From contig JAUIJD010000003.1 in NCBI GenBank assembly GCA_030431475.1, positions 1 to 64,000 on the forward strand: a stretch of DNA of 64,000 nt. Direction: 5' to 3'. Under the pieces are notes generated by a model. The model was given only the letters and a program-made list of their open reading frames with translations, made no database searches and was not told the origin of the DNA. The stretch is from Verrucomicrobiia bacterium (GTDB taxonomy: Bacteria; Verrucomicrobiota; Verrucomicrobiia; Verrucomicrobiales; Akkermansiaceae). The translations under genes and the position numbers were made by a program. Positions 1-64,000 of the stretch are shown here, one piece after another. The stretch's first letter is position 1. Each line of letters starts with the position of its first letter.

Positions 1-66
1 GTCGCGAAGGTCGGGCGGAAGAAGAAGCGGGGTGTCGTGGTCAACGTTGACGAACCGGGCGGCCAT
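1..66 (-). CDS. IS1182-family transposase, N-terminal fragment (runs off left edge)
   Basis: Reading leftwards from an ATG at 66, 22 codons are open to the window edge. They encode MAARFVNVDHDTP followed by LLLPPDLRD. The FVN-D-DTP-LLPPDLRDW type start is characteristic of the N-terminus of IS1182-family DDE transposases, so this is probably the beginning of such a gene with the rest outside the window. A terminal-repeat-like sequence and a CTAG flank lie about 40 bp upstream, where the end of such an element should be. Only 22 residues are visible, so intactness and exact family cannot be judged. Confidence 0.65.
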   Translation of the reverse strand, partial: MAARFVNVDHDTPLLLPPDLRD

Positions 67-100
67 GCGCGGATCATGCCAGCGCGAAACGGATTTGTCG

Positions 101-126
101 CTGTCCTAAGTCCGACAGGCTGCTAG
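101..126. repeat. Putative terminal inverted repeat of the left-edge IS, with CTAG flank
   Basis: On the minus strand this reads CAGCCTGTCGGACTTAGGAC, with CTAG immediately outside (123-126). The 8-bp head CAGCCTGT and the outer CTAG are exactly what bounds the 228-bp element at 21238-21465. I infer that this is the end of the insertion sequence whose transposase begins at 66, with CTAG as target or target duplication. The other end of the element is outside the window. Confidence 0.5.
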
Positions 127-135
127 GGTGACGCC

Positions 136-1248
136 ATGAGTCATCACGCGAAGAAGTCCCCGGTGCCGGTCGAGCGCGATTTCACCGCCGGTCTGGCGAG
201 GGGGGGGAGGCGGTCGTTCATCGGCTCGACCGGGGACAAGAAGCTCGACGACCGGATCGTCGAACTGGCGAAAGAGGCCGCGGGGGAGACGGGCCACGAG
301 CTGCTGGCCGAGATGATGGTCACGGCGGCGAGGATCTCGCGGGGCGGCGTGCTGCCCGGCGACTTCAAGATGATGAACCGCGCGCTGAAGGAGATGCGCG
401 AGGCGGAGGGCGTCTTCGAGCCGTGGCGGGATTTCCGGAAGGTGTCGGTGTTCGGATCGGCCCGGACACGGCCGGACGAGCCGGCCTACCAGGCGGCGGT
501 CGATTTCTCCCGCAAGATGCGCGACCACGGCTTCATGACCATCACCGGTGCCGGCCCGGGCATCATGGCGGCGGGCAACGAGGGGGCGGGGGCCGACGAC
601 AGCTTCGGGCTCAACATCACCCTGCCCTTCGAGGCGGCGGCCAACGAGTTCATCGCCGGCGACGAGAAGCTGATCGACTTCAACTACTTCTTCACGCGCA
701 AGCTGAGCTTCGTGAAGGAGAGCGACGCGACCGCGGGATTTCCCGGCGGCTTCGGGACCATGGACGAGGTGTTCGAGGCGCTGACGCTGATCCAGACCGG
801 GAAGGCGCAGGTGTATCCGCTGGTGGTGGTCGATGCGAAAGGCGGCAAGTACTGGAAATTCTGGGAGCAGTTCGTGGTCGACCACCTGCTCCGCGGCGGG
901 CTCATTTCCGAGAGCGACCTTTCCTTGTTCAAGGTCACTGACGACCTGGACGAGGCGGTCGAGGAAATCACCGGCTTCTACCGGGTGTTCCACTCCTACC
1001 GCTATGTCGGGGACCAGCTGGTGATGCGCTTGATGACGCCGCTGGCCGACGGCGAGGTGGAGCGCCTGCAGAAGGAGTTCGAAGACGTCGTGAAGGTGGG
1101 CGTGATGGTGCAGCGGGAGGCCCTCGAAGCGGAGTCCGACGAGCCGGATCTCCAGGACCTGCGGAGGCTGGTGTTCCGTCACCGGCGTTCCGACTTCGGG
1201 CGTCTGCGTGAGTTGATCGATGCGGTGAACCGCGCCACGACCGCGTGA
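136..1248 (+). CDS. LOG-family Rossmann-fold nucleotide-binding protein (TIGR00730-like)
   Basis: A 370-residue soluble protein with the LOG-family hallmark PGGFGTMDE at residues 203-211. A GAGPGIMAAGN phosphate-binding loop lies at about 138-148 and the segment FGSAR at 106-110. LOG proteins are lysine decarboxylase-like in fold, and several act as cytokinin riboside 5'-monophosphate phosphoribohydrolases, releasing a base from a nucleotide monophosphate. The protein is longer than the usual ~190-residue LOG enzymes, with an extra ~100-residue N-terminal helical region and a C-terminal extension, as in the larger bacterial PpnN-like nucleosidases. Its physiological substrate is therefore uncertain. 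The ATG at 136 follows the IS end by 9 bp. The stop overlaps the region of the next start, so it is probably co-transcribed with tlyA. Confidence 0.85.
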   Translation: MSHHAKKSPVPVERDFTAGLARGGRRSFIGSTGDKKLDDRIVELAKEAAGETGHELLAEMMVTAARISRGGVLPGDFKMMNRALKEMREAEGVFEPWRDFRKVSVFGSARTRPDEPAYQAAVDFSRKMRDHGFMTITGAGPGIMAAGNEGAGADDSFGLNITLPFEAAANEFIAGDEKLIDFNYFFTRKLSFVKESDATAGFPGGFGTMDEVFEALTLIQTGKAQVYPLVVVDAKGGKYWKFWEQFVVDHLLRGGLISESDLSLFKVTDDLDEAVEEITGFYRVFHSYRYVGDQLVMRLMTPLADGEVERLQKEFEDVVKVGVMVQREALEAESDEPDLQDLRRLVFRHRRSDFGRLRELIDAVNRATTA

Positions 1249-1250
1249 CC

Positions 1251-1979
1251 ATGGCAAAGAAGGAAAGGGTCGATGTGCTGCTGGTCGCCCGGGGTCTCTG
1301 CGACACCCGGGAGCAGGCGAAGCGGCTGGTGCTGGCCGGGGAGGCGCGCAGCGGTGACCGGGTGATCGACAAGCCGAGCACGAAGCTGGCGGAGGATGCC
1401 CCGCTGTCGCTCAAGGAAAAGCCGAAGTACGTCGGCCGGGGCGGCTTGAAGATGGAGGGGGCGCTCGATGCCTTCGGCATTTCTCCCGAGGGCCGCGTCT
1501 GCCTCGACATCGGGGCCTCGACCGGGGGCTTCACCGACTGCCTGCTGCAGCGCGGGGCGGTCCGGGTGCACGCGGTGGACGTGGGGACGAATCAGCTCGT
1601 GTGGAAGCTGCGCAACGACCCGCGGGTGGTGGTGAAGGAGAAGTTCAACGCCCGTCACCTGGTCGAGGCCGACCTTGGCGAGCGGGTTTCGCTGGTGGTG
1701 ATCGACGTCTCGTTCATCTCGCTGACCAAGATCCTGCCGGCGGCCTTCGGGGTGCTGGAGGAGGGGGGGGAGATCGTGCCCCTGATCAAGCCGCAGTTCG
1801 AGCTGGAGCGCGACGACATCGGCAAGGGCGGGATCGTGCGGGACGCGGCCCTCCACGACCGGGCGGTGGCGAAGATCCGGGATTTCGTGGAGGAGATGGG
1901 CCGCGAGTGGCGGGGCGTGATCGACTCGCCCATCACCGGCACCGACGGCAACCGCGAGTTCCTGGCCTGGTTGGGGTAG
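1251..1979 (+). CDS. tlyA: TlyA family rRNA (cytidine-2'-O)-methyltransferase
   Basis: A 242-residue protein with an N-terminal S4 RNA-binding domain (about residues 4-62, including the KRLVLAGEA and YVGRGGLK stretches). An FtsJ-type SAM-dependent methyltransferase domain follows, with the SAM-binding motif LDIGASTGGFTD at 85-96 and the later VVIDVSFISL and PLIKPQFE motifs. TlyA enzymes 2'-O-methylate cytidines of 16S and/or 23S rRNA, which affects capreomycin sensitivity. Length matches the family. A GTG two codons upstream (1245) is possible, but the ATG at 1251 gives the standard start. It lies directly behind the LOG gene with no real intergenic space. Confidence 0.92.
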   Translation: MAKKERVDVLLVARGLCDTREQAKRLVLAGEARSGDRVIDKPSTKLAEDAPLSLKEKPKYVGRGGLKMEGALDAFGISPEGRVCLDIGASTGGFTDCLLQRGAVRVHAVDVGTNQLVWKLRNDPRVVVKEKFNARHLVEADLGERVSLVVIDVSFISLTKILPAAFGVLEEGGEIVPLIKPQFELERDDIGKGGIVRDAALHDRAVAKIRDFVEEMGREWRGVIDSPITGTDGNREFLAWLG

Positions 1980-2126
1980 GAGGAGGTGGCGATTTCAAAG
2001 GGATGAGCGGGGTCGTCGGGCCCCGGACACCATCGGGCGGGCCGGAGGCCGCCGGCCCGGCTCATGGCTCCTCGGAAGGAGCCACTCCACCTTGGACAAG
2101 CGTGTGGAAGGCGGTTAGACAGGACC

Positions 2127-2981
2127 ATGATCGTAGGCATCATCGCCAACCCGCACAAGGAAGGCTCGCGGCGCACACTGGATGCGCTGGCCAAGGTGTT
2201 GGCGGACCGGGGGCTGGAATCCGTGCTCGAGGAAACCACCGCGCGGACTTTCGGCTTCGAAGGCGGACTGCCCGGCGCGGAGCTCGCCCGGGCCGCGGAC
2301 GTGGTGGCGGTGATCGGCGGCGACGGCACCATGCTGCACGCGGTGAAGAAGCTGGGTGGGTGCCCGAAGCCCATGGCGGGCATCAACATCGGCAATCTCG
2401 GGTTTCTGACCAGCTGCACCGACGACGAAATCGAGGAATTCGCCGATGCCGTGGTCGCTGGCAACTTCACGACCAGCGAGCGCACCCTGCTCGACGCCTG
2501 CGTGGAGCGGGCCGACGGCGGGACGGCGAGCTTCCTGGCGCTGAACGAGGCGGTGCTGGCGCGGGGCCAGACCGGCCGGCTCGTCGCCCTGCAGGCGACC
2601 ATCGACGGCGAGGTGCTCAACCGCTACCGCGCGGACGGCCTGATCGTGGCGTCGCCGACCGGTTCCACCGCCTACTCGCTTTCCGCCGGCGGGCCGTTGA
2701 TCAGCCCGTCGGCCGGCGTCTTCGTGATCACGCCGATCTGCCCGCACACCCTGAGCCAGCGCTCGCTGGTGGTGAGCGACGATGTCGAGATCGAGCTCAC
2801 CCCCGAGGAACCCTCGGACGGTCCGATGCTGTTCACCGTGGACGGCCGGGACTGCGTGGAGATCGGGGCCTCCGGTGTCGTGCGGGTGCGCAAGGCGAGG
2901 CAGCGCCTCAACCTGCTGCGTCTGGAGGGTCGCTCCTTCTATGCGGCCCTGCGCCAGAAGCTGAATTGGCGGGGCGGTTGA
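2127..2981 (+). CDS. nadK: NAD kinase
   Basis: A 284-residue protein with the NAD kinase signatures in order: NP at residues 8-9, GGDGTML at 64-70, NIGNLGFLTS at about 87-96, and the DGLIVASPTGSTAYSLSAGG block that binds NAD and ATP. It phosphorylates the 2'-hydroxyl of the NAD adenosine ribose to make NADP in the cytosol. An in-frame GTG-type extension to 2064 exists, but the family starts with a short strand leading to NP-K, so the ATG at 2127 is chosen. It is separated from tlyA by about 150 bp that includes a small hairpin (2066-2083). A strong inverted repeat lies directly downstream. Confidence 0.95.
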   Translation: MIVGIIANPHKEGSRRTLDALAKVLADRGLESVLEETTARTFGFEGGLPGAELARAADVVAVIGGDGTMLHAVKKLGGCPKPMAGINIGNLGFLTSCTDDEIEEFADAVVAGNFTTSERTLLDACVERADGGTASFLALNEAVLARGQTGRLVALQATIDGEVLNRYRADGLIVASPTGSTAYSLSAGGPLISPSAGVFVITPICPHTLSQRSLVVSDDVEIELTPEEPSDGPMLFTVDGRDCVEIGASGVVRVRKARQRLNLLRLEGRSFYAALRQKLNWRGG

Positions 2982-2986
2982 TCGCA

Positions 2987-3131
2987 AGGACCGCGTGGCT
3001 CCCGCCGCGCATGCCTCGCCAGCCGGCTACCTCCGACCGCGAAGACGGCACCCCTCACCCTGCTTCGAGCCCGGTGCAACGGCAGGATCAAGCGCAGCAA
3101 CCGGCGTGCGCGGCGGGAGCCACGCGGTCCT
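2987..3131. repeat. Long inverted repeat downstream of nadK
   Basis: A 29-bp left arm (2987-3015, beginning AGGACCGCGTGGC) and a 29-bp right arm (3103-3131, ending CCACGCGGTCCT) are reverse complements with a single mismatch, separated by 87 bp. It fills most of the 281-bp gap between nadK and the aminopeptidase. There is no T-tract next to either arm, so an ordinary intrinsic terminator is unlikely. It may be a small non-autonomous mobile element or a transcript-stabilising structure. The remainder of the gap (to 3262) shows nothing recognisable. Confidence 0.7.
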
Positions 3132-3262
3132 CAGCCGGGTCCCGCCGCGGGATGGCGCCGACCCGACGGGCAGGTCGGCAGATTCCCCAGAAGATCCGGG
3201 CTTATCCGTCACCCGTGCGAATGGGTTTGCGACGCGGGCCGGGATCGTCTGGACTCCCGCTC

Positions 3263-4555
3263 ATGCGCTACGAACCGATCGATCCGCAGCTTTTCGTCCG
3301 CAATCGTGAGCGGCTGCGCGAACTGCTGAAACCGAACAGCATCGTCATCATTCATTCCAACGACATTTTCCCGACCAACGCGGACGGGGTGATGCCGCTC
3401 CACCAGAACGCCGATCTTTTCTACCTCACCGGCGTCGACCAGGAGGACACGGTGCTGGTGCTGATGCCCGACGCCGGGGACGAGCGCGAACGGGAGATCC
3501 TTTTCGTCAAGGAGACCAGCGAGCAGATCGCGATCTGGGACGGCGAGAAACTCGACAAGGAGCAGGCGACCGGGCGGACCGGGATCGAGCGGATCGAGTG
3601 GGTCGAGAACTTCGACGCCTGGCTGCACCGCCTGGTGCCGCAGGCCGACCACATCTACCTCGCGACCAACGAGCACCTGCGCGCCGCGGTGGTGGTGGAG
3701 ACGGCCAACGACCGCTTCATCCGGAAGTGCCAGTCCCGCTACCCGCTCCATCGCTACGAGCGACTGGCGCCGCTGATGCACCGCCTGCGGATCACCAAGG
3801 ACCCCGAGGAGGTGAAGTTTCTCCAGAAGGCCTGCGACATCACCGAGGCGGGGTTCCGCCGGGTGCTGGAATTCACGAAGCCCGGGGTCGGCGAGTGGGA
3901 GATCGAGGCCGAATACCTGCACGAGTTCGTGCGTCGCGGTTCGCGGGGCTTTTCCTACAACCCGATCATCGGCAGCGGCAAGAACGCCTGCGTGCTGCAC
4001 TACCTCGAGAACGACCAGGTGTGCAACGACGGGGAGCTGGTGCTGATGGACGTGGGTGCCGAGTACGGCGGCTGGGCGGCCGACATGACGCGCACGATCC
4101 CGGTGAGCGGGCGCTTCAGCGAGCGCCAGCGCGCGGTGTACGACTCGGTCCTGCGGGTGCTCCGCGGGGCGAACGAGATTCTGCGTCCGGGAAACACGCC
4201 GCTCGAGTACCAGAATCAGGTGATCGAGTTGATGGAGGCGGAACTGGTCAATCTCGGTCTGATCGATGCGAAGCAGGCGAAGGAGCAGGGCAAGGACAAG
4301 CCGCTGGTGAAGAAGTACTTCATGCACGGCACCTCGCACCACCTCGGCCTCGACGTCCACGACGTCGCTCCGCCGCATGAGCCCTTCGCCGAGGGGATGG
4401 TGTTCACCATCGAACCGGGAATCTACATCCGGGAGGAAGGCTTCGGCGTGCGCCTCGAGAACGACGTGCTGATCGGCAAGTCGTCCAACCACGACCTGAT
4501 GGGCAACATCCCCATCGAGGCCGAGGAGATCGAGGAGCTGATGAACGCGAAATAG
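3263..4555 (+). CDS. pepP: Xaa-Pro aminopeptidase (M24B)
   Basis: A 430-residue dinuclear-metal peptidase of the pita-bread fold. The N-terminal domain (about 1-170) has the NADLFYLTGV segment of AMP_N domains. The catalytic domain carries the five metal ligands D263 and D274 (in MDVGAEYGGWAADMTRT), H359 (in HGTSHHLGLDVHD), E384 (in FTIEPGIY) and E399 (in RLEND). It removes N-terminal residues preceding proline in the cytosol. The reading frame stays open far upstream, but the conserved N-terminus starts at the ATG at 3263 (MRYEPIDPQLFVRNR). It is a monocistronic-looking gene followed immediately by REP-type palindromes. Confidence 0.93.
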   Translation: MRYEPIDPQLFVRNRERLRELLKPNSIVIIHSNDIFPTNADGVMPLHQNADLFYLTGVDQEDTVLVLMPDAGDEREREILFVKETSEQIAIWDGEKLDKEQATGRTGIERIEWVENFDAWLHRLVPQADHIYLATNEHLRAAVVVETANDRFIRKCQSRYPLHRYERLAPLMHRLRITKDPEEVKFLQKACDITEAGFRRVLEFTKPGVGEWEIEAEYLHEFVRRGSRGFSYNPIIGSGKNACVLHYLENDQVCNDGELVLMDVGAEYGGWAADMTRTIPVSGRFSERQRAVYDSVLRVLRGANEILRPGNTPLEYQNQVIELMEAELVNLGLIDAKQAKEQGKDKPLVKKYFMHGTSHHLGLDVHDVAPPHEPFAEGMVFTIEPGIYIREEGFGVRLENDVLIGKSSNHDLMGNIPIEAEEIEELMNAK

Positions 4556-4688
4556 GGAGAGCGGCTTTGCAAGCCGCAGAATCAGGAGCGCGGGTTTGCA
4601 ACCCGCTTCTTTCTTCATCTTCTCCAGCTTGATCCAGCGGCTTGAAAAGCCGCGCTCCCCAGGAGTCGGGTTGCAAACCCGTGCTCCT
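4556..4688. repeat. Cluster of four GGAG-headed REP palindromes
   Basis: Four short palindromes: 4556-4577 (+), 4585-4606 (+), 4636-4658 (-) and 4661-4688 (-). Each begins with a GGAG head on its own strand, followed by a perfect or near-perfect hairpin. Examples are GCGGCTTTGCAAGCCGC and GCGGGTTTGCAACCCGC. The stem sequence differs between copies but both arms change together. The third copy is a minus-strand GGAGCGCGGCTTTTCAAGCC and the fourth a minus-strand GGAGCACGGGTTTGC. They sit just 3' of the RAYT transposase gene and resemble enterobacterial REP/BIME arrays. Confidence 0.85.
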
Positions 4689-4701
4689 GATTTTGGTCCT
4701 C

Positions 4702-4840
4702 ATACCGATTCAAAATAAGAATCGGACGATACAATGATCGAGACAGAGAACCACGGAACTCACTGAATCCACGGAGTGGACTCCGGGTTTCCGTGTATTC
4801 CGTGGTTCGCCCCGGTCCAGACGTAATTTGGAGACGGTAT
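4702..4840. repeat. Small palindromic MITE-like element
   Basis: A roughly 139-bp stretch bounded by imperfect terminal inverted repeats: ATACCGATTCAAAAT on the left, and ATACCGTCTCCAAAT read from the right end on the minus strand. Inside are a hairpin CCGATTC/GAATCGG (4705-4725) and a larger nested inverted repeat GAACCACGGAA (4748-4758) / TTCCGTGGTTC (4798-4808). It has no coding capacity. Its right end touches the stop codon of the RAYT gene. It differs in sequence from the GGAG-headed REPs, so it is listed separately. Confidence 0.55.
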
Positions 4841-5442
4841 CAGGCGGGCCAGAGGTGAAAGCTGCCCGGTGGGAGATTGGCGGGGTTGCGTTCGATGTAG
4901 CGTCTGGCCCAGTCAAAGTGCCGCTGGCTGCGGATCAGGCGGTCCCAGTAGTCGGGTTGCCACAAGGCTCCCTGGCGACGCTCTCGGCGGTTGATCTCGC
5001 GAGAGGTGAAACGCTTCCAGGTGTGGACCAGATCCGGGAGTCGGTGTTCGCCGAGGGTACGGAAGAGGGCGTGGACATGATTGGGCATGACGACGAAGGA
5101 CGCCAGCTTGTAGCGGTCACCGTCGAAGTAGGCGAAGGCATTCGCGGCGATTCGGGCGTTCTCGGGATTGCGAAGGAGACACGAACCGTGGCCTTGGTCG
5201 AGCCAACGGCCGATGCTCTGGGAAAAGCGTTCATGGTAGGCCTCCTCGGTGGCTTCGCCCCATGGCTCCGGATGGTGCTGGATCCAGAGTTCGCGTTCGT
5301 CGCGCCATTTGATGAGCATTGCCTCGGGGAGCGAGTCGGCGAGGCGGTAGGTAAGGAAAATCCACACCTCTCCTTGCTGCCAGTGCGGTAGCCTGTGCTG
5401 CCCCTTGGTGACTTCTTCCCCGGGATTGTAGAAGTCGGGCAT
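4840..5442 (-). CDS. REP-associated tyrosine transposase (RAYT, Y1/HUH family)
   Basis: A 200-residue single-domain Y1 transposase. The HUH motif is HVH at residues 122-124 (in VVMPNHVHALF) and the likely nucleophile is Tyr165 (in WQPDYWDRLIR). The N-terminal HWQQGEVWIFLTYRLADSLP block is typical of RAYTs. RAYTs bind and cleave single-stranded REP hairpins through a conserved head sequence (GTAG in E. coli) and are usually domesticated single-copy genes. Here the gene is flanked on both sides by GGAG-headed REPs (4556-4688 and 5445-5512), the classic REPtron arrangement, and GGAG is probably the recognised head. The ORF is intact with both catalytic motifs present. The ATG at 5442 lies 2 bp from the first upstream REP. 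Confidence 0.88.
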   Translation of the reverse strand: MPDFYNPGEEVTKGQHRLPHWQQGEVWIFLTYRLADSLPEAMLIKWRDERELWIQHHPEPWGEATEEAYHERFSQSIGRWLDQGHGSCLLRNPENARIAANAFAYFDGDRYKLASFVVMPNHVHALFRTLGEHRLPDLVHTWKRFTSREINRRERRQGALWQPDYWDRLIRSQRHFDWARRYIERNPANLPPGSFHLWPA

Positions 5443-5444
5443 CG

Positions 5445-5512
5445 GGAGCGCGGCTTCGAAAGCCGCTGGGTTGGGAGTTGGGAAGAAGAAGCGGGTTGCA
5501 AACCCGCGCTCC
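5445..5512. repeat. Pair of convergent REP palindromes upstream of RAYT
   Basis: Two GGAG-headed units: 5445-5466 on the plus strand (GGAGCGCGGCTTCG then AAAGCCGC) and 5490-5512 on the minus strand (GGAGCGCGGGTTTGC then AACCCGC). They face each other across a 23-bp spacer, a BIME-like arrangement. The second unit abuts the stop codon of the aminotransferase gene (5513). Confidence 0.83.
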
Positions 5513-6583
5513 TTATTGAAGCACCTCGTCCATCGCGTCGATGAGTTCCTGCATCGTGGCGACGGTTTCGTTGCCCATGTTGGAGATGCGGAAGGTGCTG
5601 CCCTTGATCTTGCCGTAGCCGCCGTTGATGAGGAAGCCGTGCTTGGTCTTGAGCCCCTTGATGAAGGCGGGGAGGTCGAGGCTTTCCGGGGTGGCGAAGC
5701 AGGTGAGCGCCTTGGAGCGGAAGCCCTCCGGGGCGAAGAGTTCGTAGCCGTGTTTCGCGCCCCAGGCGTGGATCATGGCGTTGGTCTCGGCGTGGCGGGC
5801 GTAGCGGTTCTCGAGGCCTTCCTTCCCGATCTCACCGAGGATGTGCTGCAAACCGAAGAGGTTGGCGATGCAGGGGGTCGACGGCGTGTTGTTCTTCGCG
5901 TCGTTCTTGGCGAACTCGAGGAAGTCGAAGTAGTAGCCGCGGTTCGGCGTGCCTTCGGCGCGGGCCAGGGCGGCCTCCGAAACCGCGAACACGGCCAGGC
6001 CGGGCGGCAGCGCGAGCGCCTTCTGCACGCCCGCCAGCATGACGTCGGCGCCGATGGCGTCGAAGTCGACCGGCACGGTGGAAAGCGACGACACCGTATC
6101 GACGATGAGCATCGTGTCGGGGAAGGACTTCACGACCTTGGCGATGCCGTGGAGGTCGTTGAGCACGCCGGTCGAGGTCTCGGAGTGAATCAGGGTGACC
6201 GTGTCGAAGCCGCCCTCCTCGAGCTTGGCCTTCACGGCGGCCGGGTCGATGGCCTCGCCCCACTCGACCTGGATCTTGTCGGCCTCGTAGCCCATGCTCT
6301 TGGCGACGCTGAACCACTTGTCGGAGAACGCACCGCAGCAGAGGCAGAGGACTTTCTCGCGGACCAGGTTGCGCAGCGCGCCCTCCATCACGCCCCAGGC
6401 CGAGGAGGTCGAGAGGAAGACCGGGCGCTCGGTGCCGAAGACCGACTTCAGGCCGGGCTGGAGGGAGGCGTAGAGTTCCTCGAAGTCGGACCCGCGGTGG
6501 CCGATCATCGTCCGCGACATGGCGGCGTAGGTTTCGGGCGAAACATCGACGGGACCGGGAGCGAAGAGTTTGGGATAGGCCAT
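5513..6583 (-). CDS. Class V PLP-dependent aminotransferase (alanine-glyoxylate aminotransferase family)
   Basis: A 356-residue fold-type I PLP enzyme. It has the N-terminal LFAPGPVDVSPE motif of the serine-glyoxylate/alanine-glyoxylate aminotransferase group, the SETSTGVLND segment, D162 in VDTVSSLS that contacts the pyridine ring, and the Schiff-base lysine K188 in AGVQKALALPPG. Members transfer the amino group of serine, alanine or related donors to glyoxylate or pyruvate, or act in phosphoserine-type steps. The exact substrate is not visible in the sequence. The ATG at 6583 gives the usual start. The gene is isolated, with REP palindromes at its 3' end and a 178-bp gap upstream. Confidence 0.88.
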   Translation of the reverse strand: MAYPKLFAPGPVDVSPETYAAMSRTMIGHRGSDFEELYASLQPGLKSVFGTERPVFLSTSSAWGVMEGALRNLVREKVLCLCCGAFSDKWFSVAKSMGYEADKIQVEWGEAIDPAAVKAKLEEGGFDTVTLIHSETSTGVLNDLHGIAKVVKSFPDTMLIVDTVSSLSTVPVDFDAIGADVMLAGVQKALALPPGLAVFAVSEAALARAEGTPNRGYYFDFLEFAKNDAKNNTPSTPCIANLFGLQHILGEIGKEGLENRYARHAETNAMIHAWGAKHGYELFAPEGFRSKALTCFATPESLDLPAFIKGLKTKHGFLINGGYGKIKGSTFRISNMGNETVATMQELIDAMDEVLQ

Positions 6584-6761
6584 CGCCGGGGTGCATAAGG
6601 CGGGCGGGGCCGATCGCCAAGCGGAAGGTGGGTCAACCCGGGAAGTTCCAGGGAGGAGCTCCGGGGGCGGGCAAGGGGCTCCGGGACGGCCGGCGGGCCA
6701 TGGCGGCGCGGAGCCGTCGTGACCCTGATCCTCACAACCGGCGTCCCGGAACCCTGGGCGA

Positions 6762-7388
6762 ATGGAGTGTGGCGGGATTATCTTAGCTCCAAATCAGCGC
6801 CGCAATCAGCGGATCGCGCTGCTCGGCGGGGTCACGGGTGACACCGCCGCGCCGGTGATCGGAGTGAAGTCGTCCATGATCGTCGAGGATGCGGTTCGAC
6901 GGTTGGTGGCACTCGGCCACCGCCGGATCGTGCTTCCGCTGTGTGACTCGCCGGCACCGTTCGCCGATTCGCTGAAACAGGCGATGCAGACCGTGCTGAA
7001 GGATTCCGGATTTCCCTACGTCCCCGCCTATCACACGCCGGAGCGGAAGATTTCGGGAAGGGACACGCTGTGGCGCCTGCTGGAGGAGACGTTCTCGACG
7101 CGGGCTCCGACGGCGCTGATGACCCTCGGCCTGCGGGAGATGATCGTGGTGACCTGTTTTCTTGCCCGACGTGGATTGCGGGTGCCGGAAGACGTGTCCC
7201 TGATGCTGCTCAACGACCAACCGGAGGCGGAGTGGTTCGTGCCCGAGTTGTCCCGCTATCGCTGGCCGTTCCGCCAGATGGCAGGCAGGATGGTCCGCTG
7301 GGTGGAGGGCGCCACTGAGCTGAAGGACTCGGTCTTTGTCGAGGCCGACTTCGCGGACGGGGGATCGATCGGTCCGGCGCGGTCCTGA
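6762..7388 (+). CDS. LacI-type substrate-binding domain lacking its DNA-binding head (probable gene remnant)
   Basis: 208 residues matching the effector-binding half of verrucomicrobial LacI/XylR-like regulators: AVRRLVALGHRRIVLPL, PTALMTLGLREMIVV and LARRGLRVPEDVSLML, ending with a RWPFRQMAGRMVRW stretch. Intact relatives have a GntR- or LacI-type helix-turn-helix of 60-100 residues in front, and none is present here. A second short open stretch in another frame starts at GTG 6719 and contains GVWRDYL, which resembles a piece of the lost head. This suggests deletion plus frameshift rather than a miscalled start. It is probably non-functional as a regulator. No partner gene is adjacent. Confidence 0.6.
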   Translation: MECGGIILAPNQRRNQRIALLGGVTGDTAAPVIGVKSSMIVEDAVRRLVALGHRRIVLPLCDSPAPFADSLKQAMQTVLKDSGFPYVPAYHTPERKISGRDTLWRLLEETFSTRAPTALMTLGLREMIVVTCFLARRGLRVPEDVSLMLLNDQPEAEWFVPELSRYRWPFRQMAGRMVRWVEGATELKDSVFVEADFADGGSIGPARS

Positions 7389-7418
7389 GGGCGGGCGGAG
7401 GCGGGGATCCGCCAGCGC

Positions 7419-7432
7419 CCGGGAATTCCCGG
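7419..7432. repeat. Perfect 14-bp palindrome between convergent genes
   Basis: CCGGGAATTCCCGG lies in the 48-bp gap between the convergent regulator remnant and the TPR gene. It could act as a bidirectional stem for transcript 3' ends, but there is no U-tract, so a terminator is not claimed. Confidence 0.35.
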
Positions 7433-7436
7433 CAGG

Positions 7437-9983
7437 CTACTCTTCCCAGATCATGTGCTCCATGCCGATGGTCTTGGCCCGTTCGTCGGCCTCCTCGGAG
7501 CGGGGGCCACCGAGCTGGGCGATGCGGCGCGCGAACTTCATGGCGCCCTCCCAGTCCTCGCGGCGCTCGAGAATGCCGAGGGCGGCGAATCCGCAGTCCT
7601 CGATTGCGTTCCAATCGCCCCGGGGCGTTTCGGGGGCGGCCTGGACGACGTCCATGTAGGCGACGAGCGCCTCTTCCTCGCGGTCGTCGAACTGCTCGAG
7701 CGCGAGGCCCTTGAGGTAGAGCAGGCGGAAGCGCGCGGGCGAGTCGGCCGGGAGGTCGGCGAGGAGTTGTTCGTACAGCGCCAGCGCTTCCTCGAGGCGC
7801 TCGGGATCTCCCTCGGCGCGGGCGAAAAGGGCGTCGCCGAGCAGCATTCCGGCAGAGAGCCGAAGCGGGTCGTCCTTTTCCATGCCCTCGAACCACGGAC
7901 GCAGGCATTCCACGGACTCATCGAGGCGGGCGAGGCGGTTGAGCAGGTCGGCCTTTTCCAGGCGGGCGACCGCCTGGAAGGGCGAGTCGGACTCGATCAG
8001 GCGGTCGAAGAGGGCAATGGCTTCCGATTGGGACTGGGGCGTGGCGCCCTCGGCGGCGGCACGGGCGGAGAGGAGCAGGGCGGCAGGCGCCTGGGGGGAT
8101 TCCGGCGAGTCCTTGGCGAGGGCTTCGAGCACCAGACGGGCGTCGTTGAAGTCGCGGTTGCGGAACAGCGCGCGGCCCTGCTCGAAGCGCAGGGTGGCGG
8201 CGGCGGGGTCATCGGGAAAGGCCTGGAGGAATGCGGCGGCGGTATCGGCGGCCTCGCGCCATTCGCCGCGGGCCTCGTGGAGGCGCATGTTGGCGAGGAC
8301 CAGCGACACGGCCGGCAGGGACGAGCGCTCGTCGTCGGGAATGCCGTCGAGCATGCGAGCGGCGACCTCGGGCTGGGGAGGGCGCGCGGCGAGGGCGGCG
8401 AGGGCGGCGCTGAGACGGGCGTTGGCCAGCCGTGGGTGCTCGGGATGGTTGCGGATGAAGGCGAGCAGCGACGGCAGGGCCTCGGGGGCCCGTTCCGACG
8501 CCAGGTGAAGCGAGCGCTCGAGCTCGAGCTGGGTCTGCAGCTTGGGGTCGGCCGCCGCTTCCCGGAGTTGGTCGAAGGCCGGCACGTCGCCGCCGGCAAG
8601 CAGCGAGGTCGCGGCGTTGAGGCGGGCGGCCCGGCGACGGTCGGCTTCGAGGAGTTCGGCGGCGCCATCGAAAAGCTCGGCGGCTTCCTCGTAGCGCTCG
8701 TCGCGGAACAGGGCGCCGGCTTCCAGGGTGAGCGCCTGGGCGCGGAGCTCGCGGGGCGAGTCGGCCCCCAGTTGCTGGATCGCCCCGAGGCAGGCGCTGG
8801 CCTGGTCGCGGTGGCCGGCCTCGAGTTCCCACCGACCGCGGACGAGCAGGGCGTGCGGGACGAGCGGGTGGGTCGGGTATTCCATCCTCAGGCGGTCGAG
8901 CAGTTGACGGGCGCGGGCCGGGGCGTCGGGGGAGGTCTGGCGTTTCAGGCCGAGGGCGAGGTGGAACAGCGCCTGGGGGGCGAGCGGGTCGTCGGCCGGC
9001 GCCGGAAGCGGCCATGCCCCGAGGGCACCGAGGCGATTCCCGGGAATCGTCGGCCCCTCGATCCGGGCCGCCGGGATCCACTCCCGGAGGCGGGTGAGGA
9101 TGGGGTCGTTGGGCGCGGGTTCGGCCGGCAGGCACCCGAGCAGCAGATCGAAGGCATCCCCGAGTACCGGCGATTCCGGGTTCTGCTGAATGAAGGCGAG
9201 CAAGCCGTCGGCCGCGGCCTGGGGACGGTTCATGGCGATCCGCGCCCGGGCGAGGATGACCGAAGCCTCCGGGTGGGCCGGCAGCTTGGCGTCGCGCCGA
9301 CGGTCGAGCAGGCGGTTGAGGATGGCGGCGGCGGCTTCGGGCTCGCCCATTTCGAGCAGGCACCGGGCGCGGATGATCCGGGCCGCCTCCGCCTCGGGAG
9401 GCGGGAGATCCTTCGGATCCGGGAGCACTTGGAGCGCCTCCTCGAAGCGGCCGACCTCAAGGAGGATCTCCGAGCGAAGCAGGCGTGCCGCCACCGGCGG
9501 ATCGGGCTCGGAAATCAGAAGGTCGAGGGTGGCGAGGGCGGCGGACGAGTCGCCGATCGCCCGCTGCAGGCGGGCCCGGGTAAGCCGTGCCTCGCGGCGG
9601 TGCGGTGAGGTGTCCGGCAGCTTGTCGAAGGCCTCGACGGCCTCGCGGAACCGGCCGGTGGCCGCGAGTGCCTGCGCTTCCCAGAAGCCGCGGGCGGGAT
9701 GCTCGGACAAGGCGGGATCCGCCAGAATCTCGAGAGCGGCTTCTCCGCGGTCGCCCCGCACCTTGGCCTCGGCCAGCCGGAGCAGAATGATGGCGCGGTC
9801 CTCGGGGGGGAGTCCCTCGGTCTTGAGGGCGGCCTCGAATCGATTGGCGGCCACTTCCCACAGCCGGCCTTCGAGGGCGTCGAGACCGAGCCGGTAGGTT
9901 GGGATTTCCTCGGGGTCCGGGTTTCCCCACACCGGGCCGATGCCGAGAACCATCAGCAGCAGCGCACGTCCGACCCTTGCCAT
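7437..9983 (-). CDS. Secreted tetratricopeptide-repeat protein
   Basis: An 848-residue protein starting with a signal peptide (MARVGRALLLMVLGIGPVWG) and followed almost entirely by TPR-like helical hairpins rich in Ala, Leu and Glu. Examples are YRLGLDALEGRLWEVAANRF, RFEEALQVLPDP and RDFNDARLVLEALAKDSPES. Upstream in-frame codons exist to 10031, but the ATG at 9983 places the hydrophobic core correctly. Such long exported TPR proteins are scaffolds in the cell envelope. No enzymatic motif is seen and the partner is unknown. It lies 99 bp downstream of the sigma-54 response regulator on the same strand, so co-transcription is possible. Confidence 0.8.
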   Translation of the reverse strand: MARVGRALLLMVLGIGPVWGNPDPEEIPTYRLGLDALEGRLWEVAANRFEAALKTEGLPPEDRAIILLRLAEAKVRGDRGEAALEILADPALSEHPARGFWEAQALAATGRFREAVEAFDKLPDTSPHRREARLTRARLQRAIGDSSAALATLDLLISEPDPPVAARLLRSEILLEVGRFEEALQVLPDPKDLPPPEAEAARIIRARCLLEMGEPEAAAAILNRLLDRRRDAKLPAHPEASVILARARIAMNRPQAAADGLLAFIQQNPESPVLGDAFDLLLGCLPAEPAPNDPILTRLREWIPAARIEGPTIPGNRLGALGAWPLPAPADDPLAPQALFHLALGLKRQTSPDAPARARQLLDRLRMEYPTHPLVPHALLVRGRWELEAGHRDQASACLGAIQQLGADSPRELRAQALTLEAGALFRDERYEEAAELFDGAAELLEADRRRAARLNAATSLLAGGDVPAFDQLREAAADPKLQTQLELERSLHLASERAPEALPSLLAFIRNHPEHPRLANARLSAALAALAARPPQPEVAARMLDGIPDDERSSLPAVSLVLANMRLHEARGEWREAADTAAAFLQAFPDDPAAATLRFEQGRALFRNRDFNDARLVLEALAKDSPESPQAPAALLLSARAAAEGATPQSQSEAIALFDRLIESDSPFQAVARLEKADLLNRLARLDESVECLRPWFEGMEKDDPLRLSAGMLLGDALFARAEGDPERLEEALALYEQLLADLPADSPARFRLLYLKGLALEQFDDREEEALVAYMDVVQAAPETPRGDWNAIEDCGFAALGILERREDWEGAMKFARRIAQLGGPRSEEADERAKTIGMEHMIWEE

Positions 9984-10082
9984 GCGGGGAGCATAGGCCG
10001 CGGGTCGGGCCGATGACAAACGACGAATCATCGGGATCCCATCAGGATGCGCGCCGGCGGGGAGCGGGGACCGAGGCCTCGC

Positions 10083-11456
<1,374 letters not shown>

Positions 11457-11689
11457 GGGTGCGAGGGAGGAGGTCGGGCGGGAGGGCGAACGGGCGGCAG
11501 ACTGTGGCGGTGCGGCGCCCGGTGCAAGACAGGAGGAAGGCATCCCGGAGCGATCCGTAGGTTCCCGTAGGCGGCTGAATCGCCGTCGAAGCTTGCGAAA
11601 CGCGGGGAAAGGGGCTTTCTTACGCCGTGGACGAGGCTTGCACCGGACGCTCCGCCGCGCTTCGATCCCGTCAATCCAACGCTCGAACC

Positions 11690-12268
11690 ATGAAAAATCC
11701 CAATTCGTTCCGCCGCTCCCAGGGTTTCACCCTGATCGAACTTCTCGTCGTCATCACCATCGTCGCGGTGCTCGCCGCCATGAGCTTCGCCGGCGTGAAC
11801 TCGGCGCTGAAGAAGGCCAAGATCACCCAGGGCCGGGTGGCGGCGACGAACGTCGCGCAGGCCGTCAACCAGTTCTACAGCGAATACAGCCGCCTGCCCG
11901 AGCTGACCGGCGACCTCCGGACCGACAGCGGCGGCGGTGTCCAGTTGCTTCAGATCCTGCTCGCCGAGGAAGGCGGGGGCAGCGACGTCGAGAATTCCCG
12001 GGGCATCAACTTCCTGAGCGTGCAGGAGGGCAAGGGCAAGCGGGGCGGTCTCTACTACGGTTCCGGCAGCGGTTCCTCGGTCCAGGGCCTCTACGATCCT
12101 TTCGGCAACGCCTACACCATCGTGCTCAACACCGACTACGAGGACACGCTGAGCTTCTCGATGGGCGGCAAGACCTACAATCTCCGCGGCGAGCAGGTGG
12201 CGGTCTACAGCCCCGGCCCCGACATGGAGGAAGGCACGACGGACGACATCACCAGCTTCCAGCGCTGA
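11690..12268 (+). CDS. Type II secretion/type IV pilin-like pseudopilin
   Basis: A 192-residue protein with a class III prepilin signal: a short basic leader ending in SQG followed by FTLIELLVVITIVAVLAA, with the +5 glutamate present. A long N-terminal helix follows (SALKKAKITQGRVAATNVAQ), then a globular part with DPFGNAYTIVLN and YSPGPD. This is the calcium-site/C-terminal pattern of GspG-like major pseudopilins (YSPGPD resembles the GspG-type SYGADG region). It would be cleaved by a PilD-type peptidase. It is a monocistronic unit closed by a strong terminator at 12294-12329, facing the minus-strand gene that follows. In-frame codons upstream to 11627 are ignored because the leader would be too long. 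Confidence 0.87.
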   Translation: MKNPNSFRRSQGFTLIELLVVITIVAVLAAMSFAGVNSALKKAKITQGRVAATNVAQAVNQFYSEYSRLPELTGDLRTDSGGGVQLLQILLAEEGGGSDVENSRGINFLSVQEGKGKRGGLYYGSGSGSSVQGLYDPFGNAYTIVLNTDYEDTLSFSMGGKTYNLRGEQVAVYSPGPDMEEGTTDDITSFQR

Positions 12269-12293
12269 CCCTGCCGGAGGCGCGAATTTCCCG

Positions 12294-12329
12294 AGCCCCG
12301 CGATCCCCCCAAGGGTCGCGGGGCTTTTT
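12294..12329 (+). terminator. Rho-independent terminator
   Basis: A perfect 10-bp stem AGCCCCGCGA / TCGCGGGGCT with a 12-nt loop, followed directly by a run of T (12325-12329). It lies 26 bp after the pseudopilin stop and ends 3 bp before the stop of the convergent gene. Confidence 0.93.
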
Positions 12330-12331
12330 CG

Positions 12332-14056
12332 TCATTTGAGGAGGGTTTCGACCCCCATCGCCGATTTCCGCAGGAACTTCGGCATGGCTTCCTTTTTCCG
12401 GGGCCGGAAGGCGCGGTAGACGAATCCCAGCAGGTGCAGGGTGAAGAGACGATCGACCAGCCGGTAGCCGCGCTGGCGCCGCAGCAGCAGGCCGGCGACC
12501 CAGGCCAGGGTGTGGCGTTTGACGCGCAGCGGCGCGAAGGACAGCTTGATCCGGTAGCGGGTGCCTTCCGTCTGCGGCCACGCTTCCTTGTAGGTGGCCT
12601 TGGCCTGGCGGATGCGTTGGGCGATTTCCTCGTCGAAGGGGAGGAAGTAGTAGCGCCGGGCGAGGCGGACGAGCTGGCAGAAGTCGCGCCAGTGACGGAT
12701 GTCGCGCTCGGGAAGTCCCGCCTCCGTCGCCCAGGTGACCATCTCCGGAAAGCGTTCGCACGCGGCCTCGCCGGCGCGCAGCGCGCGCTCGGGGTCGCGG
12801 ACGAAATGGCGCATGATCTTGCGCACCGCGTGGTTGATGAACAGGCAGTCCCAGTAGATGTGGAGCAGCGGGGGAATGCGGACCCGGCGGAAGAACAGCT
12901 TCTGACGGGCGAAGTCCTCGATGTACATCAGGTCTCGCACGATGATCTCCGAGGCGCGCAGCAGCTCGAGCGTGGCGAGGGCCCGGTCCTCGCCGACGAG
13001 GTCCCGCACCGCTTCCTCCACCGGTTGGCGGTCGCGGAAGGTGCGCAGGATGGCGTGGGCGTTGAGACGGATCCAGATGTCCTCTCCGGCGTCGGGGAGA
13101 AAGGCGAGCCGGCGGAAGCGGTGCCAGCCGCCGGTCTGGCACCAGACCGAGACCCCGACGAGATTCTCCGCCTCCTCGAGCTCGCGGGCGTACTGTTCGC
13201 AGTCCCAGCCGACGAAGGAGGGGAACTCCCCGGCGCCCTCATACTCGCGGCGGGCCTGGAACTCGATGATCTTCGGGTGGGGCGTGCGGAAGAAGGCGCG
13301 GTTGAGCGGGAGGTAGCGGAAGAAGTCGCTCTCGCCGAACTTCATCGAGACGATGAAACGGGGCGAGTCGATCCCGTCCAGCGTCGCGGCAAGGGTCTTG
13401 CGGTGCCAGATGAGGTCGCCGATGCGGTGCGCGCCGACCGTCCACGTTCGCAGGATCAGGTCCCGGCCCCGGGCCTCGAACAAGGGCACGAGCCGACGGA
13501 GCAGGCGGTTGGTGTCGTCGGGCGAGGTCAGATGAAGGCGGGAGCGGATCGGGTCCTTGACGTCGAGCCCGTCGCTTTCGCCGATGCGCAGGATCAGTCC
13601 GGCCACCTGCGGGAAGTCGTCGAGGAAGCGCTCGATCAGGTCGCAGAAGTAGTCCTCGAGCTGGTCGCGGCGGTGACCGATGGCTTCGTCGATCGCGGGC
13701 GTCAGGGGGATGATGTCGGAGGTGATGTGGATCTTCAGCCCGAACTCGTCGAGGATGCGGAAGATGGCCGCGAATTCCTCGCGGAAGACCTCGATCCTGC
13801 CGGCGATCTCCGGCTCGTGCAGCGGATGGGGGACGAGGTGGGCGAGGTCGTCGAGCGTGACCACGTTGTAGCCCATGGCCGAGACCTCGCCGGCGAAGTG
13901 CCGGATGTCCTTGCGGATCCCCGCCCATTGCGTCCGCCGGGCTTCGCCCTCGGTGGCGAGATGGGTGAACGGGATCTTGGACCAGTTGATGCGACGCTTT
14001 TCGTAGCCCCGGAAGAAAGGGCCGATGGCGTCGATCAAAAAGAGTCGTGGTGACAT
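12332..14056 (-). CDS. Conserved hypothetical protein, possible barrel-type glycoside-hydrolase-like
   Basis: A 574-residue protein without signal peptide. I do not recognise its family with confidence. The first ~350 residues alternate strand and helix in a TIM-barrel manner. They carry acidic and aromatic clusters like those of GH67/GH20-type sugar hydrolases: GLILRIGESDGLD, DLILRTWTVGAHRIGD, FIVSMKFGESDFFRY and FPSFVGWDCEQYARELE. The last ~220 residues are helical and basic (RQKLFFRRVRIPPLLHIYWDC and similar) and end in FRPRKKEAMPKFLRKSAMG. A sugar-related hydrolase is a guess from local motifs only. The gene is alone on its strand between two pseudopilin loci, and its start lies 160 bp upstream of the divergent cassette. 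Confidence 0.6.
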   Translation of the reverse strand: MSPRLFLIDAIGPFFRGYEKRRINWSKIPFTHLATEGEARRTQWAGIRKDIRHFAGEVSAMGYNVVTLDDLAHLVPHPLHEPEIAGRIEVFREEFAAIFRILDEFGLKIHITSDIIPLTPAIDEAIGHRRDQLEDYFCDLIERFLDDFPQVAGLILRIGESDGLDVKDPIRSRLHLTSPDDTNRLLRRLVPLFEARGRDLILRTWTVGAHRIGDLIWHRKTLAATLDGIDSPRFIVSMKFGESDFFRYLPLNRAFFRTPHPKIIEFQARREYEGAGEFPSFVGWDCEQYARELEEAENLVGVSVWCQTGGWHRFRRLAFLPDAGEDIWIRLNAHAILRTFRDRQPVEEAVRDLVGEDRALATLELLRASEIIVRDLMYIEDFARQKLFFRRVRIPPLLHIYWDCLFINHAVRKIMRHFVRDPERALRAGEAACERFPEMVTWATEAGLPERDIRHWRDFCQLVRLARRYYFLPFDEEIAQRIRQAKATYKEAWPQTEGTRYRIKLSFAPLRVKRHTLAWVAGLLLRRQRGYRLVDRLFTLHLLGFVYRAFRPRKKEAMPKFLRKSAMGVETLLK

Positions 14057-14144
14057 GAGGGCGCGAGCAAATCGCGGGGGAGGAGGTTCGAAAACGGTGC
14101 GATTCTGACGGGATCGTCACAATCGCGGTTTTGAGGCGAACGCG

Positions 14145-14159
14145 TGGCACGGCGATTGC
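14145..14159 (+). promoter_or_regulatory. Sigma-54 (-24/-12) promoter of the pseudopilin cassette
   Basis: TGGCACG-GCGA-TTGC is an exact match to the TGGCACG-N4-TTGC consensus with the strict GG-N10-GC spacing. A start site is expected near 14171, about 45 bp before the ATG of the first cassette gene. A second near-match, TGGCACCGGAGTTGA (14172-14186), has GA instead of GC. A 14-bp dyad GTGCCA-AA-TGGCAC (14164-14177) overlaps the predicted start. Confidence 0.75.
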
Positions 14160-14215
14160 GAGCGTGCCAAATGGCACCGGAGTTGATGGACTTCGGCGCT
14201 TCCGCACACTAATCC

Positions 14216-14854
14216 ATGACGGTGCCCCAGCCAGCGAGCTTCCGAAACCCTGCCAGAACCGGCTTCACGCTGGTGGAGCTGATCGCCGTGATCGCGATCG
14301 TGCTGATTCTGATGGCGGTCGGGATCGGCCTGCTCACGACGTCCCGGGGCGAGGCCCTGCGGACCGGCACCGAGCAGTTCACCTCGCTGGTCGAGCAGGC
14401 CCGGACCTCGGCGATCACCCGCCGCAAGCCGGTGGTGCTGGCCATTGCGGAGCCGGGGCGGACCGATCTCGGCGACGACCAGTGCCGGGTCGGGCTCTTC
14501 GAGCTCGAGGCCTGGAAGCCCGGGGAAGTGAACGAAGGGCGGCTGATCCAGCGCTGGCAGGTGCTGCCGATGGGAATCGCGCTGTTCGGAGGGGAAGTGG
14601 ATTCTCTGGCCAACGTAAAGGACGAGGACGCCATTTCCCTGACGTGGCGCGCGGGAACGGAGTCGGCCGAGATGCCGGGGTTGGTGTTCAGCCCGCGGGG
14701 CGGTCTGCTGGCGCCCGCCGGCTCGGAATCGGTCGTCGTCACCTTCGCCGCCGGCACCTATCGCGACGGAAATGCGGTGGCGACCGGCAAAGAACGCGGC
14801 AAAGTAGTCCGTATCGGGCGGGTCGTTGCCCGTCCCTGGCAAATGAACCAATGA
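14216..14854 (+). CDS. Verru_Chthon cassette protein D (pseudopilin, GspH-like)
   Basis: A 212-residue pseudopilin. The leader ends in RTG and is followed by FTLVELIAVIAIVLILMAVGI with Glu at +5. The body resembles GspH (a helix with SLVEQARTSAITRRKPVVLAI, then beta-rich), and the C-terminal VRIGRVVARPW is typical of the D member of the four-gene Verru_Chthon cassettes described from Verrucomicrobium and Chthoniobacter. It is first in a cassette with B, C and A. Its stop overlaps the next start as ATGA. A perfect sigma-54 promoter lies upstream. It is presumed to be processed by a PilD-like peptidase and to assemble with the other cassette products in a pseudopilus-type structure. The biological role of these cassettes is unknown. 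Confidence 0.87.
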   Translation: MTVPQPASFRNPARTGFTLVELIAVIAIVLILMAVGIGLLTTSRGEALRTGTEQFTSLVEQARTSAITRRKPVVLAIAEPGRTDLGDDQCRVGLFELEAWKPGEVNEGRLIQRWQVLPMGIALFGGEVDSLANVKDEDAISLTWRAGTESAEMPGLVFSPRGGLLAPAGSESVVVTFAAGTYRDGNAVATGKERGKVVRIGRVVARPWQMNQ

Positions 14855-15342
14855 AGAACCGTCCGTCATCCCGCACCCCGTCCGGCGTCTCCCTCCTGGA
14901 GTCGGTCATCGCGGTGGCGGTGATCGCCGTCGCCGTGCCGCTGGCGCTGGGCGCGATCGCCCGCGCCGGGGTGGTGGGAGGGTCGGCCCGCGCGGAAACC
15001 CGGGCGCCGGGTATCGTCGATTGGTGCCGGATCGAGCTCGAAGCCGCGCGCCGGGGCGAGTCGGAGCTTCTGCCGCCGATCGCGGCGGATCAGGCCTTTC
15101 CGGCGGGTGGGGAGGTGATGGCGCTGGCCTTCGACCGCGACGGCGCCTTGGTCGGGGCGCTGCCCGGCGAGGATTACCAGGACGGCGTGGCGGAGTTGGG
15201 GGATGAGGATGTCTTCTTCATCGCCTCGCTTTCGGGCCGCCCTGATGACAGCGGCGTGGTGATCACGGTGACCGTCGAGCATCCCTCGGTCCGGGCGGCC
15301 GACCGCCGCGACACGATTCCCTTCCACACGATTCTTCCATGA
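14851..15342 (+). CDS. Verru_Chthon cassette protein B (minor pseudopilin, GspI/V-like)
   Basis: A 163-residue small pseudopilin. The leader MKNRPSSRTPSG is followed by VSLLESVIAVAVIAVAVPLAL, with valine rather than phenylalanine after the cleavage glycine and the +5 Glu present. The remainder is short, with FDRDGALV and a C-terminal beta region (VVITVTVEHP) like GspI/PilV minor pseudopilins. Start and stop overlap the neighbours by 4 bp each (ATGA), indicating translational coupling. Its position between D and C identifies it as the B protein. Confidence 0.83.
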   Translation: MKNRPSSRTPSGVSLLESVIAVAVIAVAVPLALGAIARAGVVGGSARAETRAPGIVDWCRIELEAARRGESELLPPIAADQAFPAGGEVMALAFDRDGALVGALPGEDYQDGVAELGDEDVFFIASLSGRPDDSGVVITVTVEHPSVRAADRRDTIPFHTILP

Positions 15343-16076
15343 AAGCCCGCGCCGGATTCACCCTCGTCGAGCTGATGGTCTCCATGGCCATCGGCGCGAT
15401 CGTGCTGCTGCTTGCCGCCGGAGCCCTGCAGGCGGTGGGAGACGGCTACGGGCGGGGCACCGACGGCGTCGCCGCCGAGCGCGAGGCGCGGGCGGTGCTC
15501 ACCCAGGCGGCCGAGGATCTCGGCAAGGCCGTGGGCGGCCGGGAGATGGTCTTCGAGACTGCCGGGACCGGCTGGCGGCGCGACCGCATCGGATTCTTCT
15601 GCCTCCAGCCGGACGATGCCCAGAGCGCGGACGAGCGGGTGGGGGACCTGTGCGCCGTGGTTTACTACGTCACCGACCTCGAGGTGGGGGACGAGACCTT
15701 GCGTTGCCTGATGCGCGGCTTCCGCGGCAGCGAGGAAACCTTCGAGGCCCTGCGCAACGGATCGGAGACCTCCCTGTTCCAGGGGCGTCCGGCGGACGAA
15801 CCGGTGGCTTTCGGCGTGGTTTCCTTCGAGGCGAACCCGCTGGTGCGCCTGGCCGGCGCCGGCTGGTCCGAGTGGCGGGCCGAAGCGGATCCAGCGTGGG
15901 ACGGCCCCGATGCCGTGCGGTTGAAGCTGGTGGTGGCCCGCCGCGAGCTGATCGCGAAGCTCCGGGAAGCCGGGGCCTGGGACAGCAGCCCGCTGCTCGG
16001 CAGCCCGGATGAAGCCGCCGAGTCGGACCAGCTCGAATCCTACGAAGTTCTCCAATCGTTTGCCCATGCCTCCTGA
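15339..16076 (+). CDS. Verru_Chthon cassette protein C (pseudopilin, GspJ-like)
   Basis: A 245-residue pseudopilin with the very short leader MKARAG and then FTLVELMVSMAIGAIVLLLAAG. The body resembles GspJ/PilW, with REARAVLTQAAEDLGKAV after the N-terminal helix and a conserved VYYVTDLEVGDETLRCLMRGF strand-turn region. The length is typical of the C protein of the cassette. It overlaps gene B by 4 bp and the large A gene by 11 bp. Confidence 0.85.
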   Translation: MKARAGFTLVELMVSMAIGAIVLLLAAGALQAVGDGYGRGTDGVAAEREARAVLTQAAEDLGKAVGGREMVFETAGTGWRRDRIGFFCLQPDDAQSADERVGDLCAVVYYVTDLEVGDETLRCLMRGFRGSEETFEALRNGSETSLFQGRPADEPVAFGVVSFEANPLVRLAGAGWSEWRAEADPAWDGPDAVRLKLVVARRELIAKLREAGAWDSSPLLGSPDEAAESDQLESYEVLQSFAHAS

Positions 16077-19000
16077 ACGTCCAACCCCGCCCCGCCCGAA
16101 CGGCTTCACGCTTGCGGCCGTGATGGTGATCCTCGCGGCGCTGCTGCTGCTGAGCGTGGGGGTCCTCGCGGTGGTCGGGATCGAGCGCAAGACCGCCCGG
16201 TCCTACGTCGATGCCAAGCGCGCCGAATGGATCGCCCGTGCCGGTGCCGAGGAGGTGCGCACGCGGCTGCGCACCGAGACCGCCGACGACGACTTCCTGA
16301 TCGTATCGCGTCCCGGGGAGGAGGACGACACGACCGAGACGTCCCCGCTCGACTACCTTTACCTCGCCCGGGGCGAAGGCGGGGGCGACAGCGTGCAGTA
16401 CCGCCTCGTCCCGCTGTTCAGTGCGGCCTCGGGGGGGGGCGCGCCCTCTCCGGTGAGCGATCTGCGGAGTCTTCCGGATCCGTCGGAGATCGCCGGCGCC
16501 GACGTCGAGACCTTCGAGACACGGCCGTGGGCCGATGCCGCGCGGACGGCGTGGATTCCGGTGCAGGACGACGACGATCGCGTGGTCGGTCGCTATGCCT
16601 TCTGGGTCGAGGACCTCCAGGCCCGTGCCGGACTCGACGGCGGGGGCGAGGAGCGCGATCTCGCCGATTACGAGCGCGAGCCGTGGCCGCATCCGGCGGC
16701 GGGTGTCGATCCCGATCCCGAAGGGGTGCCGGTCGAACTGGCGCTGCAGGCGCTTGATCCCGAGGCGGGAGGCGACGCCGGGGAGACCGATCTCGACGAC
16801 CGTCTGATCGAGGGGCGTCCCCTGATGATTTCCCCGGATTCCGCCCTGGCCGCGGCGGGTTTCGAGGCCCCGCTGGAACGGGGTGAGGACGGGCGCCTGC
16901 TCGATCCGGCGGCCGATGCGGTGGAACGGGGACTGTCGCCCCAGGTGAAGCCCTACGAGGAACGGCCGCTGGTGCCGCATGCCCGCGGCATCGACGCGTC
17001 GGTGGCGGGCGAGCCGAAGCTCAACCTCAACGAACTGCTCTCCGCCCCCCGGGCCCAGGCGATCGGGGACTTCAAGAACCGGATCCAGGATGCGCTTCCG
17101 GAATTCGAGAACCGCAAGGGCGCGTTTCCCGATGACTACCTCGGGACGCTCGCCGCCGGTGCCTTCGACTACGCGGATGACGACGACGACGCCACGCTCG
17201 GAGCGGGCATCCGCGGGCTCGATGCCTATCCGCTGCTCAGCGAGATCTTCCTCCAGGTGAACTTCAAGGGGCTGGAGCTGGACGACGACGGGAAGTACCT
17301 CCTGTGGACGATCAAGCTTTTCGCCGAGGTGTGGAACATGACGAGCGAGCCCGTCTCCGGCGAGGTCCGGCTCAGCTACGAGAACGGGCTCTCCACCACC
17401 GGGATCAGCGCGCTGCCGCAGGGACTTCGTTTCGACGATCCCCGGCTGTTGCTCGATCCGGCCCAATCGACCCACACCCTCAATGAGATCGACGGTCGGT
17501 TCTGGTCGGCGCCGGTGTCCCTGTCGCTGGAGCCCGACCAGTATGAAACGCGGGAGTTCGCCTCGGTCGACTACCGGATCTACGTCAGCCCCCGTAGTGG
17601 GCCCGGGAGTGTGTTCATCACGAGCTTCGCGCTCATCGAGCAGCTCGGTGCCGCCGGGCTGTCGATGCAGTGGAACGGCGACGAGGTCGACCGGGTCGAG
17701 CGCATTGTCCGCTACGCCGTGGGGGACACCGCCTCGGACTTCCGCTTCAACGCGACCCGGCCGAAGTCGGTGACGAAGGCGGCCATCCCGGGTCACAGCT
17801 ACGGGCCCTACGGTGACTTCATCAACAACATGGGGGATCCGCGGATCTCCAACTACATCCGTAGTACGCGATGGCCGCTGGGGCTGAACGCCTATCCGGC
17901 GAACGCCAGCCCGAACCGCCGGAATATCCGCCGCGGAACCATCTACGACCGGGACTCGGGTCTCAAGGCGAAGGCCTACGGACGCGTGCTGCCCTCCGAG
18001 TGGCCCGACGGCGGGCACGATTCACAGGTCGGCGTCTGGCGAAACAACGGCACGGATGCCACGCCGCCGACCCACGCCGCCCTGATCGGCAGCGTTCCCA
18101 CGCCGTCCGCGGAGAACTCTCCGCAGCGGCTCTCCAACCTCGGACGGTTCTATTCGGCGACGGAGCTCGGCCGCGTCTTCGACCCGGTGATGTGGTGGCC
18201 GACCTATCCCGACCTGCCGAACAAGCCCGGAACCGGGGCCCAGGACACCCGTTCGCTGGCGCCGCGGCCTCCACAGAGCGGCGGGATCATGCCCAGCCGC
18301 CGCAACCGCTGGCCCGAGGTGAGCGCGGCGGCCGATGCCAGCAGCGTCCACGGCGGCGGCAACACGCTGCGCATCGGCCGTCCCGAGCACGAGCGTTTCG
18401 TCGAGGAGGAGGGCCTGCACGCCGCGCATCTGCTTGATCTGTTCCACGCCGGGAAGTCCCGCTCGGAGAACGCCGACGAGCGCGAAGGGCCGCTGGTCAC
18501 GATCGACGGGAAGGTGAACGTCAACACCGCCACTCCCGAAGCCATCCGGACGCTGGCCTCCGGCCTGCTGACCCAGGATCCGCGGCTCTCCCGCCTGCTC
18601 AGTCCGGCCCACCGGCCGGCGCCGGTGATGGCTCCCTTCACCCAGCCGATGGACCTCGGTGCGCCGGAGCGGGAACGGGTCGCCGACTACATCGCCGAGG
18701 CGATCGTCGGGTCGCGTCCCTTCGCCAGCGCGCGCGACCTGGCCGACGCCCGGACCACGGCGCCGGACGGGACCGAGGAGCAGCCGGTATTCGGAAACCG
18801 CGACTTCTACGACCTCGGCGACCGGGTGTGGTGGAACGACGCCGCCGCCGAGGAGGTCTTCGCCCGCATCTACGAGGGCACCACGCTGCGCTCACGGAAT
18901 TTCCGCGTCTGGGTCGTGGGCCAGGCTCTGGCACCACGGGCCGCCGGGGCCACCGGCGACCCCGAGGTCCTGGCCGAGTCGCGCAAGGTTTTCTCGGTGT

Positions 19001-19086
19001 TCGCCGATCCCGGCGAGCGCGACGAGAACGGGGAGATCGACCCCGCCCGCTACCGCCCCGCCATTGTCCATGAGAACGATTTCTAG
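16066..19086 (+). CDS. Verru_Chthon cassette protein A (giant GspK-like pseudopilin)
   Basis: A 1006-residue protein with a prepilin-like N-terminus: the leader ends in PNG and is followed by FTLAAVMVILAALLLLSVGVLAV. It lacks the +5 glutamate (Ala instead), as GspK tip pseudopilins do. KRAEWIARAGAEEVRTRLR after the helix is a GspK-like region. The large remainder has no known enzymatic motif. It includes KVNVNTATPEAIRTL near the C-terminus, which matches the helix-hairpin-like NVNTA motif of GspK proteins, and FASARDLADA. It is about three times the size of GspK. Its start ATG at 16066 lies inside the end of gene C, and its own end overlaps the next gene by 17 bp. Confidence 0.86.
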   Translation: MPPERPTPPRPNGFTLAAVMVILAALLLLSVGVLAVVGIERKTARSYVDAKRAEWIARAGAEEVRTRLRTETADDDFLIVSRPGEEDDTTETSPLDYLYLARGEGGGDSVQYRLVPLFSAASGGGAPSPVSDLRSLPDPSEIAGADVETFETRPWADAARTAWIPVQDDDDRVVGRYAFWVEDLQARAGLDGGGEERDLADYEREPWPHPAAGVDPDPEGVPVELALQALDPEAGGDAGETDLDDRLIEGRPLMISPDSALAAAGFEAPLERGEDGRLLDPAADAVERGLSPQVKPYEERPLVPHARGIDASVAGEPKLNLNELLSAPRAQAIGDFKNRIQDALPEFENRKGAFPDDYLGTLAAGAFDYADDDDDATLGAGIRGLDAYPLLSEIFLQVNFKGLELDDDGKYLLWTIKLFAEVWNMTSEPVSGEVRLSYENGLSTTGISALPQGLRFDDPRLLLDPAQSTHTLNEIDGRFWSAPVSLSLEPDQYETREFASVDYRIYVSPRSGPGSVFITSFALIEQLGAAGLSMQWNGDEVDRVERIVRYAVGDTASDFRFNATRPKSVTKAAIPGHSYGPYGDFINNMGDPRISNYIRSTRWPLGLNAYPANASPNRRNIRRGTIYDRDSGLKAKAYGRVLPSEWPDGGHDSQVGVWRNNGTDATPPTHAALIGSVPTPSAENSPQRLSNLGRFYSATELGRVFDPVMWWPTYPDLPNKPGTGAQDTRSLAPRPPQSGGIMPSRRNRWPEVSAAADASSVHGGGNTLRIGRPEHERFVEEEGLHAAHLLDLFHAGKSRSENADEREGPLVTIDGKVNVNTATPEAIRTLASGLLTQDPRLSRLLSPAHRPAPVMAPFTQPMDLGAPERERVADYIAEAIVGSRPFASARDLADARTTAPDGTEEQPVFGNRDFYDLGDRVWWNDAAAEEVFARIYEGTTLRSRNFRVWVVGQALAPRAAGATGDPEVLAESRKVFSVFADPGERDENGEIDPARYRPAIVHENDF

Positions 19087-19741
19087 ACTCCTGCTCGCCC
19101 TCCTGCTCCTGACCCCTCTCCGTGCCCAGGACCCGGGTGAGAAGTACGGGTTCATCCGGCTCGTCAACGCGGTCGCCCCCGGTGACGGCCACGTGACGCT
19201 GCTCCTCGACGGCTCGAACCTCTATCCTTCCGGCTACCGCCTCGGCGACGCGACCGGCGGCATGGGCGTGCCCGTCGGACGCTGCAAGGTCGTGGTCCGG
19301 CGCGACGGGGTGAAGGAGGGCACCACGACGATCGACGTGAAGGAGGGGAAGACGACGACCATCATTCCCTTCGCCGAGCGCATTCCCGCGACGGACGATG
19401 AACCGGAGCACTGGCAGATCCGGATCCTGCGCCTGAAGCAGAAGGGCGAATCGAAGAAGCGCGAGGCGACCTTTGTCTCGGTCGCCCTCGACGAGGAGAT
19501 CCCGATCGAGATGAGGGACCCCGACGGGACGTGGAAGAAGTACGGCGTGAAGCGTTTCGATACCACGGTCGCCCCGATGAACTACCCCGAGGGCTACGTG
19601 CCGCTGCGCATGAAGGACCAGGAACTCCCGTCGATCCCCGTGCTCGACATCGGCAACTACGTCGTCGTCCTCTACAACGACGCCGACGGCAAGGTCCAGG
19701 CGCTCAACTTCCGCGACTTCCACCACGTCACGGCGGACTGA
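19070..19741 (+). CDS. Hypothetical exported protein, fifth gene of the pseudopilin cassette
   Basis: A 223-residue protein with a signal peptide (MRTISRLLLALLLLTPLRAQ). A beta-rich domain follows, YGFIRLVNAVAPGDGHVTLLL then LDGSNLYPSGYRLGDATGG, resembling DUF4397-like immunoglobulin-type folds. It ends with VLDIGNYVVVLYNDADG. No enzymatic motif is seen. The start overlaps the end of the A gene by 17 bp, so it is surely translated with the cassette and is probably an envelope partner of it. Confidence 0.75.
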   Translation: MRTISRLLLALLLLTPLRAQDPGEKYGFIRLVNAVAPGDGHVTLLLDGSNLYPSGYRLGDATGGMGVPVGRCKVVVRRDGVKEGTTTIDVKEGKTTTIIPFAERIPATDDEPEHWQIRILRLKQKGESKKREATFVSVALDEEIPIEMRDPDGTWKKYGVKRFDTTVAPMNYPEGYVPLRMKDQELPSIPVLDIGNYVVVLYNDADGKVQALNFRDFHHVTAD

Positions 19742-19771
19742 CCGGCTCCGCGGAGCGAGGGGAGGGGCTTG

Positions 19772-21130
19772 CTATTCGAAGAAGCGCTTCAGCGCCTTCT
19801 GTTCCTCGGGATCGAGGGATTCCCGCCAGACGCGGTCGCCGCCGGAACCGGTTGAGCCGATGTCGCCGCCGCTCTGGGTCTTTGAGGCGTTCTGATCGAC
19901 CTCGTGCTCGCCGTCCTGGAGCTGGAGCAGGTCGCCGGGCAGGGAACGCGAGAGGTCCTTGGCGTCCATCGCTTCGAGGTCGCCGGTGTCGAACTCGTCG
20001 CCTTCCTTTCCGAGCACCCCGGGGGCGTGTCCGGGGCCGCGATGGACGCCGCCCTTGCCGCCCGGTCCGTTGCCCGGCTGGTCGCCATCCCCCTGGCCGT
20101 CGCCGTTGCCTTGGCCATCGAGGAGTTCATCCCGCCATTCGTCGCCCCCGCCTCCGCCACCGCCCTGGCAGTCCTTGCAGGCTTGTCCGGCCTTGCGCAT
20201 GTTCTCGCGGAGCTGGTCGAGCTGCTCCTGATTGAGCTGGCCGAGATTGTTGGGGTCGAGTTGCTGGAGTTGCTCGAGAAGTTCGGGATTCGGCTTGAGG
20301 GCACCGTTCTGCAGCCCCTGCAGGGCCTGGTCGAACTGGTTCATGAGCTGGTCCTTCTGCCCTTGCGGCATGCTTCCCGCGTTCTTCTGCAGGCTGCCGA
20401 GGGCGCGGTCGGCCCGCTCGAGCTCGCGTTCGAGGCGTTCCAGTTCCGACGCGTGCTGCTGCTTGAGCGAGTCGGTCGCCTCGAGCGAGGAATGGCTGAA
20501 CCACTCCTCCTCGTCATTGGAACGCAGTTCTTCGAGCTTCTTGCGCGTCTCCTCGAGATAGTTCTCGTCGATGACCTCGTCCTGCTCGAGCCGCTCGATG
20601 TCGGCCTCGATCTGCTCCCAGGCGAGCGGTTCCTCGGGGCCGGCGTCGGCATCTTCCGAGACGGCCGCGACCGGGATGAAGAGACCGGCCAGCAGGAAGG
20701 CGAGGGCCGCGACCGGGGGGATCACGACGCGCTGCCAGTTCCAGCTGAGGCCGGGATCGACCTTGGCGGGAACCGAGGGCCACGGCGCAACCCCGGCACG
20801 GGCCGCGGACAAGGCGTTGCGCATCTGCATCGAGTCCTCGATCCGCACCATCGCGGTCTCCGGCTTCTCGAAGCGCCGGCGGGCGATGAGGAAGGCGATG
20901 CTGCCGATGAGCAGCACGGCACCGGCCGCGTAGAGGGAAAGCTGCCACTGCGGAAGGGCTGGCAGATGCCGCCGCACCAGCAGCAGCGTGCAGGCACCGG
21001 CGATGCCGACGACGATGAGGGGCGCGGCGAGGGTCTGGATCCACCAGCCGAGGTTCACCCGGCGGGCCACGCGACCGGCGGTTTCGCGCCACGCGGCGGC
21101 GAGGTCGGTTTTGGAAGCGTCGTCACTCAC
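19772..21130 (-). CDS. Large membrane-anchored protein with Gln-rich coiled region (DUF4175/MoxR-associated type)
   Basis: A 452-residue protein with three hydrophobic segments in the N-terminal half (WWIQTLAAPLIVVGIAGACT, LSLYAAGAVLLIGSIAFLI and VVIPPVAALAFLLAGLFIPV). A long hydrophilic region follows with acidic and coiled-coil character, then Gln/Asn-rich (QALQGLQNGALKPNPELLEQ) and Gly-rich (GGGGGGDEW, GNGDGQGDGDQPGNGP) stretches. It ends in DPEEQKALKRFFE. This architecture fits the large membrane proteins found beside MoxR ATPase/VWA operons, but no MoxR or VWA gene is adjacent. The start is probably the GTG at 21130 (VSDDASKTDLAAAWRE), since upstream codons read through an apparent non-coding region. 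Confidence 0.65.
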   Translation of the reverse strand: MSDDASKTDLAAAWRETAGRVARRVNLGWWIQTLAAPLIVVGIAGACTLLLVRRHLPALPQWQLSLYAAGAVLLIGSIAFLIARRRFEKPETAMVRIEDSMQMRNALSAARAGVAPWPSVPAKVDPGLSWNWQRVVIPPVAALAFLLAGLFIPVAAVSEDADAGPEEPLAWEQIEADIERLEQDEVIDENYLEETRKKLEELRSNDEEEWFSHSSLEATDSLKQQHASELERLERELERADRALGSLQKNAGSMPQGQKDQLMNQFDQALQGLQNGALKPNPELLEQLQQLDPNNLGQLNQEQLDQLRENMRKAGQACKDCQGGGGGGGDEWRDELLDGQGNGDGQGDGDQPGNGPGGKGGVHRGPGHAPGVLGKEGDEFDTGDLEAMDAKDLSRSLPGDLLQLQDGEHEVDQNASKTQSGGDIGSTGSGGDRVWRESLDPEEQKALKRFFE

Positions 21131-21237
21131 ACCCGAAGCATAGCCGGAAAGGGGCCCGGAGCGATGTGAAATTTCGGTGAAGCTTGGAACGGACCATCCC
21201 GCGACGGATCGTTCTCCTCTTCCCAATGCGGTGAACC

Positions 21238-21465
21238 CTAGCAGCCTGTGGAAATACCCCGCAACGCCCCGCCGCCGGAGAATTGTATGGGGACAAAGTG
21301 CGCAGCGCGGTGGAGACGGGCGGCGGCCCTCGCGGGCGGAACTCCTTGAAGACGCTGGGTGCGTGACTCCTCGGTCGAGGATCCCGATCCACTCCCTCGT
21401 CGCGCCTTCCCAGCCTTCTCAAGGAGCCCCGCGGGGCATCACCGGGTATTTCAACAGGCTGCTAG
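21238..21465. mobile_element. 228-bp MITE-like element with CTAG ends
   Basis: Both ends read CTAG-CAGCCTGT-N-GAAATACCC inwards (left arm 21238-21270; right arm 21433-21465 on the minus strand), giving about 33-bp terminal inverted repeats with several mismatches. The flanking CTAG tetranucleotides look like a target duplication. There is no coding capacity. The interior includes a CCCCGCGGGG palindrome and complementary CTCCTTGA/TCAAGGAG stretches. The CAGCCTGT ends with CTAG match the end of the IS1182-like element at the left edge, so this may be a non-autonomous relative. The right CTAG supplies the nagB stop codon. It accounts for most of the 331-bp gap; the rest (21131-21237) shows nothing recognisable. 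Confidence 0.65.
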
Positions 21466-22214
21466 AGCTCCCCCGCGGCCTCGCGATCGAGATAGAAGGC
21501 GGCGTCCGGGTGGTCCTGGAGGAAGGAGGCGCTGACTTCGGCGGTGATCGGTCCCTCGATCGCCTCACGGACGATGGAGGCCTTCTTCTGGCCGAAGGCG
21601 AGCAGGCCGATGCGCCGGGCTTCGAGGATGGTGCCGCAGCCCATGGTGATGGCGTGGGTGGGAACGTTCTCGAGTCCGTCGAAAGCCGGGGCGGCATCCT
21701 GGCGCGTGACCGGATCGAGCTCGATCCGGCGGGTGCGGCTCTCGCGCGGGGAGCCGGGTTCGTTGAAGCCGATGTGGCCGGTGCGTCCGATGCCGAGGAG
21801 CTGGAAGTCGATCCCGCCGGCGTCGCGGATCGCCTGCTCGTAATCGGCGCAATGGGACTCGATGTCCTCGGGTTGGCCCGAGGGGATGTGGACGTTGCCG
21901 GCCGGGATGTCGATGTGATCGAAGAGCTTGTCGTGCATGAAGCTCCAGTAGCTCTCCGGATGGTCGCGCGTGAGGCCGAGATACTCGTCGAGATTGAAGG
22001 TGGTGACCCGGGCGAAGGAGAGATCCTCCTCGCGATGGAGGCGGACCAGCTCCTTGTAGAAGGGGAGCGGGGTGTTGCCGGTGGCGAGCCCGAGCACCGC
22101 GTTCCGGCCCTGCTCGTTGATCGAGGCGATCTGGCGGGCGAGATCGGCGGCGAGCGAGCGGCAGGCGGTATCGCGATCCGCGAAAATCCGGACTTTCGAG
22201 AGAGTCTTGGGCAC
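21462..22214 (-). CDS. nagB: Glucosamine-6-phosphate deaminase
   Basis: A 250-residue enzyme with the NagB signatures LATGNTPLPFYKEL (about 43-56), TTFNLDEYLGL (71-81, with D77/E78) and GIGRTGHIGFNEPGS (141-155, with the catalytic His147 and Glu152). It converts glucosamine-6-phosphate to fructose-6-phosphate and ammonia, feeding amino sugars into glycolysis. The length is slightly short of E. coli NagB (266). The TAG stop lies inside the CTAG border of the adjacent MITE-like element, so the natural C-terminus may have been altered by a few residues. No nagA or amino-sugar transporter is adjacent. Confidence 0.92.
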   Translation of the reverse strand: MPKTLSKVRIFADRDTACRSLAADLARQIASINEQGRNAVLGLATGNTPLPFYKELVRLHREEDLSFARVTTFNLDEYLGLTRDHPESYWSFMHDKLFDHIDIPAGNVHIPSGQPEDIESHCADYEQAIRDAGGIDFQLLGIGRTGHIGFNEPGSPRESRTRRIELDPVTRQDAAPAFDGLENVPTHAITMGCGTILEARRIGLLAFGQKKASIVREAIEGPITAEVSASFLQDHPDAAFYLDREAAGEL

Positions 22215-22308
22215 GCCGGGAAATGGTCGCCCCCCACGGAAAAGTCAAAGCCAAAGCGCTATAGAACGCATGGATGAGTCCCGAAAGGGCTCGGAAATGT
22301 CACAAACC

Positions 22309-24513
22309 TCAATTTTGGTCGAGCCGCTCTTCCAGCGCGGGATTGGGCGGCGCCCCGTTTTCCAGCGCGAGGTGGTAGTGTTTCAGGCCGTCCTGGCGGC
22401 GACCGGTGCGCTCGCAGAGCATCGCGAGATTGAAGTGCGCCTCGGCATTGGTCGGCTCGCAGGCGAGGGTGGTGCGGAAGGCATCCTCGGCGGCTGGATA
22501 GTCCTCGTGGCGGAAATAGGCGTTGCCGAGCAGGAGGTGGCCCTCCGCGTTGGTCGGGGCGAGCTCGGTGGCGCGCTGGAGCGAGGTGATGGCCTCCGAC
22601 TGGCGGTTCAGCTGGGAGCTGAGGATGTGGCCGAGCATGCGGTGGGCGTAGGGATTCGCCGGCTTCAACTCGGAGGCGCGACGGAACATGTCGATGGCGG
22701 CGTGGGGCTCGTCGAGCTTGTACTCGACCAGCCCGAGCATGCACATCGTGGCGTCGTCGCCGGGGTGGCGGTCGATGATCATCTGGAAGGCCTCGCGCGA
22801 GGCCCGGAGTCGCTCGTTGCGGTAGGCCCGGATCCCGGCCTTGCGGAAGGGCTCGAGCTCACGGTCGAGGTCGGCGAGGCTGCGCTCGACTTCCGAGCGC
22901 GGACGGGCGTAGGGCGAAATGATGACGTCGTCGACCACCTTGCCGTCGATCACGCGGAGCTCCTCGGGGGTGAGGTTGAGCTCGGCGCCGTGGAAGATCT
23001 GGACGGCGCGGCGGATCTTGTCGTCCTCGCGGGCCTTGTCGTCGAGGGTGGACAGGAGCATCTCCCGGGCCTCGGCTCGTTTCTCCTGCACCTGAAGCTG
23101 GCGGCGGATGATGCCGCGGAGCATGGCCACCTCGGCGGGATCGCCGGCACCGGCGTCGAGCAGGCGTTCCTCGCTGCGCAGGCGCGCCTGGAGTTCCTCG
23201 ATGCGCTGCTGCTGCTCCGTCTTCTCTCGGCGGAATTCCTGGATGCGCATCTTGCTGATGGCGAGGTCGCGGAGGGCTTCGAGGAGGTCGTCCTTGGTGG
23301 CGTCGTTGTCCTCCTGGAGCATCTCGTAGTGCTCCTTGCTCTCCCGCAGCTCGCGGTCGAGGGCCATGTTCTGGTCGATGACCTCCTGGAGCTGTCCGGC
23401 TTCGTTGAGCTTGAGCAGGGCCGCCATCTGGTCGCGTTCGCGGAGGAGCTCGTTGCGTTCCTCCTTGAGATCGTCGAAGGAGGCGCGGACCTCGGCGAGC
23501 TCGGTCTCGAGCGAGCGGATGCGGCGGTTGGCCTTCGCCAGATCCTCGTCCTTGGTGCGAAGCTGGGCCTGGAGCTGCTTGATCTGCTTGAGCTGCCCGG
23601 CGACGACCTCGTTGGCGGCTTCCCGCTCGACCTTGAGGTTGGCCTGCAGGTTGGCGACCTGCTGCTTGAGTCCGTCGACCTGCTGGTTGAGGCGGGCCCG
23701 TTCGTTGTTGAGCGCCTCGACCTGGGCCCGGGCCTCTTCGGTCTCGCGCCGACTCGCCTCCAGCGCGCGGCCCATCACGGCCTTCTCGTCCTCGAGGCCG
23801 TTGATGCGACGGGCGAGGGCGTCGATTTCCTCCTGCACCGGTCCTTCCGCCACGTCGCGGCGGAGCCGGTCGAGTTCGCTCTTCGCCTTGTGGAGTTCGG
23901 CCACCGCCGCGTCGCGCATGCGCTGTTGCGTCGTGCGGTCGGCATCGCGGTTCTGCTCGGCGGCCGTCGCGCGCTGCTGCAAGCGGTTCACCTCGCGCTC
24001 GAGTTCGGCGATCCGGCGCGACTCCAGCGTTTCGATGCGCTGCGTCGGACGGATCGGGGCGACCGGGATGCCGGTGTCGAGCCGTCGGGGTCCGTCCCCG
24101 TCCGTCGAGCCTCCGAGCCGCGTGCCGCCCTCGAGCTCGGCGATCGCCTGCTGCTTCTCCTCCTGTTCCTTGAGGGCCCCGGGACGGATCTCGGCCAGCG
24201 CGTCGAAGGTCTTCTTGCGTCGTCCGGCGACCATCTCCTTTTTCCACTCCGGGAAGGTGCGGGCGACGGTGTCGAAAAGCTGCTGGGCGCGCTGGAGCTT
24301 CTGCAGCGCCTCGGTGGGTTTGCCTTCCTCGGCGAGCTTCTCGGCATCCCGCGAGAGCAGCCAACCCTGGAAGTAGACCTCCGAGGGGTCGAAGCGAGCC
24401 GGCGCCGGCCGGGCGGGGGCGGGTTGCTGGGCGGGGGCGCACGGGGTTGCGAACGCCGTCACGAGGATCGTGGCGACGAGCAGGGAGGGGAACCGACCGC
24501 AGGTGGATGGCAT
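22309..24513 (-). CDS. Exported coiled-coil and TPR protein
   Basis: A 734-residue protein with a signal peptide (MPSTCGRFPSLLVATILVTA...AQ). A short helical hairpin region is followed by a very long coiled coil (about residues 120-470, with heptads such as ALNNERARLNQQVDGLKQQ and LQAQLRTKDEDLAKANRRIR). The C-terminal ~170 residues hold TPR units (MCMLGLVEYKLDEPHAAIDM, HRMLGHILSSQLNRQSEAI, HLLLGNAYFRHEDYPAAEDA and AHFNLAMLCERTGRRQDGLK). It is likely a periplasmic scaffold. Function is unknown and no neighbour suggests one. Confidence 0.78.
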   Translation of the reverse strand: MPSTCGRFPSLLVATILVTAFATPCAPAQQPAPARPAPARFDPSEVYFQGWLLSRDAEKLAEEGKPTEALQKLQRAQQLFDTVARTFPEWKKEMVAGRRKKTFDALAEIRPGALKEQEEKQQAIAELEGGTRLGGSTDGDGPRRLDTGIPVAPIRPTQRIETLESRRIAELEREVNRLQQRATAAEQNRDADRTTQQRMRDAAVAELHKAKSELDRLRRDVAEGPVQEEIDALARRINGLEDEKAVMGRALEASRRETEEARAQVEALNNERARLNQQVDGLKQQVANLQANLKVEREAANEVVAGQLKQIKQLQAQLRTKDEDLAKANRRIRSLETELAEVRASFDDLKEERNELLRERDQMAALLKLNEAGQLQEVIDQNMALDRELRESKEHYEMLQEDNDATKDDLLEALRDLAISKMRIQEFRREKTEQQQRIEELQARLRSEERLLDAGAGDPAEVAMLRGIIRRQLQVQEKRAEAREMLLSTLDDKAREDDKIRRAVQIFHGAELNLTPEELRVIDGKVVDDVIISPYARPRSEVERSLADLDRELEPFRKAGIRAYRNERLRASREAFQMIIDRHPGDDATMCMLGLVEYKLDEPHAAIDMFRRASELKPANPYAHRMLGHILSSQLNRQSEAITSLQRATELAPTNAEGHLLLGNAYFRHEDYPAAEDAFRTTLACEPTNAEAHFNLAMLCERTGRRQDGLKHYHLALENGAPPNPALEERLDQN

Positions 24514-24569
24514 GGCCCGCGGAGGCTAGGGGAGCCGGTGCGCCGCCGCAAGGGGGAAGTCGGGGTGGG

Positions 24570-25436
24570 TCAGTCGCGCAAGACCTTGGTGCTCAGTGCG
24601 CGGAAGCACGCGGCGGGAGCCAGCCCGAAGGTCCGGAAGGCCAGTCCGTAGCCGCCGGGTCCGGGCGCGTGGTTGGCGTGCCCGAGCAACCGCAGGAGGA
24701 TGATCTCGAGCGCATCGGCCTTCTCGAAAAGCGCCCGGTGGCGCCGGACGATGCGCAGCAGTCCGCGCCCGCGGAGCAGCGAGTTGCCGGTGATCTGGTC
24801 GCCGTGGACGAGGTAGTCCATGAGGATGTCGGGGAGCGAGTGGTAGCGGGCGAAGGTGGCGAGGCGGATGTGCAACTCGAAGTCGTTGTAGGCGGGAAGG
24901 CCCTCGTCGAGACCGCCGGCGCGGTCGAGGGCGCCGCGGCGGAGGACGCAGTTGCCCATGTCGACCGCCACCTCGGTCCGCAACAGGGGGCGCAGGATGT
25001 CGCCCTCGAGCTCCGGGACCAGGTCCTCGATCCAGTCGAGCTCCGCCTCGCCGTCGGGTTCGTGGTGAAGGCACTTCTGGCCGAAGCAGACGACGTCGAT
25101 CGCCGGATCACGACGGAAGACGTCGATGCAGCGCTCGATGGCGGTTGGATGGTAGCGGTTGTCGGAGTCGAGAAAGGCGACGAACTCCTCGTCTCCCTCC
25201 TCGAGGGCGGTGATGCGCGGACCCTGGGGGCCCTTGGCATATCGGTTCTTCAGGTAGCGGAGCTCGGGGAACTCCGTGGCGAGCTCGGCCATGAGGGCAT
25301 CGGTCCCGTCGGTCGAATGGTCGTCGCAGACATAGACCCGGACCCCGGGATGCGTCTGGGCGGCCGCGCTCCGGACGCAATCCTCGAGGAGCTTCGCGCG
25401 GTTGAAGGTCGGGGTGATGATGGCCACGTGTTCCAC
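24570..25436 (-). CDS. Glycosyltransferase family 2
   Basis: A 288-residue GT-A fold glycosyltransferase. The N-terminal nucleotide-binding start is VAIITPTFNRAKLLEDCVRS, then VYVCDDHSTDGT, with the metal-binding DxD-type motif FLDSDNRYHP at about residues 92-101. An acceptor-side ED-like region includes AYNDFELHIRLA. No transmembrane helix is evident, so it is cytosolic or peripheral. It transfers a sugar from an NDP-sugar to an unknown acceptor, likely for a surface polysaccharide or glycoprotein. It is a single gene with no polysaccharide cluster around it. Confidence 0.85.
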   Translation of the reverse strand: MEHVAIITPTFNRAKLLEDCVRSAAAQTHPGVRVYVCDDHSTDGTDALMAELATEFPELRYLKNRYAKGPQGPRITALEEGDEEFVAFLDSDNRYHPTAIERCIDVFRRDPAIDVVCFGQKCLHHEPDGEAELDWIEDLVPELEGDILRPLLRTEVAVDMGNCVLRRGALDRAGGLDEGLPAYNDFELHIRLATFARYHSLPDILMDYLVHGDQITGNSLLRGRGLLRIVRRHRALFEKADALEIILLRLLGHANHAPGPGGYGLAFRTFGLAPAACFRALSTKVLRD

Positions 25437-25590
25437 GCGAAGCGCCTCTATAGTGAGGATGGGGCCGGATGTCAGCTCGTGAGCGTGTCAGGCGTTCCCT
25501 CGTCGCCGATCGCCTCCTCGGCGGGGGGAGGGAGCTGCTCCGGGAGCGCTCTCCTCCTCGTTGTCAACCGGTGTCCGGCCCCGACCGATA

Positions 25591-28500
25591 TCAGGGCGTG
25601 AGGAGTTCGAAGCGGAGCCGGAAAAAGCCGCGGGCGTCCGCCGATGCCGGATTCGGGAATTCAATTCGCTCGCGGGAGCCGCTCGCCGGACTGGTCGAGA
25701 CCGGCAGGGTTCCCAGCCACGGGCCGTTGCCGTCACGCCGGGCCAGCTCGGACCATCCGCTGCCGAGCGTCTCCGAGTGCTCGAGAAGATAGCGCACGTC
25801 GACGGGAGGATCGGCGGGAAGCAGCATCGCCAGAGAGCTACGAGTCGGGACCTCGAGCGGCGGATAGCCGTCATCCGGGGCGTTGAGATTGGTGCCGGTC
25901 GCGTGTTCGAGGAGGTTCGAGCGGCCGTCGCCATCGGCGTCGGACTCGGCGCTCCGCAGCCCGGGGTCGGTCACGAAGGACACCGCGGTGATGAAGGGAG
26001 AGTCGGGGATCTCGGTGCGCACGCCTTCGAGGGATGGCAGCAGCAGGAATTCGGGGTCGGGCTTGTTGCCGTTGCCCGAGACAAACTCGTTCATGCCGTG
26101 GATCGCCAGGATGTTGGTGCCTTGGACGAGGAGTCCGGGGGTGATCGCGATCGGGAAACCTACCGCCGAGAGCGCGTCCTCGTCGAAGCGGTCGCTCGAG
26201 GCGAGCGAGTCCCAGTCCGGCAGGCCGGTGGGGACGTTCATGCGCGCCACCTCGGTGCCGTTGAGGTAGGCGATGAAGCCGTCGTCGAACTTCATGCGCA
26301 GGGTCAGCGACAGGACCTCCTGCGGATCCTCGACCTCGAACGGCACGCGCATCAGGCATCCGCCGTAGTTGGAGGCCATCGCGTCTTCAAGGTCGAGTCC
26401 GCCGATCAGGGGCAGGTAGATGCGCCGTGAGTCGTTGCCCTTGTTGGCGTCGTAACCGGCGCCGAGGGCGCCCTGCTGCCAGCTCGCGTCATCGTAGCCG
26501 GCCGTCTTCCAGGCCGCGGCGAAGGTGCTGCTGTCGCAGACGCTGGCGGCCGCCGGCGCGTCCTCGGCGACGAATACGGTGCTGAAGAAGACCGCGGTCA
26601 GGTCCACCTCGCGGAAGGTCCGGTGGTCGCCGTCGCTGACGGTGAGCCGGAGCCGCGTGGTCGAGGCGCTTGCGAAGACGAGTTCGGGGTCGGCGATGGA
26701 TGATCCGGACAGCTGCCCGTCCCCCGAGAGAACCTGCCATTCGTAGGTGGGCGGGCCGGGCAGGCCGTCGTCGGTGACGACCGGAGCGAGTACGGTGCGG
26801 TCGCCGTAGATCGTGCGGTCGCCGCCGAGGTCGATGCCCGGCGCCACCGCCGGGAAGGCGGGCGGGGTCCCGTCGGCTTCGACCGACACCTCGATCTCGT
26901 CGCTCGCGGACTCGGCACCGGCGGCGACGCCGAGCCGCAGGCGGTAGGTGCCCGGCAGGGTGAATTCGGCCCGGGTGGCATCGGCGTTCGCAGCGCTGAG
27001 GAGAACGCTGCCGCCGACGGGCGTCTCGAGGATTTCCCACTGCGGTGTGGCGCCGCTGGTGAGCCCGTCGAGGTAGAGGCCGGTGCCGGCCGGCAGGCTG
27101 ACCTGCGGGGCGGAGGGTGAAAGGATGTCGGCGGCGAGTTCCAGCACGCGGGGCACGGTGCCGGTGAGGGTGTAGCCGCCGAGGCTGGCGTAGTCGCTGT
27201 AGCCGGTGGTCGGGTCTCCGGTGCCGGTGCCGGAGATCTCGAGGTAGTGAAGTCCGGAACCGAGGGTCGCGGAAAGGACGGCATCCAGCGAGCCGGCCGG
27301 ATCGGCGACGGCGAGTTCGCCGCCGGAGGCATCGAGAAGCCGCATCCGGATGTCGAGGTTCGGGTCGATCGCGCCATTGCTGGCGGTGAAGTTCACGGAG
27401 CCCCCCGAGGTCTGGAAGCTGAAGAGGTCGACGTCGGTGTTGGTCTCGACCAGGCCGGAGGCGTCGACCGCATCGGAGCCGCTCTCGGTCATCGGGGTGG
27501 CGCCGCCGATGGTGTTGGCATGGTCGTCGGGGACGTAGCCCAGCCCGTTGTAGGACTTGGTGATGATCGCGAGGTCGTCCTCGGTGTTGTTGGCGCCGGC
27601 GTATTCGCCCTTGCTCCACTGACTCACGGTGCGGCTGTAGCCGACGCCCATGATCGGGGCCCACGAGGTGGCGCCGCTGCCGTGCCCGTCGTAGTAGCCG
27701 AGCGACGAGGTGCCGTCGTGGCGCAGTCCCACGATGTGGCCGGCCTCGTGGCTGCCGGCTTCGTGGCAATTCGAGGCGCTGTAGGAAAGCGCCCCGGTGA
27801 AGACCCAGCCGGGATAGTCGTAGAAGCTGCTGCCGAAAATGTCGACGTAGGCGACGCCGCCGACCCCGCCGGAAGTCGTGTACCATTCGATGGTCGGGCT
27901 GAAGATGAGCATCGCCCGGCGGTTGAGCGGGTAGCCTTCATAGACCGAGCGGTCGGTGGTGACGTTGACGTTGAAGGGGCGGTAGTCCTCGGCGATGCCG
28001 GCCCACACCCGTTCGATCTGGACTTCGGTCAGGCCCGACTCGGCGGCGACGATGGGATCGTTGTTGTTGTAGGACGAGTTCCACTGGGTGCCGGTGACGG
28101 TCTCGCCGTCGAAGTCGAGGTAGATGACGCCGTTGGCACCCGGGCGGCTGTTGAGGAGAGGGGGCACGACGGCTTCCGCCGGTTCGGGGAGGGGCGCACC
28201 CGTGAGCGGCTCGGCCGGCGCCGGAAGCCCGGCGGATTCGATGCCGTCGTCGCCGACGACCGAGCAGATCAGCGCCTCGTGCTCGACCTCCTCGAGGGTC
28301 ACCTCACGATCGTTGCCGCGCAGGATCCAGCCGTTCGAGCCGTCGCGGGAGATGGCCCGGCCCTCCCATTGGGTTCCACGTCGGACGATGTGCAGGTCGT
28401 GTCCGTTGGGGAGCCGGATGCCGGTGGCGGTCCGGCCGTCCGGCAACGCCTCGCGCCCGGTCAAGGTGCCGCGGGTGATGTCATCGATGCGGAAGCCGAG

Positions 28501-28776
28501 GGCGACCGGGTCGCCGACTTCGGCCTGACGCCAGTCCGCCGGGGTGTCGATCTCCACCCGCTGTCGCGAAACGGGCCGTGCCGGGGCGTGATCGCAGTGC
28601 TCCGAGCAGCGATGCGGGGTGGAAGGGGAGGCCTTTGTGGTCGAGAGGACGGGCTCCGCCAGGGGCGGCGGGCTGAAGAGGGTGGAGGTCGAAGGGCGAG
28701 TGGCGGCGCGGAAGGCCAGCGTGAGGGCGGTCGCCACCACCAGCGCAACCGCCGAAACGGCGTGGAACTTCTTCAT
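25591..28776 (-). CDS. Secreted zinc metalloprotease (metzincin-type) with verrucomicrobial C-terminal module
   Basis: A 1061-residue exported protein with a signal/anchor at MKKFHAVSAVALVVATALTL. A metzincin catalytic site HEAGHIVGLRHD lies at 343-354 (His343, Glu344, His347, His353), and NCHEAG just before it duplicates the HEAG pattern. A pre-peptidase-type beta domain follows (VDLFSFQTSGGSVNF, LHYLEISGTGTGD), then PKD/Ig-like segments. A lectin-like segment comes next (AYLNGTEVARMNV). The C-terminal SDADGDGRSNLLEHATGTN calcium-binding-type repeat is followed by a domain ending in ARGFFRLRFELL. It probably degrades extracellular protein. The ATG at 28776 is chosen over an upstream TTG. The AT-rich upstream gap (28777-28909) contains a possible promoter. 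Confidence 0.85.
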   Translation of the reverse strand: MKKFHAVSAVALVVATALTLAFRAATRPSTSTLFSPPPLAEPVLSTTKASPSTPHRCSEHCDHAPARPVSRQRVEIDTPADWRQAEVGDPVALGFRIDDITRGTLTGREALPDGRTATGIRLPNGHDLHIVRRGTQWEGRAISRDGSNGWILRGNDREVTLEEVEHEALICSVVGDDGIESAGLPAPAEPLTGAPLPEPAEAVVPPLLNSRPGANGVIYLDFDGETVTGTQWNSSYNNNDPIVAAESGLTEVQIERVWAGIAEDYRPFNVNVTTDRSVYEGYPLNRRAMLIFSPTIEWYTTSGGVGGVAYVDIFGSSFYDYPGWVFTGALSYSASNCHEAGSHEAGHIVGLRHDGTSSLGYYDGHGSGATSWAPIMGVGYSRTVSQWSKGEYAGANNTEDDLAIITKSYNGLGYVPDDHANTIGGATPMTESGSDAVDASGLVETNTDVDLFSFQTSGGSVNFTASNGAIDPNLDIRMRLLDASGGELAVADPAGSLDAVLSATLGSGLHYLEISGTGTGDPTTGYSDYASLGGYTLTGTVPRVLELAADILSPSAPQVSLPAGTGLYLDGLTSGATPQWEILETPVGGSVLLSAANADATRAEFTLPGTYRLRLGVAAGAESASDEIEVSVEADGTPPAFPAVAPGIDLGGDRTIYGDRTVLAPVVTDDGLPGPPTYEWQVLSGDGQLSGSSIADPELVFASASTTRLRLTVSDGDHRTFREVDLTAVFFSTVFVAEDAPAAASVCDSSTFAAAWKTAGYDDASWQQGALGAGYDANKGNDSRRIYLPLIGGLDLEDAMASNYGGCLMRVPFEVEDPQEVLSLTLRMKFDDGFIAYLNGTEVARMNVPTGLPDWDSLASSDRFDEDALSAVGFPIAITPGLLVQGTNILAIHGMNEFVSGNGNKPDPEFLLLPSLEGVRTEIPDSPFITAVSFVTDPGLRSAESDADGDGRSNLLEHATGTNLNAPDDGYPPLEVPTRSSLAMLLPADPPVDVRYLLEHSETLGSGWSELARRDGNGPWLGTLPVSTSPASGSRERIEFPNPASADARGFFRLRFELLTP

Positions 28777-28800
28777 GATCAACGGGACAGCAGGTGCTAT

Positions 28801-28829
28801 GAAGTACCGAGATATCTAAGTTCAGTCAA
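28801..28829 (-). promoter_or_regulatory. Possible promoter for the metalloprotease gene
   Basis: In an AT-rich patch unusual for this window, the minus strand has TTGACT (28829-28824) and, 17 bp on, a poor -10-like TACTTC. The T- and A-runs just upstream (28830-28841) could act as an UP-type element. The -10 match is weak, so this is tentative. Confidence 0.25.
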
Positions 28830-28909
28830 ATTTTTTAAAAACCTAACAAGGTGATCCGAATGGAGACGGCGGGTCTCGCCGGGATGCCGGCGATTTCGGC
28901 GGAAGCGGC

Positions 28910-29596
28910 TCAGATCACGCCGCCCTCCCGGAAGGAGTAGTAGGGCTGCCGCCCGGCCGAGGGACGGCCGATGATGAGGTGGTCGAGAAGGCGGATTTCC
29001 ATCAGTTCGGCGGCCTCGTGGATGCGCTTGGTGAAGCGGATGTCGGCGGCGCTGGGCGAGGGGTCGCCGGACGGGTGGTTGTGAAGCACGGCGAAACCGT
29101 AGGCCTTGTGAAGGATCGCGGGGCGAAGGATCTCGCGGGGGTGGGCCGAGGTCTCGGTGAGCGTGCCCGAGCTGACCTCGATGGTGGCGAGGTGGCGGAG
29201 ACGCGAATCGACCAGGGCGAGGAGGAGTTTCTCTTCGCCGAGCCAGGCGAGCTGCGGGGCGAAGAGTTCGTGGAGGCGCTCGGGGCTGTCGAGTTCGGCG
29301 CGGTTGATCTGCTCCCGGGCGGCGCGGGCGCCGAGCTCGAAGGCGGCGGCGAGCTGGCTGGCCTTGGCCAGGCCGAGGCCGGGGGTGTCGCACAGGGCGT
29401 GCAGGCCGGCGGAGCCGAGTGCGTGGAGCGACCCGAAATGCCGGAGGATGTCGCGTCCGAGATCGATGGCGCTTTTGCCGCGGACCCCGGTGCGCAGGAA
29501 GAGCGCGAGCAGCTCGGCGTTGTCGAGGCTGGCCGGACCAAGTCGGGCCAGCTTCTCGCGGGGCCGCTCGGTGTCGGGGAGATCGCGGATCATCAT
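28910..29596 (-). CDS. radC: RadC family DNA repair protein (JAB/MPN domain)
   Basis: A 228-residue protein. The N-terminal helix-hairpin-helix region (about 15-95) begins RPREKLARLGPASLDNAELLAL. The C-terminal JAMM/MPN domain has E140 in EVSSGTL and the metal motif HNHPSGDPSPSAAD (H172, H174, D185), followed by a C-terminal HLIIG. The family is named for DNA repair, but its biochemical role remains unclear. Length matches E. coli RadC. The start is ATG 29596, followed by a second Met. Further upstream codons extend into a non-coding, palindrome-containing stretch. Confidence 0.92.
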   Translation of the reverse strand: MMIRDLPDTERPREKLARLGPASLDNAELLALFLRTGVRGKSAIDLGRDILRHFGSLHALGSAGLHALCDTPGLGLAKASQLAAAFELGARAAREQINRAELDSPERLHELFAPQLAWLGEEKLLLALVDSRLRHLATIEVSSGTLTETSAHPREILRPAILHKAYGFAVLHNHPSGDPSPSAADIRFTKRIHEAAELMEIRLLDHLIIGRPSAGRQPYYSFREGGVI

Positions 29597-29702
29597 GCTG
29601 TTGTTATGAACAGCTGCCGGCTTCGGGGCAAGGCATTTGGGGGCCGTGCCCCGAGAGGGGGGGCACCGGCCAGCCGCCGGCGCGCTTCTCAAGGAGTGAA
29701 AT

Positions 29703-29774
29703 GGAGCGCCGGTCTTCAGACCGGCATGCTTCCGTCGGGAATCTCCGTCATGCCGGTCTGAAGACCGGCGCTCC
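29703..29774. repeat. Convergent pair of GGAG-headed REPs (BIME-like)
   Basis: The plus-strand unit 29703-29725 (GGAGCGCCGGTCTTCAGACC then GGC) and the minus-strand unit 29752-29774 (same head and stem) face each other across 26 bp. The head GGAGCGC is identical to that of the units near the RAYT gene at 4840, while the stem (CCGGTCTTCAGACCGG) is unrelated to theirs. It lies between radC and the stop of the ABC permease. Confidence 0.82.
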
Positions 29775-29780
29775 TGCCCC

Positions 29781-30760
29781 TCAGTCCTTCGAGGACTTCG
29801 GGTCGAGGGCGTCGCGGAGGCCGTCGCCGAGGAAGTTCAGCGCGAACAGGGTGCCGGAGAAGACGAGGCCGGGGATGAGGATCAGGGCGGGGCGGGTCTC
29901 GAGGAAGTTGGCTCCCTCCTTGATCAGGCTGCCCCACGAGGCGTGGGGCGGTTCGATCCCGAGGCCGAGGAAGGACAGGGTGGCCTCGTAGAGGATGAAG
30001 CTGGGGACGGTGAGGGTGGCGTAGATGATGATGGGCCCGAGCGCGTTCGGCAGGATGTGGCGCAGCAGGATGCGGGCGTGGCCGATGCCGAGCGAGCGGG
30101 CGGCCTCGATGTACTCGAGCTCGACCAGCGAGGCGGACTGGGTGCGGACGATGCGCGCCATGGTGAGCCAGCCGAAGGCGGCGATGGCGACGATGAGCGG
30201 GGCGATGTTGCCGAAGCGCAGGACCAGGTCGGTGGACAGGCCGACGTCGGCGATGAGCCAGTCGGAGAGCTTCTCGACCGGCACCTTGATGAGCTCGCGG
30301 AAGAGGATGACGATGATCAGGAAGGGCATCGCGAGCAGGCCGTCGACGATCCGCATCATCACCGAGTCGAGCTTTCCGCCGACGTAGCCGGAGATGCCGC
30401 CGTAGAGGATGCCGATGATGCCGGTGAGGAAGGTGGCGAAGAAGGCGACCAGCAGGGAGATCTGACCGCCCTCGATGATGCGGTGGAGCAGGTCGCGCCC
30501 GAGCTGGTCGGTGCCCAGCCAGTGTTCCGCGCTGGGGCCGGCGAACTTGTTGTCCAGCCGCTGCGCGTTGGGATCGAGATCGATGAAGAGGGGGACGACG
30601 AAACAGGTCGCGAGGATGAGGAGGACGGCGACCAGGCTGGCCATGGCCAGCTTGTTGTGGCGCAGCCGCAGCCAGGCATCCTGCCAGAGCGAGGTGCCCT
30701 GCTCGACTTCGGCCGCGGCGCCTGCGGCCCGGGTGGGGACGTGGGGTTCGGCGACGGCCA

Positions 30761-30761
<1 letters not shown>
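29781..30761 (-). CDS. Oligopeptide-type ABC transporter permease (OppC/DppC family)
   Basis: A 326-residue inner-membrane permease with a cytosolic N-terminal leader. The first helix is LAMASLVAVLLILATCFVVP, followed by GTDQLGRDLLHRIIEGGQIS, the signature of OppC-type subunits, and the EAA loop EAARSLGIGHARILLRHILPN that contacts the ATPase. The end, LNFLGDGLRDALDPKSSKD, is typical of the family. The TGATG overlap with the preceding permease gene shows an operon. The operon (binding protein, OppB, OppC) contains no ATPase gene. Confidence 0.9.
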
Positions 30762-31684
<923 letters not shown>

Positions 31685-31687
31685 CAA

Positions 31688-33292
31688 TCAGGGTTCGAGC
31701 CGGATGAACTTGTAGGGGTGGTGGTTGAGCAGCAGCGGGTTCCAGTGCTTCACCTCCGGGCGGATCAGGTAGTTGGTGGTGTACCAGTAGAGCGGGAGGA
31801 TGGGGGTCTCGCCGATCAGCACCCGCTCGGCCTCGGCGAGGACCTGGTAGCGCGCGTCCGGATCGGCGGTGAGCTCGGCCTTGGCGAGCAGCGCCTCATA
31901 CTCGGGGGAACTCCAGTTGGTGTTGTTGTTGCCGTCGCCCTTCTTCCACATCTCGAGGAAGGTGGTGGGGTCGAGGTAGTCCCCGATCCAGCCGCCGTAG
32001 GCGATGTCGTAGTCGCCGTCCTGCTGGCGCTGCAGGTAGGTCGTCCACTCGCGCTGGACGATGCGCACCTCGAGGTCGAGGTGCTGCTTCCACATCGCCT
32101 GCAGGGCTTCGGCGATGCGCCGGGAGACATCGCGGTCGGTGGTGAGCAGTTCGATCGACGGCAGGCCGCGGGCATTCTCGTAGCCGGAGGCGGCGAGGAG
32201 CTCGCGGGCCTTTTCCGGTTCGAAGGCGAGGTCGCCCGGGGGATCGTAGCCGCCGAAGGGGGGCACGATGCCGGTGGCCGGCTTCTGGCCTCCCTGAAGC
32301 ACGTTCTCGATCAGCGATTCCCGGTCGATCGCGAGCGCAAGCGCGCGGCGGACGCCGGGCTTGTCGAGAGGTGCCCGCTCGGTGTTGCAGCGCAGGAAGG
32401 TGGTGCCGACGTAGGCCTCCTGGCGCAGCATCTCGGGCATCCGCTCCCGGGCGTATTCGATCATCTCCGGCGGGATCGTGTAGGTCGCGTGGAGCTGGCC
32501 ATCGAGGAACATCCGGGTCTCGGTGTAGGTGTTGCCGATGGGCAGGAAGCGGATGCCGTTGAGGGTGACCCGCCCGGCGTCCCAGTAGCGCGGGTTCTTC
32601 TCGACCTCGATGTGGTGGGTGACGCGCCAGCTTTTCAGCGTGAAGGGACCGTTGGAGACGAGGTTGCCGGGCTTGGTCCAGTCGGTGAAACGGTCGTCCA
32701 TGCTGCCGTGGCGGAGGACGGCATGCTTCGGCACCGGATACCAGGTGTAGTGCTTGGTGATTTCCGGCAGGAAGGGGATGGGTCCGCGCATGTGCAGGCG
32801 CAGCGTGAAGTCGTCGACGATCTCGACGCCGACGCTGGAGAAGTCGTCGGTCTCACCCCGGTTGAAGGCCTCGGCGCCCTTGATGAAGTAGAGCATCGAG
32901 GCGTACTGGGCGGCGAGCTTGGGCGAGAGGATGCGCTCGTAGGCGAAGGCGAAGTCGCCGGCGGTGACCGGGTAGCCGTCGGACCAGACCCCCTCGGGCC
33001 GAAGGTGGAAGGTCCACACGGTGAAGTCGTCGTTGGACTCCCAACGCTCGGCGGCACCGGGGAGGGCGGTGCCGTCGTCGCTCGGATGCAGCGAGCAGAG
33101 GCCCTCGAAGAGCGAGTGGAGGATGTTGGACTCAAGCACCCCGGACACGAGGTGGGGGTCCAGTCCCTTCGGTTCGTTGCTGTTGCCGAGGATGAGGATG
33201 CCCTCCTCGTTGGCGCGCTCGACCTGGGTCTGCTTCTGGCAGGAGACCAGAGACAGGATCAGGAGGCCGGACGCAACGAGGTGGCGGAGCAT
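31688..33292 (-). CDS. Peptide ABC transporter substrate-binding lipoprotein (SBP family 5, OppA-like)
   Basis: A 534-residue lipoprotein with signal MLRHLVASGLLILSLVSC, where the lipobox LVSC sits at Cys18. Family 5 binding-protein landmarks follow: GILILGNSNEPKGLDPHLV, ERWESNDDFTVWTFHLRPEGVW (just after the N-terminal lobe), PVTAGDFAFAYERIL, VRRALALAIDRESLIENVL and DYLDPTTFLEMW. It captures oligopeptides or similar ligands for the OppB/OppC permeases encoded just downstream. It is the first gene of the minus-strand operon, diverging from the Yej-like operon across a 184-bp gap. Confidence 0.9.
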   Translation of the reverse strand: MLRHLVASGLLILSLVSCQKQTQVERANEEGILILGNSNEPKGLDPHLVSGVLESNILHSLFEGLCSLHPSDDGTALPGAAERWESNDDFTVWTFHLRPEGVWSDGYPVTAGDFAFAYERILSPKLAAQYASMLYFIKGAEAFNRGETDDFSSVGVEIVDDFTLRLHMRGPIPFLPEITKHYTWYPVPKHAVLRHGSMDDRFTDWTKPGNLVSNGPFTLKSWRVTHHIEVEKNPRYWDAGRVTLNGIRFLPIGNTYTETRMFLDGQLHATYTIPPEMIEYARERMPEMLRQEAYVGTTFLRCNTERAPLDKPGVRRALALAIDRESLIENVLQGGQKPATGIVPPFGGYDPPGDLAFEPEKARELLAASGYENARGLPSIELLTTDRDVSRRIAEALQAMWKQHLDLEVRIVQREWTTYLQRQQDGDYDIAYGGWIGDYLDPTTFLEMWKKGDGNNNTNWSSPEYEALLAKAELTADPDARYQVLAEAERVLIGETPILPLYWYTTNYLIRPEVKHWNPLLLNHHPYKFIRLEP

Positions 33293-33413
33293 GACAGGCG
33301 CGAAGTAAGCGGCGCCGGACGGCGATGGGCAGGAAAAATGACACCCGGGCGAAGGAAATCCGGGATTTTTCCATGGATCGACGGATAATCCGCGGATTCG
33401 GCGGCGCTGGGAC

Positions 33414-33434
33414 GGAGCGTGCTTGCAAGCCCGC
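33414..33434 (+). repeat. Solitary REP-like palindrome between divergent transporter operons
   Basis: GGAGCG followed by TGCTTGCAAGCCCGC: the GGAGCG head of the REP family with a palindromic core GCTTGCAAGC. It is degenerate compared with the other copies. It lies in the 184-bp divergent gap (33293-33476), where the promoters of both operons must be. Confidence 0.5.
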
Positions 33435-33476
33435 GCCCCCTCGGTAGAAACCCCCGGTCCGCCTCACCCTTCCCGC

Positions 33477-34769
33477 TTGAAAGCCTATTTCATCCGCCGC
33501 CTGCTGCTGGTTCCCGTGACCTTGATCGGGATCACGCTGCTGGTCTTCGCCATCGTGCGGCTGGCGCCGGGCGGGCCGGTCGAGCAGTCGCTGCAGCGCC
33601 TGATGGGGGGCGACGGCGAATCGAAGCGCAGCCAGGCGGAGGAAGGGTTCTCGCTCACGGCGTCGCAGGTTCTGGAAATCGAGGAAGGCTACGGCCTCCA
33701 CAAGGGGGTGATGCGGGCCTACTTCGAGTGGCTCGGGGTGCTGCCGCGGGACATCGAGTTGAGCGGCAAGGAATTCCCGGCCGGCGAGGACGAGGTGGAA
33801 ATTCCGATTCCCGGGAGCGTCCGCGTCGCCAAGGTCTGGAAGAACGCCGGTGGCGAGGTCGGGCTGGGCAGTGACGACGGCGAACTCGAGGGGTGGAAGG
33901 TGCGCATCGTCAGTCCCGAGGAACAGACCAAGCGGTGGGAGAACTACGTGGATGACTTCGAGATGCCCACGCCGCCCGAGCCGCGGGCGGTGATCTACAA
34001 GCCGGCCTTCGACGGCCTGCTCCAGGGCAGCCTCGGCTACTCGTGGAAGTACCAGGACTCGGTGTGGAAGATGATCCTGCAGCGGATGCCGGTGTCGCTG
34101 TTCTTCGGCGGGATCGCGATGGTGCTGATCTACGCGATCTGCCTGCCGCTGGGGGTGATCAAGGCGATCCGGCACCGCACCTGGCTCGACAATTTCTCGT
34201 CGCTGATGGTCTTCGGCGGCTACGCCATCCCCGGCTACGCGCTCGGCGCGCTGCTGGTCGTCTACCTCGCCGCGCAGCTCCGCTGGTTCGCGCTGGGCGG
34301 CTTCGTCAGCGACAACTTCGAGTCGCTTTCCCTCGGCGGCAAGATCGCCGACCTCGCCTATCACGGGACGCTGCCGCTCATCTGCTACATCATCGGCTCC
34401 TTCGCGATGATGACGATGATGATGAAGAACAACCTGATGGACAATCTGGCGGCCGACTACGTGCGGACGGCGATTGCCAAGGGCACCGGCTTCCGCAAGG
34501 CGGTGTTCCGGCATGCCTTCCGCAACTCGATCATCCCCATCGCGACGACCTTCGGCGGCAACCTGATGCTGATCGTCGCCGGCAGCGTGCTGATCGAGCG
34601 CGTCTTCGACATCAACGGCTTCGGCCTTCTCAGTTTCAATGCGATCCTCGAATTCGACCAACCCGTGATCATGGGCGTGCTCTTTGTCTCGGCGCTGCTG
34701 ATGCTGCTCGGCAACGTGGTCTCCGACCTCTGCGTGGCGCTGGTCGATCCCCGCGTTAGCTACAAGTGA
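33477..34769 (+). CDS. ABC transporter permease, YejB-like, with periplasmic insertion
   Basis: A 430-residue OppB-type permease. The first helix is YFIRRLLLVPVTLIGITLLV followed by VRLAPGGPVEQ. A long hydrophilic insertion (about residues 50-185) includes LPRDIELSGKEFPAGEDEVE and VAKVWKNAGGEVGLGSDDGE. The remaining helices then carry the EAA loop YVRTAIAKGTGFRKAVFRHA and the end RVFDINGFGLLSFNAILEFD. The gene order with a YejE-like permease, a binding protein and two ATPases suggests the microcin C/peptide uptake (Yej) type. No ATG is near the conserved start, so TTG 33477 is the most likely start (an earlier TTG at 33423 lies in the REP-like repeat). Confidence 0.83.
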   Translation: MKAYFIRRLLLVPVTLIGITLLVFAIVRLAPGGPVEQSLQRLMGGDGESKRSQAEEGFSLTASQVLEIEEGYGLHKGVMRAYFEWLGVLPRDIELSGKEFPAGEDEVEIPIPGSVRVAKVWKNAGGEVGLGSDDGELEGWKVRIVSPEEQTKRWENYVDDFEMPTPPEPRAVIYKPAFDGLLQGSLGYSWKYQDSVWKMILQRMPVSLFFGGIAMVLIYAICLPLGVIKAIRHRTWLDNFSSLMVFGGYAIPGYALGALLVVYLAAQLRWFALGGFVSDNFESLSLGGKIADLAYHGTLPLICYIIGSFAMMTMMMKNNLMDNLAADYVRTAIAKGTGFRKAVFRHAFRNSIIPIATTFGGNLMLIVAGSVLIERVFDINGFGLLSFNAILEFDQPVIMGVLFVSALLMLLGNVVSDLCVALVDPRVSYK

Positions 34770-34770
34770 G

Positions 34771-36339
34771 ATGACCTTTCCGCGCAAAATCGGTCTGCTG
34801 CTGATCCTGGTCGCACTGGTCGCCACCGGGGCCGAGTTCGCGGGGCTCCAGCTCCCGTCGCTGCGCTGGTTCTTCGGTTTCGATGCCGACCCCAACAAGC
34901 TGGGGGACGGAGCGTGGTACGAGTGGCAGGGGCGGATCATCGGGCTGATCCTGTGCGGGGCGATGCTCCTGAGCGGCTCGCTGATGATCGCGCTGGGCGG
35001 GAAGTTCCACTGGAATCCCCTGACGCTGCGCAAGCTCGAGCGGTTCCGCTCGATCGGGCGCGGCTACTTCGCCTTCCGGGTGCTGTTGTTCCTGCTGGTC
35101 CTGGCACTGCTCGACCAGGTGCTCGTCGGGAAGCGGGCGCTGGCCGTCCGCCATGAAGGGCAGTGGCATTTCCCCGCGTTTCGCGAGAATCCCTATCCGG
35201 AAACCACCTTCGGCGGCGAGGGTGACGAGGAAACGAACTACCGCCAGCTCCGCGAGCGCGCCGAGGGCACCGAAACGCTGGTGATCATGCCGCCGGTGCC
35301 GTGGGATCCGACCTTCGACTCGGACGACCAGATGGAGCGCACGCTGCCGTTGGTCGAGGGGCGGATCCGCGAGCCCGATGGCAAGGCCGCCTACAACGGC
35401 TACGCCTTCCAGTATCAGGAGAGGGACGACGACAGCGAGGGCCCGGACCAGCTCCTGCGCGAGGGCCGCGTGCGCGACGGTCAACTGCGGTGGACCGTGG
35501 AGGTTTATGGTCCCGATGGGGAACCGGCCGGGCGCGAGACGTGGAAGGACGGGGAGGTCGTGTCGAGCGAGCTGCCGGACGGATTCGTCGCACCCGAAGG
35601 CGGGAAGTGGGTCCGCAAGATCTACCCGCCGCTGCCGCCGAGTTGGGAGCGTCGGCACTACCTCGGCACCGACAAGAAGGGCTGGGACATCGCGGCGCAG
35701 CTCTACGGAGGGCTGCAGGTCATCTTCAAGGCGGCCACGATCTATCTCGTCCTCACCTACGGCATCGGCATCACCTTCGGCTGTCTGATGGGTTACTTCG
35801 GCGGGCTCTACGACCTCGTGATGCAGCGCATCATGGAGATCATGCTCAACGTGCCCTTCCTGCTGGTGGTGATGATCATCTCGGCGAACATCGGGCGCGA
35901 CAACATCACGCTCGGCACGATCCTCCTGATCTTCTGCATTTTCTCGTGGATCCAGGTGGCGATCTACCTGCGGACCTCGACCTACAAGGAGAAGGCCCGC
36001 GACTACGCCAGCGCGGCCCGTGTGCTCGGGGCCGGGACACCGAGGGTGATCTTCCGGCACATCCTTCCCAATGCGGTGGCGACCATCGTCACGCTCGTGC
36101 CCTTCAGCGTGTCGGCGGTGATCACGGCGCTCACCGCGCTGGATTTCCTCGGTTTCGGGTTGCCCGATTCCTACCCGAGCTGGGGCCGGGTGCTCAACGA
36201 CGGGGTGGAGAACCTGAGTTCCCCTTGGATCGTCAGCTCGGTCTTCGCCATGCTGGTCGTCCTGCTGCTCACCATCACCTTCATCGGCGAGGCCATCCGC
36301 GAGGCCTTCGACCCGAAGAAATTCACCACCTACCAATGA
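34771..36339 (+). CDS. ABC transporter permease, YejE-like, with large inserted extracytoplasmic region
   Basis: A 522-residue permease, far larger than E. coli YejE (341). Three hydrophobic segments precede the segment FPAFRENPYPETTFGGEG, a YejE hallmark. An inserted region (about 165-290) follows, containing YGPDGEPAGRETWKDGEVV, like a MORN-type repeat. The canonical GTDKKGWDIAAQLYGGLQV entry to the permease core comes next, with the EAA loop YASAARVLGAGTPRVIFRHI. The gene ends EAIREAFDPKKFTTYQ. It is spaced 1 bp from the yejB-like stop and overlaps the next gene by 4 bp. Confidence 0.88.
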   Translation: MTFPRKIGLLLILVALVATGAEFAGLQLPSLRWFFGFDADPNKLGDGAWYEWQGRIIGLILCGAMLLSGSLMIALGGKFHWNPLTLRKLERFRSIGRGYFAFRVLLFLLVLALLDQVLVGKRALAVRHEGQWHFPAFRENPYPETTFGGEGDEETNYRQLRERAEGTETLVIMPPVPWDPTFDSDDQMERTLPLVEGRIREPDGKAAYNGYAFQYQERDDDSEGPDQLLREGRVRDGQLRWTVEVYGPDGEPAGRETWKDGEVVSSELPDGFVAPEGGKWVRKIYPPLPPSWERRHYLGTDKKGWDIAAQLYGGLQVIFKAATIYLVLTYGIGITFGCLMGYFGGLYDLVMQRIMEIMLNVPFLLVVMIISANIGRDNITLGTILLIFCIFSWIQVAIYLRTSTYKEKARDYASAARVLGAGTPRVIFRHILPNAVATIVTLVPFSVSAVITALTALDFLGFGLPDSYPSWGRVLNDGVENLSSPWIVSSVFAMLVVLLLTITFIGEAIREAFDPKKFTTYQ

Positions 36340-38543
36340 TGCGACGACTCCTGTGGATGCCCATCGCGCTGGCCGCCGCCCTGGTGGCCGGCTGTCGCGA
36401 CGCGCGGAGTCACGATCCGTACGACAACACCGCGGAGCGCGAGGCCTTCCACGAGCGATACAACCGCGAGACCCGCGAGCGCCTGAACGAACAGAAGGCC
36501 GAGCTCGAGAAGGCCCTGGCGGGGGATCTCCCGGAGGCCGAGCGGGCCGAGAACCAGAAGTTGCTCGACGAGCTCGTCGAACGTCTCAAGCGGCCCGACT
36601 ACTTCGAGATCCTCACCGAGGCCGACCTGCCGGCGGGGCTCGAGTGGACGACCAATCTCGAGCCTCCGGACCTGGGTTCGCCGGACGCGGAGAAGGGCGG
36701 CACCCTCCACACCTTCATTCCCGGAGGCGGCTATCCACCGACCATCCGCTCCTGCGGAAAGGAGGCGAACAATTCCTTCCGGTCCTATCACTGGGACGAG
36801 ATCGAGATGGGGCCCGTGGGCGTGCATCCCAACACCGGCGAGGTGATCCCGGGGCTGGCCGACCGGTGGGCCGTCGCCGAGGACGGGCGCAGCGTCTACT
36901 TCCACATTGATGACGACGCCCGTTGGTCCGACGGCCGCGAGGTGGTCGCGGGCGACTGGTTGATGAGCTTCTACGTCTACCTCTCGCCCTACCTCTCCGA
37001 GGCCTTCTACCGCATCTACTATGGCGAGCAGTTCTGGGGCGTCTCGACCTACGGCGACGACTACCTGTGCATCCGGCTCGCGTATCCGAAGCCGATGGCG
37101 CCGTACTTCGCGGCCATCCCCCCGCTTCAGCAGGAGTTCTACCGCGAGTTCGGGCCCGACTTCGAGGAGCGCTACAACTGGCGGCCGCGGCCGACCACCG
37201 GCGCCTACCGCATCCGCGAGGAGGATATCCAGAAGGGGCGGTCGATCGCGCTGACCCGTGTCGAGGACTGGTGGGCGAAGGACCGCAAGTACTACCGGAA
37301 TCGTTTCAACGTCGACCGCATCGAGTTCCGCCAGGTCCGGGACGAGGAGAAGATCTTCCAGATGTTCCTGCAGGGCGACATCGACATTTACACGCTGGGG
37401 GACCCGAAGAAGTGGTATGAAGGCACCGAGGTGGAGCCGGTGTTCAAGGGCTACATCGAGCGCGCCACCTTCTACAACGACTACCCGCGTCCGTCGCGGG
37501 GCCTCTATTTCAACCTGAGCCGGCCGCTGCTCGGAAACCGCGACATCCGCATCGGCCTTTCCCATGCGACCAACTGGGAGAAGGTGATCGAGATCGACCT
37601 GCGGGGTGATGCGGAGCGCCTGAACCTGCTCAACGAGGGCTATGGCGATATTTCGAACCCGAACGTGAAGGCCCGGGGCTTCTCGATCCCGAAGGCCCGC
37701 GAGGCCTTCGCCCGCGCCGGGTTCACCGAGATCGGTCCGGACGGCATCCTGCAGAACGAGAAGGGGCGGCGGCTGTCGTTCACGATCAGCTACTACAAGA
37801 TTCCGGTGCTCCAGCAGATGATGCTGCGGGTCAAGGAGGAGGCCCGGAAGGCCGGCGTGGAGTACAAGCTGGAGGCGCTCGACCCGGTCACCGGTTTCCA
37901 GAAGACCTCGCGCAAGGAGCACGAGATCGCCTTCGCCGGTTGGGCCGTCAGCCCGCCTTTCCCGGACTACTACCAGCAGTTCCACTCGAAGGAGGCGTAT
38001 GTGCCGGGCACCACCCAGCCGCGGCCGATGACCAACAATATCTCGGTCTTCGCCGATCCCGAGGTCGATCCGATTCTTGAGGCCAACCGGAATGCCCGGA
38101 GCTACGAGGCGATGAAGGAGACGAGTTGGGAGCTGGAGGAGATCTTCCACGACCGCGCCGTATGGATTCCCTCCTACCAGCGGCCCTACTACCGCGTCGG
38201 CTACTGGCGCTGGGTCCGCTGGCCGGACGACTTCAACGTCCGGGTCGCCTACCTGCCCGAGGAGGCGCACGTCCATTGGATCGACCAGAAGGTGAAGGAG
38301 GAGACTCTCGAAGCGATGCGTGAGGGCCGCAGCTTCGAGGAGCGGTATCTCCTCTTCGATCAGTATCGTCATGGTCGGCCGGAGGCGGATGCCGGGGAGC
38401 CGGGCGCCGACTCCGTTGCGGAAACGGACGGCGATGACGCCGGGAACGAGGCGGAGAATGGAGGCGAGGACGAGGGCGAGGGCAACGAGCCGGATCCTGG
38501 GGACGAGCCGGCACCCGAACCGATGGAGGAGGACGAGTCGTGA
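36336..38543 (+). CDS. Peptide ABC transporter substrate-binding lipoprotein with acidic tail
   Basis: A 735-residue lipoprotein (signal MMRRLLWMPIALAAALVAGC, Cys20). After a helical, charged segment (about 35-90) comes a family 5 binding-protein domain: GGTLHTFIPGGGYPPTIRSC, VHPNTGEVIPGLADRWAVAE, VVAGDWLMSFYVYLSP and RDIRIGLSHATNWEKVIEID. The last ~45 residues are almost all acidic, Gly and Pro (DGDDAGNEAENGGEDEGEG and PEPMEEDES), an unusual tail for a binding protein. It acts with the two Yej-like permeases. Two in-frame ATGs (36336, 36339) both overlap the previous stop. Confidence 0.88.
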   Translation: MMRRLLWMPIALAAALVAGCRDARSHDPYDNTAEREAFHERYNRETRERLNEQKAELEKALAGDLPEAERAENQKLLDELVERLKRPDYFEILTEADLPAGLEWTTNLEPPDLGSPDAEKGGTLHTFIPGGGYPPTIRSCGKEANNSFRSYHWDEIEMGPVGVHPNTGEVIPGLADRWAVAEDGRSVYFHIDDDARWSDGREVVAGDWLMSFYVYLSPYLSEAFYRIYYGEQFWGVSTYGDDYLCIRLAYPKPMAPYFAAIPPLQQEFYREFGPDFEERYNWRPRPTTGAYRIREEDIQKGRSIALTRVEDWWAKDRKYYRNRFNVDRIEFRQVRDEEKIFQMFLQGDIDIYTLGDPKKWYEGTEVEPVFKGYIERATFYNDYPRPSRGLYFNLSRPLLGNRDIRIGLSHATNWEKVIEIDLRGDAERLNLLNEGYGDISNPNVKARGFSIPKAREAFARAGFTEIGPDGILQNEKGRRLSFTISYYKIPVLQQMMLRVKEEARKAGVEYKLEALDPVTGFQKTSRKEHEIAFAGWAVSPPFPDYYQQFHSKEAYVPGTTQPRPMTNNISVFADPEVDPILEANRNARSYEAMKETSWELEEIFHDRAVWIPSYQRPYYRVGYWRWVRWPDDFNVRVAYLPEEAHVHWIDQKVKEETLEAMREGRSFEERYLLFDQYRHGRPEADAGEPGADSVAETDGDDAGNEAENGGEDEGEGNEPDPGDEPAPEPMEEDES

Positions 38544-39541
38544 GTGAGAGCATTCTTGAAGTCCGCGACCTGATCACCGCCTTCGACACCGAGGGCGGCC
38601 TCGTCCGGGCGGTGGACAAGGTGAACTTCGCCGTGCCCAGGGGAGGGACGCTCGGGATTGTCGGGGAGTCGGGCTGCGGCAAGAGCGTGACCGCGATGTC
38701 GATCATCCGGCTGCTGCCCCAGCCGGCCGGCCGCATCCTCCAGGGGGAGGTGACGTTCAAGGGGCGGGACCTGACCAAGGTGTCGCCGCGGGAGATGCGC
38801 AAGGTCCGCGGCGGGGAGATCGGTGTGATTTTCCAGGAGCCGATGACCGCGCTCAATCCGGTCCACCGGATCGGCAAGCAGCTGACGGAGTGCTTCCTGC
38901 TGCACAAGAAGATGAGCAAGCGCGAGGCCTGGGAGGCGTCGATCGAGATGCTCCGCCTGGTCCGCATTCCCGCACCGGAACAGCGGATTGGCGACTATCC
39001 GCACCAGCTTTCCGGAGGAATGCGCCAGCGGGTGGTGATTGCCATGGCGCTGGCCTGCCGGCCCGATCTGGTGATTGCCGACGAGCCGACCACGGCCCTG
39101 GACGTCACGGTGCAGGCGCAGATCCTCGACCTGATGAAGCGCCTTCAGAACGAGCTCGGGATGTCGATGATTCTCATCACGCACGATCTCGGGGTGATCG
39201 CCGAGAGCTGCGACGAGGTGGTGGTGATGTATGCGGGACGGGTGGTGGAGAAGGCGCCGGTCAAGGAGCTGTTCGCCAATCCGCTGCATGCATACACGCG
39301 TGGCCTGTTGGCCTCGATTCCGCGCATTGAAACCACGCCGAAGACCGAGCTGCCCGTGATCCCGGGCATGGTGGCGGGGTTGAAGGATTTCGTGCCCGGG
39401 TGCCGCTTCTGCCAGCGCATGGAGCGACGCGGGCCGAGCTTGCGCGAGCGGCCGGCGTTCATCGAGGCGAGCCCGGGTCACTGGGTGGAGGCTTGTCCGG
39501 TCTGCTACGGGGAATCTGGTACGAAAGGGGGCGGGGCATGA
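38540..39541 (+). CDS. Oligopeptide-type ABC transporter ATP-binding protein (OppD/DppD-like)
   Basis: A 333-residue ATPase with Walker [10 protein letters not shown]-loop VIFQEP, signature LSGGMRQR, Walker [12 protein letters not shown] and the H-loop ITHD, followed by the C-terminal oligopeptide-transporter extension. The extension has Cys residues ([15 protein letters not shown]), as expected for OppD-type subunits that carry an iron-sulfur-like Cys cluster. It starts with GTG at 38540, overlapping the preceding stop (GTGA). It powers the adjacent Yej-like permeases and possibly also the divergent OppB/OppC set, which lacks its own ATPases. Confidence 0.92.
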
Positions 39542-40560
39542 GCGATCTGCTGAAGGTGGAGAACCTCAAGATGCACTTCCCGGTGCATGGCGGGGTGATG
39601 ATGCGCCAGACCGGGGCGGTGCGGGCGGTCGACGGGGTCTCGCTGTCGATCCGGCCGGGCGAGACGCTCGGATTGGTCGGTGAATCGGGCTGTGGAAAGT
39701 CGACGCTGGGCAAGGCGATCGTCCGGCTGCTCAAGCCGACGGCGGGAAGGATCGAGTTCGAGGGCGTGGACATCACCAACCTCGGCACCGCCGCCGTGCG
39801 CCCGCTGCGGCGGGACATGCAGATGGTTTTCCAGGACCCGGTGGAATCCCTCAATGCCCGCCACAGCGTGCGGGAGATCCTCGAGGAGCCGTACATCATC
39901 CATGGCGGCATGCCGTCGGCGGAGCGGCGCAAGCGCGTGGGTGAGCTGCTCGACCGGGTCGGCCTGCCGGCGACCAGCGCCGATCGCTACCCCTTCGAGT
40001 TCTCCGGCGGCCAGCGCCAGCGGATCGGCATCGCCCGCGCCCTGGCGCTCAATCCGAAGCTGATCATCTGCGACGAGCCGGTGTCGGCGCTCGACGTGTC
40101 GGTGCAGTCGCAGGTCCTCAACCTGCTGCTCGAGCTGCAGCGTGAGATGGGGCTCGCCTACCTCTTCATCGCCCACGACCTGGCGGTGGTGAAGCACATC
40201 TCCGACCGGGTCGCGGTGATGTACCTCGGCAAGATCGTCGAGATGGCCGACTCGGAAACGATCTACCGCGAGCCCAAGCACGCCTACACCAAGGCGCTGC
40301 TGTCGGCGATTCCTCACCCGGACCCGACGCGCGAGGTCGACCGGGTGCTGCTCGAGGGGGATGTGCCGTCGCCCATCGATCCGCCGAAGGGCAGCGCCTT
40401 CGGTCATCGCATCGCGCATCCGCGCTACGACGAGACGATCGGCAAGGAGCTTCCACTGGTGGAGATTTCCCCGGATCACTGGGTCGCCGCCGATCCGTGC
40501 TGCCTCGAGGGCGAGGACCTGAAGCGGGCCGAGGCGCTCATGGCCGGTGTCAGCGGGTGA
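39538..40560 (+). CDS. Oligopeptide-type ABC transporter ATP-binding protein (OppF/DppF-like)
   Basis: A 340-residue ATPase with Walker [10 protein letters not shown]-loop MVFQDP, signature FSGGQRQR, Walker [12 protein letters not shown] and H-loop IAHD, and the oligo_HPY-type C-terminal extension starting [19 protein letters not shown]. The C-terminal region that in OppF is CxFxxRCP-like is here [13 protein letters not shown], with the Cys pattern lost. It overlaps the upstream ATPase gene by 4 bp (ATGA). Its 3' end overlaps the convergent homocysteine methyltransferase gene by 11 bp. Confidence 0.92.
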
Positions 40561-41455
40561 GCGCGCACAGGTGCTCGACCGAGGTGCCGCAGCAGCCGCC
40601 GAGGATGGAAACTCCGTGCTCGCGATGAAGCTCAAGCATGTCGGCCGCCCAGGTGTCCACCGGGTCGGCGACGGTGGACGATGAACCGTCGAGCACCGTG
40701 ACGTCGCGGGACGAGCCGTTGGCCTGGATGCCGACGAGCCGTTCAAGCGATCCCGCCGGACAGGTTTTCAGCAGGAAGCGCGGGTGGGTGCAGTTGACGA
40801 AGTAGCCGAGCGGCGGGCGAGGCACCACGGTGTCGATCCGGTCCATCGCCTCGGGCAGCGGGGTGCCGTCGAGCACGCGGCCGTCGGTGCCGGTGCAGAA
40901 GCTGAGCAGGTAGGGCTTGGCGGTGGCCCCCATGGCCTGAGCAATGCCAGCGGCCTCATCCACCGAAGGCAGGGTCTGGGCGAGCAGGAAGTCGGCATCG
41001 GTGCCGGAGAGTTCGTCGATTTGGGCAGTGTGGAACCGCTCGGCGGTGGCGGCGTCCGGTGCCAGGTCGGGACGATAGCAGTCGCTGCGGGGACCGGTCA
41101 GGGCACCGACGAGAACCGGGGGATCGTCCGGCCGGGAGGTGTCGTCGCGAAGCTCGATGAGGAAGCGGACGGCATCCCGGTTGATCGTGGTCGGAACCCC
41201 GGCGGCCGCGATCCGTTCGGGATCGAGGCGCCAGGTCGGGGCGGTCAGCAGCAGCGGCAGGCCGGCGTCGCGGGCGGTGGACTGGTATTCGCGGTAGATC
41301 GACATCAGCTCGCGTCGCGCCGTGTCGGGTCCGTAGATCAGGGGCGTGTTGTAGAGGGTCGGGTGAAGTTCGATCCCGGGCCGGCGCCTGAGGCGCTCGG
41401 TGACGGCGCATTCCGCGAGAATCCGGGGATGGCGTTGGAGAAGGCGTTCGAGCAT
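40550..41455 (-). CDS. Homocysteine S-methyltransferase family protein
   Basis: A 301-residue protein of the betaine/S-methylmethionine-homocysteine methyltransferase type. It has the zinc-binding cysteines C222 (in YFVNCTHP) and the pair C288-C289 (in [13 protein letters not shown]), and an N-terminal barrel start with LYNTPLIYG. It transfers a methyl group to homocysteine or a related thiol in the cytosol. The donor (S-methylmethionine, SAM or another) cannot be told. The reading frame is open for kilobases upstream because of the divergent large gene's codon bias, but the ATG at 41455 starts the recognisable domain. A palindrome (41528-41544) lies in the divergent gap. Confidence 0.85.
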
Positions 41456-41527
41456 GGTCCGAAGGGAAGGGCGGCGGGGCCGGTCGGGCAAGGCCGGGGC
41501 GGAGAATTCGGTGGGTAACATTCCGGC

Positions 41528-41544
41528 GGCAAACGTCGTTTGCC
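41528..41544. promoter_or_regulatory. Palindrome in a divergent intergenic gap (possible operator)
   Basis: GGCAAAC-GTC-GTTTGCC is a perfect 7+7 dyad midway between the divergent homocysteine methyltransferase and PhoD-type genes. It could be a regulator site. Nothing else identifies the regulator. Confidence 0.3.
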
Positions 41545-41584
41545 TTTCGGGTGGCGTCTCCTCCAAGGCGCTCGTAGGCTGACG

Positions 41585-44500
41585 ATGAAATCCATGATGA
41601 AGCGACTTTTCCCCGCGCTGCTGCTGGCGGCGCCCGGCTGGCTGGCGGCCGCCCCGATCGAGATCGTGAACCCCTCCGGCGAGGTCAACAACGGGATCGA
41701 CCGGACCAGCATCGCCGACGCCTCGGTGATCGGCTGGGATGCGGACGGAGGCACGGCGCAGGTGATCGACGGCGGGACCGACTACGGCAACGGCCGGTGG
41801 CGGCTGACCATCGAGGACAGTGCGGAGGCGTTCCAGATGACCTCGCACGAGATCGTTGCGGGCGATGCGTTTTCGCTGCGCTTCGATGCGGCGATGTTCG
41901 CCGGCAACCTGCCCGGAGAGGATTTCGTTCCGGACCTCACCCTGGTCGGGCCGGGGGTGAGAAACGGGGATTTCAATTCCGGAACGGGAGGGTCGGGAGA
42001 CTGGAGCTTCGCGGAGACCGCGGAGTGGTTCAACCTCGCGGGGAACCAGGCGACGCAGGCGACGCGGACGAACGTTGGTTTCGACGGTACCCGCAATGCG
42101 GTCCTCGCCCAAGGCGGGAGCCGGCAGTTCGGCGTCGATACCGGTCACACGCTGTCCACCGGGGAACGTTTTCAGGCGAGCTTCGTCTGGCGGGACGCCT
42201 CGAACTGGGACGATGCCACCGATGTCGTGCGGGTGATCCTTTACACCACGGGCAACGACCAGATCGACGGAGCCCGCACCGTCCTCGAAACGCTCGACGC
42301 ACCGGTTTCGACGACGGACAGCACCTACGAGCCGGCGGTGCTGACCTTCGGTCCGGTTCCCGCCCTGGCGGCGGGCAAGCGGCTCTTTGCGATGTTCGAG
42401 GGGATCGGCAACGGCGGCTTTGCCCGGCTCGACAACTTCACGCTCCAGCGCGGCACGGTCGGCAGTGGCGTGCCGGATCGCCAGATCATCGCCGAGCTGT
42501 ACGTCGATGACGGCGGTGCCCGGCTGCCGGTGGCCTCGCGGACCTACGACTTCAAGACGCCGTTCATCGGGTCCTGGGACCACTACCACCTCGCGGTGCC
42601 GGCCGGTGCGCTGGACGCCCATGCGGGGGAAACCGTGGGTGTGAGATTTCGTTCGAACGGGCAGGCGGTCGGAAACTTCCAGAGTTTCGACAAGGTCCGT
42701 CTCGACGTCTGGCCGGATTCGCCGCCGGACGGCTCGTTTGCCGACGATTGGAACAGCACGCCCGACCAGGTCTGGGCCGGGCCGGGCTACTGGGCGAACC
42801 GCCTCCAGGACTGGGAGGTGGACAGCGGCCGCGTGAACTGCATCCGCACCGGCCGCGACCGCCGGACGCTCCATCGCGCCGGCACCAGCGTGCGCGGGCA
42901 TGGCGGGGATTTCTCGCTCTCGGTTCGCACCGGCCTGCATCTCGGAAGCCTCAGCAGCGGCGCGCGGACCGGCTTTCTGGTGGGAGCCGCGCCGGCGCTC
43001 GACTGGCGGGGCGCATTGCTCGTCCATGACGGTCTCGGACGCGACTTCGGCCTGTTCGTTGGTCTCGACGGGAACGGCACGCCGGTGATCGAGGACTACG
43101 GGACGGGTTCGGTGACCGCGATCGCGACGGGCGTGACCCCGGTGGGGGGCTTCGTCGAGGGCAGCCGCCTCGAGTTCGACGCCACCTATGCCTCGGGAAG
43201 CTACCTGCTCGAGCTGTCGGTTTACGATCCCTCGGACACCTTGTTGGGCAGCGTGAGCACCGCGGTGCCCTCCGACCGGGTGCTGGGAAACTTCGGACTG
43301 CTCAGCCACCGGGGTGGAAACTCGGCCGCCTTCTGGTTCGATGACTTTTCCGGCAGCGGCGGCGCCCTCCAGGAGGAGCCCGAGCGCCACCTCGCGATCC
43401 TCGGGGCGATGTACACGCTCAGCCGCGGCACGCTCAACCTGACGGCCCAGCTTTCCCCGGTCGATCTGGCGACGACCCCGCCCGTGGCCTTGGAGATCTG
43501 GGAGAACGAGGCCTGGCAGGAGATCGCCACCGTTCCCATCGACAACACCGACAGCACCTCGTCCTACACCGCCACCTTCCGGGTGCCGAACTGGGACGTG
43601 ACGATCGACCGCGAGTACCGGATCCGCGTCGATCTCGGCGGCACTTCCTACTACTGGGCCGGTCTCACGCGCAAGGACCCGGTGGAGAAGGAGGAGCTGG
43701 TGGTGGCCGCGATCACCTGCCAGCGGATCTCCGACGGCAACATCCAGAACGACGGCACCGACTGGTCGCCGGTGGGCATCTGGCACCCGCACAACGACTG
43801 CTACGGGCACCTGACCAAGCACCTGCCCGACCTGCTGGTCGCGCTGGGGGACCAGATCTACGAGGGCCAGCCGACGCCCGAGGACAGCAATGACGACTTC
43901 ATTCGTCAGCATGACTACCTCTACAAGTGGTATCTCTGGGTCCTGCAGGCGCGGGAGGTCACGCGGCGGATGCCGACCATTGCGATGCCCGATGACCACG
44001 ACATCTACCAGGGGAACCTCTGGGGTGAGAGCGGCATCGCCACCGCCAACCAGAACAGCGGCGGCTACGAGGAGCCCGCGCCCTGGGTGAAGATGACCGA
44101 GCGCACCCAGTGCAGCCACCTGCCCGCGCCCGACCCCTACAATCCCGTCCAGCCGGCGCCGCCGGTCAACCAGGGGATCGAGGTCTATTTCACCGCGATG
44201 ATCTACGGCGGGGTCGGCTTCGCCGTGATCGAGGACCGCAAGTTCAAGACCGGGCCGCAGAATCCTCCCGTCGACCTCGAGCAGCAGTTCCTGATCGGCA
44301 ACCGGCAGAAGGACTTCCTGCGGGCCTGGGCCGACGACTGGGACGGGCAGGCGATGAAATGCGTGGTCTCGCAGTCGCCCTTCGGGAACCTCCACACCCA
44401 TGCCGGCGGCGGCTACAACTTCAACCTGAACGACAAGGACACCCACGGCTGGCCGGTGCATCGGCGGAACGAGGTGTGGGAGTTGCTGCGGCTGACCCGG

Positions 44501-45877
44501 ATGTTCCAGATTTCCGGCGACCAGCACCTCGCGACGGTCGCGCACCACGGGGTGGAGGGTCCGCGCGACGCGGGCTTTTCCTTCACCGTTCCGGCGGTGG
44601 CGAACTTCTTCCCGCGCGGTTGGGACCCGGTCCACAACAGCAGCGGGACGACGCCGACGGTGAGCCCCTACCAGGGCGACTTCTACTTCGACGGCAGCGG
44701 CACCCTGCCCGATGGCAGCACGCCGAACCTCACCGCCCAGGATCCGCACCACTTTGCGATCGTGGCGGCCGCCAATCCGCGCCAGTACTACCAGCAGGTC
44801 AGCGGGATCAACCCGTCGCCGCTCCACGACCGGGGCGCCGGCTACGGCATCGTGCGGATGGACAAGACCACGCGCCGCATCCGCTTCGAGTGCTGGCCGC
44901 TCTATCCCGACCCCGAGTATCCGCAGATGGGCGGGCAGTATGCCGACTGGCCGGTCGAGCTCGCGCAGACCGACAACGACGGGCGGGCCCCGACCGGCTA
45001 CCTGCCGGTGATCGACACCAACTGGCGCAAGGATGCGGTGGTGCGGATCTACGATGAATCCAGTGGAGAGCTCGTCTATTCGATGCGGGTCCGCGGCAAC
45101 CGCTTCCGCCCTCCCGTGTACGACAACGGCACCACCTATCGGGTCGAGCTTTCCTACGGCGACGATCCGGTGGCGGAAACCTCGACCGCGCTGGTCCCGT
45201 CCGCAGCCGGACCCGCGGCGATCCACGACTTCCGTTCCGTCCAGCCGTCCATCGTCGCGGGTGAAACCGCCACCCTGTCGTGGGACGTCTCGTCGCCGGG
45301 CACGCTCACCCTCGACCAGGGCATCGGCGACGTGCTGCCGTTCACGGTCGATGGCATCGGGTTCCTCGAGGTGACGCCGGCCGTCGACACGACCTACACG
45401 CTCACGCTCGACGGTGGCGCCACGGCGACGACCACCGTGAGGGTCTTTCCCGGCAAACCGGCATGGCTCGACGCGCATTTCTCGCCCGCCGAGCAGGCCG
45501 ACCCGCAGGTCTCCGGCGACGGTGAGGATCCGGACGGGGACGGCGTGTCCAACGCCGACGAGTTCCGCTTCCAGACCGATCCGAGGGATGCGTCGGACAA
45601 GCCGTTGCTCCGTGGCAGCATCGTCGAGGACGGCGGGATGAAACGGGTGGTGTTCGACACCGCCTGGCCGCTGGATGCCGAAGGCTGCACCATGGTGGTC
45701 GAGACCACCGAGGACCTCGACGAATGGACGCCGCTTCCGGCCAACAGCTACGAGGAGATCGCGCGCGATGACCTTCCCGGCTCCGGGACGGCGAGGATCA
45801 CCCTGCGGCTGGTGGACGAGCTGCCGGTGGCCACGCACGCCAAGCGCTTCTACCGCGGGCGTTGGATCGTCCCTTGA
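41585..45877 (+). CDS. Large secreted PhoD-type alkaline phosphatase/metallophosphatase
   Basis: A 1430-residue exported protein (signal MKSMMKRLFPALLLAAPGWLAAA). The N-terminal ~600 residues are beta-sandwich-like, probably carbohydrate- or surface-binding (GDWSFAETAEWFNLAGNQAT, FWFDDFSGSGG). The PhoD-like metallophosphatase domain lies at about 690-1110: VVAAITCQRISDGN, LLVALGDQIYEG, PTIAMPDDHDIYQGN, FQISGDQHLATVAHHG. The C-terminus has a beta domain, then DGEDPDGDGVSNADEF (thrombospondin-3/calcium-type repeat) and a terminal domain ending AKRFYRGRWIVP, as in the metzincin protease at 25591. It hydrolyses phosphoesters outside the cell or in the periplasm. It is a single gene. Confidence 0.87.
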   Translation: MKSMMKRLFPALLLAAPGWLAAAPIEIVNPSGEVNNGIDRTSIADASVIGWDADGGTAQVIDGGTDYGNGRWRLTIEDSAEAFQMTSHEIVAGDAFSLRFDAAMFAGNLPGEDFVPDLTLVGPGVRNGDFNSGTGGSGDWSFAETAEWFNLAGNQATQATRTNVGFDGTRNAVLAQGGSRQFGVDTGHTLSTGERFQASFVWRDASNWDDATDVVRVILYTTGNDQIDGARTVLETLDAPVSTTDSTYEPAVLTFGPVPALAAGKRLFAMFEGIGNGGFARLDNFTLQRGTVGSGVPDRQIIAELYVDDGGARLPVASRTYDFKTPFIGSWDHYHLAVPAGALDAHAGETVGVRFRSNGQAVGNFQSFDKVRLDVWPDSPPDGSFADDWNSTPDQVWAGPGYWANRLQDWEVDSGRVNCIRTGRDRRTLHRAGTSVRGHGGDFSLSVRTGLHLGSLSSGARTGFLVGAAPALDWRGALLVHDGLGRDFGLFVGLDGNGTPVIEDYGTGSVTAIATGVTPVGGFVEGSRLEFDATYASGSYLLELSVYDPSDTLLGSVSTAVPSDRVLGNFGLLSHRGGNSAAFWFDDFSGSGGALQEEPERHLAILGAMYTLSRGTLNLTAQLSPVDLATTPPVALEIWENEAWQEIATVPIDNTDSTSSYTATFRVPNWDVTIDREYRIRVDLGGTSYYWAGLTRKDPVEKEELVVAAITCQRISDGNIQNDGTDWSPVGIWHPHNDCYGHLTKHLPDLLVALGDQIYEGQPTPEDSNDDFIRQHDYLYKWYLWVLQAREVTRRMPTIAMPDDHDIYQGNLWGESGIATANQNSGGYEEPAPWVKMTERTQCSHLPAPDPYNPVQPAPPVNQGIEVYFTAMIYGGVGFAVIEDRKFKTGPQNPPVDLEQQFLIGNRQKDFLRAWADDWDGQAMKCVVSQSPFGNLHTHAGGGYNFNLNDKDTHGWPVHRRNEVWELLRLTRMFQISGDQHLATVAHHGVEGPRDAGFSFTVPAVANFFPRGWDPVHNSSGTTPTVSPYQGDFYFDGSGTLPDGSTPNLTAQDPHHFAIVAAANPRQYYQQVSGINPSPLHDRGAGYGIVRMDKTTRRIRFECWPLYPDPEYPQMGGQYADWPVELAQTDNDGRAPTGYLPVIDTNWRKDAVVRIYDESSGELVYSMRVRGNRFRPPVYDNGTTYRVELSYGDDPVAETSTALVPSAAGPAAIHDFRSVQPSIVAGETATLSWDVSSPGTLTLDQGIGDVLPFTVDGIGFLEVTPAVDTTYTLTLDGGATATTTVRVFPGKPAWLDAHFSPAEQADPQVSGDGEDPDGDGVSNADEFRFQTDPRDASDKPLLRGSIVEDGGMKRVVFDTAWPLDAEGCTMVVETTEDLDEWTPLPANSYEEIARDDLPGSGTARITLRLVDELPVATHAKRFYRGRWIVP

Positions 45878-45977
45878 GTCGTCGTGCCGCGCATCCTGCG
45901 ATAATCGTCGCATATCCCGGCGTGGAGGCTCCGCCGGCTCGAAATCGGGCGCGTTCCGTGTTAGATCGGCGGGCGCC

Positions 45978-46757
45978 ATGAGTTCGTGCTCGCTTGCCGG
46001 GACGCAGGTCGTCCGGTCGGTGGGGTCGTTCGTGGGGCAGATGATCGAGGTCGTCGGGTATGCCGGCACCCATCTCGGTGCCCTGCGCCGTCCCGCCGTG
46101 CGGCTGGTGTTCCACAAGCAGGTGCTGTTCACCGGGATCCAGGCCTTGCTGCCCGTGGTCATCGCCGGCCTGGTGGTGGGGATCGCGCTGATGACCCAGA
46201 TGCGGGCGTTGCTCGGGAGCGGGGTCGATCTCAACGTGAAGATGCTGAGGCTGGTGGTGATGCGCGAGTTCGCGCCCCTGCTGACGGCGTTCATCGTGCT
46301 AGGACGGAGCGGTTCGGCGATGGCGACGGAGCTTGCCGGGATGAAGGTGCGGGGCGAGCTGCGTACCCTCTACCTCCTCGGGATCAGCCCCGGGGACTAT
46401 CTTCTGGTGCCTCGCATCATCGGCTGCGCGCTGGCGGTTCCGGCGCTGACGCTGGTCTTCCAGTTCGTGGCGGCGGTCGTGGGTCCGGTGGTGGCCTCCT
46501 TCTTCGTCAAGCTCGAGCTCACCCCCTTCTACCTCGAGCTGGTCACCGAGATCCGGCTTCTCGACGTCGTGCTTTCGCTGATGAAGACCACCCTGCTGGG
46601 GCTTTCGATCGCGGGGGTCGCCTGCGCCACCGGTTGCTTCGTGCCACCCGAGAGAACGTGGATTCCGCAGGCGGCCGAGCTGGCGGTGCTGCGTGGCTTC
46701 GTCCTGCTCCTCGGAGTGGATCTCGTGTTCGCCCTCATCCACATGCTGCTGTCATGA
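45978..46757 (+). CDS. mlaE: MlaE family lipid-transport ABC permease
   Basis: A 259-residue inner-membrane permease of the MlaE/YrbE type. It has the landmarks VVIAGLVVGIALMTQMRALL, REFAPLLTAFIVLGRSGSAM with the conserved ATELAGMKVRGELRTL coupling region, and ATGCFVPPERTWIPQAAELA near the end. It works with an MCE protein and an ATPase to move phospholipids between the two membranes. First in a four-gene operon, it overlaps the ATPase-like gene by 4 bp. The length matches E. coli MlaE (260). Confidence 0.88.
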   Translation: MSSCSLAGTQVVRSVGSFVGQMIEVVGYAGTHLGALRRPAVRLVFHKQVLFTGIQALLPVVIAGLVVGIALMTQMRALLGSGVDLNVKMLRLVVMREFAPLLTAFIVLGRSGSAMATELAGMKVRGELRTLYLLGISPGDYLLVPRIIGCALAVPALTLVFQFVAAVVGPVVASFFVKLELTPFYLELVTEIRLLDVVLSLMKTTLLGLSIAGVACATGCFVPPERTWIPQAAELAVLRGFVLLLGVDLVFALIHMLLS

Positions 46758-47458
46758 AGACTCCGGTGATCGAGGTGCGGGGGATGGAGGGCGAGGGGTT
46801 CGGGCCGCTGGACTTCTCGGTGTCGTCCGGCGGAGGGGTGGTTCTCTCGTCGGGCTCGAATGCCGTCCTCGACGAGCTGCTCGAGCGCCTGGCGGGGCTG
46901 GCCCCTTCGCGGGAAACATCGGTCCGCATCGACGGCGGGTTGCCTGGGGGGCGGGAGCGGGAGCGGTTGAAGCGCCTTGAGGCGATCGGCTACGTCGCGG
47001 CCGAAGGAGGGCTGCTCGGCAACCTCAAGGTCTGGGAGAACCTGTTGCTGCCGCAAGGAGCCCGTCCGGCCGCGGCGCGAGCGGTCGATTTCGACGGGTT
47101 GGAGGGGCGGGTGATCGAGGCCTTCGCGGTGGCCGGGATCGACGAAGCGCGTGCGATCGGATTGATGCCGAAGACTCCCGACCGGTTGAGCCGCTTCGAA
47201 CGCGTCGTCTGCGCGCTGGTGCGGTGTCATCTGGCGGGCTTCCGCCTGCTGGTCGGCGACCGGGTGTTCGACGGGCTCGACACCGGTCGGTCGGGGCGGG
47301 TGGCGGCGCTGACCGACTGGCTGCGGGGGCGGCACGAGGGAAGCGCGCTGCTGCTGCTGCACCACTCATCAAGGGTCCCGGACGACGCGTTCGGGCTGAC
47401 GGAATGGAAGCCGGTCGAAACCCTGGCACTGGAGGACAAGTCATGGCTCGTTTCCTGA
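46754..47458 (+). CDS. MlaF-like ABC ATPase subunit with degenerate catalytic motifs
   Basis: A 234-residue protein aligned over its length with MlaF, but nearly every catalytic motif is altered. The Walker A position reads LSSGSNAVLDELLERL with no GKS/T lysine. The Q-loop position reads GYVAAEGGLLGNLKVWENLL with the glutamine gone. The signature reads RLSRFERVVCALVR instead of LSGG. Walker B reads LLVGDRVFDGLD, keeping an Asp but with Arg in place of the catalytic Glu. The D-loop GLD and the H-loop-like HHSS remain. It is in the operon position of MlaF, between permease and MCE genes, with overlaps of 4 and 16 bp. It probably cannot hydrolyse ATP alone. The open frame argues against a decaying pseudogene. 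Confidence 0.78.
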   Translation: MKTPVIEVRGMEGEGFGPLDFSVSSGGGVVLSSGSNAVLDELLERLAGLAPSRETSVRIDGGLPGGRERERLKRLEAIGYVAAEGGLLGNLKVWENLLLPQGARPAAARAVDFDGLEGRVIEAFAVAGIDEARAIGLMPKTPDRLSRFERVVCALVRCHLAGFRLLVGDRVFDGLDTGRSGRVAALTDWLRGRHEGSALLLLHHSSRVPDDAFGLTEWKPVETLALEDKSWLVS

Positions 47459-48453
47459 AGAACAGCGATCCGAGGTTCCACCTGGTGGAGCTGCGCTCGG
47501 GCATCTTTCTCGCGGCCATCCTGTGCATGCTGCTGGGCGCCGTGGGATTCGGGATCTGGAAGCAGGAGTGGTTCCGTGCCGCCAAGCGCTACGAGATGAT
47601 GGCGGAGACCAGCGAGGGACTGCAGACCGGCATGGCGGTCCGGCTCAGCGGCTTCCGGATCGGCAAGGTGGACGCCGTCGAACTGGTCGGCCCGGACCGG
47701 GTCTCGGTGCAGGTGAAGGTCTTCGACGAGTATGTCCGGTATGTGAAGGCCGACTCGCGGGCCAAGGTGCGGGGCGAGAACCTGATCGGCGATCGCTTCA
47801 TCGAGCTGACCGCCGGTTCCGAGGAGGCGGAGACGCTTCCGGAGGGGTCATGGATCCGGATCGAGGCCGAGCCGACGATCGGCGCGATGGTGGAGGAGCT
47901 GAAGGAGGAATTCACTCCCATCCTGGCCGGTCTCGGCGGGGTGGCGGAGAAGCTGCCGGCGACCGTCGATCGTTTCGACCGGGTGATCGATGAATCCCAC
48001 GCGCTGGTGGCGGATCTGCGTCGCGAGGATGGGGACCTTCAGCAGGGATTCATCAAGTTCCGCGAGGCGCTCGACGAGGTCGAAGGCCTGGTGGCCGAGC
48101 TCCGCGCGCCCGACAACGACATGATGAAGGGCATCGACCAGTTCGAGGATGCGACGCGGGTCGTCAACGAACACCTCGAGTCGATCATGGCGAAGCTCGA
48201 CTCGGCGACCGGGCGTCTGGACGAAACCATGGCCCGGGCCGGAGGACTCGTCGAGGAGGCCGACCGCGTGGTCGAGCGGCTGGGGGAAACGGTGGATGAA
48301 GCGGCCCCCGAGGTGCCGGACATGGTGCGCAAGGGGTCGCGAACCGTGGACAAGGCCGATGATGTGATGAGCGCGGTGCGTGACATGTGGCCGATCCGGG
48401 GCGGGGTGTCCCGGGACGACGGAAAGACCCTGCGGACTTCGAGCGATGACTGA
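47443..48453 (+). CDS. mlaD: MlaD family MCE protein
   Basis: A 336-residue protein with one N-terminal anchor helix (GIFLAAILCMLLGAVGFGIW) and an MCE domain (about 45-130: GLQTGMAVRLSGFRIGKVDA, VRGENLIGDRFIELTAG). A long helical C-terminus of about 190 residues follows, with repeated acidic/hydrophobic coiled-coil segments (PATVDRFDRVIDESHALVAD and GGLVEEADRVVERLGETVDE). It forms the periplasmic hexameric ring that shields lipids during transport. The extended coiled coil, longer than in E. coli MlaD (183 residues), may form a needle-like extension as in PqiB/YebT-type proteins. Confidence 0.87.
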   Translation: MARFLKNSDPRFHLVELRSGIFLAAILCMLLGAVGFGIWKQEWFRAAKRYEMMAETSEGLQTGMAVRLSGFRIGKVDAVELVGPDRVSVQVKVFDEYVRYVKADSRAKVRGENLIGDRFIELTAGSEEAETLPEGSWIRIEAEPTIGAMVEELKEEFTPILAGLGGVAEKLPATVDRFDRVIDESHALVADLRREDGDLQQGFIKFREALDEVEGLVAELRAPDNDMMKGIDQFEDATRVVNEHLESIMAKLDSATGRLDETMARAGGLVEEADRVVERLGETVDEAAPEVPDMVRKGSRTVDKADDVMSAVRDMWPIRGGVSRDDGKTLRTSSDD

Positions 48454-49264
48454 GAGCTGGCTGGCGGGCGTGGCGGTGGGCGCGTTGCTGCTGAGCGGCT
48501 GCGCCGGGTCGGGGGACGCCGTGCCACCGGTGGTGCGTGAGGCGCGCGAACGGGCCGACGACGGCCACGATGCCTTCGCCGAGGGGCGTCTGGATGAAGC
48601 GACGCTTTCGTATGGCGAGGCCCTGACCCGCTACCGCTCGATCGACGATCCGGTGGGGATCGTGCGGACCCTGGTGAACCTCGCGGTGGTGCGCAATGCG
48701 GCGGATGCCCGGTCGGATGCCGCCGACTGCCTCGATGCGATCGACCGCTACGTCGCGACCCTCCCCGCCGCGGACATCACGGGCGAGATGCCGGAGCTTC
48801 TCGCCGAAGCGGCCTGGATGCGGGCCTACCTGCATCTCGAGGCCGGACGCCCGGCGGCGGCGAACGAGGCGCTGGCTCGGGGACGGGCGCTGTCACCACC
48901 GAGCGACCTGCGGGGACGCTTCGACAACCTCGAAGCCCGGCTGCTTCTCGAGCAGGGACGGGCCGGCGAGGCGCGGATCGTGGCCGAGCGGGCCCGGCGG
49001 GCGAACCGGCGGTCGGGCGACCGGGCCGAGCTTGCCGATTCCCACCGGCTCCTCGGGTGTGCCGCGCTGGTCGCCGGTGATGCGGCGGCGGCTTTCGGAG
49101 CGTTCGACGAAGCCCTGACGATTGATCGCGAGCTGGCCCGTCCGGCCAAGGTGGCGGCGGATCTCGAGGGGCTGGCCGAGGCGTCGCGGGCGATGGGGGA
49201 CACCGTCAGGGCGGCGGCTTTCGACGAACGGGCGCGACTGGCGACAGGGGCGGGAGCGGACTGA
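48446..49264 (+). CDS. TPR lipoprotein of the lipid-transport operon
   Basis: A 272-residue lipoprotein (signal MTESWLAGVAVGALLLSGC, Cys19) followed by TPR-like helical repeats (DAFAEGRLDEATLSYGEAL, AAAFGAFDEALTIDRELA, LEGLAEASRAMGDTVRA). It is last in the Mla-type operon, starting 8 bp inside mlaD. It takes the place where other organisms encode the lipid chaperone MlaC or a LytC/ABC-type auxiliary lipoprotein, but it is not related to MlaC. It may be an outer-membrane or periplasmic partner of the MCE protein. No homologue with known function is recognised. Confidence 0.78.
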   Translation: MTESWLAGVAVGALLLSGCAGSGDAVPPVVREARERADDGHDAFAEGRLDEATLSYGEALTRYRSIDDPVGIVRTLVNLAVVRNAADARSDAADCLDAIDRYVATLPAADITGEMPELLAEAAWMRAYLHLEAGRPAAANEALARGRALSPPSDLRGRFDNLEARLLLEQGRAGEARIVAERARRANRRSGDRAELADSHRLLGCAALVAGDAAAAFGAFDEALTIDRELARPAKVAADLEGLAEASRAMGDTVRAAAFDERARLATGAGAD

Positions 49265-49372
49265 AGTGCGCCCGGCTTGCGATTCCCTGCGCACGGATTT
49301 TGCGCGGCTTTCAACCGGGTGACGGACGGGACATGACCACGTCGCCCCTGGGGCCAACGGGGGTTCGAATCC

Positions 49373-50620
49373 ATGCCTACCGACGAAACACCCACTGCCG
49401 CCCGCATCGACATCGTCATCGCGGCCATCGCGATCCAGTACTGCCTCGGGGCGATCTACGCGTGGTCGGCCTTTACGCCGACGCTTCAGGAGGCGGGCTG
49501 GACGGTCAGTCAGACCCAGATCGTCTTTTCGGTGGGGCTGGTCACCTTCGCCGTGGTGATGGTGCTGGCCGGGCGGATGCTGCCCAAGCTCGGGCCGCGA
49601 ACCGTCTGCCTGAGCGGCGGGATCCTTCTCGGTCTCGGCTATGTGCTGGCCGGCCTTTTCGGGGGGACGAGCTTTCCGATGCTGCTGGTGTTCATCGGGA
49701 TCATGGGTGGGGCGGGCATCGGTCTTTCCTACGTGGTTCCGATCGCGGTCGGAGTGCGCTGGTATCCGCATCGCAAGGGGTTGATCTCCGGTCTGGCGGT
49801 CGCCGGCTTCGGCTTCGGGGCGATGCTCTGGATCAAGCTCGCCGGGGAGTGGGGCCACCTTCTGGAAACCATCGGATTGGGAGGGACCTTTCTCGCCTAC
49901 GGGATCACGTTTGCACTCGTGGTCGGCATCGGCAGCCTGTGGATGTTCTATCCGCCGGAGGGGTGGTCGCCCCAGGTTCCCGCGACGAAGGCGAAGGCGG
50001 TGGATGCCGGACCCTCGCTGAGCAGCGGTGCGATGCTCAGGACCCCGCAGTATTTCATCATCCTCCTTTCCTTCGCCTTCGGGGCGGCGGCGGGCCTGAT
50101 GAGTATCGGGATCATGAAGCAGTTTCCGAAGGAGGCGCTGGTCGATGCCGGCTTCGACAAGGAGAAGGCGCTGGTCATCGCCGGCACCGCGGCGGCGGTC
50201 TACTACGCCCTGGCCAATGGCCTCGGGCGGATCATCTGGGGCATGGTCGGTGACCGCCTCGGGTGCAAGCGCTCGATCATCCTGATGTCCATCCTGCAGG
50301 GAGTGATCGTCTATCTGTTCCAGTTCATGGCCGGGACTCCCTTCCTGCTGTTCGCCGGAGCGGCTTTGATCGGATTCAACTACGGCGGGATCTTCGCGCT
50401 GTTTCCGACCATCACGGCGGAGACGTTCGGCGCGAAACACATCGGGCAGAATTACGGGTGGGTGTTCCTCGCCTATGCCATCGGTGGGATCATCGGACCC
50501 AATCTCGCCGGCAAGCTCGGGGACATGGGCAACTTTCCCCTGGCCTTCACGATCTGCGGAGCGCTGTGCGTGGTCGCGGGCCTGATCGTGCTGCCACTCA
50601 AGCCGCCGCGGAGCGTTTGA
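49373..50620 (+). CDS. MFS transporter, oxalate/formate antiporter (OFA) type
   Basis: A 415-residue 12-helix carrier. It has the OFA-type start IQYCLGAIYAWSAFTPTLQE, the MFS loop motif VLAGRMLPKLGPRTV between helices 2 and 3, and GLGRIIWGMVGDRLGCKRS between helices 8 and 9. OFA members exchange small organic anions (oxalate/formate, pyruvate or lactate). The substrate here is undetermined. It is a single gene between the Mla-type operon and a sulfatase gene. The T-loop-like string before its start is not a tRNA. Confidence 0.87.
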   Translation: MPTDETPTAARIDIVIAAIAIQYCLGAIYAWSAFTPTLQEAGWTVSQTQIVFSVGLVTFAVVMVLAGRMLPKLGPRTVCLSGGILLGLGYVLAGLFGGTSFPMLLVFIGIMGGAGIGLSYVVPIAVGVRWYPHRKGLISGLAVAGFGFGAMLWIKLAGEWGHLLETIGLGGTFLAYGITFALVVGIGSLWMFYPPEGWSPQVPATKAKAVDAGPSLSSGAMLRTPQYFIILLSFAFGAAAGLMSIGIMKQFPKEALVDAGFDKEKALVIAGTAAAVYYALANGLGRIIWGMVGDRLGCKRSIILMSILQGVIVYLFQFMAGTPFLLFAGAALIGFNYGGIFALFPTITAETFGAKHIGQNYGWVFLAYAIGGIIGPNLAGKLGDMGNFPLAFTICGALCVVAGLIVLPLKPPRSV

Positions 50621-50656
50621 ATGTAACATTCCGTCTTCCCGCCCCATATTGTGGGC

Positions 50657-52225
50657 ATGCTGAAACGTCTGCTACTCCTCGCTGCCACCGGCGCGGGATG
50701 TTCGGTCGCCGCTGCGGCTTCGGCGAACCCGCCGAACATCATCATCTACATGGTCGATGACCTCGGCTGGAATCACATCAGCGCCGAGCAGCCGACGCTC
50801 GGGACCGCCCCGAAGGTGTATCAGACCCCGAACCTCGAGAAGATGGCCGATGGCGGGGTGACCTTCACCCACGCCTACGCCCAGCCGAACTGCGCGCCGA
50901 CCCGGGCGGCGATGCTCTCGGGTCAGTATCCGGCCCGCATTCACAACGACGTGTACGTCGTCGGCAGCCTGAACCGCCACGGCCGCGGCGGGGTGTCGAA
51001 GAAGGAGGCGAAGTTCACGGGTCCGGCGCAGACCGAAGACGTGGCGGCCGAGGCGGTGACGGTCGCCGAGGCGATGAAAAAGAACGGCTACGCGACGGCC
51101 CACATCGGGAAGTATCACGTGGGCGGTCACGACGGAGAGGAAACGATGCCGGAGAAGGTCGGCTTCGACCTCAACCTCGGCGGCCACAAGCAGGGGCATC
51201 AGCCGACGTGTTTCGCCTCGAAGAAAAGCGGCGGGTGGGAGTTCAAGGGCGTCGGACTCGGCCACTTCGACCGCTGGGCGAAGCCTTATGATGAGGCCTA
51301 CCTCGAGAAGCGCGGGCTGCCGAAGTCGCTTGCCGGCACGCCCAAGCACATCAGCGACGCGCTGGGCGACGCCCTCGAGGACACGCTGGGCAAGCTGGCG
51401 GTGGGCGGCTCCCCCTTCTACCTCCAGTTCCACACCTACGCGGTGCACGGACCGGTGAGGGCGCGCCCGGACCTGCGGGAGGCGGCCATGAAGCGGGCCT
51501 CCGGGAAGAAGCAGGCCGAGTATCTCGGTTTCATCGCCGGGGTGGATGAGAACCTCGGGCGGATGCTGGCGGCGCTCGACGACCCGAACGGCGACGGCGA
51601 TGCCTCCGACTCGATCCTGGAGAACACGCTCGTACTTTTCACTTCCGACAACGGTGGCACGCACGCCGACAACCTGCCGCTCAAGGGCGTGAAGGGCATG
51701 TTCACCGAGGGCGGCACCCGGGTTCCGCTGATCGCCTATTGGAAGGGCACGCTCACCGCCGGCGGGACGAGCGATCGGATGGTGCACTCGGTCGACTACT
51801 ATCCGACCTGCCTCGAGCTGGCGGGAGGAAAGTGGACTCCGCCGGACGACGAACATCCGCTCGACGGCGAGTCCTTCGCGACCGCGATGTTGGAGCCCGG
51901 TACCGACAAGGACCGCGGCCCGGTGTTCTTTCTTTTCCCCGGCTACCTCGACAAGCGGGCGCGGCCCGGCGCGTGGGTGGTGGATGAGATCGACGGCAAA
52001 CGCTACAAGGCCGGCTACGACTACGAGTCGGACGCCTGGTCGCTCTACTGCCTGACGGATGACATGGGAGAGTCGAAGGACCTGGCCGCCGGTCAACCGA
52101 AGGTGTTGAAGGCCCTGGCGACGAAGCTGGATGCGTGGCTCGCGCAGGATCACCCGACCTGGAAGCCGAAGTATCCGATCCGGAAAGACGACGGCAAACC
52201 GGCCGGCCCGCCGCCGCTGCCCTAG
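50657..52225 (+). CDS. Secreted sulfatase (formylglycine type, family S1)
   Basis: A 522-residue exported sulfatase (signal peptide ending near AAASA). Metal ligands D34-D35 lie in IIYMVDDLGW. The modification motif CAPTR is at residues 79-83 in QPNCAPTRAAMLSGQYPAR, whose Cys79 would be converted to formylglycine. Further family motifs are GYATAHIGKYHVGG and LVLFTSDNGGTHADN. It hydrolyses sulfate esters, probably on algal or mucin-like glycans. The ATG at 50657 is preferred over GTG 50651. Its stop overlaps by 4 bp the stop of the convergent small lipoprotein gene. Confidence 0.9.
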   Translation: MLKRLLLLAATGAGCSVAAAASANPPNIIIYMVDDLGWNHISAEQPTLGTAPKVYQTPNLEKMADGGVTFTHAYAQPNCAPTRAAMLSGQYPARIHNDVYVVGSLNRHGRGGVSKKEAKFTGPAQTEDVAAEAVTVAEAMKKNGYATAHIGKYHVGGHDGEETMPEKVGFDLNLGGHKQGHQPTCFASKKSGGWEFKGVGLGHFDRWAKPYDEAYLEKRGLPKSLAGTPKHISDALGDALEDTLGKLAVGGSPFYLQFHTYAVHGPVRARPDLREAAMKRASGKKQAEYLGFIAGVDENLGRMLAALDDPNGDGDASDSILENTLVLFTSDNGGTHADNLPLKGVKGMFTEGGTRVPLIAYWKGTLTAGGTSDRMVHSVDYYPTCLELAGGKWTPPDDEHPLDGESFATAMLEPGTDKDRGPVFFLFPGYLDKRARPGAWVVDEIDGKRYKAGYDYESDAWSLYCLTDDMGESKDLAAGQPKVLKALATKLDAWLAQDHPTWKPKYPIRKDDGKPAGPPPLP

Positions 52226-52509
52226 TTCGACGACTCGGCGAGGTGCGCCTTCACGGCGCGGTCGGCGGCGTTGATATCGGCGTCGGTGGCATCCGGGTCG
52301 CGCATGATCAGCGTCCCGTTGGAGGCATAGACGAGCGTGCGTCCCGAGGTGGTGACTTCGAGGTTGCCGCCGGGCAGGACGCGGAGGTCCGGAGCGGTGG
52401 TGGCTGGTTCGGTCGGAGCGGTGGCGCGCGGCTCGCCGGGCACCCCGACACAGCAGGGGATGGCGAGGGCGGCGAGCAGGGCGAATGCGGGAGCGAGGAG
52501 AGCTTTCAT
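52222..52509 (-). CDS. Small exported (probably lipid-anchored) hypothetical protein
   Basis: A 95-residue protein with a signal peptide MKALLAPAFALLAALAIPCC, where the CC could be a lipobox cysteine. A low-complexity Pro/Thr/Ala linker is followed by LRVLPGGNLEVTTSGRTLVY. Its conserved-looking core is ASNGTLIMRDPDATDADINAADRAV. No function is recognised. It is convergent with the first sulfatase gene (4-bp overlap) and lies between two sulfatase genes. The upstream gap to 52699 contains a REP-like palindrome. Confidence 0.6.
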   Translation of the reverse strand: MKALLAPAFALLAALAIPCCVGVPGEPRATAPTEPATTAPDLRVLPGGNLEVTTSGRTLVYASNGTLIMRDPDATDADINAADRAVKAHLAESSN

Positions 52510-52593
52510 CACGTGGGAAGCGGGGAATGAATGGGGAGTGTCCCGACCGTCGGTGAAATCGGGAATGGGCGCGAGTGAATTTGGGACGAGCCG

Positions 52594-52640
52594 GGAGGGG
52601 TGGCGCAAAGCTCGGCTTTGCGAGCGATCGCCACCGCTCC
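52594..52640. repeat. Extended REP-like palindrome
   Basis: From GGAG (52594) to CTCC (52640) the segment is a compound palindrome: outer arms GGTGGCG/CGCCACC and an inner hairpin GCAAAGC-TC-GGCTTTGC. Read on the minus strand, it starts GGAGCGGTGGCG, close to the GGAGCGC head of the other REP copies. It lies in the 190-bp gap before the second sulfatase gene. Confidence 0.55.
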
Positions 52641-52699
52641 GGTGATGGTGGGAACCACGTTTTGCGAAAGTCCGGGGGATCGCGGCGTATCCGGGGGCG

Positions 52700-54013
52700 A
52701 TGAGACTCCTGATCCTCTTCCTCCTGGTGGCGCTGCCGGTGTTCGCCGAAGACCGTCCGCCCAACATCGTGCTGCTCTACTCCGACGATGCGGGGTTCGC
52801 CGATTTCGCGTTTCAGCCGAACTGCCGGGACGACGTGAAATCGCTGACGCCGAGGATCAGCAGCCTGGCGGCCGACGGTGCGAGGTTGACCAATGGCTAC
52901 ATGAGTGGCTGCGTCTGCTCGCCGTCGCGGGCCGGGATGATGACCGGGCGCTACCAGCAGCGCTTCGGCTACGACAACAACCTGCCGCCCGGCACCAAGG
53001 ACGGTCTTTCGCTCGACGAGACCTTCGGGGTGAAGCGGCTGCAGAAGCTCGGCTACGAGACGGCGCTGATCGGCAAGTGGCACCTCGGGTACCCGGAGAA
53101 GTTCCATCCGAACGAACGCGGCTTCGACTGGTTTTACGGACTGCTCCAGGGGTCGCGGCCCTATTTTCCGATGGAGAAGCCCACGCCGCACCGGGTGATC
53201 CAGGACAACGGCAAGCCCACCGAGGAGATCGGCTACGTGACCGACCGGCTCGGGGACGCGGCGTGCGAGTTCATCCGTGAGAACAAGGAGCAGCCGTTCT
53301 TCGTCTTTCTCTCCTTCACGGCACCCCACGGTCCGCTGCAGCCCAAGGCCGGGGATGTGAAGAAGCTCGATTCCATTTCCCAGAAACGGCGTCGCAACTA
53401 CGCCGGCCTCCTGGTCTCGCTCGATGCCAACGTGGGCAAGGTGCTCGACACCTTGGAAAAGGAGGGCCTGGAGGAGAACACGCTGGTGATCTTCACCAAC
53501 GACAACGGCGGCCAGACCCAGCTCGGGGCCAACAATTTCCCGCTGAAGGGGAAGAAGGGCACGCTGCATGAAGGCGGAGTGCGGGTGCCGTGGGCGCTTC
53601 GCTGGCCGGACAGGATCAAGCCGGGGACCGTGATCGACGATCCGGTGATCTCGCTGGACCTGGTGCCGACCTTCGTCGAGCTGGCCGGCGGTGAGGTGGA
53701 CGACGGATGGAAGCTCGACGGCGTGTCGCTCCGCGACCGGCTGCAGGGAGGGGAGGGGCTTGCGGAGCGGCCGCTCTACTGGCGTCAGCACGGCAGCGCC
53801 GGCGACCGGGCGATGCGCCTCGGAAAGTGGAAGCTTTTCCACGGCCGGAAGAACGGAGAGAAGCCCGCGCTCTACGACCTTTCCAAGGACATCGGGGAGG
53901 AGGAGGACCTCGCCGAGTCGGATCCGGAACAGCTCAAGAAGATGCTGTCGCTGCTCGACGCCTGGGAGAGCGGGATGGAGGAGCCCCGCTGGGGACCCGG
54001 CAAGCGGCCGTGA
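52700..54013 (+). CDS. Secreted sulfatase (formylglycine type, family S1)
   Basis: A 437-residue exported sulfatase (signal MRLLILFLLVALPVFA). Metal residues D29-D30 lie in VLLYSDDAGFAD. The modification motif CSPSR at residues 73-77 is in CVCSPSRAGMMTGRYQQRFG, with Cys73 as the formylglycine precursor. KLGYETALIGKWHLGYPEKF and VIFTNDNGGQTQLG complete the active site. This is the classic GRYQQRFG-type sulfatase common in Planctomycetes and Verrucomicrobia, probably acting on sulfated polysaccharides. It is convergent with the pilus-type operon, 9 bp away, with no visible terminator. Confidence 0.92.
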   Translation: MRLLILFLLVALPVFAEDRPPNIVLLYSDDAGFADFAFQPNCRDDVKSLTPRISSLAADGARLTNGYMSGCVCSPSRAGMMTGRYQQRFGYDNNLPPGTKDGLSLDETFGVKRLQKLGYETALIGKWHLGYPEKFHPNERGFDWFYGLLQGSRPYFPMEKPTPHRVIQDNGKPTEEIGYVTDRLGDAACEFIRENKEQPFFVFLSFTAPHGPLQPKAGDVKKLDSISQKRRRNYAGLLVSLDANVGKVLDTLEKEGLEENTLVIFTNDNGGQTQLGANNFPLKGKKGTLHEGGVRVPWALRWPDRIKPGTVIDDPVISLDLVPTFVELAGGEVDDGWKLDGVSLRDRLQGGEGLAERPLYWRQHGSAGDRAMRLGKWKLFHGRKNGEKPALYDLSKDIGEEEDLAESDPEQLKKMLSLLDAWESGMEEPRWGPGKRP

Positions 54014-54022
54014 AATCCCGCG

Positions 54023-54535
54023 CTAGAGGTCGAGCGGTGGCAGGACGCCGATCGAAGTATCGTAGTCCCCGTCGTTGATGTCATAGGGCTGGAGCCCTTC
54101 GACCGGCTCATCGACGGTGTTGAGAGGCCGGAACTGCTCCGAGTGGGTGTCGACCTGGAAGCGGAGTTCCATCAGGTCGCGGTTGGTTTCGGCGATCTGG
54201 GAGCGGAGTTCGCGATTGATCGCGAGCAGCTCGGTGAGCACCCGGTTGAGTTCCGGCGAGGATGGCGCGGAGGCGGTATCGACGGGGGTGTCGCGGGAGC
54301 TGGCGAGATGCTGCTCCATGGCCGCGTTCTGCCGCTCGAGTTCGGCGATCATCGATCGGGTGTCGAGCGTGGCCGGCGCGCCGGGTTGTCCCGGGGCAGG
54401 GGCGATGGATGCGGGAGCGACGCCGGATTCGGCGATCGCGACCATCTGGCGGACGCTGGCGAAGTGGGACCCGGCGGCTCCTGCCATGATGGCGAGAGCG
54501 GCGCCGCAGAGGATGGGAAGTGTGGCGGGTTTCAT
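54023..54535 (-). CDS. Hypothetical membrane-anchored protein, last gene of the pilus-type operon
   Basis: A 170-residue protein with one N-terminal hydrophobic segment (LPILCGAALAIMAGAAGSHF). A helical coiled-coil-like part follows (SMIAELERQNAAMEQHLASS and LTELLAINRELRSQIAETNR) and a C-terminal tail ending DYDTSIGVLPPLDL. No family is recognised. It overlaps the preceding gene by 4 bp, so it is co-translated with the operon. It may be a periplasmic stabilising or minor subunit. Confidence 0.65.
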   Translation of the reverse strand: MKPATLPILCGAALAIMAGAAGSHFASVRQMVAIAESGVAPASIAPAPGQPGAPATLDTRSMIAELERQNAAMEQHLASSRDTPVDTASAPSSPELNRVLTELLAINRELRSQIAETNRDLMELRFQVDTHSEQFRPLNTVDEPVEGLQPYDINDGDYDTSIGVLPPLDL

Positions 54536-55215
54536 GGTTCTTGCTCGGGGTTGTCTTCGGCGACCTGGGGAGCAGGAAGAGAGTCGAGGAGTTCGGAGAG
54601 GCGGCGGGCGGCCTCGTCGAGGCGGTCCGCGTTGTGGTCGAGCTCGTGAATGCTGTCGGCAAGGATGGAGCCGAGGGTCTTCTCCTGGGCGTAGCCGAGC
54701 GCCGGGTCGAAGCCCGGTTCGGACAAGGCGAACACCTGGCTGCCGTCGGCGTCGGGCACCAGCAGGTGGGGCCGGATGGAGAGGCCGAGCTTCGTGCCGT
54801 TCGCGAGTTCCACGGTTTCGGAAAACGCCGGGGCGTCCTGGGTCTGGATGATCTTCCAGCCGGGAGGCGGGGACGAGAGCGGCTTGGCGGGGAAGGGGGC
54901 GAGGATGTTCACCTCGGCGGCACTGAAGCGTCCGGTGGCGGTTCCGCCCTCGACCTCGACGGAGACCCCGGTGGGCTGCGAGATTTCGTCGGCGGGCTCG
55001 TCGGCCACGGCGCCATCGATGAATTCGGCCTCCGCCGGCGGGCTGCCGGTGACGAGCACGGGCGGGCCGAGTTCCATGGCAAGGGCGTCGTCGGTATCCT
55101 CGCCGCTGTTCTCGAGCAGGGCGGTGAGGACGGGATCCCGCTCCGAGTCCTTCGGGGCGATGTCCTGGGCGGCGAGCGGCAGCGCGCCGAGAAGAATAAG
55201 GGCGACGACTTTCAT
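54532..55215 (-). CDS. Hypothetical exported protein of the pilus-type operon
   Basis: A 227-residue protein with a signal peptide MKVVALILLGALPLAAQD. It has an acidic linker, a central beta-like region (GWKIIQTQDAPAFSETVELA, LGLSIRPHLLVPDADGSQVF), and a helical C-terminus LADSIHELDHNADRLDEAAR. No enzymatic motif is seen. Both ends overlap neighbours by 4 bp. It is exported and probably periplasmic; its role in the machine is unknown. Confidence 0.65.
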   Translation of the reverse strand: MKVVALILLGALPLAAQDIAPKDSERDPVLTALLENSGEDTDDALAMELGPPVLVTGSPPAEAEFIDGAVADEPADEISQPTGVSVEVEGGTATGRFSAAEVNILAPFPAKPLSSPPPGWKIIQTQDAPAFSETVELANGTKLGLSIRPHLLVPDADGSQVFALSEPGFDPALGYAQEKTLGSILADSIHELDHNADRLDEAARRLSELLDSLPAPQVAEDNPEQEP

Positions 55216-55973
55216 CGGGCTTTGATCTCGATGGCTTCGGTGGAGTTGAGCGCGGCGTGCTCGGCGCTCCCCGCCCCCTGGTTCTCGGGAACGGTCGGGC
55301 TGTCGGCGCGCAGCGAGGAGTCGGGGATGGAGTCGATGATCAACTCGTCCCATTCGGAAATGAGTCCCACGGCCTCGTCGCGAAGTGCCCGGGAACGCTG
55401 GCGGTAGTCGTGGATCCGCCCGAGGAGCGAGCGCGCCTTGGCGACGTCGCCCTCGCTCCAGCGCACGACGCCGCTCTGGTAGAGCACGGGCACGTCGAGC
55501 GTGATGCGGCCGAGGTCCTCGTCGGCGGGGCCGGTGGCGCCGAGGATGTGTTGAATGCGGAGGTTGGTTTCCTCGTAGGGATTCTCCCGGGATTCGGCGA
55601 GTGCCTCGGGAGCCACGGCGGCGGGCCGGCTCGGCGCTTCGTCCGGGATGCCGTCGATCTCGGTTGCCGGTCCCGATTTCTCCGGAGTGGCGGCAAGGGC
55701 CGGCGCCGCCGGCGCGGAGGGAGCCGGGGCGGGGTCGGTTCCGATGACGGGCTTGGTGATGTAGAGGTAGCAGAAGGCGCCCGCGAGAAGGGTGCTGATG
55801 CCGAGCAACCACGGGTAGGCCCGCTGCGTCGGGCAGCTTCCGCGGCGCTGGTTGTTGGAGCCGGCGCCGGTCGGTCCGAGTTCGAGTGTCGTCGGCACGG
55901 CACCGCCGGAGCGGCGCGCGGGGGCGGGGCTCAGTTTCTCCGGGTTGGTGGGAAGGGGCTGCATGGAATTCAT
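55212..55973 (-). CDS. Hypothetical single-pass membrane protein of the pilus-type operon
   Basis: A 253-residue protein. The cytosolic N-terminus of about 50 residues is followed by one membrane helix (YPWLLGISTLLAGAFCYLYI), then an Ala/Pro-rich linker. A helical periplasmic domain follows, with RIQHILGATGPADEDLGRIT, LDVPVLYQSGVVRWSEGDVA and RSLLGRIHDYRQRSRALRDE. The architecture (short cytosolic tail, TM, linker, periplasmic domain) resembles PilN/GspM- or TonB-like connectors, but no homology is claimed. It is translationally coupled at both ends. Confidence 0.65.
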   Translation of the reverse strand: MNSMQPLPTNPEKLSPAPARRSGGAVPTTLELGPTGAGSNNQRRGSCPTQRAYPWLLGISTLLAGAFCYLYITKPVIGTDPAPAPSAPAAPALAATPEKSGPATEIDGIPDEAPSRPAAVAPEALAESRENPYEETNLRIQHILGATGPADEDLGRITLDVPVLYQSGVVRWSEGDVAKARSLLGRIHDYRQRSRALRDEAVGLISEWDELIIDSIPDSSLRADSPTVPENQGAGSAEHAALNSTEAIEIKAR

Positions 55974-56443
55974 CGGTCGGCGGCGGCCGATTCGGGAGAT
56001 GGGGCGGGGACCGCCTTGGGAGGGGAGGCGGCGACGGCGTGGGTGACGATGATCTGGTTCGACACGCCGGGGAAACTGGTGAGCGTGAGGGTGCGTTCGG
56101 TGAGGCGGATCTGGCGCAGCACGCCGCCCTTTTCCGAGCGGGCCTGGACCCCGGGCACCACCTCGAGGGCGCCGCCTTCACCCTGCTGGCGCCCGATGCC
56201 GTCGGAGCGGTAGATCTTGTACTCGCTCGAGTTCTCGACCTCGCCGGTGGTCGAGATGCGGACCGTGATGCCGTCGGTGTAGACGCTCAGGCGGAGCGGC
56301 TTGATCGTGGTCGGCTTCGCCTGGTCCTCGGTGACCTTGATGCGCGAGCGGACGACGAAATCGCCGATGTGCCGGAACTCGGCGGCGGCCGCCGTGGAAA
56401 CGGCGATCAGCAGGAATCCGAGGATGGCGGCGCGCTTCTTCAT
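55970..56443 (-). CDS. Hypothetical exported beta-rich protein of the pilus-type operon
   Basis: A 157-residue protein with signal MKKRAAILGFLLIAVSTAAA. A compact beta-rich domain follows (FRHIGDFVVRSRIKVTEDQA, LRLSVYTDGITVRISTTGEV, TLTSFPGVSNQIIVTHAVAA) with an Ala/Pro-rich tail. It looks like a small periplasmic or outer-membrane-associated protein. Family unknown. It starts inside the stop of the pseudopilin gene (4-bp overlap), so it may be a partner of that pseudopilin. Confidence 0.65.
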   Translation of the reverse strand: MKKRAAILGFLLIAVSTAAAAEFRHIGDFVVRSRIKVTEDQAKPTTIKPLRLSVYTDGITVRISTTGEVENSSEYKIYRSDGIGRQQGEGGALEVVPGVQARSEKGGVLRQIRLTERTLTLTSFPGVSNQIIVTHAVAASPPKAVPAPSPESAAADR

Positions 56444-56850
56444 TCTCCCACGTCCCACAACGAGTCGTTCGGCTTTCCGGAAGGGTCGTAGACCGTGCCG
56501 GTGGTGTCGATGATGACGGGGGGAGAAACGGTGACCTTGATGTCGCGGGTGACGCTGTCGAGACCTTCGACCTGAGGGAAGCTCGCCGGCTTGCTGGGCA
56601 GGTAGGGAAGGAGGTCGGCGCGACTGATGGAGGAGACCGGGGTCGTCGGATGGTCGGCGAGGTAGGTGCGCTGCGCGACGTAGACCGAACGCAGCGTTTC
56701 CGAGGCGTCGCGACCCGCCTTCCAGGTGCCCACGGCACTGGAGAAAAAGATGCCCGTGCTCATGAGCGCGATCAGCAGGCCGATCACGAGCGACATTTCA
56801 ATCAGCGTGAAACCCGGAGGAAGGGGCTTCGTTGGACGGGGCGACGTCAT
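56440..56850 (-). CDS. Type IV pilin-like/type II secretion pseudopilin
   Basis: A 136-residue protein. The leader MTSPRPTKPLPPG is followed by FTLIEMSLVIGLLIALMSTG with the +5 Glu, so it should be processed by a PilD-type peptidase. After the N-terminal helix comes GRDASETLRSVYVAQRTYLA, a conserved amphipathic section, then a short globular part with YLPSKPASFPQVEGL and YDPSGKPNDSLWD at the end. It is the only pilin-like subunit among the visible genes of the operon, and probably its fibre-forming member. Confidence 0.85.
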   Translation of the reverse strand: MTSPRPTKPLPPGFTLIEMSLVIGLLIALMSTGIFFSSAVGTWKAGRDASETLRSVYVAQRTYLADHPTTPVSSISRADLLPYLPSKPASFPQVEGLDSVTRDIKVTVSPPVIIDTTGTVYDPSGKPNDSLWDVGE

Positions 56851-56908
56851 GGTCGGATTGAGACTAGGTTGATTCGGCGGACCGGAAAAGCAGGAAATCT
56901 TAAGGATA

Positions 56909-57325
56909 TCAGCCCTTCATGATTTCGAGCGATTCCATGAGGTTCTTGCGGAAGGTCGGGTTGCTCCACAAGGAGCGGATGGCGTTGGTGGCGACGAACA
57001 CCCCGATCGCGGTGACGAGGACCCAGGCGCACCACCAGGTGACCGACTTGTTGTCCTTCGGGGCGACCAGCGGGACGTACCAGGCCTTTCGGTCCACCAC
57101 GCGCGTGGTGAACATCTGGTTGTGTTCCTTGAGCTGGCCGATGAGCGCGTCGGCCGACTTCGAGGAGCGGGCGACGAAGCGGTGCCGGAAGCGGCGTCCG
57201 GGGGTGTCCGGGAGCTCCTCGGCGCGGATCCCCGAGGGGATCATCTCCGGCGGCCGCAGCGAGTAGACGTGGATTTCGTGGACGAACTTCTCACGCAGCC
57301 ATCGATCGAATCGGGTCAGTTGCAT
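56909..57325 (-). CDS. Hypothetical protein with C-terminal membrane helix (pilus-type operon)
   Basis: A 138-residue protein whose hydrophilic N-terminal ~95 residues include RFRHRFVARSSKSADALIGQ. One helix (WWCAWVLVTAIGVFVATNAI) lies close to a short basic C-terminus. No family is recognised. It lies between the platform protein gene (34-bp gap) and the pseudopilin gene (58-bp gap), the two largest breaks in the operon. It could be a membrane accessory of the platform protein. Confidence 0.6.
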   Translation of the reverse strand: MQLTRFDRWLREKFVHEIHVYSLRPPEMIPSGIRAEELPDTPGRRFRHRFVARSSKSADALIGQLKEHNQMFTTRVVDRKAWYVPLVAPKDNKSVTWWCAWVLVTAIGVFVATNAIRSLWSNPTFRKNLMESLEIMKG

Positions 57326-57359
57326 GGCATGGCGTCGGTTGTGGGTTGGTGTCGCGGGA

Positions 57360-58529
57360 TCATCCGATGCCGCCCTGCATCATCTTCGGACCCATGAGGA
57401 AGATGGGAAGGAAGGTGCCGATGAAGACCGCGGCGATCAGGCCGACCGCCACGATGAGGACGATGAAGTTGACGGTCGCGGTGAAGGTGCCCATCGCGTT
57501 CTCGGCGTCCTCCTCGTACATCTGCGAGAGCATCTCGAGCTGGTTGTCGAGTGATGCGGACTTCTCGCCGATGGAGAGCATGTGGACGACCTGGGTGTCG
57601 ACCGACGTGTACTTGGAGAAGGCAGTGGACAAGGGAACCCCGGAATTCTCGTACTTGTCGGCGGCGTCGCGGAGTTCGTGGTAGAAGGGGGTTCCGCGGA
57701 CGCTGTTCGCCGAGACGCGGATCGCCTTGGCGAGGTTGATGCCGTTGGCGTGGAGGAGCCGGATGGTGGAGAGGAAGGTCATCTGGCGCAGGCTCATGAT
57801 GAGGACGCGCAGCAGGCGCCACTTCGACATCGCGAGTCCGAGGATGGTGTTGCGCAACTTCGAGGACCGCCAGATCACGATGATGATGGCGATGATGATG
57901 CCGACGACGACCGGCCAGATGGCCTGGGTGGTGTGCGCGACGCCGAAGGAGATGGCGGTGAGGCCGTCGGGTTCCTGCCGGACCGACTTGAGCATGTCCT
58001 CGACCTGCGGGACGATCTTCACCTGGGAGACGATGAAGGCGCCGGAGAGAATGGTGATCACGATCGCCGGCATCATGGTGGCCTTGCGGATCGCCTTGGT
58101 GAAGTAGAGCTCGCTGGTGAAGCGGGCGGCCAGCGAACTGAAGGCCTCGTGCAGCTGACCGGCATCGGCGCCGGCCTGGATCAGGCCGACCACCATCTCG
58201 CTGAAACGTCCGGTCCTCCGGAACGCCTCGTGGACGCTGACCCCGGAGCCGATGTCCTCGCGGATCTGCTCGAGGGCGCCCGCCATGATCTTGTTGGGCA
58301 GGCCCTGGCTGTAGTACTTGATCGCATCGGCCGTGTTGATCTGCGCGCGCAGCATCGAGCTCAGACCACGGAAGACGCCGATCAGCTCCTTCTTGGTGAA
58401 CTGCTTGGGTTGGTTGCCCCGGCCGAAGTTGATCTCGATGGATCCCTTCTTCTTTTTCCCGGAGCCCGGTTTGGCAGCGGGCTTGGCGGGAGCGGCGGGT
58501 GTTTTGGCGGTGGCTGAGGCGCTAGTCAT
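57360..58529 (-). CDS. pilC: Type II secretion/type IV pilus inner-membrane platform protein (GspF/PilC)
   Basis: A 389-residue platform protein with two duplicated GspF domains: ELIGVFRGLSSMLRAQINTA...EAFRRTGRFSEMVVGLIQAG and QMTFLSTIRLLHANGINLAK...VVHMLSIGEKSASLDNQLEM. Three hydrophobic regions are present (PAIVITILSGAFIVSQVKIV, VVVGIIIAIIIVIW, IVLIVAVGLIAAVFIGTFLP). The N-terminal ~40 residues are Ala/Pro/Lys-rich. It forms the membrane core on which the assembly ATPase acts. It overlaps the ATPase gene by 8 bp. Confidence 0.9.
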   Translation of the reverse strand: MTSASATAKTPAAPAKPAAKPGSGKKKKGSIEINFGRGNQPKQFTKKELIGVFRGLSSMLRAQINTADAIKYYSQGLPNKIMAGALEQIREDIGSGVSVHEAFRRTGRFSEMVVGLIQAGADAGQLHEAFSSLAARFTSELYFTKAIRKATMMPAIVITILSGAFIVSQVKIVPQVEDMLKSVRQEPDGLTAISFGVAHTTQAIWPVVVGIIIAIIIVIWRSSKLRNTILGLAMSKWRLLRVLIMSLRQMTFLSTIRLLHANGINLAKAIRVSANSVRGTPFYHELRDAADKYENSGVPLSTAFSKYTSVDTQVVHMLSIGEKSASLDNQLEMLSQMYEEDAENAMGTFTATVNFIVLIVAVGLIAAVFIGTFLPIFLMGPKMMQGGIG

Positions 58530-60216
58530 CGGAATAGGTCATGTCGATTACCTTCGAGACCGCGGCGAGGTCGGTCTTGCCCTCCTTGAGCAGCCGCAGT
58601 CCCGCCTTGCGGAGGTTCGGCAGCTTGCCTTCTTCCTGGATCTTCACTTCCAGTTCGTAGGGGGAGATCTCGCCTTTCGAGAGCATGTCGGAGACCTTGG
58701 GGGTGATGGGGATGATTTCGAGGATGGCGGTCCGACCGCTGTAGCCGGTGCCGCGGCATTCGGCGCAGCCACCCTGCTTGGCGACGAAGGCCGGCGTGTT
58801 CGCCCAGCTGTCGTCGAGGCAGAAGACGCGCCGGTTGGTCTCGTCGATGCCCTCGGACGGCTCCTTGCAGTAGGGGCAGAGCACCTTCACCAGGCGCTGG
58901 GCGCAGGCGGCCTTGAGGGTCTGGGCGATCTTCCAGCGCTCGATGCCGAGCTGCTCGAAACGTTCGATGATCTGGGAGGCGCGGGGCGTGTGGATGGTGG
59001 TGAGCACCTTGTGGCCGGTGACGGCGGCCTCGATGGCCAGCTCGGCGGACTCGATGTCGCGCACCTCGCCCATGAGGATGATGTCGGGGTCGCTCCGCAT
59101 GAAGGAGCTGATCATCGGCTTGAACTCCTTGGGCGACTTGAGGTCGCAGTGGGTGATGCCGGCGACCTCGTCCTCCACCGGATTCTCCAGGGTCAGGATG
59201 TTGACCTCGGGACGGTTCAGCTCGCGCAGGATGGCGTTCAGGGTGGTCGACTTGCCCGAGCCGGTCGGGCCCGACATGACGATGATCCCGGCCGGGACCT
59301 TCATCACCTTGTAGAGCTCGAAGAGGGTCTCCTCGTCGAAGGCGAGGGTGCCCTTGCCGAGCGTGACGTTGATGTGGCCCTTGTCGAGGAGACGCATCGT
59401 CACGTGATAGCCCCGGTAGGTGCGGTGCCGCTCGTAGCGGATGTCGATGGGGCGGTGGAAATAGGAGATCGTGAAGCGTCCCGAGATGCCCGGCGTGGTG
59501 TTCCGGATCTCGGTGGGGAGCTTCATCAGGTTGAGCAGGAACGCATCGAGGCGGTCCTTGAGCTTCATCGGGATCTCGACCTTCTGCTGGAGGTCGCCGT
59601 CGACCCGGAAAGCGTAGTAGAAGACCTCCTTCTCGACCTTGAAGTGGATGTCCGAAGCCCGCTGCTTCACCGCGTCGGCCATGATGGTCGCGACGAGCTG
59701 GGCCATCGGCTCGGTGTAGTCGGTGGTGACGTCGAAGTCCCGGATGTCGTCGTCCTGGTCCTCGACGTCGATGGCCTCGAGTTCGGAGCGGCTGGGACCG
59801 GAACTCGAGGCGACCGATTCGATCGCGCGGCTGATCTCCGACGCGAGCGTGACGATCTTGACGATCTCGAGATCGGGAAAGCGGGGTGCCAGGTACTCGT
59901 CGGCCAGCGGGCTCCACGGATTGGCGATCGCGACGATCAGCTGGTCGCCGCTGGTGCAGATGGGACTGAAGAACCCGCGGGTGAGGACGGTGGGGTCGCA
60001 GTAGGTGTGGAGAGAGGCGTCGCAGAACTCGGCCACCTTCGGGAAGAAGGGAAGCCCGTTGATGCGGGCGACGGCGGCCATGAAGCAGTTCCGCGTCACC
60101 CGGTTTCCCACCTGGTCGTGGGGCAGTTCGCCGTACTGCGGGTCGTGCTCGGCGAGCGCGTTCATGATGCGCCCGCTGATCAGCTCGTTGAACGACATGC
60201 CGTCGAAATCGATCAT
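58522..60216 (-). CDS. pilB: Type II secretion/type IV pilus assembly ATPase (GspE/PilB)
   Basis: A 564-residue hexameric ATPase with an N-terminal T2SSE-type domain (about 30-135). Walker A is GPTGSGKST (316-324), the Asp box ENPVED (344-349), Walker B ILMGEVRD (380-387) and the His box TTIHTP (406-411). The tetracysteine zinc motif is C447-x2-C450 ... C484-x2-C487 (LCPYC and GGCAEC), followed by GYSGRTAILEI, typical of GspE/PilB extension ATPases. It drives polymerisation of the pseudopilin from the cytosol. No PilT-type retraction ATPase is in the window. It overlaps both neighbours by 4-8 bp. Confidence 0.94.
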   Translation of the reverse strand: MIDFDGMSFNELISGRIMNALAEHDPQYGELPHDQVGNRVTRNCFMAAVARINGLPFFPKVAEFCDASLHTYCDPTVLTRGFFSPICTSGDQLIVAIANPWSPLADEYLAPRFPDLEIVKIVTLASEISRAIESVASSSGPSRSELEAIDVEDQDDDIRDFDVTTDYTEPMAQLVATIMADAVKQRASDIHFKVEKEVFYYAFRVDGDLQQKVEIPMKLKDRLDAFLLNLMKLPTEIRNTTPGISGRFTISYFHRPIDIRYERHRTYRGYHVTMRLLDKGHINVTLGKGTLAFDEETLFELYKVMKVPAGIIVMSGPTGSGKSTTLNAILRELNRPEVNILTLENPVEDEVAGITHCDLKSPKEFKPMISSFMRSDPDIILMGEVRDIESAELAIEAAVTGHKVLTTIHTPRASQIIERFEQLGIERWKIAQTLKAACAQRLVKVLCPYCKEPSEGIDETNRRVFCLDDSWANTPAFVAKQGGCAECRGTGYSGRTAILEIIPITPKVSDMLSKGEISPYELEVKIQEEGKLPNLRKAGLRLLKEGKTDLAAVSKVIDMTYSDD

Positions 60217-60794
60217 AGTCCGAAGTGCTTGCGGGAGAGGAAGGACCAGCTCTCGTAGTCGAGGCGGACGACGGTGACGAACGGGCGGATGGCGAAACGG
60301 CGGTTGACCACGGAAAGGATGCGGCCGCCCATGATGTGGGCCGCCACGGGATTGAGCGCGCCGGTGCCGATCGCGTCGGTGTCCTCGGCGAAGATGACCG
60401 GTGCGAGGAGCTCGCGGGCGAGCTCGTGGAGCTGGGTGTAGGCCTCGTAGAAGGCCGACGGCGCCATGAGCTTGCCGGCGAAGGGAATCAGCGGGGGAGC
60501 CGGGGAGAGGACCAGGTTGACCTCGTGCGAGATGCGTGAGACCTCGGCCCCCATGTGTTCCTCCTCGGTCCCCTTGATGCGGGCCAGCAGTTCGATGAGA
60601 TCGATCGGAGTGCCGTCTTCACGGCCGGCCTCGTAGCGTTGCCGGAGTCGCCGGATCTCCCCGTCGTCGGCGAGTTCGGCCCTCTCGAACGCCGCGATCG
60701 TGTGATCGAGGCACTCCTCCCGGCACTTGGCGACCAGGCTTTCGGTGCCGGTCGTGTCGTCGGTCGGATGCTCGAGTGGGGCGACTTCGCTCAT
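60213..60794 (-). CDS. Hypothetical protein of the pilus-type operon
   Basis: A 193-residue soluble protein without signal peptide or membrane helix. It has a helical N-terminal half (DGEIRRLRQRYEAGREDGTP) and a mixed C-terminal half (HEVNLVLSPAPPLIPFAGKL, GTGALNPVAAHIMGGRILSV, PFVTVVRLDYESWSFLSRKH). I recognise no family. Its gene sits between the secretin and the ATPase genes and overlaps the latter by 4 bp, so it may be a cytosolic regulator or coupling protein of the ATPase. Confidence 0.65.
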   Translation of the reverse strand: MSEVAPLEHPTDDTTGTESLVAKCREECLDHTIAAFERAELADDGEIRRLRQRYEAGREDGTPIDLIELLARIKGTEEEHMGAEVSRISHEVNLVLSPAPPLIPFAGKLMAPSAFYEAYTQLHELARELLAPVIFAEDTDAIGTGALNPVAAHIMGGRILSVVNRRFAIRPFVTVVRLDYESWSFLSRKHFGL

Positions 60795-60815
60795 GACGGG
60801 AAGGAGGAGGTTGGA

Positions 60816-62660
60816 TCAGTGGCGGCGTGCGCGGCTGAAGCGCGGGCGTTCGGCCTCTTCGGTCTGCACCGGGCGCGGCGTGCCGCGGTCGAGTTCGCGT
60901 TCGGTCGGATAGTAGGGTGCTTCCTCCGGCTGGAGGCCGCGCAGCCCGCGGCGGAGGTTCGGTTCGTGGGCCGGACCCGGGTTGCGGGTGTCGACCCAGT
61001 CGTGATCGCGGGTGAGTTGAAGCGCGGAGTGGACGCGGTTCGACTGGCGGCCGGTGGCCGAGCGACTCGACGGATCGTAGGAGGTGGGCGTGACGATGAA
61101 CACGAGGCTGGCCTGTTCCTTGACGGTCTCCTTGCTCTTGAAGAAGAAGTTGAGGATGGGGATGTCGCCGAGAAGCGGCACCTTGGTGTTGTCGTTCGAC
61201 TTCACCTCTCCGTAGAAGCCGCCGACGACGAGCGAGTAGCCGTCGGGCACGCGGCTGAGCGACTCGATCATCGACTCGGTCACCCGCGGGTAGACGTTGG
61301 AGGTCGAGGCGCTCTGGATCTGGTCGGTGATCTGGGCGGAACGGGGACGGAGACGCATCCGGACCGTGCCGTCGGGCAGCAGGGTCGGGGTGACGACCAT
61401 CGAGATGCCGATTTCCCGGTGTTTCTCGGGATCCTCGGTGATGGTCGGGTCGCCGGGATCGATCTTGTATCGAACGTCTTCCGAGACGCTGGCGACGTCA
61501 CCCGTTCCCTGGTTGGTGGTGGTGGTGATGATGGGAACCCGGTCGATGATGGAGATGGTGCCCTGTTCGTTGTCTTCGGTGATCAGGGTCGGATTGGAGA
61601 TCTGGGTGGCCACGCCGCCTTCGGCGAGCGCCCGCAGCACCCCGCGGAGCTGGATGGGGCTGAGCACCAGGTTGGCGTCCGGGGCGAACTCGGAGTCGAT
61701 GCCGTTGGCGGTGTTCGGGACGTCGAGGAAGTTGCTGCTGATGCCGAACATGGCGTTGAGGCTGCGGGAGATCTCGAGGGTCGTGCCGCTTTCGCCGAGG
61801 GAGGCGGACCAGTTCACGCCGATCCGTTCGGCGGCCTTGCTGTTCACGCGCAGGATCTTGGTTTCGACGATGATCTGCCCCTTCGGCTGGTCGATCTTGG
61901 AAAGGAGCTCGCGGGCTTGATCGATCCGATGGGTCGTATCGATGATCATGATGGTGTTGGTCTTCGGCTCGAAGTTGACGATGCCGGTGCCGGGACTGAG
62001 GACCGGCTTGATCAGCTCCATGATCTGATCCTTGTCCTGCGGCCGCAGGTAGCGGAGCTGGTAGCTGTACTGGGTGCTCGGAAGCTGGCTGAGCTGCGCC
62101 TGGGTGAGGGCGTAGACGGTGTTGCCCTTGGTGTAGAGCATGAGGCCGTACATGAACGCCAGTTCCTCCATCTGCTGGAGCGGGTTGCCGTCGTTGAGGT
62201 GACCGGTGACGCGGTACTCGGGCGTCGCGATCTTGATGTTGTGGAAGTACTGGCGGCCGGCCTGCTTGGCGAGGAACTGGAAGATGTCGTTCAGGGCGGC
62301 GTCCTTGATCAGGTAGCCCTCGTCGGATTCGAGGATGGGCTGCTCGATGCTGGCGCCGGGAAGCGGTTGCTCCTCGGGCGGTGTCACGGGTTCGACCGGA
62401 GGCTGGCCTCCGTCCGTGGCGGGCGCCGGCGGAGGTTCGGAAAGTCCGGTGGCGGGACCGGGGCCGAGATCCGGAAGCCCGGCGGGATCGGCGGGCAGAT
62501 CGGCGGGATCGGCAGGCAGGTCGGCGGGAGCGGGCGGGAGATCGGGAACGGCGGTTTCCTCGACCGCAGCGGGCGGTGCGCCGGGGTCGTCCTGGCCGTA
62601 CGAGGTCGTCGTGGCGAGCAGGGCGATCGTGCTGAGCAGTATGGTGGTTTTCATGGCCAT
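60816..62660 (-). CDS. Secretin (GspD/PilQ family)
   Basis: A 614-residue outer-membrane secretin with a signal peptide (MAMKTTILLSTIALLATTTS). A Pro/Ala/Asp-rich repetitive linker (about 28-80, with PADLPADPADLPADPAGLP repeats) follows. N-domains come next (SDEGYLIKDAALNDIFQFLA, FEPKTNTIMIIDTTHRIDQA) and then the secretin core (PKGQIIVETKILRVNSKAAE and the hallmark VPLLGDIPILNFFF followed by LVFIVTPT). It forms the multimeric channel through which the pseudopilus or exported substrates pass. The C-terminal ~90 residues are basic and unlike other secretins. It is the third complete gene of the visible operon. Confidence 0.9.
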   Translation of the reverse strand: MAMKTTILLSTIALLATTTSYGQDDPGAPPAAVEETAVPDLPPAPADLPADPADLPADPAGLPDLGPGPATGLSEPPPAPATDGGQPPVEPVTPPEEQPLPGASIEQPILESDEGYLIKDAALNDIFQFLAKQAGRQYFHNIKIATPEYRVTGHLNDGNPLQQMEELAFMYGLMLYTKGNTVYALTQAQLSQLPSTQYSYQLRYLRPQDKDQIMELIKPVLSPGTGIVNFEPKTNTIMIIDTTHRIDQARELLSKIDQPKGQIIVETKILRVNSKAAERIGVNWSASLGESGTTLEISRSLNAMFGISSNFLDVPNTANGIDSEFAPDANLVLSPIQLRGVLRALAEGGVATQISNPTLITEDNEQGTISIIDRVPIITTTTNQGTGDVASVSEDVRYKIDPGDPTITEDPEKHREIGISMVVTPTLLPDGTVRMRLRPRSAQITDQIQSASTSNVYPRVTESMIESLSRVPDGYSLVVGGFYGEVKSNDNTKVPLLGDIPILNFFFKSKETVKEQASLVFIVTPTSYDPSSRSATGRQSNRVHSALQLTRDHDWVDTRNPGPAHEPNLRRGLRGLQPEEAPYYPTERELDRGTPRPVQTEEAERPRFSRARRH

Positions 62661-62677
62661 GGTGGCGTTTTTTTGGA

Positions 62678-63349
62678 TTAGCGGCGGGAGGAAAGGGAAT
62701 TGGGGCTGGCGCCCGAGAGATCAATGGTGTCGTTGGAGTCGGCCGGCAGCACGCCGTCGGGGCGTGAGTCTCCGCCGCCGCGCTGCATGCCGCCGGGAAG
62801 GAGCTTGAGCACGTGGGCCGCGGTTTCATTCGTGACGCCGTGGCGGAAGAGCACACGGTTGGAGTCGATCGCCACGACGTGGACGGTGAGGTTCTTGTCC
62901 TTGCCGGTGTTGAGCGTGAGGCGGGCGCCGACGCTGTAGGAGTTGCCGCCGACGAGGAACTTCTCCTGTGAGGGGATGATGGCGGTGATCGGGATCATCT
63001 CGACGATGTCGGAGAACGGGGTGACCGGCTCCGGCTTGTACTTCGCCAGCTGCTTCTTCCGGACGACCGGTTCCGGCGGACGATATTCCGGGTCCTGGTG
63101 GCGGCCGAAGGGATCGCGGGCGCGTCCCCGCATCTCGAAGGATGAAAGCATCGCCTGGATGTAGGCTTCGCTGTCGATGCCGACGTAGCGCGAGGGGAGC
63201 GAGATGAGCTCCGCCTTCTTGTCGTCGTCGACCTCCGGGGTGCGGGTTTCGTCCGTGCCGGCGGGAGCGGCCGGGTCGAGTTCCTCGAACGACTGGGCGG
63301 CGGCCGGCAAGGCGAGGGCGAGGGTGAGAATGGTGGTGATGGTCTTCAT
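62678..63349 (-). CDS. Hypothetical exported protein, PilP/GspC-like (pilus-type operon)
   Basis: A 223-residue protein with a signal peptide (MKTITTILTLALALPAAAQ). A proline- and charge-rich linker (DPFGRHQDPEYRPPEPVVRK) leads to a small beta domain, FLVGGNSYSVGARLTL then LTVHVVAIDSNRVLFRHG. This pattern (ligand-like strand, then a V-x-I-x-x-x-x-V-x-F-x-H strand) resembles HR/PilP domains that bind secretin N-domains. The gene immediately precedes the secretin gene, which supports that role. In Akkermansia the gene in the same relative position is Amuc_1099, and similarity is inferred from position only. Confidence 0.68.
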   Translation of the reverse strand: MKTITTILTLALALPAAAQSFEELDPAAPAGTDETRTPEVDDDKKAELISLPSRYVGIDSEAYIQAMLSSFEMRGRARDPFGRHQDPEYRPPEPVVRKKQLAKYKPEPVTPFSDIVEMIPITAIIPSQEKFLVGGNSYSVGARLTLNTGKDKNLTVHVVAIDSNRVLFRHGVTNETAAHVLKLLPGGMQRGGGDSRPDGVLPADSNDTIDLSGASPNSLSSRR

Positions 63350-63879
63350 TGCTCCCATGCGGTGTAGTTGACCTCGAAGTTGAGGCTGCTCGCGTTGTTG
63401 CTGGGGTTTATCCTCAGCTCCTGAAGCTGGAGCTGGGGCATGACGGTCTCCAGCTCGAGCAGCGCACGCTGCATCGAGCGGTAGGTGGCGCGGAAAGCGA
63501 GACGGACCTGGGCCGAGCGCTGGCCGGAAACGGACGCGAATCCGGCGCGAGCCGTGGGAAACTGCTGCCCGGTGATCTGGAACTCCTTGCCGGGAAGCTT
63601 CTCCTCCACGGTGCGCAGGTTCGAGCTGATGGCGCTGGCGGTCTCCTTGCCGACGAGCTCCTCCCAGTAGGCGATGTGCTGGCGCTTCTTGCTGATGTCG
63701 GCCTCGAGGCCGAGGGCGTCGATCTTGTTCTGCTTGAAGCCGGCGAAGTGGGTGCACTTCTCGTCGAACGAGGTCTTGATCCTGCCCTTGATCGTGAGTC
63801 CGACGGCGATGACGGCGGCACCGATCACCACCGGAACGATGAAGCCGAAGAGGGCGATGGCCTGGCGGTAAAGATTCAT
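63346..63879 (-). CDS. Single-pass membrane protein, PilO/GspM-like (pilus-type operon)
   Basis: A 177-residue protein with one N-terminal membrane helix (IALFGFIVPVVIGAAVIAVG). A coiled-coil segment follows (KQNKIDALGLEADISKKRQH and ASAISSNLRTVEEKLPGKEF), and then a ferredoxin-like alpha/beta domain (VRLAFRATYRSMQRALLELE, PQLQLQELRINPSNN, SSLNFEVNYTAWEQ). This is the architecture of PilO/GspM alignment-complex proteins. It overlaps the next gene and the upstream partial gene by 4 bp each. Confidence 0.72.
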   Translation of the reverse strand: MNLYRQAIALFGFIVPVVIGAAVIAVGLTIKGRIKTSFDEKCTHFAGFKQNKIDALGLEADISKKRQHIAYWEELVGKETASAISSNLRTVEEKLPGKEFQITGQQFPTARAGFASVSGQRSAQVRLAFRATYRSMQRALLELETVMPQLQLQELRINPSNNASSLNFEVNYTAWEQ

Positions 63880-64000
63880 GGCGTGGTGAAGGAAGTGATG
63901 GCCAGCGGGTCGTCGGCTTCGAAGCGCTGGGTGATGGTCAGGTCGAAAATGAAGGGGTAGGTCGTCTCGTCGCGCATCGTGACCTCCTCCGGAGGCTTCG
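63876..64000 (-). CDS. C-terminal fragment of a pilus-type operon gene (runs off right edge)
   Basis: About 41 residues of a gene that enters from beyond the right edge, ending KPPEEVTMRDETTYPFIFDL then TITQRFEADDPLAITSFTTP and stop (TGA 63878-63876, ATGA overlap with the next gene). FIFDLTITQRF is a beta-strand like the final strand of ferredoxin-like pilus alignment proteins. By operon position it may correspond to the Amuc_1100-type protein, but too little is visible to assign a family. Confidence 0.55.
   Translation of the reverse strand, partial: KPPEEVTMRDETTYPFIFDLTITQRFEADDPLAITSFTTP

Follow-up and report, generated by a model that had tools for sequence, protein, structure and literature searches.

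A probable RpoN promoter in front of a pseudopilin cassette in the Akkermansiaceae

Positions 14145-14159 of the window (the whole analysed stretch of 64,000 nucleotides from an Akkermansiaceae bacterium) probably form the core of a working RpoN promoter that serves a pseudopilin operon; from the sequence we infer its activation and transcription, its link to phosphate and the structure of the operon. The only exact sigma-54 match of the window, TGGCACG-GCGA-TTGC, lies here on the + strand (TGGCACGGCGATTGC, 11/11, no mismatches). Its GG and GC are 10 bp apart, which is the spacing of sigma-54 promoters, and 57 bp separate its last base from the ATG at 14216, so that a sequence scan confirmed the exact spacing and the distance to the first cassette gene given in the initial annotation. 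The consensus mrNrYTGGCACG-N4-TTGCWNNw quoted in PMC2725144 has A or T after TTGC, where the window has G, and only this final W is missing. The genome encodes RpoN (PF04552, 192.4 bits in a profile search), and this gene, together with the boxes found before orthologous cassettes, supports the view taken in the same annotation that the match belongs to a sigma-54 promoter. The RpoN promoter would start transcription near 14171 of an operon that covers 14216-19086 and probably extends to 19741 and, as sigma-54 promoters generally do, it would need an enhancer-binding ATPase to open it and remain closed until then. The upstream region contains the following features:

14106..14119, strand not applicable: palindrome TGACGGGATCGTCA (TGAC-N6-GTCA), putative operator, centred 34 bp upstream of the -24 GG
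14145..14159, + strand: predicted sigma-54 core promoter TGGCACG-N4-TTGC (GG 14146-14147, GC 14158-14159), an exact match that is identical in G017, a genome of the same genus, within a conserved island, and has counterparts before orthologues
14163..14169, + strand: CGTGCCA, which forms an inverted repeat with the -24 heptamer (TGGCACG-N11-CGTGCCA, 14145-14169), kept in G017
14171, + strand: transcription start as predicted from sigma-54 geometry, 12 bp past the -12 C
14172..14186, + strand: further, degenerate box TGGCACCGGAGTTGA with two mismatches and the -12 GC lost; it lies at -44 from the ATG, where relatives most often have their box

The cassette itself consists of four overlapping ORFs (14216-19086) plus a fifth ORF to 19741, and two further genes lie on its upstream side:

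14216..14854, + strand: first cassette gene, encoding a GspH-like pseudopilin (above the gathering score for PF12019 and N_methyl, below the cut-off of TIGR02596)
14851..15342, + strand: second cassette gene, pilin-like (modelled as one long helix and a beta domain)
15339..16076, + strand: third cassette gene, prepilin-like and C-like (N_methyl; TIGR02599 below cut-off)
16009..19086, + strand: fourth cassette gene, large and GspK/A-like (NF037980 GspK and TIGR02600 below cut-offs)
19070..19741, + strand: fifth ORF, overlapping the fourth
11690..12268, + strand: GspG-like prepilin gene between activator and cassette (TIGR01710 below cut-off)
12332..14056, - strand: divergent gene that shares the intergenic region, with no family hit of note

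The true start of the fourth ORF is probably the ATG at 16066 and not 16009. The GspG-like gene adjoins the cassette in six genomes of the genus, own included. The divergent gene encodes 574 amino acids and adjoins the cassette in the genus and in G205 and G202 (61-86% identity); it may share the palindrome with the cassette.

Orthologous cassettes were found with the fourth protein, which matched in 79 of the 260 family genomes at E≤1e-20, own included. Many of these matches begin near residue 29-32. The orthologues point to the Akkermansiaceae, with Haloferula rosea, H. luteola, Luteolibacter pohnpeiensis, Roseibacillus ishigakijimensis and many uncultured members. Sixty loci were fetched (59 of the 78 other matching genomes and G038), and the 61 oriented loci yielded 57 upstream regions, window included, after exclusion of G192, G185, G194 and G042, where neither the first nor the second gene could be placed; the start was taken from the second gene in 6 of the 57. 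The 250 bp upstream were scanned for GG-N10-GC with a score out of 11, and 100 dinucleotide shuffles and the opposite strand served as controls. Boxes of at least 9/11 were found in 23 of the 57 regions, compared with a mean of 1.1 (maximum 5) in the shuffles and 3 on the opposite strand; more than half of the regions thus have no good box, and on the tree boxes are absent from several clades. Twenty of these 23 boxes lie within 75 bp of the start, and the other three (G230, G217 and G215), at more than 200 bp upstream, are probably unrelated. Boxes of at least 10/11 occur in 9/57 regions (shuffles 0.05, opposite strand 2) and complete 11/11 boxes in four, namely own, G017, G058 and G193 (shuffles 0, opposite strand 0).

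The -12 element was also assessed blindly, in 58 regions (the 57 and G042) from which regions were picked by TTTAC-N3-GTG-N-TGGC alone at a score of at least 9/12. The -12 offset is occupied by GC in 18 of the 29 picked regions, compared with at most 6/29 at each of 24 other offsets. Where the upstream motif is complete (12/12), GC is found at the -12 offset in 15/19 regions, and the four exceptions (G003, G006, G007 and G013) come from one branch of the window's genus on the tree. The base after GC, which was not scored, is A or T as in the consensus in all 19 relatives aligned on their boxes, a set that was picked for a box near the start and leaves out G001, G002 and G042. The motif TTTAC-N3-GTG is located just upstream of -24, for example in L148, L154 and L162, and it is kept in one branch of the genus without the -12 GC; the window box does not have it. 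The recurrent boxes before orthologous cassettes thus look like sigma-54 promoters.

This recurrence seems to be limited to the orthologues. The initial annotation had proposed to scan other Verru_Chthon cassettes for such boxes; boxes do recur in orthologues, but of 20 other Verru_Chthon-D-like genes (one from the own genome and 19 from other families of the order, two of the 20 passing the TIGR02596 cut-off) none has a box of at least 9/11 and three have 8/11, with some of these genes maybe not first in their operon. RpoN control therefore looks like a trait of this cassette lineage and not of Verru_Chthon cassettes at large. Since rpoN was matched in 240 of the 260 family genomes, its co-occurrence with the cassette is uninformative. 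Three box-bearing genomes gave no rpoN match (G058 and G026, 96 and 98% complete, and G198, 59% complete), possibly as a result of assembly gaps.

The second element of the upstream region is the palindrome at 14106-14119. TGAC-N6-GTCA is complete in 14 of the 57 cassette upstreams (shuffles 0.15) and present with at least 7/8 positions in 33 (shuffles 4.55). The distance from its centre to the -24 GG is 67-69 bp in 13 genomes and 72 bp in G193, 54-55 bp in five genomes of another genus, and 34-35 bp in own and G017; G001 and G002 fall outside this pattern, at 49 and 23 bp. Because the distance from -24 is fixed in two groups of relatives, the palindrome is the most likely, still putative, regulator site. 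Across the 57 regions, box (at least 8/11, near the start) and palindrome occur together in 23, the box alone in one, the palindrome alone in 10 and neither in 23 (Fisher 3.6e-7, relatedness ignored); counted on the tree, only three supported independent pairs remain and the pairing reaches no significance.

The palindrome also recurs at phosphate genes. TGACR-N4-YGTCA is found at 15 places in the window's genome, compared with four for the reversed control. Among the copies taken as intergenic, as judged by ORFs of at least 100 amino acids with high third-position GC, two in tandem precede a phosphate-porin (Porin_O_P) gene. A gene for a PstS-like binding protein has one copy ahead of its likely start, and a VTC gene, itself followed by a Porin_O_P gene, has one at a distance of 20 bp; other copies precede genes with no phosphate link. 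The copies at phosphate loci are located at L194:2617-2662, L194:4094-4107 and L191:2523-2536 (own contigs C89 and C45). Upstream of porin orthologues the complete palindrome is present in 15 of 29 loci (composition-only shuffles 0.05), a set of 29 of 30 loci that includes second copies and leaves out L244, whose hit was split. TGAC-N6-GTCA thus looks like a phosphate operator of this lineage. The cassette palindrome has the same sequence, and sharing an operator with phosphate genes is one mark of membership in a Pho regulon. Since the palindrome also stands upstream of phosphate porin, PstS-like and VTC genes, the cassette may follow phosphate supply and may be tuned by it. The PhoB model has 21 matches in the window's genome, none above cut-off. 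The surroundings (about 1.5 kb) of ten PhoB-model matches contain no complete palindrome except one copy in L259, and those of 20 activator orthologues none except one copy in L219.

These observations could be joined into one tentative and, taken as a whole, rather doubtful scheme. According to it, the Akkermansiaceae would have a composite promoter in which a phosphate-type palindrome at fixed spacing controls a sigma-54 core, and a secretion pseudopilus tip would be assembled in response to phosphate starvation; in the window's lineage a new perfect box 27 bp upstream would have replaced the core, with the old slot decaying.

The strongest alternative is that the cassette is transcribed from a housekeeping-sigma promoter under a palindrome-binding, phosphate-type regulator, with the -24/-12 match vestigial or minor here. 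We consider this unlikely. It would explain why a palindrome of at least 7/8 occurs without a box in 6 of 13 genomes of the genus, and it fits the porin upstreams, which share the palindrome and have a sigma-54 box of at least 9/11 in 0/29 cases (8/11 in two); the palindrome's factor therefore probably acts at non-sigma-54 promoters too. However, own and G017 share a box that matches the consensus perfectly and sits in a conserved island. Moreover, in the 44 genomes outside the genus box and palindrome mostly go together, with 19 having both, one the box only, four the palindrome only and 20 neither (relatedness ignored), which argues against a vestigial box.

The RpoN promoter, which we prefer, seems to have a particular history in the window's genus. 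Outside the genus, boxes near the start lie at -39 to -60 in the relatives that have one, with 7/19 at -44 (starts extrapolated from the alignment), whereas the window box lies at -71 from the ATG, 27 bp upstream of this commonest slot (about -44). The degenerate box at 14172-14186 occupies the -44 position, and the second, half-matched box mentioned in the initial annotation was recovered there with two mismatches. Boxes at -71/-72 are also present in G017 and, weakly, in G002 (TGGCGCAGCCCGTGC, 8/11); own, G017 and G002 form one branch of the tree (support 85), within which own and G017 group together (support 91). We infer from these positions that the promoter core moved in the window's lineage. 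A strong box is confined to own and G017 among the 13 members of the genus. Weaker ones occur in G001 (9/11) and G002; in seven other genomes the only match (8/11) lies between -152 and -169, beside the start of the divergent gene, and was not counted as the same box. Between own and G017, CGTGGCACGGCGATTGCGnGCGTGCCA differs at one base and its flanks at many positions.

Part of this conservation may have another cause, since the 7-bp inverted repeat TGGCACG-N11-CGTGCCA makes use of the -24 heptamer, and it is possible that a second protein sits at the promoter through this repeat. Taken further, the conserved island could be a dyad operator for a dimeric regulator, or a leader hairpin if the transcript starts further upstream, with the -12 match a coincidence. 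The perfect 7-bp repeat is identical in two species, the expected probability of finding a partner heptamer within 30 nt is about 0.003, and the RNA folds with -12.8 kcal/mol in own and -15.7 kcal/mol in G017. On the other hand, the arms are the -24 heptamer with TTGC correctly spaced, and orthologues have sigma-54 boxes without the dyad. Among 18 genomes of the genus the exact dyad occurs only at the window promoter and in G017, and with at most one mismatch it was counted 36 times compared with 38 for the control; with no excess over the control, the dyad does not qualify as a regulon operator. This makes a dyad or hairpin in place of the promoter very unlikely. As a recurrent operator the dyad was rejected on these 18-genome counts. 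The initial annotation also described a dyad over the predicted start; GTGCCA-AA-TGGCAC is indeed present at 14164-14177, but it is not kept in the nearest relative.

That the box is a chance match without function agrees with a genome-wide exact count equal to expectation but is hardly credible given its position before the operon, its identity in G017 and the boxes before orthologous cassettes in several genera. The 4.73 Mb genome contains three exact boxes, compared with one for the reversed control and 3.3 expected from base composition (67% GC), and 69 boxes with at most one mismatch, fewer than the reversed control (88). The exact count is thus at chance level, and the match as such is no evidence. 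Genome-wide enrichment of exact or one-mismatch boxes was rejected, as counts were at or below chance or control. The placement of the exact boxes is more telling: according to the ORF calls each of the three precedes a start codon and is oriented in the sense of the gene, with 57 bp (cassette), 43 bp (ammonium transporter amtB) and 16 bp (Na:alanine symporter) between box end and ATG. The two others are located at L196:2034-2048, before the symporter gene, and L197:1389-1403, before the ammonium transporter gene. Ammonium transporters are a classic class of RpoN targets, and these two boxes perhaps belong to a nitrogen regulon. Since the symporter box ends only 16 bp before the ATG used, the true start of this gene may lie further down.

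If an enhancer-binding ATPase opens the cassette promoter, the NtrC-type gene in the neighbourhood is a weak candidate for it. Two genes have to be considered:

10083..11543, - strand: NtrC-type response regulator (receiver PF00072, sigma-54 interaction domain PF00158, GAFTGA)
7437..10031, - strand: TPR protein, usual neighbour of the activator, adjacent in 19/20 loci

The intact GAFTGA reported in the initial annotation is present, and the distance given there as about 2.8 kb is 2.6 kb when measured from the box. Orthologues of the activator at E≤1e-150 extend to 165 of the 260 family genomes, including genera in which no cassette was matched. Among the matches listed, the g3 genomes have no regulator orthologue at this threshold. 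The activator adjoins the TPR gene in 19 of the best-matching 20 loci, 17 of which are from the window's genus, own included. It is located upstream of the cassette in only two of 61 loci (own and G017), counted on upstream sides only and with several loci short; elsewhere, in the rows compared, the two genes do not share a contig or are separated by at least 30 kb. Because the activator pairs with the TPR gene and is rarely upstream of the cassette, its closeness is poor evidence for control of the cassette, and a PilR-type activator kept beside its target is not what we find. No Fis-type DNA-binding domain was detected in the activator even at E≤10, although its C-terminus resembles one by eye. 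The circuit that had been proposed with the neighbouring activator is weakened by the TPR pairing, by its occurrence beside the cassette in just two species and by the lack of a listed DNA-binding domain.

What the cassette encodes can be placed between two known families. The first protein combines a prepilin N-terminus (N_methyl) with a GspH domain (PF12019), as minor pseudopilins of type II secretion systems (T2SS) do. The second protein gave no NCBIfam hit in the profile search; its model is confident (pLDDT 91.7) and has no Foldseek match at E≤0.001, and comparison with the XcpGHIJK pseudopilus gave a weak match with a low Z that tied with unrelated rows. For the fourth protein (1025 aa) the model is of low confidence (pLDDT 70), shows beta-rich regions and has no structural match at E≤0.001. 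The equivalog cut-offs for GspH and GspK were missed (22.5/80 and 24.3/130 bits), and the weak GspK match of the fourth protein is confined to its N-terminus. Against TIGR02596, TIGR02599 and TIGR02600 the respective scores of the D-, C- and A-like proteins are 29.6/70, 30/256.5 and 22.3/332.3 bits (score/cut-off), over an N-terminal stretch only. TIGR02600 is matched by 4/7 A-type orthologues (best E 6.9e-07). The label of a Verru_Chthon cassette used in the initial annotation is not supported by the NCBI thresholds, none of which is reached, and the second protein has no hit. Since no cut-off was reached for GspH, GspK or Verru_Chthon C/D/A, we propose to call it a pseudopilin cassette; it resembles both the T2SS GspH-K sets and the Verru_Chthon cassettes and, by these cut-off tests, is a member of neither.

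We know of no account of what these pseudopilin cassettes do or how they are controlled, and a literature search on titles and abstract openings found no publication on this promoter or cassette. The kind of promoter is, as far as sequence comparison goes, real and recurrent, and it is ordinary in mechanism. It is of interest because an unstudied cassette gains a testable regulator and perhaps a phosphate signal: the recurrent RpoN promoter and the site common to phosphate genes point to two concrete candidate signals for the cassette. Named relatives with these elements are Luteolibacter pohnpeiensis (9/11 box, close to the usual slot) and Haloferula rosea and H. luteola (palindrome 7/8, without a box).

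Several known systems are comparable. Firstly, control of pilA by PilS-PilR and RpoN in Pseudomonas aeruginosa and Geobacter sulfurreducens is alike in that a pilin-class gene lies behind a -24/-12 element with an NtrC-type gene nearby (for Geobacter, PMC2725144). The difference is that here a pseudopilin operon and not a major pilin is concerned, and that the nearby activator is not kept beside the cassette in relatives. PilR sites are described in PMC6058289 as NifA-like TGT-N11-AGA with GTCT elements, whereas the site upstream of the cassette is a TGAC-N6-GTCA palindrome common to phosphate genes. Secondly, the locus resembles the T2SS pseudopilins (GspG, GspH-I-J-K) in having a GspH-like first gene, a large GspK-like fourth gene and a GspG-like gene close by, but the proteins miss the equivalog cut-offs and the fourth is 1025 aa long and, in a low-confidence model, beta-rich. 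Thirdly, the Verru_Chthon cassettes (TIGR02596, TIGR02599, TIGR02600) also comprise several consecutive prepilin-like genes, one of them very large, and weak N-terminal matches connect the two; scores are, however, far below cut-offs and none of the 20 D-like genes has a box of at least 9/11. Lastly, the cassette resembles the phosphate genes with a PHO box through the palindrome, which is also found at phosphate porin, PstS-like and VTC loci. CTGTCAC-type direct repeats with 11-bp spacing, which we take to resemble the E. coli PHO box, are present in some of the porin promoters as well. In contrast to the PHO box, the half-sites at the cassette are inverted and not direct, and they are combined with a predicted sigma-54 core.
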